Positions 1 through 64,000 of a stretch of DNA of 64,000 bases are shown here, piece after piece. The notes under the pieces are model-generated. The model saw only the letters and a program-made list of their open reading frames with translations, did not search any database and was not told the DNA's origin. Numbering within the stretch: the first letter of the stretch is position 1; every line of letters begins with the position of its first letter. This DNA comes from Bacteroidales bacterium (GTDB taxonomy: Bacteria; Bacteroidota; Bacteroidia; Bacteroidales; UBA12077), in the NCBI GenBank assembly GCA_030637515.1, contig DAOWGM010000143.1, forward strand, positions 1-64,000, given 5' to 3'. The position numbers and the translations under genes were made by a program.

Positions 1-7
1 GCGGCTG

Positions 8-39
8 CAAATATAAAAACTTTAATCCCAATTTTCCAA
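8..39 (-). promoter_or_regulatory. Candidate leftward promoter at window edge
   Basis: On the minus strand TATATTTG (8-15) matches the Bacteroidetes -7 consensus TAnnTTTG. A TTG (37-39) lies 21 nt upstream, slightly longer than the usual 19-20 nt spacer. It would drive a transcript leaving the window to the left. The transcribed gene is not visible. Confidence 0.4.
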
Positions 40-122
40 ATCTTTTTTGGAAAATTTTTGCCTTTTCTTTAGCAGCGTTTCTTATAATCTATTTCAAGAA
101 CTTATTCCCGTATTTGGGATTG

Positions 123-152
123 CAAATGTAGAAATTGTTTTTAATTCTGCAA
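123..152 (-). promoter_or_regulatory. Candidate leftward promoter, near-consensus
   Basis: On the minus strand a TTG (150-152) is followed after exactly 19 nt by TACATTTG (123-130), a full match to the Bacteroidetes -33/-7 pattern. With the second motif at 8-39 it suggests tandem promoters for a gene or RNA left of the window. The rest of 1-296 is AT-rich with no supported gene. A TATCTTCG at 265-272 may be the -7 element of the rightward gene at 297. Confidence 0.5.
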
Positions 153-296
153 GTCTTTTACTACACTTTTTTTACTCACTTTATCTAAAGAATTAAAGTC
201 CAATTAAATAATTTTAAAAAAAAGTCATTTTAAGTTAAAATAAATCAAATTGAAATAAATGTTTTATCTTCGCCTTATAGATTATTATTATAATAA

Positions 297-1046
297 ATGA
301 ATTCAAAAATGACAATCAAAAAACTGGTTATTATTCCCACATATAATGAGATTGAGAACATTGAGAAGATGGTTAGAAAGGTATTTTTGCTTTCTTCCAA
401 ATTTGATTTACTAATTATAGATGATGGTTCTCCTGATGGAACATCAGATGTAATAAAATCATTACAAAAAGAATATGACAGCAAGCTCTTTATGATTGAA
501 AGAGAAGGAAAACTTGGTCTAGGAACAGCATATATTACTGGATTTAAATGGGCTCTTGATAATAACTACGATTATATTTGTGAGATGGATGCTGATTTTT
601 CACACAATCCTGAAGATTTAATTAAACTATATGAAGCATGTAAAAATGGTGCAGATTTAGCAATAGGATCAAGATACATTTCGGGGGTTAATGTTATTAA
701 CTGGCCAATGGGTAGAATATTAATGTCGTATTTTGCATCGATATATGTAAGAATGATAACACGTATGGATGTTCGGGACACTACCGCCGGATTTAAATGT
801 TACAGAAGAAAAGTTCTAGAAACCATAAATCTTGATAAAATAAAGTTAAAAGGCTATGCTTTTCAGATTGAGATGAAATTTACTACGTGGAAGTTTGGTT
901 TTAATATATTAGAAGTTCCAATTATTTTCACTGAGAGGCAGGAAGGTGTTTCAAAAATGAGCGGGGGGATTTTTAATGAGGCTATTTGGGGAGTAATTAA
1001 AATGAAATTCAGAAGTTTTTTCAGGAAATATAAGTTAGAAAAATAA
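297..1046 (+). CDS. Polyprenol-phosphate hexose (mannose) synthase, GT2 family
   Basis: Probable family 2 glycosyltransferase that moves a hexose from a nucleotide sugar to a polyprenyl phosphate at the cytoplasmic face of the membrane (Dpm1-like). At 249 residues it is one GT-A domain. A PTYNE start motif lies near 14-18, the nucleotide-binding DDGSPDGT at 42-49 and the metal-binding MDADFSH at 97-103. No C-terminal membrane helices are visible, so it is the soluble Dpm1 form and not the ArnC/GtrB form. The ATG at 297 is used; a second in-frame ATG at 309 is possible. It lies 14 bp upstream of dihydroorotase on the same strand, a pairing common in Bacteroidetes. The exact sugar is not known. 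Confidence 0.85.
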   Translation: MNSKMTIKKLVIIPTYNEIENIEKMVRKVFLLSSKFDLLIIDDGSPDGTSDVIKSLQKEYDSKLFMIEREGKLGLGTAYITGFKWALDNNYDYICEMDADFSHNPEDLIKLYEACKNGADLAIGSRYISGVNVINWPMGRILMSYFASIYVRMITRMDVRDTTAGFKCYRRKVLETINLDKIKLKGYAFQIEMKFTTWKFGFNILEVPIIFTERQEGVSKMSGGIFNEAIWGVIKMKFRSFFRKYKLEK

Positions 1047-1060
1047 TCAACTATAATATA

Positions 1061-2404
1061 ATGTATAGTTTACTTATAAAAAACATCACAATTGTAAACG
1101 AAGACACTCAGTTTACAGGAAGTGTATTAATTCAGAATGGCAAAATTGAAAAGATATATGCTGGCGAAGAACCTCAGAATATAGATGCCCAAAAAATTAT
1201 TAATGGTGAAGGCAAGTTCCTGTTTCCTGGAATAATTGATGATCAGGTTCATTTCAGAGAACCAGGTCTCACACATAAAGGAGAAATTTATACTGAAGCA
1301 AAAGCAGCTGTTGCTGGTGGAATTACTTCTTTTATGGAAATGCCAAATACTAAGCCTCAAACTACTACACAGGAGGTCCTGGAAGAAAAATATAAAATCG
1401 CTGCCGAAAAATCTTTGGCAAACTATTCTTTTTATATAGGTGCAACTAATGATAATATTGAAGAAATAAAAAGAACTGATCCAAGAAAGGTCTGTGGTGT
1501 TAAAGTCTTTATGGGATCATCGACGGGTAATATGCTTGTTGATAACGAAGAAGCTTTATCCAAGATCTTTTCAGAATCGCCCCTTTTAATTGCGACACAT
1601 TGTGAAGATGAAGAAACTATTATAAAGAATACTGCTAAATATAAAGAAGAATATGGTGAGGATCTACCATTAAAGTATCATCCCTTCATCCGCAGTGAAG
1701 AAGCTTGTTTTAAATCATCATCGCTTGCAGTTGAATTAGCTAAGAAATATAATTCGAGATTACATATTCTGCACTTAAGCACTGCTAAAGAGTTAGAGCT
1801 TTTAGATGACAAGAGACCTTCTAAGGAAAAAAGAATAACTGCAGAAGTTTGTGTTCATCATTTGTGGTTTTCTGATCAGGATTATGAAAAATATGGAACA
1901 AGGATAAAATGGAATCCTGCAATTAAAACGGATAAAGATAGATTAGGCTTAATAGAAGGTCTAAAAAGCAATAAAATTGATGTTATTGCAACTGATCATG
2001 CTCCACACACTTTTGAAGAAAAATCAAATACGTATTTCAAAGCTCCTTCGGGAGGGCCTTTAGTGCAACATTCACTGGTTGCTATGCTTGAGTTATATCA
2101 TCAAGATAAAATATCTTTAAATGATGTAATTAATAAAATGTGCCACACACCAGCAGAGATTTTTCAAGTCAAAGACAGAGGGTTTATTAGAGAGGGTTAT
2201 TGCGCAGATCTAACAATAGTTGATCTTAGTTCGCCCTGGACAGTAAAAGACGAAAACACTTATTACAAGTGTAAATGGTCTCCATTTCAAGGAGTTACAT
2301 TTAACTCTAAAATTACTCATACCATTGTGAACGGTAATATTGTATTTGACAATGGTAAGTTTGATGAATCTACAAAAGGTCAAAGGCTTCAATTTGACAG
2401 ATAA
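1061..2404 (+). CDS. pyrC: Dihydroorotase
   Basis: Amidohydrolase that closes carbamoyl-aspartate to dihydroorotate in pyrimidine synthesis. The 447 residues match the long (class I, allantoinase-like) dihydroorotases. Visible metal and active-site motifs are DDQVHFREPG (60-69), the presumed carboxylated lysine in GVKVFMGSSTG (Lys148), His180 in ATHCED, His235/His238 in LHILHLST, and Asp312-His313 in ATDHAPHT. The first histidine of the usual HxH pair is Gln62 here; other Bacteroidetes dihydroorotases also carry this, as far as I recall. It follows the glycosyltransferase closely and probably shares its transcript. Confidence 0.93.
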   Translation: MYSLLIKNITIVNEDTQFTGSVLIQNGKIEKIYAGEEPQNIDAQKIINGEGKFLFPGIIDDQVHFREPGLTHKGEIYTEAKAAVAGGITSFMEMPNTKPQTTTQEVLEEKYKIAAEKSLANYSFYIGATNDNIEEIKRTDPRKVCGVKVFMGSSTGNMLVDNEEALSKIFSESPLLIATHCEDEETIIKNTAKYKEEYGEDLPLKYHPFIRSEEACFKSSSLAVELAKKYNSRLHILHLSTAKELELLDDKRPSKEKRITAEVCVHHLWFSDQDYEKYGTRIKWNPAIKTDKDRLGLIEGLKSNKIDVIATDHAPHTFEEKSNTYFKAPSGGPLVQHSLVAMLELYHQDKISLNDVINKMCHTPAEIFQVKDRGFIREGYCADLTIVDLSSPWTVKDENTYYKCKWSPFQGVTFNSKITHTIVNGNIVFDNGKFDESTKGQRLQFDR

Positions 2405-2432
2405 CTATAGAACCTATTAATCAATAACTCTT

Positions 2433-2927
2433 ATGAAAAATAAATATATTCTTTTTTCAGTTATACTTTCTGGAGTATTTTTTAGCTGTAACCAGAAAGA
2501 CATTGAAGTAAAAAAAGTAGATATAGGAAGAGAAAATAACTTTTCTGTTATTGCTGATACTATTATTAATGATGTTTTAATACAGAATCCCGATAGTAAT
2601 GAATGGACTGATTACTGCTTGAGGAATCTTAAAAAAGATGTTTTGGTTGAAGAAATTTTCAACTCAATTTACAATGGTAAATTAGTTCCTTATGAGTTTT
2701 TCCAAGATGTTCCCTTAGAAATTAATGATATAAAATCATTGGAAAATGATCCTGAGTTCAGCAGAGATAGAATTGCTAAAGTTCAATTTGAAGAAGCCTG
2801 GTTCTTTGATACCGAAAATCATATAATGGTAAAAAAAGTTTATTCAATTATGCTTGCTTATGAGGTTTATAATCAGGAAGGAGAAATAAAAGGATACAAA
2901 CCCGCATTTAAAGTCTATTTTAAATAA
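2433..2927 (+). CDS. Lipoprotein, weakly GldN/PorN-like
   Basis: A 164-residue protein with a lipoprotein signal peptide: a hydrophobic stretch at 5-17 ends in FFSC with lipid-modified Cys19. The mature part has no named catalytic motif. Its second half (DVPLEIND, an aspartate-rich spacer, then FEEAWFFDTENHIMV and a hydrophobic strand) recalls the repeated fold of the gliding/type IX secretion protein GldN/PorN by eye. The resemblance is weak and the protein is much shorter. It sits 28 bp after pyrC and 9 bp before a dehydrogenase gene, so it is probably co-transcribed. Function unknown. Confidence 0.7.
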   Translation: MKNKYILFSVILSGVFFSCNQKDIEVKKVDIGRENNFSVIADTIINDVLIQNPDSNEWTDYCLRNLKKDVLVEEIFNSIYNGKLVPYEFFQDVPLEINDIKSLENDPEFSRDRIAKVQFEEAWFFDTENHIMVKKVYSIMLAYEVYNQEGEIKGYKPAFKVYFK

Positions 2928-2936
2928 TATGTTCTA

Positions 2937-3890
2937 ATGAAAAGTGTATTAAAAGTCCTTTTTATCGACTCAACTCATAAAAGCCTTCCTGAAAAACTTA
3001 CCCAAGCAGGGTTTATTTGTGATTATTTACCTGAAATAAATCCCGTTAAAATAATTGATATCATACAAAATTATGATGGTCTTATTATAAGGAGTAAGAT
3101 CAAAATAGATAAAACCATTATTGATGTTGCCTCCAAACTTAAATTTATTGGACGAGTTGGTGCAGGATTAGAAAACATTGATGTTGAATATGCGGAGCAG
3201 AAAGGAGTAAAATGCTTTAACTCTCCGGAAGGAAACAGAGATGCTGTTGGAGAACAAGCTCTTGGAATGCTCCTTACATTATTTAATAATATAATTAAAG
3301 CAGATTTTGAAGTACGAAACGGAAAATGGATTCGTGAAGGGAATCGTGGTTTAGAGATAAAAGGAAAAACTGTTGGGATTATTGGATACGGAAATATGGG
3401 AGGTGCTTTTGCACAAAGATTAAAGGGATTCGAAGCAAAAGTTATTGCTTTCGATAAATATAAATTCAATTACTCTAATGAATTTGTTACTGAAAACTCG
3501 CTGGAAGAGTTGTTTGAACATACAGATATCCTTAGCTTACATGTACCCCTTACAGATGAAACAAAATTTATGGTAAACGATGATTTTATAAATCGTTTTA
3601 AAAAGGACATCTATATTATAAATACTGCGCGAGGGAAAGTTGTAAAGACTGAGGATCTGGTTAAAAATATGAAAATAGGCAAGGTTTTAGGAGCTGCACT
3701 AGATGTTCTGGAATATGAACAAACATCTTTTGAAAGCTTACACTCAGACAATGATTTACCTGAAGCGTTTCAATATTTAATAAATAACGAAAAAGTAGTT
3801 TTAACACCTCATATCGCAGGCTGGACACACGAATCGAATGTTAAACTTTCTGAATTTTTAGCAGATAAAATAATTGCTGAGTTTACTTAA
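2937..3890 (+). CDS. D-2-hydroxyacid dehydrogenase (phosphoglycerate dehydrogenase-like)
   Basis: NAD-dependent D-2-hydroxyacid dehydrogenase of 317 residues. A split catalytic domain (about 1-100 and 290-317) surrounds the NAD-binding domain with GYGNMG at 150-155. Catalytic residues are visible as Arg232 in NTARG, an acidic residue in LDVLEYE (256-262) and His292 in TPHIAG. FIGRVGAGLENID (70-82) is typical of 3-phosphoglycerate dehydrogenases, so a role in serine synthesis is likely. It lacks the C-terminal ACT domain of long SerA, and other 2-oxoacids remain possible. Its 3' end overlaps the convergent aspartokinase gene by 8 bp. Confidence 0.88.
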   Translation: MKSVLKVLFIDSTHKSLPEKLTQAGFICDYLPEINPVKIIDIIQNYDGLIIRSKIKIDKTIIDVASKLKFIGRVGAGLENIDVEYAEQKGVKCFNSPEGNRDAVGEQALGMLLTLFNNIIKADFEVRNGKWIREGNRGLEIKGKTVGIIGYGNMGGAFAQRLKGFEAKVIAFDKYKFNYSNEFVTENSLEELFEHTDILSLHVPLTDETKFMVNDDFINRFKKDIYIINTARGKVVKTEDLVKNMKIGKVLGAALDVLEYEQTSFESLHSDNDLPEAFQYLINNEKVVLTPHIAGWTHESNVKLSEFLADKIIAEFT

Positions 3891-5136
3891 TAACGAAATG
3901 AGAGGTATGTCGGCTTCTCTGTTCAATATAAATCTTACGACCTTCTGTTACTTTTTTTATTGCTTCCTCGGAGTAATGTCTTATTGTCAACAACTCCAGC
4001 TGATCATTATATAAAACTTTATAATCATCTTTAAATTTTTCAAGCAACTGTTTTGATTTACTATTTGCATTATCAATACAAAGAGAAAAACTAATAGCAG
4101 AATTCTGAATAAGATTTACCCTAATGCGTTGTTCAGATAAATATGAGAAAATTTTACTTAGCTCGTCTTCCATAACAAAAGATAAATCTTTTGGAAACAG
4201 GCTTATAAGCATTTGATCCTTCTTTAAGATAAAAATAGGCAAATTCTGATCGTATTTCTGAAAACAATCAATTTCAGTTCCTTGACCTTCAGGATTTATA
4301 AATGACCGAACAAACAATGGAATATTCTTATTATGAAGAGGTTTTAAGGTTTTGGGATGGATAACCTTAGCACCAAAATACGCAAGCTCTACTGCTTCCT
4401 GATATGAAATTTTATCGAGTTTCTTTGTTTCATTAAAATATTGTGGATCTGCATTTAAAACACCATCAACATCTTTCCAAACCACAACTTTTTCCGCATC
4501 TAACAAATTGCCTAATACTGCGGCGGTATAATCTGAGCCTTCTCTTCCAAGTGTAGTTACAAATCCGCTTTTTGAACCACCAATAAAACCTTGTGTTAAA
4601 TATATATTGTTATCCTTAAAACTAATATTTTCTTCAACCTTAGTTTTACTCAACTTCATATCAATTTTTGCTTCTCGATACGTATCATCTGTAATTAAAA
4701 CTTTTCTTATATCGATCCACTTATTTGAAAATTCTTGTGAATTTAAAAAAGCACTTATAATTTTAGTAGAGAATATTTCTCCAAAAGAAACAACTTGATC
4801 ATATTTTAAATCAAATGAATCGTGTTTTTTATCAAATGACTCTGAGTAAAGATTCTTGAATTGTTCTTCTATCTGCTCGTATATTTCGTGTTTTTTATCC
4901 GGAAATAAATTTTTAATTATGTCAAAATGGTAATCCTTTAAGCTTTCAAGTTTAATTTTGCACTTATCTGATTCATCAAGAGATAATTTCAAGATCTCTT
5001 CCAATGCATTTGTAGTTTTCCCCAATGCAGAAACAACAATTATTAAATTGTCTGAGCAAGTTTTAACAATATTAAATAAATTTCTTACTCCATCGGAGTC
5101 TTTAACTGAAGTACCACCAAATTTAAAAACAATCAT
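3883..5136 (-). CDS. lysC: Aspartokinase
   Basis: Phosphorylates aspartate at the entry to the lysine/DAP, threonine and methionine pathways. The 417 residues contain the N-terminal amino-acid kinase domain with KFGGTS (5-10), SFGE (117-120), TTLGREGSDYTA (194-205) and WKDVDGVLNADP (220-231). A C-terminal region from about 300 fits ACT regulatory domains. No homoserine dehydrogenase is fused, so it is monofunctional. The lysC symbol is by family; feedback specificity cannot be read. It is transcribed against its left neighbour, with an 8-bp 3' overlap, and away from fbp. Confidence 0.92.
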   Translation of the reverse strand: MIVFKFGGTSVKDSDGVRNLFNIVKTCSDNLIIVVSALGKTTNALEEILKLSLDESDKCKIKLESLKDYHFDIIKNLFPDKKHEIYEQIEEQFKNLYSESFDKKHDSFDLKYDQVVSFGEIFSTKIISAFLNSQEFSNKWIDIRKVLITDDTYREAKIDMKLSKTKVEENISFKDNNIYLTQGFIGGSKSGFVTTLGREGSDYTAAVLGNLLDAEKVVVWKDVDGVLNADPQYFNETKKLDKISYQEAVELAYFGAKVIHPKTLKPLHNKNIPLFVRSFINPEGQGTEIDCFQKYDQNLPIFILKKDQMLISLFPKDLSFVMEDELSKIFSYLSEQRIRVNLIQNSAISFSLCIDNANSKSKQLLEKFKDDYKVLYNDQLELLTIRHYSEEAIKKVTEGRKIYIEQRSRHTSHFVIK

Positions 5137-5304
5137 ATATAAAAATCAGTTTTAAAAAATAAAAGCTTACAAATTTAACATTTCTAACGATTTAAAGCTT
5201 TATAAAACAATGAAAACTTTGATACTGATTGTTTTTTTCAATATTTTATTCTTATTCATAAAATTAAAAGTATTTTTGTATGGATATAAATTAAAGATTC
5301 AATT

Positions 5305-5312
5305 TACTTTTG
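5305..5312 (+). promoter_or_regulatory. Candidate -7 element for fbp
   Basis: TACTTTTG fits TAnnTTTG and lies 35 bp before the fbp ATG. Another match, TATTTTTG, is at 5271-5278. Neither has a TTG at 19-21 nt, so the active one cannot be chosen. The 211-bp gap between divergent lysC and fbp otherwise shows nothing. Confidence 0.35.
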
Positions 5313-5347
5313 AATTTTCTTCATTTTAACTCTTTAATTATTGATTA

Positions 5348-6364
5348 ATGAGAGGCTATAACATAACTACCTTAAACGAATTTATTATTCGTCGTCAAGC
5401 CAATATTCCATATGCTAAAGGAGAACTATCAAATTTACTTCATCATATTGGGATTGCAGCTAAAGTTGTACACAAAAAAGTAAATAAAGCTGGATTAGTT
5501 GATGTTCTTGGCGAGGCAGGTGAAATAAATATACAAGGCGAAAGTCAGCAGAAACTTGATGTATTTGCTGATATGCAGTTTACATATGCTTTACAAGATA
5601 GTGGTGAATGTTGTGGAATTGCCTCTGAAGAAGAACAGGAAATTATAACTTTTGATGATGAACTTTCATTAGACGGTAAATACATTGTATGTATGGACCC
5701 GTTGGATGGATCTTCAAATATTGATGTAAACGTATCAATTGGTACAATCTTCTCTATTTACCGCAGAATCTCACCTCGCGGAGAAAAAGCACAATTGGTC
5801 GACTTCCTTCAAGAAGGGAGCAAGCAAATTGCAGCAGGATACATTATATATGGTTCATCAACCATGTTAGTTTACACAACCGGAATGGGTGTTAATGGTT
5901 TTACTTTGGATACTGGCATTGGCGAATTTTGTCTTTCACATCCAAATATTAAGACTCCTGAAGCTGGTAAAATATACTCCCTTAATGAAGGTAATTATAA
6001 TAAGTTTCCTGAAGGAGTTAAAAAATATATTAAGTATTGTCAGGAAAAAGATAAAAAAACAAACCGACCTTATTCTGCAAGATATATTGGGTCTCTTGTT
6101 GCTGATTTTCATCGAAATCTTTTAAAAGGCGGAATATTTATTTATCCAACAACAGCTAGTGCACCAAATGGGAAATTAAGATTGCTGTATGAATGTAATC
6201 CAATGGCCTTTATTGCGGAACAAGCCGGAGGAAAAGCAACAGATGGAGAGCAAAGAATTCTTGATGTTAAACCTGAAACATTGCATCAAAGAATTCCTTT
6301 ATATACCGGGTCGAAAGACATGGTAACTAAAGCTGAAGATTTTATTACTAAGTTTGAAAATTAA
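5348..6364 (+). CDS. fbp: Fructose-1,6-bisphosphatase, class I
   Basis: Hydrolyses fructose 1,6-bisphosphate to fructose 6-phosphate in gluconeogenesis. The 338 residues match class I enzymes. Metal and active-site signatures are visible: the acidic ASEEE at 92-96 and [10 protein letters not shown] at 117-126, plus a C-terminal [21 protein letters not shown] block that carries the substrate-binding lysine/arginine region. It is a single gene between divergent lysC and downstream mfd, with an intrinsic terminator right after it. No AMP-site assignment is made. Confidence 0.95.
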
Positions 6365-6389
6365 GCACTTCTTAAATATTTATAAATAA

Positions 6390-6417
6390 GGTAGTTTTAA
6401 GGATAACTGCCTTTTTT
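6390..6417 (+). terminator. Intrinsic terminator after fbp
   Basis: GGTAGTT (6390-6396) pairs with AACTGCC (6405-6411), with one G-T pair, across an 8-nt loop. A run of T follows. It sits 26 bp after the fbp stop and just before the mfd start, so mfd may depend on read-through or on a promoter inside this spacer. Confidence 0.7.
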
Positions 6418-6438
6418 ATTTTAAAAAAATATTGCAAC

Positions 6439-9400
6439 TTGGATATTAAACTTTTAAATAGTCTTGTAAAGGAACATTCAAAAATAACTGAATGTGTTAC
6501 ATCTATTAAAAATAACAACAAGGTATTTATAGGAAAACTTAATGGTTCTTCAAAAAGCTTATATATTTCCAAAATCATCGGCAAACTTAATTTTAATCAC
6601 TTAATAATACTTCCAGATAAAGAATCTGCTGCGTATTTTGAAAATGATTTGTCAATAATTTCAAAACAAAAAACATTTCTCCTTCCAACTTCCTTTAAAA
6701 GGTCTATCGTTTATGGACAAGAAGATAGCTCAAACCTCCTATTACGGGCTGAAACTCTGCAATCTCTTGCAAGTAATGAAAAAAGTATAGTCGTTACTTA
6801 TCCTGAGGCAATAATTGAAAAAGTTGTGTCCAAAGAAAGTTTAATAAACTCAACACTAAAACTAAATGTTGGTGAACAAGTTTCTATTGATTTTATTCAG
6901 GAAGTATTGCAGGAATATGATTTTCAAATTGTTGATTTTGTTTATGAGCCCGGACAGTTTTCCATTCGGGGTAGTATTATAGATATTTTCTCATTTGCGT
7001 CAGACTATCCATTTCGAATAGATTTTTTTGGTGACGAGGTTGATTCAATCCGTTCCTTTGATATAGGAAATCAATTATCAAAAGAAAATTTCGATTCTAT
7101 ATCTATTGTTCCGAAGATTGTAAATCCTGAAAGTGATAATTTGGAATTAGTTCAAACAGAATCTATTTTTCATTATTTTAAGCAAGATTCAATTGTTTGG
7201 ACTGAAAACCTCATCTATACTTTAGATAGAATATCAGAAGTACAGGTAAAGTTAGCCGAACAGGAGAAAGAGAACCAAATCATCTCTAAAGAGAAGCTAC
7301 TTGAACATATTAGTAAGTTCAAGTGCATTGAGCTCGGGAATAAAAGCTATTTTAACCTTAACGAGATTTCGTTTAATACAGCACATCAACCTGCATTTAA
7401 TAAAAATTTTGAGTTGTTAGGAGAAAATATCCTTCAAAACAATGAAAATGATTATACAACTTTTATACTTTCAGATAATGTAAAACAGATTGAACGTCTC
7501 AAAGCTATTTTTAATGATATAAATCCGGAAATTCAATTCAATCCAATAATAAAAACCATTCACGAAGGTTTTATTGATCATGATATAAAAATTTGTGTTT
7601 ATACTGATCATCAGATTTTTGGACGTTACCACAAATTCAGGATTAAAAGCAGTCTGCAAAAAAAAGATCAGATTACTATACGCGAATTAACCGGATTGCA
7701 TCCTGGGGATTATATTGTACATATAGATCATGGAATTGGCAAATTCGGAGGTCTTGAAAAAATTGATAAAAACGGGAAGATTCAGGAAGCAATAAAACTT
7801 GTATATAAAGATCAGGACACCTTATATATTAGTATACATTCACTTCATAAAATCTCAAAATATAAGAGCAAAGACGCTGAACCTCCAAGAATTTATAAGC
7901 TGGGAAGCGGAGCATGGCAAAAACTTAAACAAAATACAAAATCAAAAGTTAAAGATATTGCCAAAGAATTAATTCAGTTATATGCACAACGTAAAGAGCA
8001 AAAAGGATTTTCATTTTCAGCAGATACGTATCTGCAAAAAGAATTAGAATCATCTTTTATATATGAAGATACTCCTGATCAGTTAAAATCAACAACATCT
8101 GTTAAATCTGATATGGAATCAGGTACTCCAATGGACCGTTTAATTTGTGGTGATGTTGGTTTTGGGAAAACAGAAATTGCTATTAGAGCTGCATTTAAAG
8201 CAGTTAGTGATAGCAAACAAGTTGCAATCTTGGTTCCAACAACCATATTGGCTTTGCAGCATTACCACACTTTTCGTGAAAGGCTCGCTAATTTCCCATG
8301 TAATGTTGAATATATAAGCCGATTAAAAACAAAAAAGCAACAAACTGAAATTATCAAGAATCTTGCAGAAGGAAAAACAGATATAATTATTGGAACTCAT
8401 AAACTAGTTGGAAAAGATATAAGCTTTAAAGACCTTGGATTATTAATAATTGATGAAGAACAAAAATTTGGAGTATCAGTAAAAGAAAAACTAAAAAAGT
8501 TAAAACTAAATGTTGATACATTAACACTTACAGCAACACCTATTCCGAGAACTCTGCAGTTTTCAATGATGGGAGCTCGAGATCTTTCAATAATAAATAC
8601 AGCTCCACCAAACAGGTATCCAATATTAACTGAGCTATATAATTTCAATGAAGATATTATTAAAGAAGCTATTGATTATGAATTCCAACGCAACGGACAA
8701 GTATTTTTTATTCACAACAGAGTTCAGAATATACAGGAAGTTGAGGTTTTAATTAATAAACTTTGTCCTGATGTAAGAACCGTTGTGGCTCATGGACAAA
8801 TGGAAGGAAGGAAACTTGAGAAAGTAATGCTCGATTTTATTAATTACGATTACGATGTTCTAATAGCGACAACAATAATTGAATCAGGATTAGATATACC
8901 TAATGCAAATACAATAATTATTAACAATGCTCAGAATTTTGGATTAAGTGATCTTCATCAGTTGCGAGGACGTGTAGGACGCTCAAACAAAAAAGCATTT
9001 TGCTATTTACTTGCGCCTCCATTGGTTTCAGTAACTCAGGAAGCCAGGAGAAGACTAAAAGCAATTGAAGAATTTTCTGAACTTGGAAGTGGTTTAAATA
9101 TAGCAATGCAAGATTTAGATATACGTGGAGCAGGAAATCTATTAGGTGGTGAACAAAGTGGATTTATTACCGACATTGGCTTTGAAACCTATCACCGAAT
9201 TCTAAACGAGGCTATACTGGAATTGAAAGAATCATCTTTTCAAGATCTTTATGAAAAGGAACAAGAAATTGAAACCGAGAAACAAATTACTCAACAAAAA
9301 TTTATTAATGATTGTCAGATTGATACCGACTTGGAGCTCCTTTTCCCAGACAGCTATATTAATAATATATCTGAGAGAATAAGACTTTATCGTGAATTAG

Positions 9401-9756
9401 ATAATATTGAAACAGAAGAAAAGCTCCTTGATTTTGAAGATAATTTAAAAGATAGATTTGGAGAAATCCCTGAACAAACAGCTGAACTATTGAATGTTGT
9501 AAGATTAAGATGGATGGCTGTAAAATTGGGTTTTGAAAAGATCATTCTAAAAAATAATAAAATGGTAGCGTATTTTATAAGCAATCAGGAGTCTCCATAT
9601 TACAAATCAGCAATATTTTCAGGAATATTGGGTTTTATACAACAAAACCCAAAAGGAATTGTAATGAAAGAAATAAATAACAAGCTAACTATGAGCTTTA
9701 TAAAAACGTTCAGTATACAAATTGCAATTGAAAAACTTCAAAAAATTATTGTGTAG
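6439..9756 (+). CDS. mfd: Transcription-repair coupling factor Mfd
   Basis: Mfd is a DNA translocase that removes stalled RNA polymerase and recruits UvrA to the damage. The 1105 residues follow the family order. A UvrB-like N-terminal part comes first, then a CarD-like RNA-polymerase interaction domain (GDYIVHIDHGIGKFGG, from about 423). A RecG-like helicase core follows, with Walker A GDVGFGKTE (about 570-578), DEEQ (about 670) and the RGRVGR motif, then a C-terminal TRCF domain. The start is TTG at 6439, because an in-frame stop lies at 6373-6375 and no ATG intervenes. A later start would cut into the N-terminal domain. Confidence 0.94.
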   Translation: MDIKLLNSLVKEHSKITECVTSIKNNNKVFIGKLNGSSKSLYISKIIGKLNFNHLIILPDKESAAYFENDLSIISKQKTFLLPTSFKRSIVYGQEDSSNLLLRAETLQSLASNEKSIVVTYPEAIIEKVVSKESLINSTLKLNVGEQVSIDFIQEVLQEYDFQIVDFVYEPGQFSIRGSIIDIFSFASDYPFRIDFFGDEVDSIRSFDIGNQLSKENFDSISIVPKIVNPESDNLELVQTESIFHYFKQDSIVWTENLIYTLDRISEVQVKLAEQEKENQIISKEKLLEHISKFKCIELGNKSYFNLNEISFNTAHQPAFNKNFELLGENILQNNENDYTTFILSDNVKQIERLKAIFNDINPEIQFNPIIKTIHEGFIDHDIKICVYTDHQIFGRYHKFRIKSSLQKKDQITIRELTGLHPGDYIVHIDHGIGKFGGLEKIDKNGKIQEAIKLVYKDQDTLYISIHSLHKISKYKSKDAEPPRIYKLGSGAWQKLKQNTKSKVKDIAKELIQLYAQRKEQKGFSFSADTYLQKELESSFIYEDTPDQLKSTTSVKSDMESGTPMDRLICGDVGFGKTEIAIRAAFKAVSDSKQVAILVPTTILALQHYHTFRERLANFPCNVEYISRLKTKKQQTEIIKNLAEGKTDIIIGTHKLVGKDISFKDLGLLIIDEEQKFGVSVKEKLKKLKLNVDTLTLTATPIPRTLQFSMMGARDLSIINTAPPNRYPILTELYNFNEDIIKEAIDYEFQRNGQVFFIHNRVQNIQEVEVLINKLCPDVRTVVAHGQMEGRKLEKVMLDFINYDYDVLIATTIIESGLDIPNANTIIINNAQNFGLSDLHQLRGRVGRSNKKAFCYLLAPPLVSVTQEARRRLKAIEEFSELGSGLNIAMQDLDIRGAGNLLGGEQSGFITDIGFETYHRILNEAILELKESSFQDLYEKEQEIETEKQITQQKFINDCQIDTDLELLFPDSYINNISERIRLYRELDNIETEEKLLDFEDNLKDRFGEIPEQTAELLNVVRLRWMAVKLGFEKIILKNNKMVAYFISNQESPYYKSAIFSGILGFIQQNPKGIVMKEINNKLTMSFIKTFSIQIAIEKLQKIIV

Positions 9757-9799
9757 GGTAAATTTTATCATATTCATCATTATATATAGAATAATTTAA

Positions 9800-9807
9800 T
9801 ACTTTTG
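9800..9807 (+). promoter_or_regulatory. Candidate -7 element for the coaX operon
   Basis: TACTTTTG, followed by C, is a full match to TAnnTTTG and lies 27 bp before the coaX ATG. No TTG is found 19-21 nt upstream. It would drive coaX and the envelope genes after it. Confidence 0.45.
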
Positions 9808-9834
9808 CGCTGATCATAAACATCTTGACATTCG

Positions 9835-10563
9835 ATGAACCTAACCATTGATATTGGAAATACCAGGAGTAAGATTGCCATCTTTAAACAAAATGAAATT
9901 ATTGAAATGGTTACTGAAGATGAACTTTCAGTTTCTGTTCTTAAGGAAATCTTTTTGAAAAATCCAGAAATCAAGTTTACTATTTTATCTTCTGTAAAGG
10001 ATGTTGATCCTGAAATTATTAATTTAATAAAATCGAAATCAGACTATTTTCTTGATTTAAATAAAGACACACCTATTCCTATTGAAAATTTATACAAAAC
10101 TAAATCAACATTAGGAAAAGACCGACTGGCAGCAATAATTGGAGCAAACAATATTTTCCCTAACACAAGCGTTTTGGTGATTGATATGGGAACTGCCATA
10201 ACTTTTGATTTTATTAATAACAAAAATCAATATTTGGGTGGAACGATTTCTCCAGGGATGGAAATGAGATTTAAAGCTTTAAATCATTTTACAGAAAAAT
10301 TACCATTATTGAATAAAAAAGAAGATTATAATACTATTGCTGAAACAACTGAAGATGCAATAATTTCAGGAGTTCAGAATGGAATAATATTTGAAACCGA
10401 CAGTTATATAAAAAAGCTAAAAGAAAAATATGAAGACTTAAAAGTAATTTTAACAGGAGGAGATGCTATTTTCTTTGATAAAAAGCTAAAAAATGCCATC
10501 TTTGTAAATTTGAATTTAAATTATATAGGATTAAACGAAATTTTAGAATATAATATACGATAA
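9835..10563 (+). CDS. coaX: Type III pantothenate kinase
   Basis: Phosphorylates pantothenate, the first step of coenzyme A synthesis. The 242 residues belong to the ASKHA fold. The phosphate-binding DIGNTRSKIA starts at Asp5, TLGKDRLA is at 92-99, IDMGTAITFDF at 116-126 and GGTISPG at 135-141. Asp117 fits the catalytic base of CoaX. It begins the run that continues with an outer-membrane protein: the stop TAA and the next ATG share one base (10563), so the two are translationally coupled. Confidence 0.94.
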   Translation: MNLTIDIGNTRSKIAIFKQNEIIEMVTEDELSVSVLKEIFLKNPEIKFTILSSVKDVDPEIINLIKSKSDYFLDLNKDTPIPIENLYKTKSTLGKDRLAAIIGANNIFPNTSVLVIDMGTAITFDFINNKNQYLGGTISPGMEMRFKALNHFTEKLPLLNKKEDYNTIAETTEDAIISGVQNGIIFETDSYIKKLKEKYEDLKVILTGGDAIFFDKKLKNAIFVNLNLNYIGLNEILEYNIR

Positions 10564-11870
10564 TGATCAAAAGATATTTAATAATAACAGCAATATTAAT
10601 AACAACCAATATATTTTCTTTTAGTCAAAGTGTAACAAACTCACCTTACACCAGATTTGGCATAGGCGAAATAGATCGTAACGGATTTAACCACAGCGTT
10701 GCTATGGGAGGCTTATCAACTGGACTAAGAACAAAAAATCAGATTAATTATCTTAATCCTGCAGCTATAAATGCCCAAGATACAATGTCATTTATTTTTG
10801 ATGTTGGCATTTCCGGCATTCTTAAAGATTTATCAACTGAAACATCCAGTTCTGAATTTAATGATTTTTCCTTTGATCATTTAGCCATTTCTTTTCCAAT
10901 TAAGAGATGGTGGTTTGCAAGTATTGGAGTATCTCCTTATTCTAAAGTTGGTTATGACATTCAGTACTCCTCAGAGTTTGAATATAATGATACTGTAAAT
11001 CAGTATAATGGATTTTATGGTACAGGTGGCATAACTCAACTTTTTATAAGCAATTCCTTCAAATTACATAAAAATTTCTCCATTGGACTAAATATTAATT
11101 ATCTATTTGGGTCTATAGAACAATATGATCAATCATATTTAGATCGTTTAGACAGTTATTGCACTGTAGTTGAAGATAAAATTACTTTAAGCAAAGTAAA
11201 TTACGATATTGGATTACAATATTTCAACACTTTTAAACAAAAATATTTTTATGTAATTGGTTTCGTATATTCAAACAAAACTGTTTTCAACTCAGAAAAG
11301 CAGAATAACGTTTTCATGACTGAAAATTTTAATCTTTATGATGTTAATGTTATTACTTATCTAAACCATTACGAGAGCGTTTATGATACAATTTCTTCTG
11401 AGACAGATGATAATTTTAAGTTAGAGATGCCTGCAAAGTATAGTATAGGTTTTACAGTAGGTCAGACTAATAAATTTGTTTTAGGATTTGATTATTCTTA
11501 TCAGGACTGGACAAATATCAAATCATTAAATAATGATAATAATTTTGACGTCGACCAAAATATTAATGTTGGTTTGGAGTATACACCAAATATTTTTTCA
11601 CTTAGAAATTACATGAAAAAGATTAGCTATAGAGCTGGTTTTTACTATAATGATAGTTATCTGAAACTAAATAATGAAAAGATTATAAATTATGGCATAA
11701 CATTTGGATTAGGTTTTCCAGTAGGTAACAAGAAAACCAGTTTAAACATGTCATATACTTTAGGCAAAAGAGGAACAACAGATTATGGATTAATTGAAGA
11801 AAATTATTCTTCCTTTGGAATTAATTTAACATTATATGACTTTTGGTTTATAAAACGTAAATTTCAATAA
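10563..11870 (+). CDS. Outer-membrane beta-barrel protein
   Basis: A 435-residue protein with a signal peptide (1-21, ending FSFSQ). It then shows alternating hydrophobic/aromatic strands and many Asn/Tyr residues, as in transport-type barrels. NSPYTRFGIGEI followed by AMGGLS and YLNPAA near the N-terminus resembles the start of FadL/PorV-like and other Bacteroidetes outer-membrane proteins. The barrel is inferred from the strand pattern; the cargo is unknown. It overlaps coaX by 1 bp and is followed after 14 bp by a TPR gene. Confidence 0.8.
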   Translation: MIKRYLIITAILITTNIFSFSQSVTNSPYTRFGIGEIDRNGFNHSVAMGGLSTGLRTKNQINYLNPAAINAQDTMSFIFDVGISGILKDLSTETSSSEFNDFSFDHLAISFPIKRWWFASIGVSPYSKVGYDIQYSSEFEYNDTVNQYNGFYGTGGITQLFISNSFKLHKNFSIGLNINYLFGSIEQYDQSYLDRLDSYCTVVEDKITLSKVNYDIGLQYFNTFKQKYFYVIGFVYSNKTVFNSEKQNNVFMTENFNLYDVNVITYLNHYESVYDTISSETDDNFKLEMPAKYSIGFTVGQTNKFVLGFDYSYQDWTNIKSLNNDNNFDVDQNINVGLEYTPNIFSLRNYMKKISYRAGFYYNDSYLKLNNEKIINYGITFGLGFPVGNKKTSLNMSYTLGKRGTTDYGLIEENYSSFGINLTLYDFWFIKRKFQ

Positions 11871-11884
11871 TAAAATATAATAAA

Positions 11885-13225
11885 ATGAAAACATTAGCAA
11901 AAGGGATTTTAACAGCATTATTAATCTTAGCCATTAGCTCTGTTTTTGGGCAAAAAGGAGTTGAAGATGGTTCAAGATTCGGACATGGCGCAGACAGTAT
12001 TAGATGTATAAGAAATTTCTCGTTATTCAGAGAATATGTTAAACAAAATAACTATGATCTTGCAAAAGAACCGTGGAAAATTGTATACGCTGAATGTCCA
12101 AAAGCAACTAAATACATATACATTGATGGTATTAGAATGTTAGAAATTGACATCAAGAAGACAAATGATGAGATTCAGAAAGAGGTGTTAATTGATAGCA
12201 TGATGAACATATACGATCAAAGAATTAAATATTACGGACAAAAAGGCTATGTTTTAGGAAATAAAGGTGTTAATTTTATTAAGTATTCAAAAAGTTCAGT
12301 TGAAAATATGCAAAAAGGTTATGACTTTTTGAAAGAGTCAATAACAATTGAAAAACATAAAAGTGGTCCTGCACAGTTATTAACCTTTATGCAAGCATCA
12401 AATTCTTTATTTAAAGCACAAGCTATAGAAGCTGGTGAGGTTGTAGCAGATTTTGGAATGATTGTTGAAATTACAGATCTTGTAATTAAGAGTGGTACCA
12501 ACAGAGCACCGAATATGAAAATGGTTAAAGCTTCTGTTGAAAATATATTTGAAGAAAGCGGAGCAGCTAACTGTGACGATCTAGTTCCATTTTATGCTAC
12601 AAAATATGCAGAAACTCCAGAAGATATCGAATTTCTAAGAAAAGCTACAGATCTTTTACGTTCAACCAAATGTACAGATTCAGACCTTTTCTTTAATATG
12701 GCTGAAAAACTAAATTCTATTGAACCAAGTGCTTTACTTGCAAAAGAATTAGCAAAAATAAATAACCAGAAAGAAAATCTTGAAGATGCAGCACGATATT
12801 ATAAACAAGCTATTGAAATGCAAAGCGATAATATTGAAAAAGCAAATTATTATCTTGAGCTTGGTGATGTTACAAGACGACTAGGTAATTATTCACAAGC
12901 AAGAACTTATGCCTTAAACTCAATTGAGCTTAATCCTGAAAATGGGTATCCATATTTATTAATTGGAAATATTTATGCAGCTTCAAGTAAATCATGTAGT
13001 GAAGATAATTTTGAACAAAAAGCAGTATACTGGGCAGCAGTTGATAAATTTGCAAAAGCTAAATCAATTGATCCAGAATTAGCAGTCGATGCAAATAAGT
13101 TTATTGAAGCATATAGACCTCATTTCCCTGATACTGAAACAATATTTTTCTATGGATTAAAAGTAGGTGATACTTATACAGTAGAATGCTGGATAAATGA
13201 AAAAACAACTGTCAGATCAAGATAA
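11885..13225 (+). CDS. Secreted tetratricopeptide-repeat protein
   Basis: A 446-residue exported protein: signal peptide about 1-22 (ending SVFGQ), then a helical domain. Clear TPR-like repeats lie in the last third, for example EDAARYYKQAIEMQSDNIEK and NYSQARTYALNSIELNPENGYPY. Such proteins are scaffolds in the periplasm or at the outer membrane. Its place between an outer-membrane barrel and LptC suggests an envelope-assembly role, but no partner can be named. The last 29 bp overlap the lptC start, which implies coupled translation. Confidence 0.83.
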   Translation: MKTLAKGILTALLILAISSVFGQKGVEDGSRFGHGADSIRCIRNFSLFREYVKQNNYDLAKEPWKIVYAECPKATKYIYIDGIRMLEIDIKKTNDEIQKEVLIDSMMNIYDQRIKYYGQKGYVLGNKGVNFIKYSKSSVENMQKGYDFLKESITIEKHKSGPAQLLTFMQASNSLFKAQAIEAGEVVADFGMIVEITDLVIKSGTNRAPNMKMVKASVENIFEESGAANCDDLVPFYATKYAETPEDIEFLRKATDLLRSTKCTDSDLFFNMAEKLNSIEPSALLAKELAKINNQKENLEDAARYYKQAIEMQSDNIEKANYYLELGDVTRRLGNYSQARTYALNSIELNPENGYPYLLIGNIYAASSKSCSEDNFEQKAVYWAAVDKFAKAKSIDPELAVDANKFIEAYRPHFPDTETIFFYGLKVGDTYTVECWINEKTTVRSR

Positions 13226-13817
13226 ACATATAAGCAAGCAAAGCTTTCTAAACATAATAATTCCTGTTTTTACAGGGATTATTATGTTTTTTTCTTCATG
13301 CAATAGTAGTGACATAGAAAAAATAAATGCTATCCCAAGCGAATTACATGCACCTACTATGGCAGTTTCAAATACCGAACTTATATATAGTGAAAACGGT
13401 TTAATTAAAAGAAAGCTTATATCTCCTCAAATTAACCAATACCTTAACATAGAAAAACCTTATACCGAATTTCCAGAAGGTTTGCATGTTGAATTTTATG
13501 ATTCAACCGAGAATGTATCTTCATATATTAAAGCGAAATATTGTATTAACGATGAAACGGAACAACTTTGGACTGCTCAAAACAATGTTGTTGTAGTTAG
13601 TGCTAAAGGAGACACCTTAAATACAGAATTTTTAATCTGGAATCAAAAAACAAAAAAAATATACTCCAACCAATATGTGCGCATATCAAATAAGAATGGT
13701 GTTGTTCACGGGAAAGGCTTTGAGGCTGATGAAGACCTTACAAATTGGGAAATTAAACAAACTTCAGGAACCATTAGTATTGATAAAGAAGATGAAAAAG
13801 AAGAAGAAAATAAATAG
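13197..13817 (+). CDS. lptC: LPS export protein LptC
   Basis: LptC-family component of the bridge that carries lipopolysaccharide across the periplasm. In 206 residues it has an N-terminal hydrophobic segment (18-33) ending in FFSSC (Cys35), so it may be a lipoprotein rather than a plain membrane-anchored LptC. After it comes the beta-jellyroll pattern typical of the family (ELIYSENGLIKRKLISP, FPEGLHVEFYD, WTAQNNVVVVSAKGDTLNTE, GVVHGKGFEAD). The acidic, Lys/Glu-rich C-terminus overlaps the next small gene. It overlaps the TPR gene at its start. Confidence 0.87.
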   Translation: MKKQLSDQDKHISKQSFLNIIIPVFTGIIMFFSSCNSSDIEKINAIPSELHAPTMAVSNTELIYSENGLIKRKLISPQINQYLNIEKPYTEFPEGLHVEFYDSTENVSSYIKAKYCINDETEQLWTAQNNVVVVSAKGDTLNTEFLIWNQKTKKIYSNQYVRISNKNGVVHGKGFEADEDLTNWEIKQTSGTISIDKEDEKEEENK

Positions 13818-13998
13818 TCTGGAAATTTTATGGTTCGCAACTGCATTACTCTGTTTTTTTGCAGCAATTCATCAAACTTATCGCGAGGGTTTCTCAAAAA
13901 GTTATATTCTATTTATTTTTACAGTAATGGCAGTAATTATGTATTTACTTAGAAGATATTTAAGAATAAATAAGAAATCAGACGAGCCTAATGGATAA
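13792..13998 (+). CDS. Small two-helix membrane protein
   Basis: A 68-residue protein starting at the ATG at 13792, inside the last 26 bp of lptC in another frame. It has a Lys-rich N-terminus (MKKKKK), a first hydrophobic helix at about 10-27, a short loop (HQTYREGFSKS) and a second helix at about 38-54, then a basic tail. It lies between LptC and a periplasmic foldase and is probably co-translated with lptC. No named family is recognised. Confidence 0.68.
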   Translation: MKKKKKINSLEILWFATALLCFFAAIHQTYREGFSKSYILFIFTVMAVIMYLLRRYLRINKKSDEPNG

Positions 13999-14302
13999 TT
14001 CGTTTATATATGGATCATTAATTGTATTATTCTTTGTTTTTAAACTTCTCTGAAGTGCGTTTAATTCAACAAGCCCAATGCCTGTTATCATTCAACACTA
14101 TTGAATTATATTAGCTCCCACATACAGGATTTTAGATAAAAAAATGTAAATTATCACTGCACAAGAAATTATCCCTTTTAAATTTCGAAAAGAATGATTT
14201 AAAATACTAAATTTGCCAATTATTATTAGGCGTAATTAGCTCTACTAATAATTAAAATTAGTATATTCGAATCTTATAAATTTTTGACAAAAACAACATT
14301 CA
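13999..14302. other. Gene-free spacer upstream of the PpiD-type gene
   Basis: About 300 bp without a supported gene. It holds candidate -7 elements TAAATTTG (14208-14215) and TATATTCG (14262-14269) on the plus strand, the second 33 bp before the next ATG. Both lack a clear TTG at the right distance. No hairpin terminator is seen. Confidence 0.4.
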
Positions 14303-16420
14303 ATGGCAACATTAGAGAAAATTAGAAACCGTGCAGGAGTATTAGTTGCAGTGGTAATTGGAATGGCACTAATAGCATTTATACTTGGAGATTTCTCAAA
14401 TTCAGGAGGAGCATTGTTTTCAAACTCACAGTTTGAAATTGCAGAAATATCCGGAAAATCAGTTCCATATCAAAAATACCAGAAGGAACTAAACAATATT
14501 ATGGAAATAACTAAGTTTAGTACTGGTCAATCAACACTTGACGAGCCTTCAGTTCAGAGAATTAGAGAACAAACATGGACTCAAATGGTAAGAGAATATG
14601 TTCTTGAAGATGAATATAATGACTTAGGTATAGATATTTGTAGCCAAGAGCTATGGGATATGGTTCAAGGAGAAAATATACATCCAATTATCAGGAATTT
14701 ATTTACAAATCCTGAAACAGGTGAACTTAATACCTTAGCTGTAATTCGTTTTTTAAAATCATATGATCAGGATCCAACAGGACAACAAAAAGCTTATTGG
14801 TTGTTCATCGAAGATCAAATGATACAAGAAAGAATGTATTCTAAATACCTTAACTTAATAAGTAAGGGACTTTATTCTACTAAATTAGAAGCTCAATCAG
14901 AGTTAAGTTATATTAACAAAAAAGTTGATTTTGAATTTGTCTTTCAAAACTTTCAAACTGTTCCTGATAGTACTATAGAAATTTCAACAAGCGAGCTTAA
15001 GGAGTATTATAATAATCATCAATCAGAATATAAACAAACTGCATTAAGAGCAATTGAATACATTACATTTGATGTTGTTGCATCTGAAGAAGATAAAAAA
15101 GAAGCTGAAGACTGGATTACTAATATCCAACCAGATTTTGCAAGTACAGAGAACAATATTGAATTTGCACATTTAAATAGTGAAGTTCCTGTTGATAATT
15201 CATTTTACAAACAAGATGAACTTCCTGAAAACATAAAAGATATTATTTTTAACGAAGAAAAAGGATTCATTTATGGTCCTTATTTTGAAAACGAAACATA
15301 TTATCTTGCTAAGTTATCTGAAATTAAATTCCTTCCAGATTCTGTTAAGGCAAAACACATTTTAATTCAGCCAACTAGTAATGAAAGTGCTGCACAAGTT
15401 TATGCACTTGCTGATAGTTTAATATCATTATTAAAAAGCGGAACCAGTTTCGCTTCTCTTTCAGAGAAATATTCTGCTGATAAAGCAGCTAACGAAAAAG
15501 ATGGAGACTTAGGATGGTTCAGAGCAAACCAAATGGTTACTCCGTTTAGTGATACTTGTTTTAGTGCAAAAATCGGAGAATACAAAATGGTTGCTACCGA
15601 ATTTGGTTTACATATTGTTCAGGTTACTGATAAAGCAAGAAGTGAGAAAAAAGTACAACTTGCAGTTATTGGTCGAAAACTACAACCAGGTTCTGAAACT
15701 TATCAAAAGACTTATGGTCAGGCAAGTAAATTTGCAGGAAATAACCACACATACGAAGCTTTTATTCAAGCAATTGAGCAAGATGGTTTAACAAAAAAAG
15801 TTGCTAATAATATTAAAGAAAGTGATCAGCAACTAGCAGGCTTAGAATATCCAAGAGAATTTATAAGATCAATATACAGTACTGATAATAATGAAATAAT
15901 AACATCCCAGAACAATCCTATTTTCGAATTAGGAAACAGATTCGTTATTGGTTTTGTAAGTGACGTAAAAGAAGAAGGATTCGCTTCAATTGAGCAAGTT
16001 AAACCACAATTAATGGTTCAGGTTAAAAAGGAAAAAAAGGCAGATTTATTAGCAGAAAAATTCAATAAAATATTGAAAGATAATCCTGATTTAATGAACT
16101 TAGCCAGTAATCTTAATACTGATGTTTACGAAGCAACAGATATTAATTTTAGATCATATGCAATTCCTAATGCAGGTATTGAACCTAAAATCATTGCAGT
16201 TGCAACATCAATGGAGCAAGATCAGATTTCAGGTCCTGTAAAAGGTAGTAATGGAGTTTTTGTATTAAAAGTTAATGCAATTAGAGCTGATGAAGTTTCT
16301 AATTCCGATCTACAGCAAATGCAAATGATTACTCAATTCCAGAACAGGGCTAATTATGAAGCCTTTGAAGCTTTAAAAGAACGTGCTGGAATTATTGATA
16401 AAAGATCAAAATTCTATTAG
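14303..16420 (+). CDS. ppiD: PpiD/SurA-type peptidyl-prolyl isomerase
   Basis: Membrane-anchored periplasmic folding factor. In 705 residues there is one N-terminal membrane helix (about 12-33, VLVAVVIGMALIAFILG), then a SurA_N-like helical chaperone region. A parvulin-type (PPIC) domain lies at about 349-440, starting AKHILIQP and containing DLGWFRANQMV and GLHIVQV. A second degenerate parvulin-like region follows. The architecture matches PpiD of Gram-negative bacteria and it likely assists outer-membrane protein folding, fitting the barrel and LPS-export genes just upstream. Family assignment is firm; the symbol is by analogy. Confidence 0.9.
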   Translation: MATLEKIRNRAGVLVAVVIGMALIAFILGDFSNSGGALFSNSQFEIAEISGKSVPYQKYQKELNNIMEITKFSTGQSTLDEPSVQRIREQTWTQMVREYVLEDEYNDLGIDICSQELWDMVQGENIHPIIRNLFTNPETGELNTLAVIRFLKSYDQDPTGQQKAYWLFIEDQMIQERMYSKYLNLISKGLYSTKLEAQSELSYINKKVDFEFVFQNFQTVPDSTIEISTSELKEYYNNHQSEYKQTALRAIEYITFDVVASEEDKKEAEDWITNIQPDFASTENNIEFAHLNSEVPVDNSFYKQDELPENIKDIIFNEEKGFIYGPYFENETYYLAKLSEIKFLPDSVKAKHILIQPTSNESAAQVYALADSLISLLKSGTSFASLSEKYSADKAANEKDGDLGWFRANQMVTPFSDTCFSAKIGEYKMVATEFGLHIVQVTDKARSEKKVQLAVIGRKLQPGSETYQKTYGQASKFAGNNHTYEAFIQAIEQDGLTKKVANNIKESDQQLAGLEYPREFIRSIYSTDNNEIITSQNNPIFELGNRFVIGFVSDVKEEGFASIEQVKPQLMVQVKKEKKADLLAEKFNKILKDNPDLMNLASNLNTDVYEATDINFRSYAIPNAGIEPKIIAVATSMEQDQISGPVKGSNGVFVLKVNAIRADEVSNSDLQQMQMITQFQNRANYEAFEALKERAGIIDKRSKFY

Positions 16421-16442
16421 AATAAACTCACAATCATATGAA

Positions 16443-16477
16443 AAGCGGAATGTAAATTTACATTCCGCTTTTTTTAT
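16443..16477 (+). terminator. Intrinsic terminator after the PpiD-type gene
   Basis: A perfect 28-nt inverted repeat (16443-16470), with arms AAGCGGAATGTAAA and its complement, is followed by a T run on the plus strand. It lies about 20 bp after the stop codon. The T run on the other strand is weaker. Confidence 0.9.
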
Positions 16478-16492
16478 TCTTTCGGATTATAT

Positions 16493-16517
16493 AAAAAAGC
16501 CCGCATTACTGCGAGCT
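16493..16517 (-). terminator. Intrinsic terminator at the end of the yqeY/dcw transcript
   Basis: On the minus strand AGCTCGCA pairs with TGCGGGCT (one G-T pair) around a GTAA loop, followed by TTTTTT. It faces the plus-strand terminator at 16443-16477 and lies 93 bp downstream of the yqeY-like stop. Confidence 0.8.
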
Positions 16518-16609
16518 CCTTCAACTAACCCATTCAAACTTAGAAACTAACTTAAACTTAATTACTTTATTGATCTAAAAATTTAAAAAACTCTTATTCT
16601 TTTAACCGA

Positions 16610-17062
16610 TTAGGACATTAACAATAATTTTACTTTATCTGCAATTGCTTTACCATCAGTTTTTCCCGACAATTCTTTTGATGCTCTTCCCATAACCTTG
16701 CCCATATCAGCCATACTCTTTGCTCCAAGTTCGTCAATAATTTTTTGAACTTGTTTGGTTAATTCCTCATCACTCATTTGTTCAGGTAAATAAACCTCAA
16801 TAATTTTTGCTTCAAACAACTCCTTTTCTGCAAGCTCTTTTCTGTTTTTTTCTTCAAAAATTGTAGCAGATTCTTTTCTTTGTTTTACCAGTCGCTGCAA
16901 AATTTTAACTTCAGTTTCTTCTGTCATTTCATCGCTTGCACCTTTTTCAGTTTTAGCAACTAAAAGGGCTGTTTTTACAGCTCGCAATGCTTCAAGCTTT
17001 TCCTTTTCACGTGCTAACATTGCTTTTTTAATATCTTGATTAATTTTTTCTTCTAAGTTCAT
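16610..17062 (-). CDS. GatB/YqeY domain protein
   Basis: A 150-residue stand-alone GatB/YqeY-domain protein: helical and Lys/Glu-rich N-terminus, then ELTKQVQKIIDELGAKSM and MGKVMGRASKELSGKTDGKAIADKVK, the signature tail of the family. The domain is also the tRNA-binding end of GatB and GatE. The free-standing form is thought to act on tRNA or amidation but has no settled role. It lies 176 bp downstream of ftsZ on the same strand, a usual place in Bacteroidetes. The gap holds a weak TTTTTGC/GCAAAAA hairpin near 17192-17210. Confidence 0.9.
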   Translation of the reverse strand: MNLEEKINQDIKKAMLAREKEKLEALRAVKTALLVAKTEKGASDEMTEETEVKILQRLVKQRKESATIFEEKNRKELAEKELFEAKIIEVYLPEQMSDEELTKQVQKIIDELGAKSMADMGKVMGRASKELSGKTDGKAIADKVKLLLMS

Positions 17063-17238
17063 ATCTTTAATTATTTTCTTACAATATCATATTTTCTTTT
17101 AGCTGCTTTCTATTTGCTTTAAAATGCTATTCAAAATATCTTCTAATTCTAATCTCTTTTAAATTTATTTACAAATATTCAATAGCTCAATATATTTTTG
17201 CCAATAGCAAAAAACTAATTTCCAAAAGCCAATAACAA

Positions 17239-18717
17239 TTAATCTACATTGTCGTGTAAATAAGAATTGTTTGGGTTTAAACTTGCTCCATCTGTATCTT
17301 CATCATCTTTTAAAGAATAACGAGAAACTTTCGAATCATTAGAATGAGCAGGCTGATCTATTTTCAGATTTTTTCTTTTATAAGCCGGTTCACTCTCAAA
17401 TTCGTCGATGTTATCTTTTATTTTTGATGAATCCATTCGTCGCTCCTTCATTCTTTCCCTTGACTCATTCAGTTTTTTTTGAATTTCGGATTGTTTTGTT
17501 TCAACAGCAACCTCAGTTTCTGATTCTGGCTCCTGTAGGACTACAAATTTATCTGCATCAGTATTTCTACTTTTCTTTAAATCGAAATCTAATGTTCTTT
17601 GAGAAAGAATTAAACTTTTATCTTCTTCATCAATAATATCATTATCAAAAACAAGATCTGGAGTATTTTTCTTTATATCACTTTCACCATCTGATAAGGT
17701 AATTGTCTTTTTTGTAGTTTTCTTTGCATATAATTCAGGGATACTACTACTTTCAAATCCAGTTGCAATAACTGTTATACTTATACTGTCGCCCAATTTC
17801 TCATCTAATCCGGTTCCCCATATTATATTCGGACTTGAGCCAACTTCATTATTAACGTAATCTGCAATTTCTCCAATTTCATCCATTGTAATTTCGCTTG
17901 AACCAGACGTAATGTTCAATAATATATTTTCTGTTCCCTGAATATCGTTATCATTTAACAATGGCGAAGTAAGAGCTTGTTGAACTGCATTCACTGCGCG
18001 ATCTTCACCGCTTGCTGTTCCTGTTCCCATTAATGCAACACCACTATCTGAAAGTACTGTTTCTACATCGGCAAAGTCAACATTAATATAACCTGGAACT
18101 GTAATTATTTCAGCAATCCCTTTTGCTCCAGTTGCTAAAACATTATCTGCATAGGAAAATGCTTCTGAAAATTTAAGATTTCCACACACTTCACGTAATT
18201 TCTCGTTATTAATTACGAGTAAAGAATCTACATATTTTTCAATCTCGTTTATTCCTTCAACAGCCTGACTTATGCGTCGTTCACCTTCAAAGCGGAAAGG
18301 AATCGTAACAATAGCTACAGTTAACAAACCTAATTCTTTAGCTGCTTTTGCAATAATTGGAGCTGCACCAGTACCTGTTCCGCCTCCCATTCCAGCAGTA
18401 ATAAAAACCATCTTCGTATTGCCTTCTAAAACTTCAGCAATTTCATTTAGGCTTTCAATAGCTGCTTGTCTGCCAATTTCGGGTTTATTTCCTGCACCGC
18501 GACCTTCAGTTAGTGATTCTCCTAATTGTATTTTTACAGAAACAGGACTGTTAGCCAATGCCTGAGCATCGGTATTACAAACAACAAAATTGACATCTCT
18601 GATTCCTTGCTTGAACATGTGATTAACCGCGTTTCCGCCACCACCACCAACTCCAATAACTTTTATTATGGAAGACCGGTCAACAGGCAAATCAAAATTC
18701 ATTAAATCCTCAGTCAT
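17239..18717 (-). CDS. ftsZ: Cell division GTPase FtsZ
   Basis: Tubulin-like GTPase that forms the division ring. The 492 residues contain GVGGGGGNAVNHM (22-34), the GTP-binding GGGTGTG (111-117) and the catalytic T7 loop NVDFADVETV (about 211-220). A long, charged, variable linker (from about 330) leads to a Bacteroidetes-type C-terminal peptide (NNSYLHDNVD). The length is above the usual 380-400 because of the linker. It is the last classical gene of the dcw cluster and is separated from ftsA by a gene not normally found there. Confidence 0.97.
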   Translation of the reverse strand: MTEDLMNFDLPVDRSSIIKVIGVGGGGGNAVNHMFKQGIRDVNFVVCNTDAQALANSPVSVKIQLGESLTEGRGAGNKPEIGRQAAIESLNEIAEVLEGNTKMVFITAGMGGGTGTGAAPIIAKAAKELGLLTVAIVTIPFRFEGERRISQAVEGINEIEKYVDSLLVINNEKLREVCGNLKFSEAFSYADNVLATGAKGIAEIITVPGYINVDFADVETVLSDSGVALMGTGTASGEDRAVNAVQQALTSPLLNDNDIQGTENILLNITSGSSEITMDEIGEIADYVNNEVGSSPNIIWGTGLDEKLGDSISITVIATGFESSSIPELYAKKTTKKTITLSDGESDIKKNTPDLVFDNDIIDEEDKSLILSQRTLDFDLKKSRNTDADKFVVLQEPESETEVAVETKQSEIQKKLNESRERMKERRMDSSKIKDNIDEFESEPAYKRKNLKIDQPAHSNDSKVSRYSLKDDEDTDGASLNPNNSYLHDNVD

Positions 18718-18809
18718 AATATTATATTTTACAGGTTCTTATTTTTAAATCACAATTTATAAATCTCAAAAATCAAATAATTAACAAATAACAATTCCAA
18801 ATATTCAAA

Positions 18810-19175
18810 CTATTTTGACTTTTCAATAATTGCTGAAAAGATCTTCTTTAATTCTATTGATTCCTGAATTAAATTAGATAAAGTCTGTTTATCTATATTT
18901 TCATTGGTTTCATTTAATAAACTCAACCAATATGTACTCTCCTTTGCCTCTTTTCTACTTATTTTAATTCGAAAAACAAAATCCTTTTTACTTAATGACT
19001 CATTTGCTTCAATATAATTTGCACCCACAGATCCCGAAGAACGAACAACTTGTTTTGCATCTTCATTATTTGCAATAGTTTTGTCGAGTGTTTTAATAAA
19101 AACTCTAACATTCTTTGCAAACTGAAAAGTTCTATCTTCTAAATCATAAGTTTTATTTCTATTGTTTTGAGTCAT
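18810..19175 (-). CDS. Four-helix-bundle protein (23S rRNA IVP family) inside the dcw cluster
   Basis: A 121-residue all-alpha protein of the four-helix-bundle family first found in intervening sequences of 23S rRNA genes (S23/IVP family). Signatures are FAKNVRVFIKTL, the VRSSGSVGANYIEANES motif (about 44-60) and FRIKISRKEAKESTYWLSLL. The role is unknown; some members are structural RNA-associated or mobile-element passengers. It lies between ftsA and ftsZ on the same strand, with unusually AT-rich spacers of 60 bp on the ftsA side and 92 bp on the ftsZ side, unlike the tight spacing of the other dcw genes. That suggests a later insertion. Confidence 0.88.
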   Translation of the reverse strand: MTQNNRNKTYDLEDRTFQFAKNVRVFIKTLDKTIANNEDAKQVVRSSGSVGANYIEANESLSKKDFVFRIKISRKEAKESTYWLSLLNETNENIDKQTLSNLIQESIELKKIFSAIIEKSK

Positions 19176-19235
19176 TGAATATTGTTTGTTTTTTATAATT
19201 TGAAATTTGCTACTTCATTTTTACTAAAAATGCAT

Positions 19236-20555
19236 TTACATTTCTGCATCATCTTCATCAAAAATATCAGTAAAGACTTTCTTTAAATTACCTAATAAGC
19301 CATTCTTTCTTTCTTTCTTTTCTATTTCCTGATCAAACTCAATTTCTTCTTCATTCTCAACTTGTGGTTCTAAAACTTTTTTCGTGCTTTTTTGATTATT
19401 GCATTGCTCAAATCCTTTTAGAATAAGTCCAACACTAGTTGAAAACATTGGGTGATTTACTTCCTTAATTGCATCTGTAGCCAAATGTTCTGTTGGATAA
19501 CCAATGCGAACATCCATACCTGTTTTAAATTTCACTAAAGCAGGCAAATGCTTTAATAAAGCTCCTCCGCCTGTTAAAACAATACCAGCACTTAAGCGAT
19601 CAAAATATCCTGAGTTTTCAATCTCATAAATTACTGCATCAAGAATTTCTTCCATTCTGGATTGAATTATATATGCCAGACTTTTAAATGATATTTCTTT
19701 TGGTTCCCTTCCACTAATTCCAGGAATTGAAACTACTTCGGCGTCTTTTGCAAGATCGCCAAGTGCTGATCCGTATTGTATTTTTAATAACTCAGCCTGT
19801 CGTTGAAGAATTGAACATCCTTCTTTTATATCTTTAGTCACAACATCGCCACCAAAAGGAATTACAGCAGTGTGGCGGATAATATCATCATAATATACTG
19901 CAATATCCGTGGTTCCACCACCAATATCAACTAATGCTACACCGGCTTCTTTTTCATCATCAGTAAGAACAGCTTCGGATGAAGCCAAGGGTTCAAGTAT
20001 CAACTGATTTAGATTGAGGCCTGCTTTTGCAATACATTTACCAATGTTTTTTGCTGATGCTATTTGGCCAATAACGATATGAAAATTCGCCTCAACACGT
20101 TTTCCCGACATTCCAACTGGATTCTTTACACCCGTTTCATTATCAACAATGAAATTTTGTGGTAAAACATGAATAATTTCTTCACCAATATCTATTGGTA
20201 TTTTATACATATCCTGAATAAGAGCATTGATATCCTCTTTTGTAATCTCATCATCGTAAGAATCACGATTTATATATCCACGGTTTTTGATGCTCTTAAT
20301 ATGTTGACCAGCAATACCAACATATACTTCCGAAATTTGTTTCCCAACAGTAAACTGAACATCTTCAACAGTTTTCTGAATTGAGTTAACAGCTTCTTCA
20401 ATATTTAAAACTACTCCACGCTTCACGCCTTTTGAAACTGTTTTACTAATTCCAAGAATTTCGATCTTGCCGTTTTCTTTTCTTTTTCCGACAATGGCTA
20501 CGATTTTTGTCGTTCCTATGTCTATTGCTGCAACGAATTCTTCTTTATAATCCAT
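19236..20555 (-). CDS. ftsA: Cell division protein FtsA
   Basis: Actin-like ATPase that tethers FtsZ filaments to the membrane. The 439 residues show the phosphate-1 motif AIDIGTTKIVAIVG (about 10-23), a central VALVDIGGGTTDIAVY block and an adenosine motif GIVLTGGGALLKHLPAL. The 1C-type insertion domain of FtsA lies between the first two. The C-terminus ends in a Lys-rich stretch and an amphipathic segment (NGLLGNLKKVFTDIF), which fits membrane attachment. It is 4 bp downstream of ftsQ, so the two are coupled. Confidence 0.96.
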   Translation of the reverse strand: MDYKEEFVAAIDIGTTKIVAIVGKRKENGKIEILGISKTVSKGVKRGVVLNIEEAVNSIQKTVEDVQFTVGKQISEVYVGIAGQHIKSIKNRGYINRDSYDDEITKEDINALIQDMYKIPIDIGEEIIHVLPQNFIVDNETGVKNPVGMSGKRVEANFHIVIGQIASAKNIGKCIAKAGLNLNQLILEPLASSEAVLTDDEKEAGVALVDIGGGTTDIAVYYDDIIRHTAVIPFGGDVVTKDIKEGCSILQRQAELLKIQYGSALGDLAKDAEVVSIPGISGREPKEISFKSLAYIIQSRMEEILDAVIYEIENSGYFDRLSAGIVLTGGGALLKHLPALVKFKTGMDVRIGYPTEHLATDAIKEVNHPMFSTSVGLILKGFEQCNNQKSTKKVLEPQVENEEEIEFDQEIEKKERKNGLLGNLKKVFTDIFDEDDAEM

Positions 20556-20559
20556 CTTA

Positions 20560-21354
20560 TTATCGTTTTGTACAAATTACCTGATTATCAAATTTTAAAC
20601 TTATTTTATCATATGTATTCCAACCAACATTATTTAATCCGTGAAGATAAAATACCTCTAGGTTTCTAAATTTCTTTTCATAATCTTCAATGCTTCCCAA
20701 ACTAATTATATGTGCACCAACTCTTGGTATTAGCTCAAACTCATTCTCGTCATTTACATATATTTGCTCAATTTGAGCTCTCCAAAAATCATCTTCGTAA
20801 ATAAACTTACTCAATTCATATAAATCACACATTAAATTATTCTTTTGTTGGATTTCTTCAGTATTATCGCAATATATATCACGCGTTCTGTTTACTTCGT
20901 AATGCTCAACAATATTCCCGTTTGCGATTAAAACATGTGATGAATATGTTCCTGACAAAGGCATTATTGTTCCTTCAAGATCAATATAATAGCTTTGTCC
21001 ACGTTTATTTATAACTCTTACAATTGGATTTCTCTGATCAATTTCAACCCTAATATCTCCATCCAGCGTTACATACACTTCCGCATTTTTTACCGATGCA
21101 TATTTTCTCAACTTTCTTTCTAGGTCTTTCGTATTTATTGAACCCACAGGTTCACCAATAATATTCATATCAGTTTCATGGAAAAAATCTTCAATATCAC
21201 TTACGGTAATAAAACCATTCCGCAAACTATCTAATATCTCAACCTTAATATCATGGCATAGAATTTTGTTTCGCCGATCTTTAACAAAACTTAATACTAT
21301 TGCTAAGTATGCAACTATAAAAACCCAAATCAATATGTTTTTTAAAATTTTCAT
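20560..21354 (-). CDS. ftsQ: Cell division protein FtsQ/DivIB
   Basis: Divisome protein with one N-terminal membrane helix (about 5-24, ILIWVFIVAYLAIVLSF). A POTRA domain follows (NGFITVSDIEDFFHE and DLERKLRKYASVKNAEVYVTLDGDIRVEIDQRNPIVRV), then a beta domain. The 264 residues are normal for Bacteroidetes FtsQ. Position between murC (6 bp upstream) and ftsA (4 bp downstream) supports the call, as sequence identity in this family is low. Confidence 0.9.
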   Translation of the reverse strand: MKILKNILIWVFIVAYLAIVLSFVKDRRNKILCHDIKVEILDSLRNGFITVSDIEDFFHETDMNIIGEPVGSINTKDLERKLRKYASVKNAEVYVTLDGDIRVEIDQRNPIVRVINKRGQSYYIDLEGTIMPLSGTYSSHVLIANGNIVEHYEVNRTRDIYCDNTEEIQQKNNLMCDLYELSKFIYEDDFWRAQIEQIYVNDENEFELIPRVGAHIISLGSIEDYEKKFRNLEVFYLHGLNNVGWNTYDKISLKFDNQVICTKR

Positions 21355-21360
21355 TCAGGT

Positions 21361-22731
21361 TTAATTGTATAATTTTTTAATTGGTTCAACTAATTCATCA
21401 ATATTTCCAGCTCCTAATGTCATTAGAACTTCGGGCTTTCTGTTTTTTAATTCTTCTAACAATTCTGCTTTTGTAATTAATATTTTATTCTTATTCTTGA
21501 TTTTATTAAAAATAATTTCAGATGTAACTCCTGGTATAGGTTCTTCCCTGGCCGGATATATTTCTAATAATATAATTTCATCCAGCAATTCCAGACTGTT
21601 TGCAAATTCTTCAGCAAAATCCTTTGTTCGAGAATATAAATGAGGTTGAAATATTCCTGTAATTTTTTTATCCTTAAACAATTCCTTTGCCGAGCCAATT
21701 GAAGCTTTCAATTCTTCCGGATGATGCGCATAATCATCAATATAAACTAAATCTTCACGTTGAATCTGATAATCGAATCGTCGCTGAATGCCCTTAAATT
21801 TGCTTATTGCATTAAAAATTTCATCGTTATGAACGCCCGAAAGTGTTGCCATGCTTATAGCTGCAACTACATTCTCTACATTTAATAAACCCGGCAAGCC
21901 TAATTTTAGATTATTAATTCTCCCTTTTATTCCTACAAAATCAAAAACATATAAGCCATTTTCAATTCGTATATTTTCTGCTTTGAAATCAGCATCTGAG
22001 TTTAAAGAATACGTGTAAATCTCAATATCGTCCCTTTTCGGAATTTCGAAATCTATACCTGCTTTAATTACTAACTTACCTCCTATATTTATCTGATTAA
22101 TAAATTGCTTGAAAGTGTCTTTTAAATCGTTTTTATCAGAATAAATATCCAAATGATCAGCATCAACAGATGTTATTATCACTTTTTGTGGATTAAGCTG
22201 TAAAAATGATCTGTCGAATTCATCGGCTTCAACAACAATATATTTACTTTCTGAATCGACAAGATAATTTGTGTCATAATTTTTAGATATTCCTCCTAAA
22301 AATGCATCGCATCCCATTCGTGATTGCTGCATAAAATAAGCAATCATGGTTGATATAGTTGTTTTTCCGTGTGTTCCTGCAACAGCAATACACCTTTTTT
22401 CTTTCGAAAGCATTCCTAATACTTCGGATCGTTTCTTAATTTGAAATCCATTTAATTTAAAATATTCTAATTCTGAATTGCTCTGTGGAATTGCCGGTGT
22501 ATAAACCACCAGTGTATCTTCATTGTTTTTAAAGTCGTCAGGAATATTCTTTACATTGTCGTTATAATGAATTTGAATACCTTCATTAACCAGATCAAGA
22601 GTTAAAGGTTTTGAAACTTTATCGTAACCAGCCACATTCTTGCCAAGAGTATTAAAATATCTTGCAATGGCGCTCATTCCGATTCCTCCGACACCCAAAA
22701 AATAAACGTTATGTATTGTTCTGATATCCAT
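21361..22731 (-). CDS. murC: UDP-N-acetylmuramate--L-alanine ligase
   Basis: Adds L-alanine to UDP-MurNAc, the first amino-acid step of peptidoglycan precursor synthesis, in the cytoplasm. The 456 residues have the dinucleotide-like GVGGIGMSAIA (13-23), the ATP loop GTHGKTT (119-125), VVEADEFDRSFLQL in the central domain and YAHHPEE in the C-terminal domain, all typical of MurC. Its start shares one base with the stop of the ORF6N gene upstream (22731), so translation may be coupled to that unrelated gene. Confidence 0.96.
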   Translation of the reverse strand: MDIRTIHNVYFLGVGGIGMSAIARYFNTLGKNVAGYDKVSKPLTLDLVNEGIQIHYNDNVKNIPDDFKNNEDTLVVYTPAIPQSNSELEYFKLNGFQIKKRSEVLGMLSKEKRCIAVAGTHGKTTISTMIAYFMQQSRMGCDAFLGGISKNYDTNYLVDSESKYIVVEADEFDRSFLQLNPQKVIITSVDADHLDIYSDKNDLKDTFKQFINQINIGGKLVIKAGIDFEIPKRDDIEIYTYSLNSDADFKAENIRIENGLYVFDFVGIKGRINNLKLGLPGLLNVENVVAAISMATLSGVHNDEIFNAISKFKGIQRRFDYQIQREDLVYIDDYAHHPEELKASIGSAKELFKDKKITGIFQPHLYSRTKDFAEEFANSLELLDEIILLEIYPAREEPIPGVTSEIIFNKIKNKNKILITKAELLEELKNRKPEVLMTLGAGNIDELVEPIKKLYN

Positions 22732-23285
22732 TATTCGTCTTCATTGCGTTTGTATCCTATTCTCTTGCGTTTTGATTGTTCTAATTCTTCCTGTTTTACT
22801 TGTTCTAATTGTTTTAAATATTCAAAAATCAGCATAATTTTTTCATCCTGTTCAACTTCTTTCGTTTGTAATTGATCAAGCTTTTGTAATATTTCTTTAT
22901 GTGCTTCAAGCATTTCACGCATTTTGGTAAATACCCTTATTATTTGGATGTTTACTAAAATTGCCCGATCACTGTTTAGTACACTCGATAACATTGCAGC
23001 ACCTTGCTCTGTAAATGCCATAGGCATATACCGGATGCCACCCCAACTTGAGGTACCAATTTGACTCCTCAAGTTATCAAATTCTGATTGAATCAATTCA
23101 AACATAAAGTCTTCAGGAAAACGTTTTATGTTACGCCTCACCGCTCTCTTTAATTGCTTTGTTTCAACTCCATAAAGTTCAGCAAGATCGTGGTCTATCA
23201 TCACTTTCTTCCCCCTGATTACATATATCTTATTAATTATTATTTCATCAGATAACATGATCTCAGTTTCTTTATTTCCAGCCAT
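22731..23285 (-). CDS. ORF6N-domain DNA-binding protein inside the dcw cluster
   Basis: A 184-residue protein with an N-terminal ORF6N domain, known from phage antirepressors and bacterial accessory regions. INKIYVIRGKKVMIDHDLAEL, LYGVETKQLKRAVRRN and RFPEDFMFEL are the family signature, with MAFTEQGAAMLSSVL after it. A coiled-coil-like charged tail follows (about 125-184). Target and function are unknown. It sits exactly between murG and murC: its start lies inside the last 14 bp of murG and its stop overlaps the murC start by 1 bp. A start at Met10 (23258) is also plausible. It is not a normal dcw gene. Confidence 0.9.
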   Translation of the reverse strand: MAGNKETEIMLSDEIIINKIYVIRGKKVMIDHDLAELYGVETKQLKRAVRRNIKRFPEDFMFELIQSEFDNLRSQIGTSSWGGIRYMPMAFTEQGAAMLSSVLNSDRAILVNIQIIRVFTKMREMLEAHKEILQKLDQLQTKEVEQDEKIMLIFEYLKQLEQVKQEELEQSKRKRIGYKRNEDE

Positions 23286-24414
23286 TTTCTACTTGTTTTA
23301 AAACTTCCTCAGCTATAATTTTTGCAGAATCGCGTAATGCCATTCCTTTTATATTTTCTGATAATAATTTTATCTCGTTATCATTTTCTATTAATCCGAG
23401 AGTAGCATCTATGAGCTTTTCTCTTGCTTCTGAATCTTTGATCATAACTGCAGCACTCTTATTTACCAATGCCATTGCATTCATTGTTTGATGATCTTCA
23501 GCAACATTAGGCGATGGAACCAGAATTACAGGCTTACCAACTAAACACAATTCTGATATGGTTCCGGCTCCTGCTCTTGATATTATTATATCAGCTGCTG
23601 CATATGCCATATCCATTCTGGTTATAAAATCAAGAACTTTTATATTTTTATATTCTGATTCACCTGCTACCTTCTTGGCATCATCAAAATAATATTTTCC
23701 AGTTTGCCATAACATCTGAAATTCTGATTTTCCTAACTTCTCAAAATCTCCAATAACACTTTGATTGATTGTTCGTGCTCCTAAACTTCCTCCAACAACA
23801 AGAATCGTTTTCTTTTCAGAATCAAGTTTAAAATGTTTAATAGCTTCCGTTTTACTTCCTATTTTATCTAATAAATCCTGACGAACAGGATTTCCTGTTA
23901 AAATAATTTTGTCTTTTGGAAAATATTTTTCCATTCCTTCATAAGCCACACATATTTTCTTAGCCTTCTTTGCCAAAAGCTTATTTGTAATCCCTGCATA
24001 AGAATTCTGTTCCTGTATTAATGTCGGGATTTTCATTTTATTAGCTTTGTACAAAACAGGACCACTTGCATAACCACCAACTCCAACAACTACATCAGGT
24101 TTAAAGTCTTTTATTATCTTTTTTGATTTTCGTAAACTACTTATCAATTTAAAAATGAAACTAATATTTTTAATTGTTAATCGCCTTTGTAATCCTGCAA
24201 CAGGCAAACCAATAATTTCATATCCGGCTGCTGGAACCTTTTCCATCTCTATTTTTCCTAATGCTCCAACAAATAGGATGTTGGTTTCAGGCTCAATTTC
24301 CTTAATAGCATTAGCAATAGAAATAGCAGGAAAAATGTGACCTCCTGTTCCTCCTCCGCTTATAATTATATTTTTATTCTTCTGTTTCACTTTCTGTTTG
24401 TAAATCAGATTCAT
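23272..24414 (-). CDS. murG: Lipid II synthase (GlcNAc transferase) MurG
   Basis: Transfers GlcNAc to lipid I to give lipid II on the inner membrane face. The 380 residues show the first glycine-rich motif SGGGTGGHIFPA (19-30), GVGGYASGPVL (a second N-terminal motif), VVGGSLGARTIN in the central linker, and ISRAGAGTISELCLVGKPVILVPSP with the UDP-GlcNAc-binding region. The ATG at 24414 overlaps ftsW by 41 bp. A GTG at 24390 would give a more usual N-terminus and a shorter overlap. Confidence 0.95.
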   Translation of the reverse strand: MNLIYKQKVKQKNKNIIISGGGTGGHIFPAISIANAIKEIEPETNILFVGALGKIEMEKVPAAGYEIIGLPVAGLQRRLTIKNISFIFKLISSLRKSKKIIKDFKPDVVVGVGGYASGPVLYKANKMKIPTLIQEQNSYAGITNKLLAKKAKKICVAYEGMEKYFPKDKIILTGNPVRQDLLDKIGSKTEAIKHFKLDSEKKTILVVGGSLGARTINQSVIGDFEKLGKSEFQMLWQTGKYYFDDAKKVAGESEYKNIKVLDFITRMDMAYAAADIIISRAGAGTISELCLVGKPVILVPSPNVAEDHQTMNAMALVNKSAAVMIKDSEAREKLIDATLGLIENDNEIKLLSENIKGMALRDSAKIIAEEVLKQVENGWK

Positions 24415-25567
24415 TAACTAATTCTTCATTCTTTTCAACACTTCGGCTAACACTTAAAATAATTCCAAAAGCTACGCCTGTAAACAATATTGACGATCCT
24501 CCCATACTAACCAATGGAAGCGTTTGTCCGGTTACAGGAAATAAGTGAACCGCAACACCCATATTTATCATTGCCTGAAAAACCAGACTTATTGTTAATC
24601 CAATTGCAAGGAAAGCTGCAAATGTTCGCCTGCTTTTCCTCACTATAACTCCTGCTCTATAAAGCAGAAATAAGTATAAGAATAATACAATAACCCCTCC
24701 AAAGAATCCATATTCCTCAATAATTATTGCATAAATAAAATCGGAATAAGGATGTGGCAAAAAGTTCCGTTGCGTACTATTTCCAGGACCTTTTCCTAAA
24801 ATACCACCAGTTGCAATTGCAATTTTACTTTGCTCAACCTGATAATTAGTTTCGCTATCTCCACTTGCAAAACTTTCTATTCTGTTTTGCCATGTTCCAA
24901 TTCGTCCTGTACTTGATCCTGAAATTATTACTCCAGCTATAATTAATGCCACAATTAAAACTCCTACACCACTTATCCCAAGAAGATACTTAACTTTTAC
25001 ACGACCTATAAACATCAATAAAAATGAAGTAGCAAATAAAATTACCGCAGTTGAAAGGTTTGCTGGCATAATCAGACCACAAACTATTATTACAGGTATA
25101 ATCAATGAGACAAATACACCATTAAAATCATTTATTTTTTTATCATCCTGACGCAAAGAAAGCACACGAGCTATGTACATTATTAATGCTAATTTTGCAA
25201 AATCGGATGTTTGGATTGTAAACCCAAGACCTGGCAAGGTTAACCAACGCGATGCCTGATTCAGACTTGTTCCCATTACCAATGTAATCGCCAATAAAAA
25301 GATTGACAAGTATAAAAACAACTGTGATAATCGTGAATAATACTTAAACGGAATAAGATGAGTAACAAAAATAATACTCAAGCCGGCCGCAAGTAAAACA
25401 AAATGTTTTATTATATAATATGCAGTATTTCCTTCCTGATATTTATATGCAAGAGTTCCTGTTGAGCTATAAACAGCTAACAATGAGAGTATAGAAAGCG
25501 CAAAAACCACGCCCCATATTACCTTGTCGCCTTTAAAATACTTAGACAGAACCTCCGTTAATCTCAT
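24374..25567 (-). CDS. ftsW: SEDS-family glycosyltransferase FtsW
   Basis: Membrane peptidoglycan polymerase of the SEDS family, acting with the division transpeptidase. The 397 residues form about ten hydrophobic segments. The conserved GGSSILFTGVAFG motif is near the C-terminus, ATGGILGKGPGNSTQRNFLPHPYSDFIYAIIIEEYGFFG in the large extracellular loop (quoted in part by its key residues G-PHP-DF-E), and NLSTA near the middle. The cytoplasmic tail is acidic. It lies between murD and murG in the standard order, so FtsW rather than RodA. Confidence 0.95.
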   Translation of the reverse strand: MRLTEVLSKYFKGDKVIWGVVFALSILSLLAVYSSTGTLAYKYQEGNTAYYIIKHFVLLAAGLSIIFVTHLIPFKYYSRLSQLFLYLSIFLLAITLVMGTSLNQASRWLTLPGLGFTIQTSDFAKLALIMYIARVLSLRQDDKKINDFNGVFVSLIIPVIIVCGLIMPANLSTAVILFATSFLLMFIGRVKVKYLLGISGVGVLIVALIIAGVIISGSSTGRIGTWQNRIESFASGDSETNYQVEQSKIAIATGGILGKGPGNSTQRNFLPHPYSDFIYAIIIEEYGFFGGVIVLFLYLFLLYRAGVIVRKSRRTFAAFLAIGLTISLVFQAMINMGVAVHLFPVTGQTLPLVSMGGSSILFTGVAFGIILSVSRSVEKNEELVNESDLQTESETEE

Positions 25568-25605
25568 ATTCTTATCAGATTCTTTTATTAATAATTAGTA
25601 TTATA

Positions 25606-26940
25606 CTACAATTCTCTTACCGCTTGCTTAAATTGAATTCCTCTATCTTCGTAATTATCGAAAAGATCAAAACTTGCACAAGCAGGCGATAATAAAACAG
25701 AATCACCCTTACTTGCAAGGTAATATGCGGTTTTTACTGCTTCTGATGCAGATTGCACATCAATTATAGTTTCAACAGTTTCACCAAAAACCTTATGAAT
25801 CTTTTCATTGTCTTTACCAAGACAAATAATTGCTTTTACTTTTTTACGTACTAATTCTTCCAGAATGGAATAATCATTTCCTTTATCAACTCCTCCAGCT
25901 ATCCAAATGATATTCTTAGGTGTACTTTCAAGAGCATACCAAGTTGAATTTACATTTGTTGCTTTAGAGTCGTTAATAAACTCTATACCATGCACTTTAA
26001 GTACAAATTCAAGTCGGTGCTCAACTCCATGAAAGTTACTGAGGCTTTCCCTAATATCATCTTTTCTGATTTTAAGTACTTGTGCGGCAATTCCGGCAGC
26101 CATAGAATTATACGTGTTGTGCTGCCCTTTTAACGCCAGTTCGTTTATTGACATAATTAGCTCGTTTGATTTATATTTAATTTTTAAGGTTTCGTTTTCT
26201 AAATAAGCTCCTTCAGTAAATTTTTGATTTAATGAAAATGGAAGCTGTTTTGCTTTTATTTCTCTTTTTGTTAATTCCTGTTTTGTTACCTCATCATCAG
26301 CGCAATAAACAAACAGATCGTTTTCTTCCTGATTCTGAATAACTCTGAATTTGGAATCAGTATAACCTTGCATTCCGTCATATCTATCCAGATGATCTGG
26401 TGTAATATTCATCAGAATAGCAATGTCAGCTTTAAAGTCATACATTCCATCCAGCTGAAAACTGCTTAACTCAATTACATAATAATCGAAATTCTCCTCT
26501 GCAACCTGTTGTGCCCAACTTTTACCTACATTTCCTGCTAATCCAATATTTAATCCTGCATTTTTAAGAATATGATAAATCAACATTGTGGTTGTTGTTT
26601 TACCGTTGCTTCCTGTAATACATATTTTAAAAGCTTCGGTATATCGTGATGCATATTCTATTTCCGAAATAACAGGTATTCCATTTTTTATTGCAGATTG
26701 CACAATGGCAACTTTTTCAGGAATACCAGGACTTTTTATTATTTCATCAGCATTCAGGATAAGGTTTTCAGTGTGTTTTTTCTCTTCCCAAGTAATTTTA
26801 TACTCATTAAGCTTTTGCTTGTAATTTTCTTTAATTTCTCCAAAATCAGAAACGAAAACATCGGCACCATTCTTTTTAGCAAGAATAGCAGAACCTACTC
26901 CACTTTCACCAGCACCTAATATGACAATTCGTTTACTCAT
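25606..26940 (-). CDS. murD: UDP-MurNAc-L-alanine--D-glutamate ligase
   Basis: Adds D-glutamate to UDP-MurNAc-Ala. The 444 residues have an N-terminal Rossmann region (ILGAGESGVGSAILA, 7-21), the ATP loop GSNGKTTT (110-117), ITPDHLDRYDGMQ in the middle domain, NDSKATNVNSTWYALE and the C-terminal LLSPACASFDLFDNYEDRG, all MurD signatures. It is 8 bp downstream of mraY and 38 bp upstream of ftsW. Confidence 0.96.
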   Translation of the reverse strand: MSKRIVILGAGESGVGSAILAKKNGADVFVSDFGEIKENYKQKLNEYKITWEEKKHTENLILNADEIIKSPGIPEKVAIVQSAIKNGIPVISEIEYASRYTEAFKICITGSNGKTTTTMLIYHILKNAGLNIGLAGNVGKSWAQQVAEENFDYYVIELSSFQLDGMYDFKADIAILMNITPDHLDRYDGMQGYTDSKFRVIQNQEENDLFVYCADDEVTKQELTKREIKAKQLPFSLNQKFTEGAYLENETLKIKYKSNELIMSINELALKGQHNTYNSMAAGIAAQVLKIRKDDIRESLSNFHGVEHRLEFVLKVHGIEFINDSKATNVNSTWYALESTPKNIIWIAGGVDKGNDYSILEELVRKKVKAIICLGKDNEKIHKVFGETVETIIDVQSASEAVKTAYYLASKGDSVLLSPACASFDLFDNYEDRGIQFKQAVREL

Positions 26941-26948
26941 TTTTATTT

Positions 26949-28187
26949 TTATCTGATTTTAAGCGTTACTATTGTTACAACCGCCAGAATTATTCCGACA
27001 ATCATAAATCGCATTACAATTTTCGGCTCTGGATATCCTTTCATCTGATAATGATGATGTAAAGGAGACATCTTAAAAATCCTGCGACCTTCACCAAACC
27101 TTCGTTTTGTATATTTAAAATATCCGACCTGTAATACCACAGAAATATTTTCCATAAGAAAAATACCACACAAAATCGGGATTAATAATTCTTTTCGAAT
27201 AATGATTGCAAATACAGCAATAATTCCACCTATAGCCAGACTACCTGTATCACCCATAAATACTTGAGCAGGATAAGAGTTATACCATAAAAAACCAATT
27301 GTTGCTCCAATAAATGCACTCATAAAAACAACCAGTTCACCAGTATGTGGGATATACATAATATTCAGATAATCAGAATAAATTATATTACCACCGACAT
27401 AAGCAAGTATTCCTAAAGTTGCCCCAATTATTGCAGATGTTCCTGTTGCAAGACCATCGAGACCATCGGTAAGATTTGCGCCGTTTGAAACTGCTGTCAC
27501 AATAAGAATTACAACAATTACAAAAAGAATCCATGCTGCTTTTTGGCTATGCTGACCAAAAAAACTAACCAAATACTCATAATCAAACTCGTTATTCTTG
27601 AAAAATGGGATAGTGGTTTTTGTAGCTTTAATATCGTGTGTAATTTGCTCAACATCTTCGCCAATACCAATTGTTTGTTCTGTATTCACATTTTGATTAT
27701 CATCAATCTTTTCGCGAACAACAACATCATCACTAATAAAAAGAGTTAATCCGACTATGAGTCCTAATCCAATCTGACCAACAATTTTAAATTTCCCTGC
27801 TAATCCGCCTTTATTCTTTTTAAAAGTTTTGATATAATCATCAAGGAATCCAATAAGACCAAGCCATACGGTTGTTATAATCATTAAGATTACATAAATA
27901 TTCAGAATATCTGCAAAAAGTAATGTTGGTATTATTATCGAGCCTAAAATTATTACTCCTCCCATTGTTGGAGTTCCTTTTTTGCTCATTTGACCTTGTA
28001 GCCCAAGATCCCGTATTTCTTCGCCTATTTGTTTTTTTCTTAAATAATTGATAATGCCCTTACCAAATATCATTGAAATTATAAGGGAAGTAATAACAGT
28101 TAATGCAGACCGAAACGAAATGTATTGAAACATTCCTGCTCCCGGAATATCAAATTTTTCTAAGTATGCAAATAGATAATAAAACAT
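26949..28187 (-). CDS. mraY: Phospho-MurNAc-pentapeptide transferase MraY
   Basis: Integral membrane enzyme that makes lipid I from UDP-MurNAc-pentapeptide and undecaprenyl phosphate. The 412 residues are about 50 more than E. coli Mra[10 protein letters not shown] (69-77), the catalytic [16 protein letters not shown] (from 114), [15 protein letters not shown] and the loop [12 protein letters not shown] are seen. The extra length is a hydrophilic insert at about 150-215, which other Bacteroidetes MraY also have. It starts 8 bp after murE. Confidence 0.96.
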
Positions 28188-28195
28188 AATCCCTT

Positions 28196-29659
28196 TTAAT
28201 TATATAATTCGTTAAAATTTGTTTCTATGATTTCCCGATCATTAAAATCGTATTTCACTCCTTTGATCTCCTGATAGGTTTCATGACCTTTTCCTGCCAC
28301 TAAAACTATATCTCCCCTTTTTGCCAACAAGCATGCTGTTCGAATACCTTCTTTTCGATCAACTATTGACAGAACTTTTTTCTTATTAACTATATCAATG
28401 CCAGCTTTCATTTCTTCAATTATCGCATTTGGGTCTTCAGATCTTGGATTATCAGAAGTCAATATCACTTTATCGCTATGTTCCGATGCAATTTTTGCCA
28501 TTTCGGGGCGTTTGGTTTTATCACGATCGCCACCAGCACCTACAACGGTAATTAATTCCTGATCATCATTTCTTATTTCATTAATTGCATTTAAAACATT
28601 TAGCAATGCATCTGGAGTATGAGCATAATCAACAATTGCCGTAATTCCATTTTGCGAACGCAAAGTTTCGAATCTTCCTTCTACCGGCTTCATCTCACTT
28701 AAAGCAGTCAGTATTTCATTTTTGTAAAATCCAAGCATTATTGCACTTGCATATACTGCTAAAACATTATAAGCATTAAACCGACCTACGAAATACGTCC
28801 ACACATCAATATTATCAATGTTTAACATTGATCCTTCAAAATGACTTTCTATTATTTTAGCTTTAAAATCCGAAGCAGATCGTACAGAGTAATTTTTTAC
28901 TTTTGCTTTGGTGTTTTGCACCATTACACTTCCATTCTTGTCGTCTTTATTAATCAAAGCAAAACTTTCAGGTTTTAAATCGTCAAAAAATTTCTTTTTC
29001 GCTTTAATGTATTCAGCAAATGTTTTATGATAATCTAAATGATCATGAGTAATATTTGTAAATAAGGCGCCTGTAAAATCAAGTCCTGCAATTCTTTCCT
29101 GATGTATTGCGTGCGAGCTAACTTCCATAAAACAGTATTCACAGCCATAATCAACCATCTGCTTCATGAGCTTATTCATTTGAACAGCATCAGGAGTTGT
29201 ATGTGTTGCTTCAATAATTTGATCATCGATATAGTTTCTTACTGTTGAAAGCAATCCTGTTTTATATCCTAATTTTCGAATCAAATTATATAGTATTGTT
29301 ACAGTTGTTGTTTTACCGTTTGTGCCAGTAACTCCAACTAATTTCAATTTTGAAGATGGAAAATCATAGAAAGCTGATGCAAGTTTCCCCAAAGTTTCAG
29401 AAGAATTTGAAACCTGAACAAAAACAATATCCTTAGCAATTTCTTCAGGTATTATTTCACAAATAATTGCTTTTGCCCCATTCTCGATTGCCTTTTCAAT
29501 ATAATCATGCCCATTAGTAAGTGTTCCTTTTATAGCAACAAATAAGCAACCCGACTGAACTTTTCTTGAATCAAATTCAATGGCTGTTACAGGCATCTCT
29601 ATATTTCCAATTACCTTGGTAATTTTTACAGATTTTAATATGTCGCTTAAAATTTTCAC
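28196..29659 (-). CDS. murE: UDP-MurNAc-tripeptide synthetase MurE (meso-DAP type)
   Basis: Adds the third residue of the stem peptide. The 487 residues show [17 protein letters not shown] (about 29-45), the ATP loop GTNGKTT (112-118), [10 protein letters not shown], and DNPRSED near 401. The DNPR motif is the known signature of meso-diaminopimelate specificity, so the peptidoglycan is predicted to be DAP-linked. It lies 12 bp after the transpeptidase gene. Confidence 0.96.
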
Positions 29660-29671
29660 TCTAACTTTCTG

Positions 29672-31801
29672 CTAATTAAATGACATTTCGAGAACTACCA
29701 GATCTCCTTTCGATATTCTTGTTCCCGGTGCAATAGATTGCTTCAGAATTGTTCCCCTTCCTTGCAATTCCACGCTTATTCCTATGTTTTCAAGAATAAA
29801 AACAGCATCTTTAACACCCATTCCCTTTACATTTGGCATTAAATTTTCAGTTATTGTTCTGTTTGAAAATTTAACACACGAATCTAACCGAGTTGTAATT
29901 ACCCAATCAGAAATAACATCCTCATCATTAGTTTCTATATCCAAATAACTAAGTGCATTTTTCAACTCTTCTCTATGACTATTTTTTGTATAAGGAATCT
30001 CTATATTTTTTTCTTCCTCATTTTCTGCTGAATTTAAACCTTCATGCATTTTTGTATTTGAGGCATAAACTTTATCTGCTATTTCTTTAAAAACTGGTCC
30101 TGCTACTAAATTTCCATAATAAACATTTCGGGAAGGTGCATTTACAACAACAATGCAAGAGTACTTTGGATTATCAGCCGGGAAATATCCAACAAAAGAA
30201 GCTTGATGACTAATTTTTGACTTATCGCTATATCCAATTTCTCTATTGTCTAATTGAGCAGTTCCTGTTTTTCCTGCTATTTTATAATTATCATTTCTGA
30301 GATTTCTTGCTGTTCCTCTTTCCACAACACCCTCAAGCATTACCTTTACTTTTCTTAAAGTAGATCTTGAACACACCGATTGTTTTATAACTTCGGTGTC
30401 AAATTTTTTGACCCAATCTCCATGGTACATTAAGCCTTTAACGAACTTTGGTTTTACCATCTTGCCATCGTTTGCGATTGCATTATACAAGTTCAATGTT
30501 TGCAAAGGAGTTAATCGAACCTCATAACCATACGACATTTGAGGCAACGAAATACCTGACCACAATTTATCTCCTGGATATTTTATTTCAGGTTCGCCCT
30601 CACCCTTAATGGCAAATCCCAATCTGTTGTTTAGATTCATCCCATAAAGGCGATTAATAAATTTCTCTTCTTTACCTGTATAATAATCTGTAATAAGTTT
30701 TGAGATTCCTACATTTGATGACAACTCGAAAACTTCCTGAATGGTTAAAATTCCATGCCCTCCTCTTTTTGTATCCGCAATTTTTTTATCGTAATACATT
30801 ATTTCACCATTTCCGGTATTTATTGTGTCGTCCAACTCAACATAACCATCTTCGAGCAAAGCAATTATTGATGCTAACTTAAATGTTGATCCAGGAGCAC
30901 GGCTTTCACCAATTGCATAGTTATAAGTTTCTTTATATTGCCCTTTACTATTTCTTTCCAGATTTACAATTGCTTTAATTTCCCCGGTGGAAACTTCCAT
31001 AAGCACAGCTGTGCCATGTAATGCCTCCTGACGAACGAGTTGTTTTCGTAATGCATTCTCAGCTACATCTTGGATATCTACGTCAATTGTAGTAACGATA
31101 TCCATTCCATCTCTTGGTTCAACCTCATTTCCATCATGAACAGGCATCCAAACATTTCCGTTTAATCGTTGCATTAAACGAACTCCATCTACACCTTTTA
31201 ATTCTTCATCGTAAGCACCCTCAATTCCAACAACATTTCCACCTTCACCTAGAGTAGTTTTGCCTATTGTTCTTGATGCCAGACTAACATGAGGCTTAAT
31301 TCTTAGATTTGTTTGAAGTGCAATAAATCCACCTTTATACTGACCTAATCTGAAAATAGGGAATGTTTTAATTTTTTTAAGCTGATTATAATTAACTCTT
31401 CTTTTTATTAAGTGAAATCGCTCTCCACTTTTTCTTGCTTTAACAAGCTCCTTTTTATATTCACTTTGAGATTTGTCTCTAAAAAGCTCAGAAAGTTTCA
31501 TTGATAATGAATCAATGCCAGAATTAAAAATTGCGTTATCCATTCCTGTACTACGCATATCCATTCTTATTTCATAGTATGGTACTGAACTAGCAAGCAG
31601 TCTGCCATCCGAAGCAAGTATATCTCCCCGATTTGATTCAATTGTAATATCTTTAAGAGTAAGTGTTTGAGCCTGTTCTTTCCATTTTCCACCTTCTACT
31701 AATTGTAAATACAAAATTTTGCCAATAATAAGCATAGCAAAAGCCAGCATCAATATATATATCACGCCAACCCTCCATACTATTTCTTTTTTTAATGGCA
31801 T
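29672..31801 (-). CDS. ftsI: Division transpeptidase (class B PBP) with PASTA domain
   Basis: Penicillin-binding protein that cross-links septal peptidoglycan. Of 709 residues, 14-32 form the N-terminal membrane helix and about 55-240 the pedestal (dimerisation) domain. The transpeptidase domain has the catalytic Ser305 in STFK, SSN (361-363) and KTGT (511-514). About 645-709 is a PASTA-type module (NLMPNVKGMGVKDAVFILENIG). C-terminal PASTA domains are known in Bacteroidetes FtsI and in SpoVD/PBP2x. It follows the FtsL-like gene by 8 bp. Confidence 0.95.
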   Translation of the reverse strand: MPLKKEIVWRVGVIYILMLAFAMLIIGKILYLQLVEGGKWKEQAQTLTLKDITIESNRGDILASDGRLLASSVPYYEIRMDMRSTGMDNAIFNSGIDSLSMKLSELFRDKSQSEYKKELVKARKSGERFHLIKRRVNYNQLKKIKTFPIFRLGQYKGGFIALQTNLRIKPHVSLASRTIGKTTLGEGGNVVGIEGAYDEELKGVDGVRLMQRLNGNVWMPVHDGNEVEPRDGMDIVTTIDVDIQDVAENALRKQLVRQEALHGTAVLMEVSTGEIKAIVNLERNSKGQYKETYNYAIGESRAPGSTFKLASIIALLEDGYVELDDTINTGNGEIMYYDKKIADTKRGGHGILTIQEVFELSSNVGISKLITDYYTGKEEKFINRLYGMNLNNRLGFAIKGEGEPEIKYPGDKLWSGISLPQMSYGYEVRLTPLQTLNLYNAIANDGKMVKPKFVKGLMYHGDWVKKFDTEVIKQSVCSRSTLRKVKVMLEGVVERGTARNLRNDNYKIAGKTGTAQLDNREIGYSDKSKISHQASFVGYFPADNPKYSCIVVVNAPSRNVYYGNLVAGPVFKEIADKVYASNTKMHEGLNSAENEEEKNIEIPYTKNSHREELKNALSYLDIETNDEDVISDWVITTRLDSCVKFSNRTITENLMPNVKGMGVKDAVFILENIGISVELQGRGTILKQSIAPGTRISKGDLVVLEMSFN

Positions 31802-31809
31802 AAATCAGT

Positions 31810-32190
31810 TTACTTTTCAATTAGAATTTTCTTTGGTGGCTCAAAAGACTCTTTCAAACCTAATCCTCTTTTTTCAACAAGCTTAACAACCTCCGACTGC
31901 TTACTAATAAACATAAGCGCTGATGACGTGGTGATTGCCTCTGCACGCAAGTCATTAATTTCTTTTGATAGTTCAACATTTGCACGAACTACCTTCTCTG
32001 CATGATATCTATTTGCGATATAAGCAAATGCAAGCGCTACAAGAAACACAATAAAGGGAAGCTGCTTTACTATAAAATCATTGGCAATAAGAGAACCATC
32101 GAGCAAATCCTTAATCGAACCAAACTTGTGTTCTTTACGTTCAGGTTTTTCTTCTATGAACTCAACATTATCTTTTTTATCGCCTATCAT
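31810..32190 (-). CDS. ftsL: FtsL-like divisome protein
   Basis: A 126-residue bitopic protein: charged cytoplasmic N-terminus, one membrane helix at about 43-62 (QLPFIVFLVALAFAYIANRY), and a periplasmic coiled-coil-like segment with heptad leucines/isoleucines (KVVRANVELSKEINDLRAEA). Sequence identity to FtsL is too low to see directly. The call rests on topology, length and position between rsmH and ftsI, where FtsL always lies. Its start overlaps the rsmH stop by 4 bp. Confidence 0.8.
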   Translation of the reverse strand: MIGDKKDNVEFIEEKPERKEHKFGSIKDLLDGSLIANDFIVKQLPFIVFLVALAFAYIANRYHAEKVVRANVELSKEINDLRAEAITTSSALMFISKQSEVVKLVEKRGLGLKESFEPPKKILIEK

Positions 32191-33083
32191 ATTCTTTCAG
32201 CTATTCTTAATTTTGCACTTCGCGCTCTGTTATTTTCTTCAATTTCAGCATCCCCTGGAACTATAATTTTTCTGTTAACAGCTTTAAAAGGAACAGATAT
32301 ATTTCCAAAAAAATCTTTTTCAGCCTCACCCTCAAACTTCCCATCTCTTATAAAATTTTTTACAATACGGTCTTCGAGTGAGTGATATGTAATTACTACC
32401 AATCGTCCGCCCGGTTTAATTACATCAATCGTTTGAAGCAACATTTCTTTTAAAAACTCCATTTCACGATTTACTTCGATTCTTAATGCCTGAAATACTT
32501 TTGCCAAAAACTTATGCTCAGCATGTTTTGGTAAAAAAGGCATCAGAATATCAGTAAATTCCTTTATTGTCGTTATTTCTTTTTGCTTTCTATTTTCAAC
32601 AATTATTCGTGCTAACTTTCGGCTATTCTTTAATTCACCATACTCCCAAAACACTTTAGACAGTTTGGCTTCTTCGTATTTATTAATTACATCTTTAGCA
32701 GAAGTTTTTGCACTTTGATTCATTCTCATATCCAATTCGCCATCAAACCTGAAAGAAAATCCTCGTTCAGGATCATCGAAATGGTGAGAAGAAACACCCA
32801 AATCTGCTAACAAACCATCTACTTTTTCAATTCCATGGTACTTTAAAAAGTTTTTTAAAAACCTGAAATTATGATTTACAAAAACAAATCGTTTGTCATC
32901 AATTAAGTTAGGTAAAGCATCATCATCCTGATCAAATGCTACAAGCTTACCTGTTTTAATATGTTTAATGATTTCACTGGAATGACCGCCTCCTCCAAAA
33001 GTTACATCGACGTAGATTCCGTCTGGCCTTATTTGCAAGCCTTCAACACTTTCATTGAGTAAGACTGGTGTATGATACGCCAT
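32187..33083 (-). CDS. rsmH: 16S rRNA (cytosine1402-N4)-methyltransferase RsmH
   Basis: Methylates N4 of C1402 in the 16S rRNA decoding centre using SAM. The 298 residues begin with HTPVLLNESVEGL, then show the SAM-binding DVTFGGGGHSSEI (about 27-39), GLLADLGVSSHHFDDPERGFSFR and KPGGRLVVITYHSLEDRIVKNF, all RsmH hallmarks. The second gene of the dcw cluster, it is 2 bp after mraZ and overlaps the FtsL-like gene by 4 bp. Confidence 0.96.
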   Translation of the reverse strand: MAYHTPVLLNESVEGLQIRPDGIYVDVTFGGGGHSSEIIKHIKTGKLVAFDQDDDALPNLIDDKRFVFVNHNFRFLKNFLKYHGIEKVDGLLADLGVSSHHFDDPERGFSFRFDGELDMRMNQSAKTSAKDVINKYEEAKLSKVFWEYGELKNSRKLARIIVENRKQKEITTIKEFTDILMPFLPKHAEHKFLAKVFQALRIEVNREMEFLKEMLLQTIDVIKPGGRLVVITYHSLEDRIVKNFIRDGKFEGEAEKDFFGNISVPFKAVNRKIIVPGDAEIEENNRARSAKLRIAERI

Positions 33084-33085
33084 TT

Positions 33086-33559
33086 CTATTCAATTTCCTT
33101 ATTCAAACTCCCTCCCATAATTTTTTCTGCCAATGCAGCAAAATCATCATGCTTTTGTTCAGCTGATTCGTACAGCTCTTTAGACCATATTTCAATTTTA
33201 CCGTCTTGCCCTGCTAAAATTGCCTCTTTAGAGATATTTGCAAGGTCAAGTAATCGTTTAGGAATAAGCATTCTATTATTTCCATCCAGAACAATTTCTG
33301 CAGATCCCCGGTAAAAATTTCTTAAAAATTTGTTATGCTCTTTGTTATACGGATTAATTCTATCTCGAATTAGTGTATTTTGTCGTTCCCATTCTTCAAT
33401 AGAAAACAACACCAAACAATGTTCAAATATGTCCTTTTTAACAACAAATCGGCCTTCAGAAACAACTCCAAGCTGTTTCTTAAGCATAGATGGAAAAGTA
33501 ACTCTTCCTTTTTCATCTACTTTACAATTATAATCACCGATAAACGTTGTCATATACAA
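33086..33559 (-). CDS. mraZ: Transcriptional regulator MraZ
   Basis: Ring-forming DNA-binding protein that represses its own dcw operon in E. coli. The 157 residues carry two SpoVT/AbrB-like halves, each with its signature: DEKGRVTFPSMLKKQL near 16-31 and DGNNRMLIPKRLLDLA near 92-107. It is the first gene of the operon. Four 10-bp repeats that fit MraZ boxes lie 32-71 bp upstream, which supports autoregulation here. Confidence 0.95.
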   Translation of the reverse strand: MYMTTFIGDYNCKVDEKGRVTFPSMLKKQLGVVSEGRFVVKKDIFEHCLVLFSIEEWERQNTLIRDRINPYNKEHNKFLRNFYRGSAEIVLDGNNRMLIPKRLLDLANISKEAILAGQDGKIEIWSKELYESAEQKHDDFAALAEKIMGGSLNKEIE

Positions 33560-33590
33560 TCTCTATTTAACACGTAAAAATATACAAAAA

Positions 33591-33630
33591 TTTACCACAA
33601 TTTACCACTTTCCTCCATTTTTTACCACTT
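33591..33630 (-). promoter_or_regulatory. Array of four MraZ-type boxes upstream of mraZ
   Basis: On the minus strand TGG occurs four times at exactly 10-bp intervals. The boxes read TGGTA, TGGAG, TGGTA, TGGTA, and three of the four are preceded by GTG-like AG/TG context (AAAGTGG for the clearest). Known MraZ operators are 10-bp-spaced direct repeats (TGGG boxes in E. coli, AAAGTG-type boxes in mycoplasmas). No clean -33/-7 pair could be fixed around it; the surrounding sequence is very AT-rich. Confidence 0.75.
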
Positions 33631-33800
33631 TGTTAATAACTTTCATTTGATCGTTTAAGATTGAAAAAAACTTTCTCTAAAAGATTCCTGTTAAAAATCT
33701 GTGTTTTAAGGGTATTACAGGGATTTTTCGAAGTAAAAAGAATTTTATTTTTATTAAAAAGAAATTAAATAAATTATTAAAAAATAAATGTTTTAATTTT

Positions 33801-33818
33801 ATCACTTAAATCAGTGAT
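33801..33818 (+). repeat. Inverted repeat just before the glsA-like ATG
   Basis: ATCACT (33801-33806) and AGTGAT (33813-33818) form an inverted repeat with a 6-nt spacer ending 5 bp before the ATG at 33823. It could be an operator or a hairpin that hides the ribosome-binding region. The 33640-33800 stretch is extremely AT-rich and shows nothing else. Confidence 0.4.
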
Positions 33819-33822
33819 ACAA

Positions 33823-34653
33823 ATGGATAAAATCAATGTAAGAGAAGTTTTTAAAGAAAAAAGTCCTAAGGTCGCAAAATTTGTTCCCGGCTTTGTTTTC
33901 AAATACATCGAACATATTGTACATCAGAAAGAAATAAACGATGCAATTCCTATTATTGGCAATAAATACGGTCTTGATTATGTAAAAGCTGTAATTGATT
34001 TTTTTCAAATAAAAATACATGTAAATGGCAAAGAAAATATTCCAACTGAAGGACGAAATATTTTTGTGGCAAACCACCCTCTTGGCGGACTAGACGGAAG
34101 CGTTCTAACACACACGATCGGACAAATTCATCCAGAACTTCATTTTTTGGTTAACGATTTATTAATGAGTTTTGATAATGTCGATAACATATTTGTTCCT
34201 ATTAACAAACATGGGAAACAATCTGTTGAGTATGTAAAAAGAATTGAAGAAATATATAAGTCAGACAAACAAGTACTTAGTTTTCCGGCAGGATTATGTT
34301 CGCGAAAAATTAAAGGGGAAATTCTTGATCTTGAATGGAAAAAAAGCTTTATTTCAAAAGCTATTCAACATAAACGAAATGTAGTTCCGGTACATATTGA
34401 TGGGGAAAATTCAAACTTCTTTTATAATCTTGCAAATTTCAGAACAAGCTTAGGCATTAAAGCTAATTTTGAAATGTTTTACCTAGCAGACGAGATGTTC
34501 AAACAACGAGGTAAGACTATAACTTTAACATTCGGAAAACCAATTCCATATACATATTTTGACAAATCTTTGCATCCAAGAAAGTGGGCTAAAAAAGTTA
34601 AAGATTATATTTACACTCTTCCTAAAGGTAATACAGAGCCATTTACGAAGTAA
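33823..34653 (+). CDS. glsA: Lysophospholipid-type O-acyltransferase (GlsA-like)
   Basis: PlsC-family acyltransferase, 276 residues from the ATG at 33823; a GTG three codons earlier (33814) is less likely. The acyltransferase motif reads NHPLGGLDG, with one extra residue compared with the common HxxxxD spacing. A second motif is FPAGLCSRK and a third VPVHIDGENSN. The gene is followed after 47 bp by a PF13444-type N-acyltransferase. In Bacteroides thetaiotaomicron such a pair (glsB, glsA) makes glycine lipids, GlsA adding the O-linked acyl chain. The same role is inferred here from family and pairing. Confidence 0.82.
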   Translation: MDKINVREVFKEKSPKVAKFVPGFVFKYIEHIVHQKEINDAIPIIGNKYGLDYVKAVIDFFQIKIHVNGKENIPTEGRNIFVANHPLGGLDGSVLTHTIGQIHPELHFLVNDLLMSFDNVDNIFVPINKHGKQSVEYVKRIEEIYKSDKQVLSFPAGLCSRKIKGEILDLEWKKSFISKAIQHKRNVVPVHIDGENSNFFYNLANFRTSLGIKANFEMFYLADEMFKQRGKTITLTFGKPIPYTYFDKSLHPRKWAKKVKDYIYTLPKGNTEPFTK

Positions 34654-34700
34654 AAATAAAAATTGTAAATTTGTGTTCCCAAACCACTACAATTTAGAAA

Positions 34701-35648
34701 ATGAAAGAAGTAATTGAAGCAGTTGAGAAATCACTTTTAAAAAAGGAATTAACTCCAGAAAGATTTTTACGAAAAACCAATAACGGAGGAAATGAATTAT
34801 ACATAATTAATCATCACAACTCACCAAATATAATGCGTGAAGTTGGGAGATTAAGAGAATTAACTTTTCGAAATGCAGGTGGTGGAACAGGGAAAGAAAT
34901 TGATATTGATGATTTTGACACACAGGAAGAGCCATACGAACAATTAATATCTTGGGATCCGGAAAATAAAGAAATCGCAGGAGGCTACAGGTTCCATGTG
35001 TGTAATCAAGATAGCGACCCAAATAATCTTGCAACTACTAAATTATTTGAATTCTCAGAAGATTTTAATAAAGAGTATTTACCTTACATGATTGAACTAG
35101 GAAGATCATTTATTCAACCTAAGTATCAATCAGCGGCAGCAGGTCGTAAGGCATTATTTGCATTAGACAATCTTTGGGATGGTCTTGGTGCTCTTATTGT
35201 TGAGAATCCACAGACTAAATATTATTTCGGAAAAGTAACCATGTATCCGCATTTCAATAAAGAAGCACGGAACATAATATTGTATTTTTTAAACACTCAA
35301 TTTCAGGATGATAGAGCAATGGTAATCCCAAGAGATCCCTTGGGATTAGGAATTGATAAATCTAAAATGGAGACTTTATTCAACGAAAAAGACTACAAAG
35401 AAAATTATAAGATTTTACAAAGGAAAGTACGTGAGTTTGGTCTAAATATTCCTCCTTTAATTAACGCCTATATGAATCTTTCACCATCGATGAAATTTTT
35501 TGGCACTGCAATTAATGAAACATTTGGTGGCGTTGAAGAATCAGGAATAATGATAACCATAGACGATATATTCCCTGCTAAAATTGAAAGACATATTAAA
35601 ACATATATTAAAAATAGATTATTAAGAGTTTTTAAGCGAAAAAAATAA
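34701..35648 (+). CDS. glsB: N-acyltransferase (GlsB-like, PF13444/GNAT family)
   Basis: A 315-residue GNAT-type acyl-ACP N-acyltransferase, related to OlsB and to the glycine N-acyltransferase GlsB/commendamide synthase. REVGRLRELTFRNAGGGTGKEID (about 46-68, key R-E-T-F-R-x-AGGGTG), DPENKEIAGGYRFHV and MIELGRSFIQPKYQ are the family blocks. It would join a 3-hydroxy fatty acid to glycine (or ornithine/serine). Substrate cannot be read from sequence. It forms a two-gene unit with the O-acyltransferase upstream and ends at a strong terminator. Confidence 0.85.
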   Translation: MKEVIEAVEKSLLKKELTPERFLRKTNNGGNELYIINHHNSPNIMREVGRLRELTFRNAGGGTGKEIDIDDFDTQEEPYEQLISWDPENKEIAGGYRFHVCNQDSDPNNLATTKLFEFSEDFNKEYLPYMIELGRSFIQPKYQSAAAGRKALFALDNLWDGLGALIVENPQTKYYFGKVTMYPHFNKEARNIILYFLNTQFQDDRAMVIPRDPLGLGIDKSKMETLFNEKDYKENYKILQRKVREFGLNIPPLINAYMNLSPSMKFFGTAINETFGGVEESGIMITIDDIFPAKIERHIKTYIKNRLLRVFKRKK

Positions 35649-35668
35649 TCCTAATAAATCAAAAAACA

Positions 35669-35704
35669 AAACCTCAGCAAGAATTTTACTGAGGTTTTTT
35701 ATTT
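35669..35704. terminator. Bidirectional intrinsic terminator between glsB and purF
   Basis: AAACCTCAG (35669-35677) pairs with CTGAGGTTT (35689-35697) around an 11-nt loop, with a T run on the plus side and A/T-rich sequence giving a T-rich tail on the minus side. It serves the converging glsB and purF genes. Confidence 0.88.
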
Positions 35705-35712
35705 TACTTCTG

Positions 35713-37614
35713 CTAATATGCTCTTTGATTTTTCCCTTCGATAAAATTAATAAATGATTTATTTACAACTTTATTACCACCCGGAGTTGGATATTTACCA
35801 GTAAAATACCAATCTCCAGTATCATTAGGACATGCTGCATGTAGATTTTCAATTGTTTGAAAAACAATTTCCACATCTGCACTTACCTCTTTTGATTTTA
35901 ATAAATCTGAAATCTTAGCTGAAATTTCTTCAGGAGTAAATGGCTTATAAATTTCTTTTACATAATTTACAATTTGTTCCTTAGGCAAATTTTCCTGAGA
36001 TTTTGATTTTTTATAAATCTCATTAATTACATTTTCTCTACCAGATTCTTTTAAAAGATCAACTGCAGCCCGAAATGCAACAAAATCACCTAATTTCGCC
36101 ATATCTATTCCATAACAGTCTGGATATCTGATTTGTGGAGACGAAGACACAACCACAATTTTCTTAGGTTTTAAACGATCCACAATTTTTAAAATACTTT
36201 CACGTAATGTTGTTCCACGAACTATAGAATCATCAATAATAACAAGATTATCAACACCTTCACGAACCGTTCCGTACGTAATATCATAGACATGACCCAC
36301 CATGTCATTTCTGCCCTTATCCTGAGCAATAAATGTTCTTAGTTTTATATCTTTTATTGCAATCTTTTCTACTCGGATTTTTTTATGCATAATCCGATCA
36401 TATTCCTTTTCATTTAGTTTATCGCCTAAGTCGAGAATCTCCTTTTTCTGCTCATTTAGCAAATGAGATTTCAATTCATCAACCATTCCATAGAATGCTG
36501 TTTCTGAAGTATTAGGAATAAAAGAAAAAACTGTGTTTTCAATATCACTATCGATGGCTTTCATTATTTGAGGAACAAGAAATCTTCCCAGCTGCTTTCT
36601 TTCCTGATAAATATCTTTATCGCTACCTCGTGAAAAATATATTCTTTCGAATGAGCAAGAACTTCGTTTTTGAGGAACCCTTATTTCTTCAGAAGAAATG
36701 GTTCCATCCTTTTTAATAATAAAAGCTTCTCCTGGATTAATTTCTTTAACTTTCTCAGCCTCCAGATTCATTACTGTTTGTATAACAGGGCGTTCTGAAG
36801 CCACAACTACAATTTCATCGTCTTGATAATAATAAGCAGGGCGAATTCCGTGAGGATCACGCATAACAAAAGCATCACCATGACCTAAAACACCTGCAAT
36901 AGCATAACCTCCATCCCAATCCTTGCTTGCTTCTTGCAAAATTTTCTTAATATCAAGGTCCTTAGCAATTATCGCAGAAATTTCTTTATTTGTAAATCCA
37001 TCATTTTTATTTTGTCTGAAAAGCAACTGATTTTCTTCATCAAGAAAATGCCCCACTTTTTCAAGAACCGTTACTGTATCTGAATATTCCTTCGGATTTT
37101 GTCCTAAATCAATTAAAACTTTAAAAAGTTCATCAACATTGGTCATGTTAAAATTCCCGGCTAACATCAAATTCCTTGATTTCCAGTTATTTTCACGCAT
37201 TAAAGGCTGTACAAATTCAATATCGTCTCCGCCAAAAGTTCCATAACGTAAATGACCTAAATAAATATCTGCTGCAGAAGGAAGATTTTCTTTTGCCCAA
37301 GATGTATCATTCAATAAACCAGGATTTTTCTCAACAATTGCATTATGAAAACTATTTACCTCAGCAAAAACTTCTTTTATTGGTGATTCTCCATTAGATC
37401 TAAATCGATGAATATATTTTTTACCAGGTTCAAGATCAAATTTTAAAGTTGCAAGACCAGCGCCATCCTGGCCACGATTATGCTGCTTCTCCATTAATAA
37501 GTATAACTTATGTAAACCATACATCCATGAGCCATATTTAGCCTGGTAGTATTCCAATGGTTTCAATAAGCGTATTAATGCTATCCCACATTCATGTGTA
37601 ATCTTATCACTCAT
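35713..37614 (-). CDS. purF: Amidophosphoribosyltransferase, long Bacteroidetes form
   Basis: Makes phosphoribosylamine from PRPP and glutamine, the first step of purine synthesis, or is a paralogue of that enzyme. The 633 residues are longer than the usual 470-510. The N-terminal glutaminase domain has its candidate nucleophile at Cys9 (THECGIALIRLL) instead of position 2, so an N-terminal propeptide would have to be removed. KQHNRGQDGAGLAT and YLGHLRYGTFG follow. The PRPP loop VIIDDSIVRGTT lies near 455-466. This extended form is familiar from Bacteroidetes. The gene stands alone, with terminators on both sides. Confidence 0.9.
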   Translation of the reverse strand: MSDKITHECGIALIRLLKPLEYYQAKYGSWMYGLHKLYLLMEKQHNRGQDGAGLATLKFDLEPGKKYIHRFRSNGESPIKEVFAEVNSFHNAIVEKNPGLLNDTSWAKENLPSAADIYLGHLRYGTFGGDDIEFVQPLMRENNWKSRNLMLAGNFNMTNVDELFKVLIDLGQNPKEYSDTVTVLEKVGHFLDEENQLLFRQNKNDGFTNKEISAIIAKDLDIKKILQEASKDWDGGYAIAGVLGHGDAFVMRDPHGIRPAYYYQDDEIVVVASERPVIQTVMNLEAEKVKEINPGEAFIIKKDGTISSEEIRVPQKRSSCSFERIYFSRGSDKDIYQERKQLGRFLVPQIMKAIDSDIENTVFSFIPNTSETAFYGMVDELKSHLLNEQKKEILDLGDKLNEKEYDRIMHKKIRVEKIAIKDIKLRTFIAQDKGRNDMVGHVYDITYGTVREGVDNLVIIDDSIVRGTTLRESILKIVDRLKPKKIVVVSSSPQIRYPDCYGIDMAKLGDFVAFRAAVDLLKESGRENVINEIYKKSKSQENLPKEQIVNYVKEIYKPFTPEEISAKISDLLKSKEVSADVEIVFQTIENLHAACPNDTGDWYFTGKYPTPGGNKVVNKSFINFIEGKNQRAY

Positions 37615-37683
37615 TCTATTTGAAGTTAAAATGTATTCGCTAATATATTAAACATATGTATTGAGCCTTTGTTTGAAAATAAA

Positions 37684-37721
37684 ACAAAGAAAAAGATCCT
37701 GAAACAATAACAGGTATCTTT
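37684..37721 (-). terminator. Intrinsic terminator between the SPOR gene and purF
   Basis: On the minus strand AAAGATACCTG (37711-37721) pairs with CAGGATCTTT (37692-37701) around a 9-nt loop, with one bulge, and is followed by TTTCTTTGTTTT. It lies about 110 bp after the SPOR gene stop. The 219-bp spacer 37615-37833 also contains a CTCCTTTT/AAAAGGAG long-range repeat; no gene in it is convincing. Confidence 0.65.
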
Positions 37722-37833
37722 AATACTCCTTTTAAGTTGGTATGATTTTTCAGTCTGCTTTAGGAATACATTAGCTCTTTTTAGTAAAGGAGCGTTTTTC
37801 ATTTTTCTGTAATCCTTTTTTTCTAACATAAAC

Positions 37834-38310
37834 TTATTCTTCCAGATTCGGATAATTTATATTATCGGGGATAATAAATGCTGATGGAAAATATCTCTTT
37901 ACTCTCTTAAAATCTTTTAAGGCATCGATCCTTGTTCTATAATCTCCAACGACAACACGATAGTATGGACTTACGTATTCTCTATGAGGTGGTATTTCGG
38001 GAAATAAACCTACAAATTTTGCTCGAGCATCCTGAGAATCATCTCTGGCTAAACTACCTAAATCCGAAAAGATTCGTATTCTGAATCCGGGCACTCCTTC
38101 TTCGCGTTTGTTTTGTTCTACATGATTATATATGAGATCATTTATTCTCATATCTTGAAAAATCAAAACATCGCCCTGATTTATTTGTTTTTTCTGAATT
38201 TTAATGAAAATATCTTCAGTGTCTGAAGATTTGGAAAAGGATTGTCCAAAAACACTTTGTACTAAAATTAAAACTAATACTACTGTAAATATTTTCTTAA
38301 AAAAGCCCAT
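37834..38310 (-). CDS. Exported SPOR-domain-like protein
   Basis: A 158-residue protein with a signal peptide (about 1-22, ending SVFGQ) and a C-terminal SPOR-like domain at about 70-150: VPGFRIRIFSDLG, AKFVGLFPE, YYRVVVGDYRTRIDALKDFKRVK. SPOR domains bind denuded septal glycan strands. The region between is short and charged. It probably acts in the periplasm at division or cell-wall remodelling sites; the partner is unknown. Confidence 0.8.
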   Translation of the reverse strand: MGFFKKIFTVVLVLILVQSVFGQSFSKSSDTEDIFIKIQKKQINQGDVLIFQDMRINDLIYNHVEQNKREEGVPGFRIRIFSDLGSLARDDSQDARAKFVGLFPEIPPHREYVSPYYRVVVGDYRTRIDALKDFKRVKRYFPSAFIIPDNINYPNLEE

Positions 38311-38392
38311 ACAATTCCTTTATTGACTATGCAAAATTAAACAAATTTTCTTAGATATCTTTAAGCTAAATGAATTAATGCAAGCCTAACAA

Positions 38393-38854
38393 CTAAAGAC
38401 TAACGTTTTGTTTTTCTGACACTTCTATTGTTTTACCACTTAAAAATGCTTTTACTTTAATTTTTCCTTCAATCTGCATTTCAAAACTCTTTGATTTTCT
38501 CATTTTATAAAGCGATGACATACTGGTTAATAAATTTGAAACATGTATATCCACAGGAAAAATCTGAACTTCATCTGATTTTGAAGGAATAACAATCTCT
38601 TTTGTGTTCTTCATTTTACCCAGATATTTCCCGTTTATGGTAACATCCAAATCCATTTCCTTTATTTTAATTTTATACCCATTTGGATTTGTAACCGGAA
38701 CTGATAACTCAAGACTAATTTTGTTATCGACCATTCCTTTAAAATTCACATTGCTCACATCTCCAATATTGACAGATTTGTATGCATTACAACTACTTAA
38801 AACAATAAGTAACACTAATAATCCTGCAATATTTATTATTTTATTTTTTTTCAT
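38393..38854 (-). CDS. LEA type 2 family lipoprotein
   Basis: A 153-residue lipoprotein: hydrophobic signal to VLSSC with lipid-modified Cys22. The mature part is a single LEA14-like (WHy-type) beta domain, shown by NKISLELSVPVTNPNGYKIKIKEMDLDVTINGKYLG and a late KIKVKAFLSGKTIEV strand (key residues N-P-N and the DV-I-G hairpin). It is likely anchored in the outer membrane, periplasmic side. The function of these bacterial LEA2 lipoproteins is not established. It stands between glpK and the SPOR gene on the same strand. Confidence 0.83.
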   Translation of the reverse strand: MKKNKIINIAGLLVLLIVLSSCNAYKSVNIGDVSNVNFKGMVDNKISLELSVPVTNPNGYKIKIKEMDLDVTINGKYLGKMKNTKEIVIPSKSDEVQIFPVDIHVSNLLTSMSSLYKMRKSKSFEMQIEGKIKVKAFLSGKTIEVSEKQNVSL

Positions 38855-38889
38855 AATTTTTTAATATACAAAAGTTGTTCCTTTTAATT

Positions 38890-40380
38890 TTATTGTTGCC
38901 AGTTCATCGCTTTTTCAACTGCTTTTTTCCATCCATTATATAACTTTTCTCTTTTATTATTATTCATTAACGGCAAAAAGGTTCGATCTATTTCACGCTG
39001 CTCAAGAATTTCATCTATTGTCCAGAATTCTACTGCAAGACCAGCGAGCATTGCAACACCCAAAGCCGTGGTTTCTACATTTGACGGTCTAATTACGTCA
39101 ACATTTAGCATATCAGCCTGGAATTGCATTAGAAAATTATTTGCACATGCACCACCATCAACATTAAGGCTTTTAAGTTTAATACCCGAATCTTTTTCCA
39201 TTGCTTTTAATACATCCATAGTTTGATATGCCAATGATTCTAAGGTTGAACGTACAATATGTTTATCTGTAACTCCTTGCGTTAAACCTAATATTGCACC
39301 ACGCGCAAACATATCCCAATATGGTGCTCCTAATCCTGAAAAAGCTGGTACTACATAAACTTCTTCGGTATCATCCGTTTCAAAGGCAATTTTTTCAGTT
39401 TCTGCAGCATTATTTATTATTTTTAAAGCATCTCTGAGCCATTTTATTGCTGCTCCTGCTATAAAAACACTTCCTTCAAGGGCGTATTTAATTTCTCCAT
39501 TTAAACCATAGGCTATCGTTGTTAACAACCCAGACTCTGATTCTACTGGTTTATTACCAGTATTCATTAACATAAAACAACCTGTTCCATATGTATTTTT
39601 TGCCATACCATCAGAAACACATGCCTGTCCGAACAATGCAGCTTGCTGATCACCAGCGATACCTGCTATTGGAATTTCTTTTCCAAAAATTGTTTTATCA
39701 GTATATCCGTAAATCTCTGAAGACATTCTTACTTCCGGTAATATTTGTTTTGGAACTCCGAATAGTTCAAGCAAATCTTCATCCCACTCCAAACTATTAA
39801 TATTAAATAGCATTGTTCGTGAAGCATTTGAGTAATCGGTTATGTGCAACTTACCTGCTGTAAGTTTCCATGTAAGCCAAGTATCGATTGTTCCTGCCAA
39901 GATTTCTCCTTTTATGGCTCTTTCCTTTATCCCTGGAACAATATTTAATATCCAGTGAATCTTTGTTGCAGAAAAATATGAATCAATTACTAAACCTGTA
40001 TTTTTCTTAACATACTCACTCCAACCTTCCTTTGATAATTTTTTACATAGATCTGCTGTTCGTTTATCTTGCCAGACTATTGCTCTGTATACTGGTTCTC
40101 CAGTGTTTTTATCCCACAAGATAATTGTTTCTCTCTGATTTGCTATTCCAATAGCTCCAATTTCTGAGGGATCAATATTCTGTTTATTTATTAGTTCTTT
40201 TGCTGTTTTGATTTGAGAATTCCATATTTCTATTGGATCATGTTCCACCCACCCTGCTTTTGGATAAAATTGGTTAAACTCTGTTTGTGCCGAGTCAACC
40301 ACATTCCCTTCTTTATTAAACAATAAGGACCTTGAACTGGAAGTGCCCTGATCTAATGAAAGTATGTATTTTTTATCCAT
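38890..40380 (-). CDS. glpK: Glycerol kinase
   Basis: Phosphorylates glycerol to sn-glycerol 3-phosphate. The 496 residues match the family. Signatures are [18 protein letters not shown] (8-25), [29 protein letters not shown] (R-E and W-D-R substrate residues), [13 protein letters not shown], and [19 protein letters not shown] near 345-363. No glycerol facilitator or GlpD gene is adjacent, so glycerol uptake genes must lie elsewhere or glycerol comes from lipid turnover. Confidence 0.95.
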
Positions 40381-40436
40381 CTTCTATCTTTTTTAGGAGA
40401 ATCTAAAAATACAATATTTTGAATAGTTTTTGGGAT

Positions 40437-40476
40437 AAAAATAAAAACGGTTAAATCTTAAAAGAAATAACCGTTT
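40437..40476 (-). terminator. Intrinsic terminator after yebC
   Basis: On the minus strand AAACGGTTA (40468-40476) pairs with TAACCGTTT (40445-40453), followed by TTTTATTTTT. It lies 21 bp after the yebC stop codon. Confidence 0.83.
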
Positions 40477-40497
40477 AATATTTATTTATATTTTATT

Positions 40498-41241
40498 TTA
40501 TTCCATTGCTTCTGCAATTTCATCTGTTAGCTCAAGACTGTGATATACATTTTGCACATCGTCATCATCTTCAAATGCATCAATCATTTTTAACACTTTA
40601 AGTGCAGATTCTACGTCCAACTCTTTTGTGTCATTTGGGATTCGTTGTAAGCCTGCGTTTTCAATCTCAATACTTAAAGAATCAAGTTTTTTCTGTACAC
40701 TTCCAAAGTCTTCTTTAGCAGTAGTAACTGTTATTAATCCTTCTTCAATTTCTATATTTTCTGCACCTGCATCAATCATTTCCAATTCAAATTCGTCCAT
40801 ATCCATTCCTTCTGAAACCGGAAATGTGAAAATTCCTCTTGTATCAAAAAGAAATGACAGAGAACCATTTGTTCCTAAACTACCATTATATTTTGTGAAA
40901 ATTGCTCTAACATTACTAACTACTCTATTCTTATTGTCAGTTAAACAATCAACAAATACAGCTATTCCATTTGGTGCATAACCTTCAAAAGACATTTCTT
41001 CGTAGTTATCTCCATCTTTACCAGCCTTATTAATTGCTCTCTCTACATTATCCTTAGGCATATTTACACCTTTGGCATTATTCATTGCAAGACGTAATCG
41101 TGGGTTAGCTTCCGGGTCAGGACCACTTTCTTTAACTGCAATTGAAATTTCTTTTACAATCTTTGAGAACATTTTGGAACGTTTTGCATCGTTCGACCCT
41201 TTTGCTCTTTTTATTTTGGACCATTTACTGTGACCTGACAT
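40498..41241 (-). CDS. yebC: YebC/PmpR family protein
   Basis: A 247-residue member of the YebC/TACO1 family. The N-terminus MSGHSKWSKIKRAKGSNDAKRSKMFSK (quoted by its key SGHSKW-K-K-D-KR-K pattern) and the NPRLRLAMNNAKGVNMPKDN block are diagnostic. Members were described as transcription regulators and, more recently, as factors that help ribosomes through proline stretches. Three-domain layout: basic N-terminal helices, then two mixed domains, ending in an acidic tail. It lies alone between glpK and divergent miaB. Confidence 0.92.
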   Translation of the reverse strand: MSGHSKWSKIKRAKGSNDAKRSKMFSKIVKEISIAVKESGPDPEANPRLRLAMNNAKGVNMPKDNVERAINKAGKDGDNYEEMSFEGYAPNGIAVFVDCLTDNKNRVVSNVRAIFTKYNGSLGTNGSLSFLFDTRGIFTFPVSEGMDMDEFELEMIDAGAENIEIEEGLITVTTAKEDFGSVQKKLDSLSIEIENAGLQRIPNDTKELDVESALKVLKMIDAFEDDDDVQNVYHSLELTDEIAEAME

Positions 41242-41401
41242 AATAACTATTTTTATTTATTATTAATCTAATATTTAAGTAGCAGTAAAATTACTAAAAT
41301 TTAGAAATATAACTCAATACGATAGCAGGAAAATAATTTCGGACATTTAAGTCTTTTTTATAACAAATAAAGATATTCTGATTTTCACTTTATATTTTTA
41401 A

Positions 41402-41409
41402 TAAATTTG
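41402..41409 (+). promoter_or_regulatory. Candidate -7 element for miaB
   Basis: TAAATTTG followed by C matches TAnnTTTG and is 29 bp before the miaB ATG. No TTG is present 19-21 nt upstream (TTCTG is closest). Confidence 0.45.
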
Positions 41410-41438
41410 CAGAAGATTTTTAAATAAAGATTTTCAAA

Positions 41439-42812
41439 ATGGACAATACAAAACTGGAGTTATCTCAAAAATTATATCTTGAAACTTACGGATGTCAAAT
41501 GAATGTTGCAGACAGTGAAATTGTTGCATCTGTGATGAGAGACAGCGGCTATGTTATAACTGAAGACATTAATGAAGCTGATATTATACTCGTTAATACT
41601 TGTTCTATTAGAGAAAATGCAGAACAAAGAGTTTGGGGTCGTTTAGATGTTTTTAAGCAAATTAAAAAGAAAAAACCTGAACTTACTGTAGGTGTAATCG
41701 GATGCATGGCAGAAAGATTAAAAGAAAAACTAATTGAAGAAAAGAAAATTATTGACTTGGTGGTTGGTCCAGATGCATACAGAAGTCTCCCTGAATTATT
41801 GGAAACCGTTGAATCAGGACAAAAAGCAATAAATGTAATCCTTTCGAAAGAAGAGACTTATGCAGATATTAGCCCGGTAAGACTGGATAAAAACGGTATT
41901 TCTGCATTCATCTCAATAATGCGCGGTTGTAATAATATGTGCTCATATTGTATTGTTCCTTATGTTCGTGGTGGTGAAAGAAGCAGAAACCCTCAATCAA
42001 TTATTGCAGAAGCCGAAGATCTCTTTCAAAAGGGTTATAAGGAAATAACTTTATTAGGTCAGAATGTTGATTCGTATAACTGGGAATCTGAGAATAAAAA
42101 CCAGCCGGCCGGCAAGCAAGGTGAAACAGTAAAGTTTGCTCAGTTACTTGAAAAGGTTGCAAAAATTAGTCCTTCACTAAGAATACGGTTTTCAACATCG
42201 CACCCCAAGGATATGTCAGATGAAGTTTTGTTTACTATGGCAATGTATACCAACATTTGTAATCATGTACATCTGCCTGCTCAATCGGGAAGCACAGAAA
42301 TTCTTGAAAAGATGAAACGTGGATATTCTCGAGAATGGTATATTGACAGAATTAATGCCATCCGGAAAATTTTACCAGACTGTGCTGTTTCAACAGATAT
42401 TATGACAGGTTTCTCAGGTGAAACTGAAGAAAACCATAAGGATACACTTAGCTTAATGACTTTTGTTAATTATGATTATGCATTTATGTTTAAATATTCT
42501 GAAAGACCAAAAACATATGCATCCAGACATTTAAAAGATGACGTTACAGAAGAAATAAAATCAAAAAGATTGTCTGAAATAATAGAATTACAAGGAAGCT
42601 TATCTGAAAAAAGCAAAAAAGCAGATTTAGGTAAAGTTTTTGAAGTCCTTGTAGAAGGCACTTCCAAAAAATCTAAAGATCAATTGTTCGGAAGAAATTC
42701 ACAAAACAAAGTTGTTGTTTTCCCAAAACAAGACTTTAAAATAGGAGATTATGTTTTTGTAAAAGTAACTGACTGTACTTCTGCAACATTAATCGGAAAG
42801 GGGATTGATTAA
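41439..42812 (+). CDS. miaB: tRNA-2-methylthio-N6-dimethylallyladenosine synthase MiaB
   Basis: Radical-SAM enzyme that adds the methylthio group to i6A37 of tRNAs reading UNN codons. Of 457 residues, the N-terminal UPF0004 domain carries three cysteines (YGCQMN, NTCSIRENAEQ, IGCMAERLK). The radical-SAM domain has CNNMCSYCIVPYVRGGERSR (CxxxCxxC), and a C-terminal TRAM domain ends the protein (EVLVEGTSKKSKDQLFGRN). A GC-rich 22-bp segment at 42101-42122 adds QPAGKQG (about 221-227) to a loop where related proteins are shorter. The frame is kept. Confidence 0.95.
   Translation: MDNTKLELSQKLYLETYGCQMNVADSEIVASVMRDSGYVITEDINEADIILVNTCSIRENAEQRVWGRLDVFKQIKKKKPELTVGVIGCMAERLKEKLIEEKKIIDLVVGPDAYRSLPELLETVESGQKAINVILSKEETYADISPVRLDKNGISAFISIMRGCNNMCSYCIVPYVRGGERSRNPQSIIAEAEDLFQKGYKEITLLGQNVDSYNWESENKNQPAGKQGETVKFAQLLEKVAKISPSLRIRFSTSHPKDMSDEVLFTMAMYTNICNHVHLPAQSGSTEILEKMKRGYSREWYIDRINAIRKILPDCAVSTDIMTGFSGETEENHKDTLSLMTFVNYDYAFMFKYSERPKTYASRHLKDDVTEEIKSKRLSEIIELQGSLSEKSKKADLGKVFEVLVEGTSKKSKDQLFGRNSQNKVVVFPKQDFKIGDYVFVKVTDCTSATLIGKGID
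42101..42122 (+). repeat. GC-rich palindromic mini-insert inside miaB
   Basis: About 20 bp of almost pure G/C in a very AT-rich gene, centred on the perfect palindrome GCCGGCCGGC (42104-42113). It encodes QPAGKQG in frame. Short inserts translated as PAGKQG/PAGRQG are, as I recall, scattered in proteins of several AT-rich bacterial genomes. Only one copy is seen in this window. Confidence 0.55.
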
Positions 42813-42830
42813 AGTGTCAATTGAAACAAA

Positions 42831-43136
42831 CTAATTTATCTCAAAAACACGATCTAATTCAACTAATTGTATTAATTCCATTAACTCATCTGAAAGATTA
42901 ATTAAGTTAACATTGGAATTATTCAACTTTGATGTTTTATATACTTTTAACAATGTCTCAAATCCTGAGCTATCGATAAATCTTATTCCTGAAAAATTTA
43001 AGGTTAAATTTGAATCAGCTTTACTTACTAGAGAAGAAAGTTCAGACTCTATTTCACTTGAATTTAAAATATTAAGCTTAGTAACATTACTAAATGAAAC
43101 CATGTACTTATTGTCGAATTGATCAACTGTTAGCAT
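42831..43136 (-). CDS. STAS-domain protein (anti-sigma-factor-antagonist type)
   Basis: A 101-residue single STAS domain, the fold of SpoIIAA/RsbV. The phosphorylation site region is IRFIDSSGFETLL (51-63), Asp55-Ser56 matching the Asp-Ser pair of SpoIIAA, followed by the usual helix. Such proteins switch anti-sigma factors or signalling complexes by Ser phosphorylation. No RsbW-type kinase or PP2C phosphatase is visible nearby, so its partner is elsewhere. It converges on miaB with an 18-bp gap. Confidence 0.85.
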   Translation of the reverse strand: MLTVDQFDNKYMVSFSNVTKLNILNSSEIESELSSLVSKADSNLTLNFSGIRFIDSSGFETLLKVYKTSKLNNSNVNLINLSDELMELIQLVELDRVFEIN

Positions 43137-43265
43137 AATCTAATTGAGGTTTTTAATTTGAAGTAAAGTAGCAACAGAATAATTAATATTTCGATAAAAA
43201 AGAAGCGAAGTTTTGAACAAAAATTGTTAAAGTTTTAAACTATTAATCAGTTTAAACATTTCCTT

Positions 43266-43403
43266 TTAAAAAAATAAAGTAAAAACAGTAAATTCATTTG
43301 GCACTGAAGTAACTGATACATTTCCTTTATGCAAGTACATAATTTGTCTTGTAAGGCTGAGCCTAATACCCGATCCATCAGATTTTGTAATATAAATGCA
43401 GTA
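43266..43403 (-). pseudogene. Decayed C-terminus of a histidine kinase
   Basis: One reading frame on the minus strand, closed by stops on both sides and without a start, reads ITKSDGSGIRLSLTRQIMYL followed by HKGNVSVTSVPNEFTVFTLFF. This is the G2 box and last strands of a sensor-kinase HATPase domain (typical form: TKxxGSGIGLSLSRQIM-x-H-G-x-I-V-S-x-P). The glycine expected after GSGI is Arg. Nothing upstream (to 43588) continues it, so only a remnant of about 45 codons is left. It lies in the 452-bp gap between the STAS gene and a secreted-protein gene, which otherwise shows nothing. Confidence 0.72.
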
Positions 43404-43588
43404 TTAATCAGATTAATACTGGTAATTAATTTGATATTTAACATGGGGGAAAAGGTCTATTTGTAAAAAACAGAATTTCTATCTCGCTGAATACATGCAT
43501 CTTATATCATTTTCATAGGGTATTTTTTTATTTCTTCATCTTAAGATTAGAAACCAGAATTAAAAATAGATTCTAAAAAAATAAAGTT

Positions 43589-44542
43589 ATGAAAACAATA
43601 AAAAAATTAATGATCGGAATAGCGTTATCAGCATTCATGGTAATAAACGTATATGCACAGCCAAAATCAGAAATTATTGATGAAAATCAAACAAAAATTA
43701 ACTGGTCAGATGCAGATACATTGTACACTTTCCAATTTCAACCTGAAAGTAACACTTGGGTATTTTTCCAAAGAGAGATACGAAGATTTAATGAAGCCAA
43801 TCTGCCAACAGAAAACTTTGTTCAAAGCTGGAATGTTAACGATAAAAGCTGGGCAAACTATTTGAGAGTAAATTACTCTTATGATGAGAGAGGAAACCCA
43901 ATTGAAGAAATTGCTCAGGAATGGAATAGTGGTTATAAAAATTGGGTAAATGCCAATTTAAAAACAATTACTTATAAAAACAGGCAAAAAGAAGAAATAC
44001 TTTTTCAAGAATGGAAGAAACCTACAAACGAATGGTATAATATAATGAAATACCTGATAAAATATAATGAAAAAGGTATGGAGAATGCAATTACTGTTAG
44101 CTTGTTTAATGGTATCACACAAAACTGGGATAATCACAAAAAATTCAACATGGAATTTTCATCCACATTTTCTCCACCAACAACAGTGGTATCAGAAACT
44201 TGGATAGATGAACAATGGAAAGAAGAAGGAATGTATAAACTTCAGTATAATATTAGAGGTTACAAGACGATGGAAACAAGATATACTTGGAATCAAGGCC
44301 TAAGGAAGTGGATTGAAGGTTTAAAGATGGAAATAACATATGATAAAAAAGGAAATCAACTTGATTATCAGGAATTAAGATTTGATAACAGGAAGGAAGA
44401 ATGGCGTAAATTTAGCAGAAATGAGTCTATGTATAATGAAAACGGTTATATGATAGAAAAAACAGAATATATTTGGAACAATAGTGCTAATCAATGGGAA
44501 GTAGCAGACAGGTTTAAGTTTACTACAGACACAAAAATCTAA
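43589..44542 (+). CDS. Secreted Trp/Tyr-repeat protein of unknown function
   Basis: A 317-residue exported protein: signal peptide about 1-24 (ending INVYAQ). It then has about six imperfect repeats of roughly 35-45 residues with the pattern W-x(5-7)-W-x(8-11)-Y-x(5-7)-G-x-x-x-E, for example KSWANYLRVNYSYDERGNPI, KKWNMEF-like strands, RKWIEGLKMEITYDKKGNQL and EEWRKFSRNESMYNENGYMI. This gives a beta-rich repeat layout like YD/RHS-type repeats but without their exact motif. No C-terminal sorting domain of type IX secretion is seen. Function unknown. Confidence 0.78.
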   Translation: MKTIKKLMIGIALSAFMVINVYAQPKSEIIDENQTKINWSDADTLYTFQFQPESNTWVFFQREIRRFNEANLPTENFVQSWNVNDKSWANYLRVNYSYDERGNPIEEIAQEWNSGYKNWVNANLKTITYKNRQKEEILFQEWKKPTNEWYNIMKYLIKYNEKGMENAITVSLFNGITQNWDNHKKFNMEFSSTFSPPTTVVSETWIDEQWKEEGMYKLQYNIRGYKTMETRYTWNQGLRKWIEGLKMEITYDKKGNQLDYQELRFDNRKEEWRKFSRNESMYNENGYMIEKTEYIWNNSANQWEVADRFKFTTDTKI

Positions 44543-44560
44543 TCATATTCAGGATAAATA

Positions 44561-44590
44561 AAAAAGAGCTCTTTACAGAGCTCTTTTTTA
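44561..44590. terminator. Bidirectional intrinsic terminator between repeat-protein gene and aspS
   Basis: AAAAAGAGCTC (44561-44571) and GAGCTCTTTTT (44578-44588) form a perfect stem with a 6-nt loop. T runs follow on both strands. It reaches the aspS stop codon. Confidence 0.9.
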
Positions 44591-46336
44591 TTTAACTATT
44601 TTCAATGTTAGTTCCTTTAATTGTTTTTCATCAACTTCTGATGGTGAATCTATCATAACATCGCGACCGGAGTTATTTTTTGGAAAAGCAATATAATCTC
44701 TAATTGATTCTGATCCTCCAAATACTGAACACCAACGATCAAATCCGAAAGCAATTCCACCATGCGGTGGTGCTCCAAATCGGAAAGCATCTAATAAGAA
44801 ACCGAATTTTTCCTCTGCCTCTTTTTCAGAGATACCCAATGCTTTAAACATCTTCTGTTGTAATTCTGCATTAAAAATTCTAATCGATCCACCTCCTATT
44901 TCAACACCATTGATTACAAAATCATACGCATTTGCTCTCATTTTACCAGGATCTGAATCAAACAAACTTAAATCTTCTTCTTTTGGAGAAGTAAAAGGAT
45001 GATGCTTTGCAAAAAACCTATTTTCTTCTTCATTCCATTCCAAAAGTGGAAAATCAACAACCCAACAAGGAGCAAATTTATTTTTGTCTCTCAAATCAAG
45101 TCTATCACCCATTTCAAGACGTAAAACATTAAGAGTATTAAGTGTTTTATCTTTATTACCGGCAAGTACTAACAATAAATCGCCTGGTTCAGCTTGCATT
45201 GAATCTGCCCAGTTCTTTAAATCATCTTGTGAATAAAATTTATCTACAGAAGATTTATATGTTCCGTCGGTATTACATTTAACATAAACCAAGCCCTTTG
45301 CTCCAACCTGTGGTCTTTGAACAAAAGCGGTTAATGCATCAAGTTGTTTTCGTGAATATTCGGAACATCCTTTTGCAACAACACCTCCAACATATTCAAC
45401 GCTATCAAAAACAACGAATCCTTTTCCCTGAACAATTTCAGTTATTTCAGAAAATTTCATTCCGAATCTTAAATCAGGTTTGTCAGATCCATAATATTTC
45501 ATTGCATCTTCGTAAGTAATACGTGGAAATGCTTCTTCAAATTTTTGTCCTTTTACTTCTAAGAATAAATATTTCGCAAGCCCTTCGAAAGTATTTAAAA
45601 TATCTTCTTGATCTACAAACGACATTTCACAATCAATCTGAGTAAATTCAGGTTGACGATCTGCTCTAAGATCCTCATCACGAAAGCATTTTACTATCTG
45701 AAAATACTTGTCAAATCCTGAAATCATTAATAATTGCTTGAATGTTTGTGGTGACTGCGGTAGTGCATAAAATTCTCCTGGATTCATTCTTGATGGAACA
45801 ATAAAATCTCTTGCTCCTTCGGGTGTAGATTTAATCAAATAAGGAGTTTCAATCTCCATAAATTTCTCACCATCAAGATATTTTCTGATTTCCTGTCCCA
45901 TTCTGTGTCTTAATTCAAGATTTTCCCTTACAGGATTTCTTCTTAAATCAAGATATCGATATTTCATCCTTATTTCGTCGCCACCATCAGTTTCATCCTC
46001 AATTGTAAAAGGAGGTATTTCAGATTTGCTTAAAATAGTTATTTCTTCTGCAATAATTTCTATATCGCCTGTTGGCATTTTAGGATTTTTACTGCTTCGT
46101 TCAACTACTTTACCTGTAATTTTTAAAACAAATTCTCTTCCTAATTCTTCTAACTGATTTTTTATTTGATCCGGTGTATTTTCATCAAACACGAATTGAG
46201 TTATTCCATATCTATCGCGTAATGCAATAAATGTCATTCCTCCAAGATTTCTTATGGTCTGAATCCATCCACTAAGAGTAACTTTCTGCCCTACATTTTC
46301 AATTCTTAATTCACCGCAAGTATGAGTTCTGTACAT
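44588..46336 (-). CDS. aspS: Aspartyl-tRNA synthetase
   Basis: Class II synthetase charging tRNA-Asp. Of 582 residues, 1-105 is an OB-fold anticodon-binding domain ([22 protein letters not shown]). The catalytic core follows, with motif 2 ([23 protein letters not shown]) and motif 3 ([15 protein letters not shown]), and the bacterial GAD insertion lies between them. This is the bacterial-type enzyme. Whether it discriminates tRNA-Asn cannot be read here. The gene stands alone between converging and diverging neighbours. Confidence 0.96.
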
Positions 46337-46462
46337 AATATTAAATTATTATCTTGTCTGAAAAATTTATTTGTTTGAACTGCGAAAATAGGACTTTATT
46401 TCCTTTTTATAAAACTGTTATCTTTTTAAAAATAATCAGTATTTAAAAACTTTATTTAATAT

Positions 46463-46470
46463 TATCTTTG
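46463..46470 (+). promoter_or_regulatory. Candidate -7 element for tadA
   Basis: TATCTTTG is a full TAnnTTTG match 23 bp before the tadA ATG. No TTG at 19-21 nt upstream. Confidence 0.45.
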
Positions 46471-46493
46471 AAAGCATAAATTGGTAATAGGTT

Positions 46494-46934
46494 ATGGATA
46501 TATTCTCCCATGAATATTTTATGAAAGAAGCCTTAAAAGAGGCAAAGAAAGCTCTTGATAAAAATGAAGTTCCAATTGGTGCTGTTGTAGTTAATAACAA
46601 TCAAATAATTGGCCGAGCTCATAATTTAAGTGAAACCTTAAATGATGCAACAGCTCATGCAGAAATGCAGGCATTTACCGCTGCTGCAAATTTTCTGGGA
46701 GGTAAGTATCTGAATGACTGTACACTCTACGTTACTCTGGAACCTTGTATTATGTGTGGAGGAGCCTCATTCTGGACACAAATTTCTGAAATTGTTTATG
46801 GAGCCTCAGATCAAAAAAGAGGTTATAGCTCTATTAACTCAAAAATTTTACATCCAAAAACAAAGGTGATTTCAGGAATACTTGAAGATGAATGTGGTAA
46901 TTTGCTTATTGATTTTTTTAAACAAAAAAGGTAA
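46494..46934 (+). CDS. tadA: Nucleoside/tRNA adenosine deaminase (TadA-type)
   Basis: Zinc deaminase of 146 residues, most likely converting A34 to inosine in tRNA-Arg. The active site is visible: HAEMQAF (His56, catalytic Glu58) and PCIMCGGA (Cys85 and Cys88). The PIGAVVVNNNQIIGRAHN start and TLYVTLEPC context fit TadA, although guanine deaminases share the fold. It lies alone, divergent from aspS. Confidence 0.87.
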   Translation: MDIFSHEYFMKEALKEAKKALDKNEVPIGAVVVNNNQIIGRAHNLSETLNDATAHAEMQAFTAAANFLGGKYLNDCTLYVTLEPCIMCGGASFWTQISEIVYGASDQKRGYSSINSKILHPKTKVISGILEDECGNLLIDFFKQKR

Positions 46935-47004
46935 TTTTATAAATTAAAGATTACATTTATAACCAACCTTTTTAAAAAAGTGATGCATATCACCCGCAGT
47001 TAAT

Positions 47005-47034
47005 TTGTAAATAAACAAATACTTTAAATCTTTG
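47005..47034 (+). promoter_or_regulatory. Candidate promoter of the YfiR-family gene
   Basis: TTG (47005-47007), a 19-nt spacer and AATCTTTG (47027-47034; one mismatch to TAnnTTTG) precede the start codon by 19 bp. Confidence 0.5.
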
Positions 47035-47053
47035 TACTGATTAAAAAAGGAAC

Positions 47054-47569
47054 ATGAAACAGTTTACACTTCTATTATTAACTTTTTTTTCAATTAACTT
47101 TAGTATTCTGGCACAATCGTCGGTACATGAAGCAGAGGCAGGTATGATTTATAATTTTACCAAATTTTTTGACTGGCCTCAAACAGAGAAATCAGGAGAT
47201 TTTATTATTGGTGTGCTTGGTTCCAAAGATTTATTTAATGAATTAACTGCAATTACAAAAGATAAAAAAAATGTTACTCAAAATATTATTGTAAAATCAT
47301 TTAATAATTATGATAATATTAGTGATTGCCATGTTATTTTTATAACATCTTTTAATTCCTCACATATTCACAAAGTACATAAAAAAACAGGTGTGCATTG
47401 TTTAATTATTAGTGATAGTATGACAGCAATAGAAAAAGGAGCTGTAATTCAGTTTTTTATTGAAAACAGCCGATTAAAATATGATTTCAGCATAGAAAAT
47501 GCATTAAAGCATGGGCTTAAATTTCATTCGAAAGTATCGGAAATGGCTAATACAACTTACACCTATTAA
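47054..47569 (+). CDS. YfiR-family periplasmic protein
   Basis: A 171-residue exported protein: signal peptide about 1-20 (ending ILAQ), then a YfiR/DUF4154 domain. Hallmarks are EAGMIYNFTKFFDWP near the start, IIGVLGSKDLFNEL, a CHVIFITSF strand and the late GAVIQFFIENSRLKYDFSIENALKHGLKFHSKV. In Pseudomonas YfiR controls a diguanylate cyclase. In Bacteroidetes, stand-alone copies of unknown partner are common, and none of the Yfi partners is seen here. Converges with the arsenite transporter gene. Confidence 0.86.
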   Translation: MKQFTLLLLTFFSINFSILAQSSVHEAEAGMIYNFTKFFDWPQTEKSGDFIIGVLGSKDLFNELTAITKDKKNVTQNIIVKSFNNYDNISDCHVIFITSFNSSHIHKVHKKTGVHCLIISDSMTAIEKGAVIQFFIENSRLKYDFSIENALKHGLKFHSKVSEMANTTYTY

Positions 47570-47653
47570 ATTTATATCATAAGATATATCAACAATCAAC
47601 TATTCTATTTATCAATATTTCTTATTAATTATAAATTAACTTTTTTACAGCAA

Positions 47654-48682
47654 TTAATACTTCCATTTATTAGCAAGAGCCACCAGTGAAAGCATTACAG
47701 GCACTTCAACTAATACGCCTACAACAGTTACTAAAGCTGCAGGTGATTGCAGGCCAAACAATGCAATTGCAACTGCAACCGCCAATTCAAAAAAGTTACT
47801 TGCACCTATCATTGCTGCTGGCGAATTAATATTATGATGTAATTTTAGTTTTTTACCACTAAACCATGTAATAAAAAATATAAAATAAGTTTGAATAATT
47901 AGTGGTACTGCAATAAGAAAAATAATAAATGGATTATTCAGTATATTAATGCCTTGAAATGCAAAAAGCAGTACTAAAGTAACCAATAATGCTAAAATTG
48001 AAATCGGTTTCAGTTTGGGAAGAAACTCCTTTTCAAACCAATTCTTACCTTTTAATCGAACTAATATTTTATGTGTAATATATCCTGCTAATAAAGGAAT
48101 TACAACAAAAATAATAATACTTGCAACTAAAGTTTCGTAAGGTATCTTAATATTTGTAATACCAAGTAGCAACCCAACAATTGGTACAAAGGCTACTAAA
48201 ATGATAAGATCGTTAACAGAAACTTGCAATAATGTATAATTTGGGTCGCCATTTGTTAAATAAGACCAAACAAAAACCATTGCTGTACATGGTGCCGCTC
48301 CTAACAATATTGCTCCTGCTATGTATTCTCCAGCTATCTCTGGCTCTATAAATGCACCATAAAGTTTAGAAAAAAAGATCCAGGCAAAAAAGGCCATTGT
48401 AAAAGGTTTAATTAACCAATTGACAATTAATGTCAGGATTAATCCTTTAGGTTTTTTACCAACATTCCTTATGCTTGAAAAATCAACCTGCAACATCATT
48501 GGATAAATCATAAGCCAAATTAATATTGCAACTGGAATATTAACCTTAAATACTTCCATTTGACTTAAGAATTGCATGCTGTCACCTGTAAAATGTCCAA
48601 TTGCAATGCCGCCTGCTATGCATAAAGCTACCCAAAGGGTAAGATATTTTTCAAAAAATCCTATTTTCTTTTTTTCTGACAT
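47654..48682 (-). CDS. acr3: Arsenite efflux transporter, ACR3 family
   Basis: Inner-membrane carrier that exports arsenite. The 342 residues form about ten hydrophobic helices. LGAAPCTAMVFVWSYLTNGDPNYTLLQVSVND contains the conserved ACR3 cysteine (A-P-C-T-A-M-V-F-V-W-S), and the sequence differs from the unrelated ArsB family. It is the last gene of the arsR-arsC-arsM-acr3 operon, 22 bp after arsM. The 84-bp spacer to the converging YfiR gene shows no clear terminator. Confidence 0.93.
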   Translation of the reverse strand: MSEKKKIGFFEKYLTLWVALCIAGGIAIGHFTGDSMQFLSQMEVFKVNIPVAILIWLMIYPMMLQVDFSSIRNVGKKPKGLILTLIVNWLIKPFTMAFFAWIFFSKLYGAFIEPEIAGEYIAGAILLGAAPCTAMVFVWSYLTNGDPNYTLLQVSVNDLIILVAFVPIVGLLLGITNIKIPYETLVASIIIFVVIPLLAGYITHKILVRLKGKNWFEKEFLPKLKPISILALLVTLVLLFAFQGINILNNPFIIFLIAVPLIIQTYFIFFITWFSGKKLKLHHNINSPAAMIGASNFFELAVAVAIALFGLQSPAALVTVVGVLVEVPVMLSLVALANKWKY

Positions 48683-48704
48683 GGCTAAATACTATTTTTT
48701 GTTT

Positions 48705-49511
48705 TTATTTTCTTGCAAATACATTAATACTAAAAACACCAATATTGCTATTTTTAAATTCTTGTAATTCATTTCTACTTATAAAATTTAATAAAATATC
48801 ATCAGGGATTTCAATCTTCTTTTCTTTTTGAATTTCTATATTTTTAAATCCTGAATCTTTAATTATTTGAATATACTCATCTTTTTGAATCGCTCCAGAA
48901 ACACATCCAGCATACATTTCGGCACTTTCTTTTAGCTTGTCAGGCAACTCTCCCAATAATACAACATCTGAAACAGAAAAATGAGCATCATTTTTTAAAA
49001 CTCTATAAATTTCTGAAAATGCTTTTTGTTTATCGGGAACTAAATTTAATACACAATTACTAACAATTACATCAACAGAATTTGATTCAACAGGCATATC
49101 TTCAATATCACCTTTTATAAATTCAACATTTTTATAACCAAGTTTTTGTACGTTCTCCTTAGCTTTTTCTAACATTTCATCAGAAAAGTCAATGCCAATT
49201 ACTTTTCCTTGATCACCCGCAATTGCTCTCGCTACAAAACAATCATTACCTGCGCCAGATCCTAAATCCAAGACAGTATCTCCTTGTTTAATTTTTGCAA
49301 ATTCTGTTGGCAAACCACAACCCAAACCTAAATCGGCATTTTGATTATATCCTTGCAAATTTGAATAATCTTCGCTAAATACTGTATAGTCAACTTCGCC
49401 ACAACATCCTGTACTTCCGCAACAGGAAGTTTCATTTTGCTGTTTAGATTGACTTGCTATTCTTCCGTACTTTTCTTTTACAATATCTTTTATGTTCTTT
49501 TTAACCTTCAT
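48705..49511 (-). CDS. arsM: Arsenite methyltransferase
   Basis: SAM-dependent methyltransferase that methylates As(III). In 268 residues the N-terminus has a Cys-rich SCCGSTGCCGE (about 29-39), then the ArsM signature NADLGLGCGLPTEFA. The SAM motif VLDLGSGAGNDCFVARAIAG and KVIGIDFSDEMLEKA follow, and later SNCVLNLVPDKQKAF with a Cys that fits the As-binding set. Its start overlaps the arsC stop by 11 bp. Methylation alongside efflux gives two ways to handle arsenite. Confidence 0.92.
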   Translation of the reverse strand: MKVKKNIKDIVKEKYGRIASQSKQQNETSCCGSTGCCGEVDYTVFSEDYSNLQGYNQNADLGLGCGLPTEFAKIKQGDTVLDLGSGAGNDCFVARAIAGDQGKVIGIDFSDEMLEKAKENVQKLGYKNVEFIKGDIEDMPVESNSVDVIVSNCVLNLVPDKQKAFSEIYRVLKNDAHFSVSDVVLLGELPDKLKESAEMYAGCVSGAIQKDEYIQIIKDSGFKNIEIQKEKKIEIPDDILLNFISRNELQEFKNSNIGVFSINVFARK

Positions 49512-49929
49512 GATTTCCTATTTTTTCGTTATAAAATTTTAAAAACTCCAATTTAATTTCATCGCGCACTCTGCGAAACTCACTCCATATAAATTCATCT
49601 GAACCAATTGCATGCGAAGGATCATCAAAACCTATATGCAAACGATTTTTAACTTTACCCATAAATGCCGGACAAGTTTCGTTTGCACCACCACAAACAG
49701 TTATAACAAAATCCCACTCTTCATTTAAATACATATCAATAGAATCGGAAATATGATGGCTTATATCAATTCCAATCTCATTCATAACAGTTACTGCTTT
49801 TTCATTCAATTCCCCTGATGCTTCAGTCCCTGCAGATCGAACTATAAGTTCTTTATTATACGACTGCAAAAAGCCATGAGCCATTTGACTTCGACACGAA
49901 TTACCTGTACATAATATTAATACTTTCAT
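49501..49929 (-). CDS. arsC: Arsenate reductase, low-molecular-weight phosphatase type
   Basis: Reduces arsenate to arsenite. The 142 residues have the phosphatase loop CTGNSCRS (Cys7-x5-Arg13) of LMW-PTP-type ArsC, with the extra Cys12, and later VCGGANETCPAFMG and the acidic FDDPSHAIG loop. This is the thioredoxin-coupled family, not the glutaredoxin (E. coli plasmid) type. It shares one base with the arsR start region upstream (49929) and overlaps arsM downstream. Confidence 0.92.
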   Translation of the reverse strand: MKVLILCTGNSCRSQMAHGFLQSYNKELIVRSAGTEASGELNEKAVTVMNEIGIDISHHISDSIDMYLNEEWDFVITVCGGANETCPAFMGKVKNRLHIGFDDPSHAIGSDEFIWSEFRRVRDEIKLEFLKFYNEKIGNHEG

Positions 49930-50267
49930 TACATTTTACAGTTTATTTCAGATCCCTCAACGAGTTCATTAAAAAAAGATTCAAAATTATTTTTGATTAC
50001 ATCAATACATGAATTACAAAGACAGTAATTCATTTTCAACCCATCTATTTCACCAATAATTAGCCCAACCTTTTTCAGCTCTTGTAAATGCTGGGATACA
50101 GTTGTACGGCTTAATGGGATTTCATTACTTATATCTCCAGAAATACATGTTTTACATTTAGCTAAGTAACGCAATATTGCCAGACGTGCAGGATGACTCA
50201 TTACTTTAGCAATTTGTGCAAGTCGCTGTAATTCTTCATCAAATAGTTCCGTTTTTTTATATGTCAT
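49929..50267 (-). CDS. arsR: ArsR-family repressor
   Basis: Winged-helix repressor of 112 residues controlling the arsenic genes. MSHPARLAILRYLAKCKTC (about 23-41) and SRTTVSQHLQELKKVGLI (53-70) are the recognition helices. Metal-site candidates are Cys38 and Cys41, with a second cluster of Cys82, Cys84, Cys87 and Cys110. The first pair is near but not in the classic ELCVC position, so the As(III) site may be arranged differently. A palindromic operator lies directly upstream. Confidence 0.92.
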   Translation of the reverse strand: MTYKKTELFDEELQRLAQIAKVMSHPARLAILRYLAKCKTCISGDISNEIPLSRTTVSQHLQELKKVGLIIGEIDGLKMNYCLCNSCIDVIKNNFESFFNELVEGSEINCKM

Positions 50268-50281
50268 AAGCGGTGTGTTTT

Positions 50282-50318
50282 ATGTCGCAAACATACGACA
50301 TTATTTCAGATAAATCAA
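50282..50318 (-). promoter_or_regulatory. ars promoter with ArsR operator around the -7 element
   Basis: On the minus strand: TTG (50316-50318), a 20-nt spacer, and TATGTTTG (50288-50295) form a near-perfect promoter. The -7 octamer is exactly the 8-nt spacer of an inverted repeat ATGTCG/CGACAT (50282-50287, 50296-50301), so a dimer bound there would cover the -7 box. The arsR ATG is about 15 bp downstream. Confidence 0.8.
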
Positions 50319-50341
50319 TCCTTTATTCTTTTTTAATCCTT

Positions 50342-52330
50342 TTATAATCCTATTGATTTCAAGAATGCTTCTTCGTTTGGTTCTCTGCCCAGAAATTCTT
50401 TTACAATTTCCATCTCCTCGTGAGTAGAGCCTCGCTCAAGAACTGTATTTCTCAATTTCATTCCCGTTTCCTGATTCATTACTCCTTTTTCCTTAAAAAC
50501 GGAGAACATATCGTCGGCAAAAACCAGAGCCCATAAATAACTGTAGTAACCTGCAGCGTAACCATTTAAATGACCAAATCCGGCTTCAAAATGAGTGCCT
50601 TCCTGAAATTTATATAATGTAATTTCATGTTGAAGTTCTTTCACTAATTCTGTTGTGCTTTTTGGTCCATTTGGATTGAATTTATCATGAAATGTCATAT
50701 CTAATATGCCATAAAATACCTGTTGTAGCACATGTAATCCTGAACCTACGTTTTTAGCAGCAAGCATCTTCTCATGAAGTTCTTTGGGAAGGGTTTCTCC
50801 TGTTTTATAATGCTTTGCAAATAATGATAATGCTTCGTAGTTCCAAGCCCAGTTCTCAAAAATCTGCGATGGCATTTCAACAAAATCTCTGGCTACATTT
50901 GTACCTGCCTGGGACGCTAATTCAGCCTTCGTTAACAAATCATGCATTAAATGCCCAAACTCATGGAAAAATGTTTCCACATCATTATGTAACATTAATG
51001 CAGGAGTATCATCGGTTGCTTTTGGAAAATTACAAACAAGGCTTGCAGTTGGAATCTGATAAACATTTCCTGATTTTTTACCAGGAATCATTCCAAACAT
51101 GGCAGCATGGTTATATTTATTTTTTCTTGGGTATAAATCAAGATAAAAACGAGCAATAAGTTGATTATTTTCTTTTACTTCATAAAATCTAACATCTTCA
51201 CACCAAACCGACGGATCTTTCTTTTCTTCGAATTTTACTCCATACAAATGCTGTGCAATTTGAAATAAACCATCAATCACCTGACCCACTTCAAAGTATT
51301 CCTTCAGTTTCTGATTATCTAACTCATATTTTTCTTCTAATAAAATATTATTGTAAAATGATGCTTCCCAAGATTCGATTGATTTCGGATTCTCATCTCC
51401 TGTATATTTTCGTTTGACCTGAAGGAGCTCTTCATAATCCTGTTCTGCTTTAATACGAACTTTCCCCTTTAACTTATTCTCAAAATCCCATATGTTTTGT
51501 GGATTTTTAGCCATTCGGTCTTCAGTTCTATATTCAGCAAATGTACTATAACCTAAAAGTTTAGCGACTTTCTCTCTTTCAATAAAGATTTCTTTTAGAA
51601 TATCTAAATTTTTATCAGCAGCAGTATTCTTATATTTAAACATTATTTCTTTTCTTGCTTTATCTGACTTTGAATACTTCATAAAAGGTACATATGAAGG
51701 ATATTCCAATCCTATTTTATAAGTTCCGTCATCCTGTCGATGCGCATTCTTAAAATCATCAGGCAAACCATCCATTTCTTCCTCTGTTGCAATTAAGAAA
51801 TCCTCATAAGTACTTATGTTGGAATCGAACTGAATTCCAAAATCAGATAATTTATCCTGAATAACTTTTAATTGACCTCTTTTTTCTTTTGGTAATGAAA
51901 ATCCGTTTCGCTCAAATTCCTCAACCGTTTCTTTCAAATATTTCTTTTCGGCTACTTCCAGTTTGGAAGCTTCTTTAGTTTTAGAGTATTTCTTAACTGC
52001 CTTATATAATTCTTCATTTAAAGCAATCTCATTAAAGAATTTACCAAACTCAGATATGCTTGCTAAACATTCATTCCTTATTTCATCGTTAGGATGAACA
52101 TAAGCAAGTAATGAAATACTTTCATTTACTTTCATTAATTCATTATATAAATTATCTGAAGCTCGCATTGTATTTTCGAAACTTCTTTCTTCCGGATCAA
52201 CTTCAAAAATTTTATTTAAACTTTCTTTAGCATCTTTTATAGATTTTGTAGTTGCATCTTTCACATGCTTTGCAACAATACTTTTAAAATCTATTGTTTG
52301 ATTTAGCTCATTAAAAAAAGGATTCTTCAT
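50342..52330 (-). CDS. M3-family metallopeptidase (oligopeptidase)
   Basis: Zinc peptidase of the thimet oligopeptidase/Dcp family. In 662 residues the long helical prodomain-like part is followed by the catalytic HEFGHLMHDLL (HExxH) with ETFFHEFGH around it. The third ligand region, VEMPSQIFENWAWN, is about 25 residues further. Typical C-terminal GAGYYSYLWALVFADDMF follows. It lacks a signal peptide, so it is likely cytoplasmic and degrades short peptides. Whether it is an oligopeptidase or dipeptidyl carboxypeptidase cannot be decided. It lies upstream of the ars operon, same strand. Confidence 0.92.
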   Translation of the reverse strand: MKNPFFNELNQTIDFKSIVAKHVKDATTKSIKDAKESLNKIFEVDPEERSFENTMRASDNLYNELMKVNESISLLAYVHPNDEIRNECLASISEFGKFFNEIALNEELYKAVKKYSKTKEASKLEVAEKKYLKETVEEFERNGFSLPKEKRGQLKVIQDKLSDFGIQFDSNISTYEDFLIATEEEMDGLPDDFKNAHRQDDGTYKIGLEYPSYVPFMKYSKSDKARKEIMFKYKNTAADKNLDILKEIFIEREKVAKLLGYSTFAEYRTEDRMAKNPQNIWDFENKLKGKVRIKAEQDYEELLQVKRKYTGDENPKSIESWEASFYNNILLEEKYELDNQKLKEYFEVGQVIDGLFQIAQHLYGVKFEEKKDPSVWCEDVRFYEVKENNQLIARFYLDLYPRKNKYNHAAMFGMIPGKKSGNVYQIPTASLVCNFPKATDDTPALMLHNDVETFFHEFGHLMHDLLTKAELASQAGTNVARDFVEMPSQIFENWAWNYEALSLFAKHYKTGETLPKELHEKMLAAKNVGSGLHVLQQVFYGILDMTFHDKFNPNGPKSTTELVKELQHEITLYKFQEGTHFEAGFGHLNGYAAGYYSYLWALVFADDMFSVFKEKGVMNQETGMKLRNTVLERGSTHEEMEIVKEFLGREPNEEAFLKSIGL

Positions 52331-52426
52331 TTACTTTAGATTTAGATAAAAAGTTTTAAGGTAACAAAAGTAATATTTTATAAATTACACCTGATTATAA
52401 CATCCAATTTACTTACTTGTTTATAA

Positions 52427-53203
52427 ATGAATTTGATTTCGCTAAAAAGAAAAGTCTCCGAAAGAATTAAACTACAAAGAATGCAGTTTATTTCTGATCA
52501 GGCAGGTATTATGCGACGATATATCCGAGAAAAACAAAACTGGGATATCCATATTAAAGAAGTTAAAGATTTTATTCTAAAATCATCAAAAACAAAAAAG
52601 AAAAATAAAGTTGTAGTATTAGGAAGCGGTTGGTTACTTGACCTGCCTTTAAAAGAGCTTAGCGGAAGTTTTAAAGAAGTTGTTTTAATCGACATTTATC
52701 ACCCAAAACAAATACAACAAAAAGCAAAAAAATTCCCAAATATTACTTTTCAAATTGATGATATTACTGGAGGATTAATTGATTTCTTTTACAATCACAG
52801 AAAACAAAAAGCTCTTATCTCAACAATTGAATCGTTCAAATATAAAATTCCTGAAAATACTGATTTTATAATCTCATTGAATATTTTATGTCAATTACAT
52901 ATTATTCTTGTTGATTACTTGAAAAAGTATAATCTTTATTCTGATCAGGAACTTAAAATGATAGAAAAGCAAATTCAGTTATCACATATAAATATGCTCC
53001 CTCAAGAAAAATCATGCCTTATAACTGACTTCGAGGAAGAGATTTACGACAGCGAGAATAATTTGGTTGGTATTAATCCTTTATTGCATCTTGATTTACC
53101 TGAAGGTAATTATTCCAAAAACTGGCAATGGAAATTTGATTCATTAATGACATATCGACCCGATGCAAAAACATTTTTTAATACAACAGCAATAGATTTT
53201 TAA
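52427..53203 (+). CDS. Putative SAM-methyltransferase-like protein
   Basis: A 258-residue protein of unknown function. A Rossmann-like glycine motif VVVLGSGWLLDLPLKEL and KEVVLIDIYHPKQIQQKA suggest a SAM-dependent methyltransferase fold: motif I around residues 62-70, acidic strand end ID at 88-89, then DFIISLNILCQLHIILVDYL as motif IV-like helix. The catalytic residues are not clear. It is followed by a HAD gene after 15 bp on the same strand. Basic N-terminus may bind nucleic acid or acidic partner; this is inference. Confidence 0.7.
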   Translation: MNLISLKRKVSERIKLQRMQFISDQAGIMRRYIREKQNWDIHIKEVKDFILKSSKTKKKNKVVVLGSGWLLDLPLKELSGSFKEVVLIDIYHPKQIQQKAKKFPNITFQIDDITGGLIDFFYNHRKQKALISTIESFKYKIPENTDFIISLNILCQLHIILVDYLKKYNLYSDQELKMIEKQIQLSHINMLPQEKSCLITDFEEEIYDSENNLVGINPLLHLDLPEGNYSKNWQWKFDSLMTYRPDAKTFFNTTAIDF

Positions 53204-53218
53204 TACAGAAAATTGAAG

Positions 53219-54052
53219 ATGACTGATCAGAATATAAAAATGACAATTACCGATCTCGACGGAACTTTATTAAACAACAATAGAGAGGTAAGCTTAGTTG
53301 ATATGAAATCCTTGTTTTGGCTTGGTGAAAATAATATTACCAGAGTTATTGCTACAGGTCGTAATTTCTTTTCTCTGAAAAAAGTATTAAAAGATAATTT
53401 TCCGATTGATTATCTGATTTTCTCGTCTGGAGCAGGTGTTTATAATTGGAAAAAACAAACCTTAATGCACTCGCAATATTTACCTGATTTTGAAGTAAAA
53501 CAAATCTCAAAAATCCTTATCGAACATCAAGTTGATTTTATGATTCACGAAATGATTCCTGAAAATCACAGGTTTGTATTTCATAGATCAGAAAACCACA
53601 ATCCGGATTTTGAGCGGCGAATTCAAGTTTATAAAGATTTTGCTTTTGAACTAAATCCTGAAACCGAAAAATACGATCATGCTTGTCAGATTATTGCAGT
53701 ATTCCCTAACAACTTAGATCTTTTTGAGAATATTCAACAAAAATTTAAGGATATTAAAATTATTAGAACTACTTCGCCTTTAGATGGAGATTCAATTTGG
53801 ATGGAAATCTTTCCAAAAATAGTTTCAAAAGCTTATGGAATAGATTGGCTATGTAATGAACTACAAATTAATCCTGAAAATACGATTAGTGTGGGAAATG
53901 ATTATAACGATATTGATATGCTTGAATATACAGCAAGAAAATTCGTAGTAAATAATTCACCTGCAGACTTAAAAGAAAGATTCCCTGTTTGTAAAAGCAA
54001 TCAGGAAAGTGGTTTTACAGACGCCCTTGATCGCTACTTAGACTTTATATAA
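53219..54052 (+). CDS. Cof-type HAD-IIB phosphatase
   Basis: Haloacid-dehalogenase-superfamily phosphatase (Cof/YidA type) of about 277 residues. Motif I MTITDLDGTLLNN (nucleophile Asp in DLDGT), motif II near RVIATGRN, and motif III/IV VGNDYNDIDML are present, with the C2B cap between. Substrates are usually sugar phosphates or nucleotides. The ATG at 53219 was chosen; a TTG two codons earlier (53213) and an ATG at 53240 are alternatives. Its 3' end overlaps the converging barrel gene by 19 bp. Confidence 0.86.
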   Translation: MTDQNIKMTITDLDGTLLNNNREVSLVDMKSLFWLGENNITRVIATGRNFFSLKKVLKDNFPIDYLIFSSGAGVYNWKKQTLMHSQYLPDFEVKQISKILIEHQVDFMIHEMIPENHRFVFHRSENHNPDFERRIQVYKDFAFELNPETEKYDHACQIIAVFPNNLDLFENIQQKFKDIKIIRTTSPLDGDSIWMEIFPKIVSKAYGIDWLCNELQINPENTISVGNDYNDIDMLEYTARKFVVNNSPADLKERFPVCKSNQESGFTDALDRYLDFI

Positions 54053-54636
54053 TCAGATTCTGATTTAGTTTTAAATCGATACCTTACCCCAAAGGAAAGT
54101 TCTAAGAGTTTTGGATAACCAGGAATAAAAGTTGTGGATAAATCCAGTGAATTATTCAACTTATAATTAAATTCAAACTCACCACCGTACCATAAAAATT
54201 TATATTGCCAAAAATCTGTTTCATTGCCATTATAAAAACCTGAATTAACATATTCGTCAAATTTTGAATACCAACTTCTTCGGTAAATAAATGTTGGTCC
54301 AACCCCCCCGCTAATTGAGAATCTCTTTCTTTGTAAAATAACTCCTCTTAGTCCAACATGAAATAAGCCAGAAAAAAGACCTCCACAATCGGAATAAAAT
54401 GCTGTTCCGATTTTATAAGAAAGCCTATCCTTATGAAAAAACGATTCGTATCCAAAAATCATTCCCAAATTTATAACTACAACACCATTTTTGTCTAATT
54501 TGGTTGGCATGTTTTCAGCATTTAAATCACCATCCGGATGAAAGCTAAAACCGAAAAATTTAGCTGATAAATTATCCTGCGACAAGCCATTGAAGGAAAT
54601 AATTACAAGTAATACCAGCAGGATTCTTTTTTGCAT
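54034..54636 (-). CDS. Small outer-membrane barrel-like protein
   Basis: A 200-residue exported protein: signal peptide about 1-19 (ending GLSQ), then strands with alternating hydrophobics and many aromatic/Gly residues (VVVINLGMIFGYE, LFSGLFHVGLRGVIL, FSISGGVGPTFIYRRSW). The last strand ends LLELSFGVRYRF before a short polar tail. It looks like a small outer-membrane beta-barrel. No family recognised. Confidence 0.72.
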   Translation of the reverse strand: MQKRILLVLLVIISFNGLSQDNLSAKFFGFSFHPDGDLNAENMPTKLDKNGVVVINLGMIFGYESFFHKDRLSYKIGTAFYSDCGGLFSGLFHVGLRGVILQRKRFSISGGVGPTFIYRRSWYSKFDEYVNSGFYNGNETDFWQYKFLWYGGEFEFNYKLNNSLDLSTTFIPGYPKLLELSFGVRYRFKTKSESDYIKSK

Positions 54637-54689
54637 TTAAACACCTTTTTAGAAGGGATCAAATGTACATCGAAGTTTTCTTATTTCAA

Positions 54690-54718
54690 TAAAAAAAGGA
54701 ATCCTAAAAAGAATTCCT
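54690..54718 (-). terminator. Intrinsic terminator after the thioesterase gene
   Basis: On the minus strand AGGAAT (54713-54718) pairs with ATTCCT (54697-54702) around a 10-nt loop, followed by a T run. It lies 27 bp after the thioesterase stop. Confidence 0.7.
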
Positions 54719-54744
54719 GAGTATTATAAAACTTATACTTGTTT

Positions 54745-55218
54745 TTATTCAAAAAACGCGTCTGCTCCAGGATAGTGAAATCTTTGTTTTGCCATTTCCT
54801 GTGGAAAAATAAAATACTTGACTTCGGCTACGGAACATACAACACCTACTGAGTTCAATATTTCTGCTCGTATTAAAGCAAATTTTCTGTCTTTATTTAT
54901 TAATTTGGCGCGAACTGTTAACTCACCCTTGTCTGTAAAAACCGTATTTTTGTATTTTACATTTAATGTTGCAGTAACTCCTGCGGTTTTAACTTTCGTA
55001 TATACAACCCAACTTGCTATTTCATCTAAAATTGTTGACTGTATTCCACCATGTAGAATATTTCCGTACCCTGCTAAATGTCTTTTTGGTTCCCATTTAC
55101 TTACAATATAATCTCCATCTTCATAGAATTCCATTTGTAGACCTAATTCATTTTTTGATGAACAACCAAAGCAGTTATAATCTTCAAGTTGATTATATGG
55201 ATTTTTTATCTTTCTCAT
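54745..55218 (-). CDS. Hotdog-fold thioesterase (PaaI-type)
   Basis: A 157-residue single hotdog domain. The active-site region NILHGGIQSTILDEIASW carries the HGG motif and a catalytic acidic residue (Asp/Glu after ILD) of PaaI-like thioesterases, and NVKYKNTVFTDKGELTVRAKL is the next conserved strand. It would hydrolyse acyl-CoA; the substrate is unknown. CFGCSSKNELGL at the N-terminus, with two cysteines, is unusual. It is 11 bp downstream of a PNPOx-fold gene, likely in one transcript. Confidence 0.85.
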   Translation of the reverse strand: MRKIKNPYNQLEDYNCFGCSSKNELGLQMEFYEDGDYIVSKWEPKRHLAGYGNILHGGIQSTILDEIASWVVYTKVKTAGVTATLNVKYKNTVFTDKGELTVRAKLINKDRKFALIRAEILNSVGVVCSVAEVKYFIFPQEMAKQRFHYPGADAFFE

Positions 55219-55229
55219 TATAAATGGTT

Positions 55230-55703
55230 TTAGTATTCAAATGATCTTCCGGTTATTGACTCTACAGGAATCTTTATGATTAGTATATTATCAACAGAAG
55301 GTTTTGAAAATTCAAATTCACGTTCAGAATAATTTTTCATAAAAACATTTAAGGCTTTTATTTTCTCATCATAATCATCAATAAGAATTGCGTGGCCATG
55401 TATAAGAACACTTCTATATGCCATTCTCCACGAACAAGCAACATGCTCATGACGTGAGAATAACTTATGATCAGTGTCAAATTGCAGACAAACTTTATTG
55501 TTTCGTTTTAGTATATCTACTTTTTTACCTTCTTTGGCGCAATGTAACCAGACAGTTTGATCCGCATAACCAAAGTTCATTGCTAACACATATGGATCAT
55601 CACCATCGACCATTCCTACTCGGCAAATTTTACATTTTTTAATAATCTCTTCCAGTTTATCAAGATCGACAATATCCTTTATTGCCTTATCACGTTTAGC
55701 CAT
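55230..55703 (-). CDS. Pyridoxamine 5'-phosphate oxidase-family (NimA-like) protein
   Basis: A 157-residue flavin-binding split-barrel protein of the PNPOx/NimA group. CRVGMVDGDDPYVLAMNFGY (about 26-45), VWLHCAKEGKKVDILKRNNKVCLQFD and WRMAYRSVLIHGHAILIDD are the family blocks. Such proteins bind FMN or heme/F420; some confer nitroimidazole resistance. The precise role is unknown. It is the first gene of a two-gene unit with the thioesterase. Confidence 0.86.
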   Translation of the reverse strand: MAKRDKAIKDIVDLDKLEEIIKKCKICRVGMVDGDDPYVLAMNFGYADQTVWLHCAKEGKKVDILKRNNKVCLQFDTDHKLFSRHEHVACSWRMAYRSVLIHGHAILIDDYDEKIKALNVFMKNYSEREFEFSKPSVDNILIIKIPVESITGRSFEY

Positions 55704-55783
55704 TACATGTAATTTATTATAATTAAATTTTACTTATGCTAAGATACAAAATTGAGAAATGATCAGGAAGGTAATTAGAAAAA

Positions 55784-57841
55784 TTAGTTTTCAGCAATAT
55801 TAAATAGTGGTAAGGTAAATATAATTGTTGTTCCTTTTCCTTCTTCACTTTCAATATAAATATCGCCATTGTTAATATGTACAAACTCTTTACAAAAGAA
55901 AAGACCTAAACCTTTACCTGTTTCACCCTTTGTTCCTTGAGTATTTCCATTTGCAAGTTCAAAAACCGCGTCCTTCTTATCAGCAGAAATCCCAATTCCT
56001 GAATCTTTAATCCATACATTTGCAAATTGCTGATTAATATCCACCCCAATATTTATTTTACCCTTTTCCGGAGTAAACTTTATAGCATTATTCAATAAAT
56101 TTCTGATAATCGTTAAAAACATATTTTTATCAGCAAAGACAATTGAATCTTTTGACGAACTAAATTGTAAGTCAATATTTTTTATTTGAGCTATTGGAAT
56201 ATACAAACTAATTGCATCTTGTATTGTTTCGATAATTTTAAAACTCTCTGGATTATAAGGAAATTTACCTTGTTGACTTAAAGCCCAGTTTAGTAAATTA
56301 TCTATTAAAGACAATACGTTATTTACAGATAGTTCCAGTGTTTTTGAAAGTCTGCTTAAGGACTCGTAATCCTGCTCTTCAACCCAATATGGTATTAATT
56401 GAGTAATACTTTCTATGGAAACCAGAGGACTTCTAAGGTCGTGGGCAATTATCTGAAATAAACGGTCTTTGGTTTTATTCGATTTCAACAATTTTTCATT
56501 TCGGTCAGCAATTTCAGCTCTCTGTTCATTTATTTTTTTATTTTTTCTGGCAAGAAATACTACGAAGACAATTGCTAATAAAGCAAATACAATTAATATA
56601 TTTCTTTGAAAACTTTTTTGATTAGCCTCAATGGTTTTCTTTGATAAATTAAGTTTTTGAATTTCTTGTTCTTTTTCTAAAAAAACAATCTGTTGGTCTC
56701 GTTTTTCAGCTTCGTATCTTTGTTCAAGTTCAGTTATTTGCTTTATTTTTTCTATCCCAAGTAAACTATCACTTACACTTTGATAAATCTTTTGGTAAGA
56801 AAAACTATTTTTATAATCATCGGCTTTTTCATAAGCCCAGATTAAACTTTCTGAAAGTCTTTTTTGTTTTAAAAGATTGCCTTGTTCTTTTGCCAAGCTA
56901 AATGCTTTTAATAAATAAGATAGGCCTTCATTAAAGTTTCCTTCCATTATTAAAACATTACCTAAACCTTGCAAAGTATATATAAGTATATCTTGTTCTC
57001 CTATTTCCTTTTCAATTTTTAAAGCTTTTAAATAATAATATTTAGCACTTTTAAAATACCGTTTAATTTGGTATATATCGCCCATGTTTTGCAACAACAA
57101 TAACTGACTATATTTAGAAGTATTCTCATCAATTAAATTAATTGCTTCGTTGTAGTAATCTATAGCTTTATTATTTTCATTTGTTTCTCTATAAACTGCT
57201 CCAATATTCATTAATGTTTTAATTACATGCTCATTACTTACATTCAACTCACGTCTAACTTCCAAATTTTGTAAATGAAATTCAAGAGATTTTTCATATT
57301 CTCCCATTTCAAGATATAAAACCCCCAGGTTATTCATTACATAACTTACTTTCACAGAATCTTCTATCTTCTTATATATTTTAAGGCTTGCTAAGAAATT
57401 TTCTACCGATTTTTCATAATCCCCTATTCGTTTATAAACATTACCTAGAGAATTCAGCACTCTTGCTTTTTCTCCAGATTTACCCATTTTTTCAAATAAA
57501 TTATAAGATTTTTTCGAATACTCAATAGCTTTTTTATAATTACTTTGGTATCTAAAAACCAGACCCAATTGAAATAGACTTTTTGCAATACCATATTCAT
57601 AGTTTAATTTTTCAGAAAAGTCCAAGGCTCTTTGGCCTAACATAAAAGCGGTATCTAGTTGAACTTTTAAATATGTATACGAAAGATCATTCAGCTCAAC
57701 AACCTTAGATGAATCATTTGGTAATGCATTTACATAAAGGAATAAACTATCAGGAGTAGTGTTTTGTGATCTCTCTTCACTAAATACGTTATATGAAGAA
57801 AAAAGAATGATTAGAACTAAAAAACTATTAACTAATCGCAT
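55784..57841 (-). CDS. TPR-sensor histidine kinase (copy 1)
   Basis: A 685-residue sensor kinase. Signal peptide (about 1-21), periplasmic region of six or seven TPR repeats (about 60-370), a charged coiled coil, a membrane helix (about 410-428), then HisKA with phospho-acceptor His467 in IIAHDLRSPLV. An HATPase domain follows (N box LLNNAIKFTP, G1 DSGIGIS, G2 GKGLGLFFCKEF) and the protein ends LPLFNIAEN. The TPR sensor is probably outside the cytoplasm. No response regulator is adjacent. A near-copy lies directly upstream and a 31-residue peptide gene 91 bp upstream. Confidence 0.93.
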   Translation of the reverse strand: MRLVNSFLVLIILFSSYNVFSEERSQNTTPDSLFLYVNALPNDSSKVVELNDLSYTYLKVQLDTAFMLGQRALDFSEKLNYEYGIAKSLFQLGLVFRYQSNYKKAIEYSKKSYNLFEKMGKSGEKARVLNSLGNVYKRIGDYEKSVENFLASLKIYKKIEDSVKVSYVMNNLGVLYLEMGEYEKSLEFHLQNLEVRRELNVSNEHVIKTLMNIGAVYRETNENNKAIDYYNEAINLIDENTSKYSQLLLLQNMGDIYQIKRYFKSAKYYYLKALKIEKEIGEQDILIYTLQGLGNVLIMEGNFNEGLSYLLKAFSLAKEQGNLLKQKRLSESLIWAYEKADDYKNSFSYQKIYQSVSDSLLGIEKIKQITELEQRYEAEKRDQQIVFLEKEQEIQKLNLSKKTIEANQKSFQRNILIVFALLAIVFVVFLARKNKKINEQRAEIADRNEKLLKSNKTKDRLFQIIAHDLRSPLVSIESITQLIPYWVEEQDYESLSRLSKTLELSVNNVLSLIDNLLNWALSQQGKFPYNPESFKIIETIQDAISLYIPIAQIKNIDLQFSSSKDSIVFADKNMFLTIIRNLLNNAIKFTPEKGKINIGVDINQQFANVWIKDSGIGISADKKDAVFELANGNTQGTKGETGKGLGLFFCKEFVHINNGDIYIESEEGKGTTIIFTLPLFNIAEN

Positions 57842-57864
57842 CTTAGAAGCAATTTAATGTGACA

Positions 57865-57872
57865 CAAACATA
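57865..57872 (-). promoter_or_regulatory. Candidate -7 element for kinase copy 1
   Basis: TATGTTTG on the minus strand is a full TAnnTTTG match 23 bp before the kinase ATG, downstream of the peptide terminator. No well-spaced TTG is seen. Confidence 0.45.
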
Positions 57873-57884
57873 CTGAATTAATTT

Positions 57885-57919
57885 CAAAAAAATAACTGCT
57901 TGAATTTTCAAACAGTTAT
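57885..57919 (-). terminator. Intrinsic terminator after the 31-residue peptide gene
   Basis: On the minus strand ATAACTG (57913-57919) pairs with CAGTTAT (57892-57898). The inner TTGAA/TTCAA extends the stem, and TTTTTTT follows. It lies 13 bp after the peptide stop and before the kinase gene. Confidence 0.85.
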
Positions 57920-57932
57920 CTAATTTTTTGAA

Positions 57933-58028
57933 TTAATCATCTTCTCCAGTTGTAGGAGGTGGTTTTGGTGGATCTGGATCATCACCACCTGGGACTCTGC
58001 TTACAATTGAATAGTTAAATAATGTCAT
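57933..58028 (-). CDS. 31-residue GG-site peptide with Pro/Asp-rich tail
   Basis: A short gene: ATG at 58028, TAA at 57933-57935. The product has a hydrophobic/basic start (MTLFNYSIVSRVPGG) and a tail of DDPDPPKPPPTTGEDD, rich in Asp and Pro. Gly14-Gly15 resembles a leader-cleavage site, though the leader is short and lacks the classic LS..E pattern. The gene is supported by a terminator 13 bp after the stop and by its place between two kinase genes, same strand. No homology is recognised; chance is not excluded. Confidence 0.58.
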   Translation of the reverse strand: MTLFNYSIVSRVPGGDDPDPPKPPPTTGEDD

Positions 58029-58243
58029 ATTTTTTTATTTTAGTTAACGTATTAAAACTAATTAAAAAAATTGAGTCTTCCTATTAATTATGAAAAATAT
58101 ACTTATTTATATTGCTGTATTCCAGCCACTTCACAAACCCGTAATCCGTTCTTTAGCATTCAGAATTTGAACCATAAATGAATGTAAGAAAATAAATTAG
58201 ATAATTATTTAACAAGTTGGATCTTGTTGAAACCCAACCAAAA

Positions 58244-60331
58244 TTAGTTTTCGGCAATATTAAAAAGCGGTAGTGTGAAAGTAATTGTTGTTCCTCTGCC
58301 TTTCTTGCTTTCTATATAAATATCGCCATTATTAATATTTACAAATTCTTTACAAAAAAATAAACCCAAGCCTTTACCCGTTTCACCTTTTGTTCCTTTA
58401 GTATGACCGTTTGCTAGTTCAAAAACGGCTTCTTTCTTACTAATGGGCATACCAATTCCTGAGTCTTTAACCCAAACTTTTGCAAATTGCTGATTTCTAT
58501 CTATTCCAACAGTTATTTCCCCATTTTCAGGTGTGAATTTCACTGCATTATTAAGTAGATTTCGCATCACTGTAAAGATCATATTTTTATCTGCAAAAAC
58601 CATTACCTTATTTAATGGTTTGAATTTAAGTTCAATATTTTTTATTTGTGCAATTGGACGATAGACATCTATTGTTTCTTCCAAATTTTCCTTAAGGTTA
58701 ATATTTTCCGGTTTATATGGGAATTTCCCCTGCTGATTTAATGCCCAGTTTAATAAGTTATCAATAAGAGATAATACATTATTGACAGACAACTCTAAGG
58801 TTTTTGAAAGTCTACTTAAGGATTCAAAATCCTGTTCTTCAACCCAATATGGGATTAGCTGTGTAATACTCTCCATTGAAACCAGAGGACTTCGAAGATC
58901 ATGAGCGATAATTTGAAATAGCTTGTCTTTGGTTTTATTCGATTCAAGTAAATAATCATTTTGTTTTGCTATCTCAATCCGTTGATCAGTAATTTTTGTG
59001 TTTTGTTTTAATAATAATTGATTCAATTTCTTTCGTTTTTTACTATCAATGAAATAGTATAGTAATACTGAAACAACCACTATTACTAAAATTATAAGTG
59101 CATTTCGCTGAAAACTCTTTTGTTTATTTTCAATTTCTTTTTTTGATATTTCAAGCTGCTGTATTTCTTTTTCCTTTTCTAAAAAAGCAATTTGCTGTTC
59201 TCTTTTTTCGGCATTATATTTTTCCTCTAGTTCAACAATTTGAGCTTTCTTCTCAAGGCTAAACATTTGATCCTCTATATCAACATAGTCTTTTAAATAT
59301 TTAACACTCTTCTTATAATCACCCTTACTTAAATAAACTTCATAGAGATTTATTGCTAATCTATGTGATTTTCGAATATCCTGAACTTCATTTGCTAAAT
59401 CAAAACTTTGAATTAAATACTTCTCACCTTCTTTAAAGCTTCCTTCCTTAATTAAAGTATTACCAAGTCCTTGTAATGAAAAAATAAGCATTTCTTTTTC
59501 GCCAATTTCTTTTTGAATTGTTATTGCTTTTAAGTAAAAGTTAATAGCATCCTTTAACTTCCCATTCTGTTCATACGAATTTCCTATATTATGTAAAAGT
59601 AGCATCTGATCGTATTTGTTGTCCGAGTTTGCTAACAAATCAAGTGCCATTTTATAATATTCAACCGACTTATTATATGATCCTAACTCCCCATAAACAT
59701 TACCAATATTCATATAAGTAACAGCCAAATTTGATTCCTGATTTAGTTTCTTATTAATTTCAAGAGTTAATAAATAATACTCCAGAGATTTATCTAATTC
59801 GCCGCGATCATAATACAATACACCAATGTTATTTATGATATGTGACATTCGTGTCGAATCATTTAAACTTTGGTATATTTTAAGGCTTTTCATAAAGCAC
59901 TCTGTCGATTCGTCAAACTTTCCATATCTTTTATAAACATTCCCTAGCCTGTTTAGGATGCTTGCTTGCTCAAATTCGTTTTTAAGAATATCGAAAAGTG
60001 TTAATGATTTATTGTAGTAATATAATGCTGAATCGTATTGAGTTTGATACTTAAATACTAAACCCATTTGGTTCAACGATGTTGCATATCCAAAATCATA
60101 TTTCAATTCTTCTGATAGTTTAATCGCCTTTTTGCAAAGTAAAAAGGAAGTATCCGATTGTATTTTAAGGTACTTATAAGAAAGATCCTTTAATTGCAAT
60201 ACTTTATTAGTATCATCGGGAGAACTCAACACTTCTTTTTTTAAGCTATCTAATTCATTAGATGCTAAAGAATTATTAAAAATTCCTGACAATAGAAATA
60301 AAACTAATATAAAACAATTAAAGAATCTCAT
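58244..60331 (-). CDS. TPR-sensor histidine kinase (copy 2)
   Basis: A 695-residue paralogue of the downstream kinase. Signal peptide (about 1-23), a TPR array (about 65-370), coiled coil with repeated EKRE/EKEKEI, a membrane helix (about 418-436), HisKA with His477 (IIAHDLRSPLV), and HATPase (LLNNAVKFTP, DSGIGMP, GKGLGLFFCKEF), ending LPLFNIAEN. The catalytic domains of the two copies are nearly identical, while the TPR parts diverge more. It starts 8 bp after a 112-residue gene and is probably translated with it. The 215 bp to the peptide gene downstream show only a weak AACAAG/CTTGTT hairpin. Confidence 0.93.
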   Translation of the reverse strand: MRFFNCFILVLFLLSGIFNNSLASNELDSLKKEVLSSPDDTNKVLQLKDLSYKYLKIQSDTSFLLCKKAIKLSEELKYDFGYATSLNQMGLVFKYQTQYDSALYYYNKSLTLFDILKNEFEQASILNRLGNVYKRYGKFDESTECFMKSLKIYQSLNDSTRMSHIINNIGVLYYDRGELDKSLEYYLLTLEINKKLNQESNLAVTYMNIGNVYGELGSYNKSVEYYKMALDLLANSDNKYDQMLLLHNIGNSYEQNGKLKDAINFYLKAITIQKEIGEKEMLIFSLQGLGNTLIKEGSFKEGEKYLIQSFDLANEVQDIRKSHRLAINLYEVYLSKGDYKKSVKYLKDYVDIEDQMFSLEKKAQIVELEEKYNAEKREQQIAFLEKEKEIQQLEISKKEIENKQKSFQRNALIILVIVVVSVLLYYFIDSKKRKKLNQLLLKQNTKITDQRIEIAKQNDYLLESNKTKDKLFQIIAHDLRSPLVSMESITQLIPYWVEEQDFESLSRLSKTLELSVNNVLSLIDNLLNWALNQQGKFPYKPENINLKENLEETIDVYRPIAQIKNIELKFKPLNKVMVFADKNMIFTVMRNLLNNAVKFTPENGEITVGIDRNQQFAKVWVKDSGIGMPISKKEAVFELANGHTKGTKGETGKGLGLFFCKEFVNINNGDIYIESKKGRGTTITFTLPLFNIAEN

Positions 60332-60339
60332 TTTTTTGT

Positions 60340-60678
60340 TTATTCTATTTCACCATTTCCTCTTCCAGTTTTCCCTTCACCATCAGGATCTCCATTGCGC
60401 AACATGTTATCATAATTTTTAACGATGATTTTTATATTATCTAATTGTTTAACATCTTTTGGTGTTAAATCAATTTTATACTCTTCCATTTTCTCTTTTA
60501 GAGCATCAACTTCTTTTGTTTCATTTAACTTTATGCGAACTTCCCAATAATCATTTACGAAATTTTGCTCAATTGCAGTTTTCTTAACATTCCCTGGTAA
60601 TTTTACTACAAGGTCTAATCGATAATTTGTTGTTCCTGCTCTATAAAACAAGTTAAAATACGGATAATAAAGTTTCAT
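60340..60678 (-). CDS. 112-residue protein with the peptide-like acidic tail
   Basis: Unknown protein directly upstream (8 bp) of kinase copy 2. The N-terminal part (1-93) is mixed alpha/beta: YRLDLVVKLPGNV and NDYWEVRIKL, then a charged helix and LTPKDVKQLDNIKIIVKNYD. The last 18 residues, NGDPDGEGKTGRGNGEIE, match the tail of the 38-residue peptide at 60862-60978 at 14 of 18 positions by eye. No signal peptide or GG leader is visible. It may be a larger partner, carrier or immunity-like relative of the peptide. Confidence 0.75.
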   Translation of the reverse strand: MKLYYPYFNLFYRAGTTNYRLDLVVKLPGNVKKTAIEQNFVNDYWEVRIKLNETKEVDALKEKMEEYKIDLTPKDVKQLDNIKIIVKNYDNMLRNGDPDGEGKTGRGNGEIE

Positions 60679-60808
60679 GCTTTTAATCTTTTAATGTTTA
60701 ACAATATCTTATTTAAAGTTAATACAAAAATTATGAAGTCCTAAAATAATTTGTTAAAAGATTAATATTGTTTTATTGATATACAGATACAATAGTAATT
60801 ATTGAAAT

Positions 60809-60839
60809 AAAAAAAAGACATAGATAAAACTATGTCTTT
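60809..60839 (-). terminator. Intrinsic terminator after the 38-residue peptide gene
   Basis: On the minus strand AAAGACATAG (60830-60839) pairs perfectly with CTATGTCTTT (60814-60823) around a 6-nt loop, followed by TTTTTATT. It lies 22 bp after the peptide stop. Confidence 0.88.
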
Positions 60840-60861
60840 CTGAGTAAAATTTCATTTCTAA

Positions 60862-60978
60862 CTATGGTTCTATTTCTCCATTTCCAAGCCCGGTTGAACC
60901 TTCATCGTCAATATCTCCATTACCACCTTTAATTACTAGCATTTCTTCAATTGATAATTGTAGTTCCTCAATAAACAT
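60862..60978 (-). CDS. 38-residue double-glycine-leader peptide
   Basis: A small gene (ATG 60978, TAG 60862-60864). The leader MFIEELQLSIEEMLVIKGG ends in GG, with the LS-x-EE-M and I-x-GG pattern of peptides cut by C39-peptidase ABC exporters. The remaining 19 residues, NGDIDDEGSTGLGNGEIEP, are acidic and Gly-rich without Cys. A candidate promoter lies upstream and a strong terminator follows, so it forms a complete unit of its own. It could be a pheromone, bacteriocin or RiPP precursor. No exporter or modifying enzyme is in the window. Confidence 0.75.
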   Translation of the reverse strand: MFIEELQLSIEEMLVIKGGNGDIDDEGSTGLGNGEIEP

Positions 60979-61016
60979 AATCTTTAGTTTTTGGGTTAGA
61001 TATTTATTTAACACAC

Positions 61017-61047
61017 CTAAATTAGTAAGAATTTTAATTAAATACAA
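61017..61047 (-). promoter_or_regulatory. Candidate promoter of the 38-residue peptide gene
   Basis: On the minus strand TTG (61045-61047), a 20-nt spacer and TAATTTAG (61017-61024; one mismatch to TAnnTTTG) lie about 40 bp before the peptide ATG, right after the stop of the RNA methyltransferase gene. Confidence 0.45.
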
Positions 61048-61563
61048 TTACAAATAATTTTGTCTTTGCCACTCAAATAAGGCTATTGCTAACGAGTGCG
61101 ATACATTAAGAGATTTGTTATTCCCATGTAATGGAATATGAACAATTTTGCTGCACTTATCTAATAAACTATAATCAACACCAGAAATTTCATTCCCAAC
61201 AATAAATACTATTTTTTGAGGAAGCTCTGTTTTAAAAACATTAACTGAGTCACTTGATGTTTCTATCGCAATCCACTCGTAATCGAAAGGAATTCTGTTT
61301 TTTAATTCGTCAACAGAACAAAAGCCCCATTTTACAGAATCAAAGCTTGATGATGCGGTTCTTTTTATTTTCGAAGCACGAACATTTTCACCGTCAGAAA
61401 TAATAATAACTTCTTTACAGGCTATATTATCTCCAAGGCGAATAATATTTCCGATATTTTCGGGAGTTTTAATATTGTATCCAACTATAATCGGACGATA
61501 GAAATTTTCTGGTAATATTTTGTTTGTAAATAGCTCTTTCGAATGGATTGTCCTTTTTGCCAT
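61048..61563 (-). CDS. SpoU/TrmH-family RNA 2'-O-methyltransferase
   Basis: A 171-residue SPOUT methyltransferase that would methylate a ribose in tRNA or rRNA with SAM. The three SpoU motifs are visible: PENIGNIIRLGDN (about 34-46), IVFIVGNEISGVD (about 118-130) and VHIPLHGNNKSLNVSHSLAIALFEW (about 140-164, key IP-G-SLNVS). No extra substrate-binding domain, so the TrmL/TrmH-like short form. It is 7 bp downstream of a 5-formyl-THF cyclo-ligase gene. Confidence 0.88.
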   Translation of the reverse strand: MAKRTIHSKELFTNKILPENFYRPIIVGYNIKTPENIGNIIRLGDNIACKEVIIISDGENVRASKIKRTASSSFDSVKWGFCSVDELKNRIPFDYEWIAIETSSDSVNVFKTELPQKIVFIVGNEISGVDYSLLDKCSKIVHIPLHGNNKSLNVSHSLAIALFEWQRQNYL

Positions 61564-61570
61564 ACCTGTA

Positions 61571-62122
61571 TCAGTTTGTAATAATCAAATCCATTTTTAC
61601 ATCGTATTTATCTACAGGAACTGATTCCAACATCTGAAAATCAAAACAAACACCAATTTTTAATGCCTGTGAGTTTTTTAATAGTTTATCGTAGTATGCT
61701 TTTCCTCGACCAAGTCTGTTCATAGATTTATCGAAAGCAACACCAGGAACAATTATTATATCTATTTTATCTGTTTGTTCAAACAACTCTCCTTCAGGTT
61801 CTCCAATACCAAAACTTTTACTGATTTTTATATTAGATAAACCTTTAAATTCTTTTAGTATTAAAATATCACCTTCTACAACAGGTAAGAGAATTTTCTT
61901 TTCGTTTTGATATTTTTGAATAAAATCGTGTGTAAAAACCTCATCATCTAATGACCAGTATACCATAATGATCTCTGCTTTCCGAAAAGTATCGAGTTTT
62001 TCAATTTGATCAAAGATCAATTCAGATTTTCTTTTCTTCTCTTCTAAAGAATAATCCTTCTTTTTATCTCTAATCTGTATCCTTAATGCTTTCTTTTCTT
62101 CGTCAATCATTACTTCAAACAA
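61571..62122 (-). CDS. 5-formyltetrahydrofolate cyclo-ligase
   Basis: Converts 5-formyl-THF to 5,10-methenyl-THF with ATP. The 183 residues show the N-terminal ALRIQIRDKKKDYS block, IIMVYWSLDDEVFTHDFIQ, FGIGEPEGE and the C-terminal GVAFDKSMNRLGRGKAYYDKLL motif. The last contains the RLGRGKxYYD phosphate loop (usual form G-Y-G-G-G-Y-Y-D). Part of a tight group: 2 bp after the response-regulator gene and 7 bp before the RNA methyltransferase. Confidence 0.92.
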   Translation of the reverse strand: MFEVMIDEEKKALRIQIRDKKKDYSLEEKKRKSELIFDQIEKLDTFRKAEIIMVYWSLDDEVFTHDFIQKYQNEKKILLPVVEGDILILKEFKGLSNIKISKSFGIGEPEGELFEQTDKIDIIIVPGVAFDKSMNRLGRGKAYYDKLLKNSQALKIGVCFDFQMLESVPVDKYDVKMDLIITN

Positions 62123-62124
62123 TT

Positions 62125-62817
62125 CTAAACAATTAGCTTATAACCTTTTCCATGAATATTTAATATCTGTATTGATGGATCATCTTTAAGATATTTTCTG
62201 AGTTTTGTTATATAAACGTCCATACTTCGTGCATTAAAATAGCTGTCTTCTTGCCATATTGTATTTAATGCAAAATTTCGCTCCAAGACATTATTCATAT
62301 TATTACATAATAATTTTAAAAGCTCCGATTCTTTTGTTGTAAGCTTCTGATCCTTGTTATTATATTTTAAAATTTGTTTTTGTGAATCAAACTCATAATC
62401 TCCTATAACAAATGTTTCATTTGTTTCTGAATTATTATTACTATTCGTTCTTCGCAAAATTGCATGAATTCTAAATAATAATTCTTCCATACTAAATGGT
62501 TTTGTCATGTAATCATCTGCACCGGCTGTAAATCCCTCAATTACGTCTTCTTTTAACGATTTTGCTGTAAGAAATATAAACGGTACATTCTTGTTTATTT
62601 TCCTTATTTCTCTCGCAAGTGTAAATCCATCCATTTTTGGCATCATTACATCAAGAATACATAAATCGTAATTGTTTTTATTAAATCCTTCGAGAGCAAG
62701 TTCTCCGTTTACAAAAAGATCAGTTTTTAATTCCTTTGCTACAAGATATTCTCTTAATAACGATCCAAGGTTTTCATCGTCTTCTGCTAATAAAACCTTA
62801 ATGTTTTTTTCATCCAT
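62125..62817 (-). CDS. OmpR-family response regulator (RprY-like)
   Basis: A 230-residue transcription regulator. Receiver domain 1-120 with the acidic pocket AEDDE (11-15), phospho-acceptor Asp56 in CILDVMMPKMDGF and Lys in FLTAKS (about 107). A winged-helix DNA-binding domain lies at 135-230 (LTTKESELLKLLCNNMNNVLER and DVYITKLRKYLKDDPSIQILNIHGKGYKLIV, the OmpR/PhoB pattern). Its partner kinase is the next gene upstream, 11 bp away. It resembles RprY of Bacteroides by domain order; the regulon is unknown. Confidence 0.93.
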   Translation of the reverse strand: MDEKNIKVLLAEDDENLGSLLREYLVAKELKTDLFVNGELALEGFNKNNYDLCILDVMMPKMDGFTLAREIRKINKNVPFIFLTAKSLKEDVIEGFTAGADDYMTKPFSMEELLFRIHAILRRTNSNNNSETNETFVIGDYEFDSQKQILKYNNKDQKLTTKESELLKLLCNNMNNVLERNFALNTIWQEDSYFNARSMDVYITKLRKYLKDDPSIQILNIHGKGYKLIV

Positions 62818-62828
62818 TGTTTATATTA

Positions 62829-64000
62829 TTAATTTGGAAAAAATATTTCAAATGTTGTTCCTTTTCTATATTCAGAGACCAGTGTAATTTCGCCTCCATG
62901 AGCATTAACTATTTTCTTAACATAACTTAATCCCAAGCCAAATCCTTTTACATCATGCAAATTGCCTGTTGAAACTCTGAAAAACTGATCGAAAACTCTT
63001 TTCTGATCTTGTTTTCTTATTCCAATTCCCTTATCAGATACTAATACTGATATTCCGTTTTTGCTTTCCTTGGTACTTACATTAATTTCTGGATTTTCTT
63101 TACAATACTTAACTGCATTATCAAGCAAGTTAAAAATAATATTTGTAAAATAAACTTCGTCAATACTCAGAATAGGGTTATCTGCTTCCAGCTTTTTAAT
63201 TAATTTACCGTTCTTTGATTTAACCTGTAATTCAAAGTTCTTTACTACATTCTCAATTATTTTATGAATATTAAGCTTACGTAGTTTTAGTTTTATTTGT
63301 CCTTGTTCAAAAAGTGCCGTTTTTAAAACTTTCTCAACCTGGTAACTCAACCTCTTGCTTTCATCATCAATCACATCGGAAATATATGCAATGTTCTTTG
63401 ACTCAATAGGAATACTATCATCCTTTAACATTTGTGATGCCAACGAAATAGTAGATATTGGTGTTTTTAATTCATGTGTCATATTATTTACAAAGTCATT
63501 CTTTATTTGAGAAAGCCTCTTTTGCTTAAACATAATGTGAATAGAAACCGAAAAACCCAGAAGTATTATTAAAGTTAGCAAAGCGGAAGAAAAAGCCATA
63601 AACCCTGATGATTTCAAAATGAAGCTTCTTTCTTTGGGAAAGTAAACATAAAGATAGTTTCCCTTTGCAAAAACATCTTTTGGATATAACTGTGAGGTAA
63701 ACTTCCTAACATCATGCTGATCTGAATAATTTTCAGAATTATAAACAGTTTTGTATTTATTCTTTGTAACTGCATATTCATATCCAATGTCAATCCCCAG
63801 GTCAGAGAAGGTTCTTTTTAAAATTTCTTCAATTGATCCTTTATCAATACGATCTTCAAGCTCAACATCTATCTGGATAAGTTTATTTACTACATTTTCT
63901 ACAAAGATTGTTCTATTATCAAGTTTTTCCCCAAAGTCGGATTTTATTTTAAGGCTTCCAAAACTTTGTTTTTTTGATACCTCATTAATCTGTAATCCCG
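62829..64000 (-). CDS. Sensor histidine kinase (RprX-like), partial at window edge
   Basis: The frame stays open to the right window edge, so the start is outside; about 390 residues are visible. A periplasmic sensor part (about the first 125 visible residues) has no recognised domain. Then come a membrane helix (FSSALLTLIILLGFSVSIHI), HisKA with FVNNMTHELKTPIS, and HATPase with FNLLDNAVKYC, DKGIGIR and GFGLGLSYVKKIV. It pairs with the response regulator 11 bp downstream. An internal TTG at 63617 is not the start, because the frame upstream has no stop and reads as a sensible sensor domain. Confidence 0.9.
   Translation of the reverse strand, partial: GLQINEVSKKQSFGSLKIKSDFGEKLDNRTIFVENVVNKLIQIDVELEDRIDKGSIEEILKRTFSDLGIDIGYEYAVTKNKYKTVYNSENYSDQHDVRKFTSQLYPKDVFAKGNYLYVYFPKERSFILKSSGFMAFSSALLTLIILLGFSVSIHIMFKQKRLSQIKNDFVNNMTHELKTPISTISLASQMLKDDSIPIESKNIAYISDVIDDESKRLSYQVEKVLKTALFEQGQIKLKLRKLNIHKIIENVVKNFELQVKSKNGKLIKKLEADNPILSIDEVYFTNIIFNLLDNAVKYCKENPEINVSTKESKNGISVLVSDKGIGIRKQDQKRVFDQFFRVSTGNLHDVKGFGLGLSYVKKIVNAHGGEITLVSEYRKGTTFEIFFPN

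Follow-up and report, generated by a model that had tools for sequence, protein, structure and literature searches.

In a Bacteroidales bacterium, small genes lie directly upstream of two TPR sensor kinases. In the window, the 64,000-nucleotide stretch of DNA that was analysed, all parts of the locus lie on the minus strand between positions 60978 and 55784, in the order given by a preliminary description: a 38-aa peptide with a GG leader, a terminator, a 112-aa protein, TPR kinase 2, a 31-aa peptide, a second terminator and TPR kinase 1. The 38-aa ORF (60862..60978; MFIEELQLSIEEMLVIKGG/NGDIDDEGSTGLGNGEIEP) starts at an ATG within a longer TTG frame and joins the GG leader ELQLSIEEMLVIKGG to an acidic, Gly-rich tail; a terminator-like hairpin with a U-run lies 3' of it (60812..60841, -12.8 kcal/mol). 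The 112-aa ORF (60340..60678) encodes a beta domain (about residues 1-88) and a variable acidic tail (GDPDGEGKTGRGNGEIE), which ends in RGNGEIE and is indeed similar to that of the 38-aa peptide, as had been noticed earlier. It ends 8 nt before the gene for kinase 2 (695 aa, 58244..60331), a gap that excludes a terminator between the two. The 31-aa ORF (57933..58028), which has counterparts in relatives, belongs to a peptide class with the leader MKLxxYxIVxRVP and an acidic, Pro-containing tail, and is followed by a terminator-like hairpin (ATAACTGTTTG / CAAGCAGTTAT) with a U-run (57890..57921) and by the gene for kinase 1 (685 aa, 55784..57841). A unit of peptide, terminator and TPR kinase had been proposed to occur twice; the GG peptide gene and the 31-aa gene do each have a terminator after them, but the two units differ. 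No response regulator or transporter gene is present within the cassette. From sequence comparisons, we consider it reasonably probable that this is a pherotype-like polymorphic locus, in which an acidic peptide would be the signal for a periplasmic TPR receptor kinase.

The kinase was present in 18 of 20 genomes of an uncultured Bacteroidales genus. The preliminary description had raised the possibility that the short frames are lost where the kinases are kept, and the reverse was found: 18/18 kinase-bearing loci of the genus have, immediately upstream of the kinase, a small gene whose tail is rich in D, E, P and G. In G001, which has no kinase, the neighbouring genes are intact and in order, yet the small gene is missing as well (0/108 small ORFs pass our tail filter), a joint absence that fits their pairing. 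Across 212,805 bp from the 18 loci, 23 of 2560 small ORFs passed this filter, which was designed after the peptides had been seen, and all 23 lie upstream of a kinase on the same strand. Random DNA yielded 1, 0 and 0 passing ORFs of 3470, 3551 and 3467, and 20 other regions of the window's own genome (G000) yielded 0/2175; the window's 38-aa peptide itself fails the filter because of two hydrophobic residues. The tails, which are of low complexity and hard to align, are borne by three carriers: a 19-residue GG leader, the leader MKLxxYxIVxRVP of about 13 residues, or an 88-residue beta domain. The family with the GG leader occurs at 5/18 loci (G000, G014, G011, G005 and G018), four of which have GG and one, G005, KGD. 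In G005, where a 118-aa gene is accompanied by a GG-family peptide, the closer of the two gave the locus its label. A leader with conserved hydrophobic positions that ends in GG, as in C39/PCAT-exported peptides, is thus seen in the 38-aa peptide, and neither the 31-aa nor the 112-aa gene encodes one; relatives of the 31-aa peptide do not keep the "GG" noticed in it earlier, G008 and G014 reading RVPDPDPDPPKPPPTTEEDD there.

In the sister genus, the PNPOx marker was found in only one of five genomes (G021), and the locus there lacks the kinases. TPR-kinase loci from other families (14 loci, 28-35% identity) had 3/1391 small ORFs that passed the filter, two lying antisense to the kinase gene and the third within a different gene; because these loci show no such peptides, the majority of TPR kinases in the order may work without them. 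A scan of genome contigs retained 80 matches representing 78 loci, 18 of them from the genus; the remainder, nearly all Acinetobacter kinases, were dropped, having matched through the kinase core.

Each kinase combines a TPR part and a HisKA/HATPase part, with a TM peak between them. One strong TM peak follows the TPR part in 21/21 kinases and the N-termini, judged by eye, resemble signal peptides; the sensor is therefore likely periplasmic. The TPR array comprises, again by eye, eight repeats of 40 residues. The best NCBIfam match of both kinases is FimS (NF053520; 257 and 278 bits), and assignment to this equivalog was rejected, as both scores fall below the curated cut-off of 600 bits.

If the TPR part recognized the tails, it should vary with the kind of small gene upstream, and this is what we observed. 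On the TPR tree the upstream-gene label changes twice, versus 7.2 times in shuffles that ignore relatedness (p 0.0002), and twice versus 6.6 times when restricted to 19 taxa (p 0.001). The HK tree retains some structure, with 4 changes versus 6.6 in shuffles that likewise ignore relatedness (p 0.044). One peptide class marks TPR clade A (UFBoot 100), whose TPR parts are 61.2% identical within the clade and 42.4% to the rest, whereas its HK parts are 68.0% identical in either comparison; seven positions in the TPR part and none in the HK part are diagnostic of type. The 112-type does not form a single TPR clade, G002 and G016 standing apart from the rest. Paralogues within one genome share 42-47% of their TPR and 72-83% of their HK residues, while first kinases compared between species share 71-80% and 69-79%, respectively. 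Ordinary gene conversion could account for the similar HK parts inside one genome. That the TPR part senses the peptides, as proposed earlier, thus gains from the co-variation of the sensor with the small-gene type, in which the kinase domain hardly takes part.

The sensor has also been replaced as a mosaic segment. In a trio of close species (G002, G005 and G016), the N-terminal ~300 residues of the kinase, together with the preceding spacer, were replaced, with a dS of 1.16-1.83 in the TPR part versus 0.10-0.39 in the HK part, and the coding DNA flanking the segment on both sides is mostly 77-100% identical. The start of the G005 sensor (28-180) most resembles that of G018 (62%), and less that of G002 (52%), a species close to G005; a GG-family peptide is common to G005 and G018. 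High HK identities to G012_K2 in this comparison span few columns and were disregarded. Since the 116-aa gene upstream remains 84-85% alike in the trio while the sensor was replaced, signal and sensor were not always moved together. The tail of this gene has a pN of 0.17-0.23 versus 0.034-0.038 in its domain, and a pS of 0.34-0.40 versus 0.22-0.32; because tail and domain have similar synonymous divergence, the swapped part starts only downstream of the 116-aa gene. The spacer 5' of the 116-aa gene is also divergent. Between G000 and G014, pS is 0.43-0.47 in kinase 1 and 0.59-0.73 in four flanking genes, values that are no more than suggestive of a horizontal transfer of the kinase 1 unit.

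Homologues of the 112-aa protein were found in 12/147 genomes, all of this genus, and its profile matched 5/393 genomes of the order, four strongly and all from this genus; the fifth match (G251) is weak (E 0.0016) and falls in a 605-aa frame with a stop. Codons 1-88 have a pN of 0.056 and a pS of 0.63 between G000 and G008, so the gene encodes a protein under purifying selection. Its structure model had no PDB match at E<=0.001, the best being 5bmt (E 0.3). Neither the 112-aa protein nor the short peptide class carries a recognized export signal and a similar style of tail sits on three different carriers, both of which would suit small, fast-evolving regulatory subunits that act on the kinases of the same cell and co-evolve with them without cell-cell signalling. 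We regard this as improbable: the GG-family leaders at five loci argue for export of that form at least, and the mosaic replacement seen in the genus resembles an exchange of pherotypes.

Could the small genes instead be leader peptides without a function of their own? Of 15 short peptides, 11 have a terminator-like hairpin after them, weak in one case, and that of the 31-aa gene (57921-57890), absent from the sites of a first terminator scan and identified in a later one, has arms like those found after the same peptide class in G000, G008, G014, G011, G007 and G009. Pro runs, which stall ribosomes, are present in many tails. An attenuator, in which stalling at Pro, Asp or Gly codons sets terminator readthrough into the kinase, would account for these features, but several tails contain little or no Pro (G009, G013 and the GG peptide of G000), four of the 15 peptides have no terminator that we could find, and MFE folds of six leader regions contain the terminator stem. 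Moreover, it is a folded protein that is encoded 8 nt before kinase 2, and attenuation leaves the correspondence between TPR part and peptide class unexplained. The kinase gene may also have a promoter of its own, as the promoter-like TATGTTTG (57865..57872), located between the terminator and kinase 1, is conserved in the same place in 6/6 clade-A loci, with TAnnTTTG expected by chance about 0.10 times per 130 nt. We therefore hold attenuation to be unlikely, and this element equally weakens the proposal that the terminator yields much peptide and little kinase. Another element, TTAACTTTA (60714..60722), which may be the -7 region of the 112-aa gene's promoter, recurs before 9/12 112-family genes and 6/15 peptides. 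The motif TTG-N18-20-TAnnTTT[AG] precedes 14/27 small genes versus 4.3% by chance, and none of the three small genes in the window, where its -33 part is degenerate.

On the pherotype-like reading, the periplasmic TPR array of each kinase would recognize the tail, acidic and rich in Pro and Gly, that the adjacent upstream gene encodes, and binding would alter autophosphorylation of the HisKA/HATPase part. The kinase would signal to a response regulator encoded elsewhere; its target and the direction of the response are, like topology, export and binding, what we infer. Signal type and sensor part would diversify together and be exchanged, with the kinase part conserved by the need to communicate with a common regulator, and perhaps homogenized between the two copies. 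In the Gram-positive peptide pheromone systems agr, ComC-ComD and ComX-ComP, a histidine kinase gene likewise has a small peptide gene next to it. The agr/ComD type also combines a variable signal and sensor segment with a conserved kinase core, although in the trio the 116-aa carrier is unswapped and only its tail varies. Those systems use a polytopic HPK10-class membrane sensor where this one has a TPR sensor, one strong TM peak and HisKA, and unlike them this locus contains no processing gene or regulator and belongs to Bacteroidota. Its proposed peptide receptor resembles the RRNPP family (Rap, PlcR, NprR and Rgg) in being built of TPR repeats in which Asn positions are conserved. Receptors such as Rap and PlcR are cytoplasmic, need peptide import and have an HTH or phosphatase function; the kinases of the window, with a probably periplasmic TPR part fused to a kinase and with longer, acidic tails, would therefore represent a different type of TPR receptor. 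FimS of Porphyromonas gingivalis (NF053520) has the same combination of TPR sensor and HisKA/HATPase; its signal is unknown, and a polypeptide ligand is possible according to its authors (PMC11053733). Searches of an open-licence library returned no described system with this layout. The ligands of Bacteroidota TPR sensor kinases are largely an open matter, and this locus pairs named candidate ligands with named receptors and offers natural variants of the cassette for specificity tests; if correct, the reading would describe peptide-based signalling or self-recognition within a Gram-negative phylum.

The GG-leader form would probably be cleaved and exported by the C39 ABC transporter of the genome. 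Such a transporter was found in 13/14 genomes of the genus tested, the miss being G005 (79% complete), and the window's genome has one copy (G000:C119). The 38-aa peptide is matched (E=8.3e-5) by a profile built from exporter-locus GG peptides only (A6). GG leaders and C39 transporters are also typical of bacteriocins and RiPPs. Bacteroidales clusters of GG-leader/PCAT peptides with TPR genes, RiPP clusters among them, are reported (PMC10352776); here, by contrast, the transporter is encoded elsewhere and the peptide is paired with a TPR kinase. The products might accordingly be antimicrobial or RiPP precursors, regulated by a kinase that senses something else, such as envelope stress. We judge this unlikely, since typical membrane-active peptides lack the strong acidity of these tails, inspection of the locus by eye revealed no modification or maturation enzyme, TIGR04192, a graspetide ligase model (grasp-with-spasm ATP-grasp maturase), matched 0/7 genomes, and the co-variation with the sensor would go unexplained. 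The C39 locus of G000 encodes a GG peptide divergently from a TPR-CHAT gene, and here we venture, tentatively and with some doubt, a wider proposal: periplasmic TPR arrays of Bacteroidota may form a receptor class for self-made acidic peptides. The genus would represent its pherotype form, with one kind of tail on three unrelated carriers and sensor cassettes swapped onto a conserved kinase, and TPR-CHAT beside the GG peptides would be a second such receptor with a protease output. Outside the genus, 7/10 checked matches to the exporter-peptide profile (5/8 genomes) adjoin a TPR gene.

The minus-strand series claimed in the preliminary description (GG-leader peptide, terminator, 112-aa gene, kinase 2, 31-aa gene, terminator, kinase 1) is present at 60978-55784 of the window, itself part of contig C180 of genome G000. 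All on the minus strand, a TrmH-like gene (61048-61563) precedes the 38-aa GG-leader peptide (60862-60978) and its terminator (60841-60812), the 112-aa gene (60340-60678), kinase 2 (K2, 58244-60331), the 31-aa gene (57933-58028) with its terminator (57921-57890), kinase 1 (K1, 55784-57841) and a PNPOx-like gene (55230-55703); the TrmH-like and PNPOx-like names come from reading the sequence, from no search. Both kinases contain TPR repeats, HisKA and HATPase_c (Pfam), and their best NCBIfam match is FimS (257 and 278 bits, below the cut-off of 600); the kinase's nearest named relatives are MAGs of Bacteroidales or Bacteroidetes bacterium. In a hydropathy scan, all 21 of 21 kinases have a TM-like peak at residue 387-413, and by eye the N-termini show a hydrophobic stretch, where only 3/21 rows exceed the TM-peak threshold, many rows beginning some residues into the gene (match coordinates were used). 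We infer that the TPR part is periplasmic. No response regulator lies within the cassette of small genes and kinases; the pair upstream, which we take to be RprY-like, is a separate conserved unit.

The short frames, proposed from the window to belong with the kinases, are indeed kept where the kinases are. The kinase is present in 18 of the 20 genus genomes in our collection (E<=1e-110), and a small gene lies directly upstream of a kinase at 18/18 loci, be it a 112-family gene, a short peptide, or both. The 112-family gene occurs in 12 genomes, and a GG-family peptide at 5/18 loci (G000, G014, G011, G005 and G018), with differing places in the gene order and KGD as the motif instead in G005. 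The kinase-less genomes are G001 (78% complete) and G019 (83% complete). G001 retains an intact neighbourhood (the response regulator, the two genes after it, a 132-aa gene and the PNPOx-like gene in succession) that has neither kinase nor small gene; a search for the marker gene in G019 found nothing. The single judgeable case thus shows joint absence of kinase and small gene. G001 offers a natural cassette-free locus (L303:258-1895 on contig C60), with the 132-aa gene between the TrmH-like and PNPOx-like genes; this gene also occurs in G003, there downstream of the kinase. Sampling of 147 and of 393 genomes placed the 112-aa family in this genus only, bar one weak match, so the kinase-coupled version of the system appears to be genus-level.

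The acidic, D/E/P/G-rich tails were captured by a filter designed after the peptides were seen (last 12 residues with >=6 of D/E/P/G and <=1 hydrophobic). Across the 18 loci (212,805 bp), 23/2560 small ORFs pass, all upstream of a kinase on the same strand, counting the G008 short peptide, whose kinase is cut by the contig end. In dinucleotide-matched random DNA the passing counts were 1/3470, 0/3551 and 0/3467, in 20 TPR or kinase regions elsewhere in G000 0/2175, and in the G001 contig (7647 bases) 0/108; at 14 TPR-kinase loci of other families 3/1391 pass, all of them lying within a gene or antisense to one. The filter undercounts, since the window's own 38-aa GG peptide fails it.

Expression elements were scored as sequence patterns, not transcripts. 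The element TTAACTTTA stands before 9/12 112-family genes, 37-44 nt from the ATG, and before 6/15 peptides at 21-44 nt, one having a second copy at 99; in total there are 31 in 212,805 bp vs 14 in control regions spanning 189,102 bp. Bacteroidota-like promoters have a -33/-7 consensus, and the wider Bacteroidota-like pattern precedes 14/27 small genes, vs 4.3% by chance, and none of the window's three (0/3). Terminator-like hairpins, one of them weak, follow 11/15 short peptides. At the six loci with the MKLxxYxIVxRVP class of acidic/Pro-tailed peptides (G000, G008, G014, G011, G007 and G009), the hairpin arms are alike and are followed by TATGTTTG. These arms, AACTGTTTG / CAAACAGTT or close (57890-57921 in the window), are conserved beyond a terminator's sequence needs.

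Sensor and signal type vary together. With kinases labelled by whether a 112-family gene or a peptide is nearest, the label changes 2 times on the TPR tree of 21 kinases vs 7.2 in shuffles (p 0.0002), 2 vs 6.6 on the TPR tree of 19 (p 0.001) and 4 vs 6.6 on the tree of the kinase domain part (HK) of 19 (p 0.044), p-values being rough throughout as the tests ignore relatedness. Pairs with a common label exceed others in similarity by 6.1 points for the TPR part (a margin reached in 0/5000 shuffles) and by 0.2 points for the HK part (p 0.32). One TPR clade, clade A (UFBoot 100; the G009 and G007 kinases and K1 of G011, G014 and G000), comprises all kinases in the TPR tree behind MKLxxYxIVxRVP-type peptides, the most divergent being that of G009, MKQLDYPLVTRFP. 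TPR identity is 61.2% within clade A and 42.4% to the rest, HK identity 68.0% and 68.0%. Seven TPR positions and none in the HK part separate clade A (5/5) from 112-type kinases (>=8/9); G002 and G016, both 112-type, fall outside the main 112 group.

Three close species (G002, G005 and G016) share 95-97% identity in PNPOx, 92-96% in HK and only 57-69% in TPR, with a dS of 1.16-1.83 for TPR vs 0.10-0.39 for HK. Scanned along the DNA in 60-base windows, the alignable parts of the TrmH-like gene show 84-100% identity. The spacer that leads up to the 116-aa gene (a 112-family member) aligns poorly, and codons 1-85 of that gene are mostly at 85-98%. Identity then drops across the gene's end and the next spacer to mostly 40-65% in the early kinase gene, and 77-100% is regained from about kinase residue 290-300 on through the PNPOx-like gene; the one exception, in pairs involving G005, is a window at 55% close to the TM segment. 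For G002-G005 the recovery is earlier and gradual, from about residue 120-180; the G005 sensor start (28-180) is 62% identical to G018, its closest, vs 52% to G002. A simple swap of signal plus sensor is counted against by the conserved 116-aa gene, which stays 84-85% alike, so that the swapped segment begins downstream of it. Fast amino-acid change is limited to the gene's tail (codons 86-116, pN 0.17-0.23 and pS 0.34-0.40; codons 1-85, pN 0.034-0.038 and pS 0.22-0.32).

Codons 1-88 of the 112-aa gene are under purifying selection, the tail less so (G000-G008: pN 0.056 and pS 0.63 for codons 1-88, 0.096 and 0.37 for the tail). AlphaFold2 (12 sequences) folds roughly residues 1-88 into a beta domain with block pLDDT 78-92 and predicts the tail weakly, at 55-65; Foldseek of the 112-aa model against PDB gave no match at E<=0.001. 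The tail resembles that of the GG peptide (GxGNGEIE), and in G012 the GG-peptide profile also matches the 112-family gene's tail (E 0.017); the case for kinship is weak because these stretches are compositionally biased.

We moderately favour reading the locus as a polymorphic peptide-signal / TPR-receptor-kinase system. A tail peptide would reach the periplasm or the outside, bind the concave TPR groove and alter kinase activity. N127, N208 and N248 of the TPR part are invariant and N168 nearly so; by our reading of the repeats they would sit on the inner helix, a likeness to known peptide-binding TPR proteins, which have conserved Asn there.

C39 domains occur in 13/14 genus genomes examined. 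The transporter locus of G000 (L169:1180-10422 on contig C119) has a C39 exporter and, in divergent orientation to a TPR-CHAT gene, a 53-aa GG peptide with tail DGDPDDDLWPPTTDDGNN; also present are a second TPR protein, a HisKA-only protein (HATPase match absent), a LytTR protein (Pfam) and, by eye, a HlyD-like gene. Similar GG peptides were read beside a divergent large frame in G003, G014, G017, G019, G013, G008, G011, G004 and G012, and one was matched by profile in G006; ten or more further genomes of the genus carry this type of peptide. The exporter profile, built from nine exporter peptides with the window peptide left out, finds the 38-aa window peptide (E 8.3e-5, profile positions 23-42), in support of a shared leader. 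Across the order, 13/384 genomes have matches, 5 of the genus and 8 others. The latter hold 13 places, of which the weakest may be chance and not every one has a clear small ORF; ten of the 13 were checked, one large adjoining frame each, giving 7 TPR (from 5/8 genomes; G046 supplies three), 1 histidine kinase and 2 neither. Whole TPR-CHAT genes adjoin GG peptides twice in G046 and also in G114. The pairing of a GG peptide with a neighbouring TPR protein may thus be spread more widely than the kinase-coupled form.

Several further features were seen around these peptides. At L169:15955-16296 lies a 113-aa secreted-looking protein of repeats like DYQADxKVFxTDY. In G046, GG peptides with Pro/Asp-rich tails (L172:4793-4900 and L170:5490-5579) are divergent from TPR-CHAT genes, followed by a sigma-like and a TPR-like anti-sigma gene (both named by eye). 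The G007 exporter locus (L206:10193-17991) is possibly a RiPP cluster because of genes there that we presume to be YcaO-like and LanB-like. In G006, a distinct Cys-rich GG peptide of 56 aa (L201:7669-7839) lies between two C39-domain genes. Contig C84 of G168, from another family, has three exporter-profile matches, with near-identical tandem GG peptides upstream of a HisKA/HATPase kinase (L292:1417-1857).
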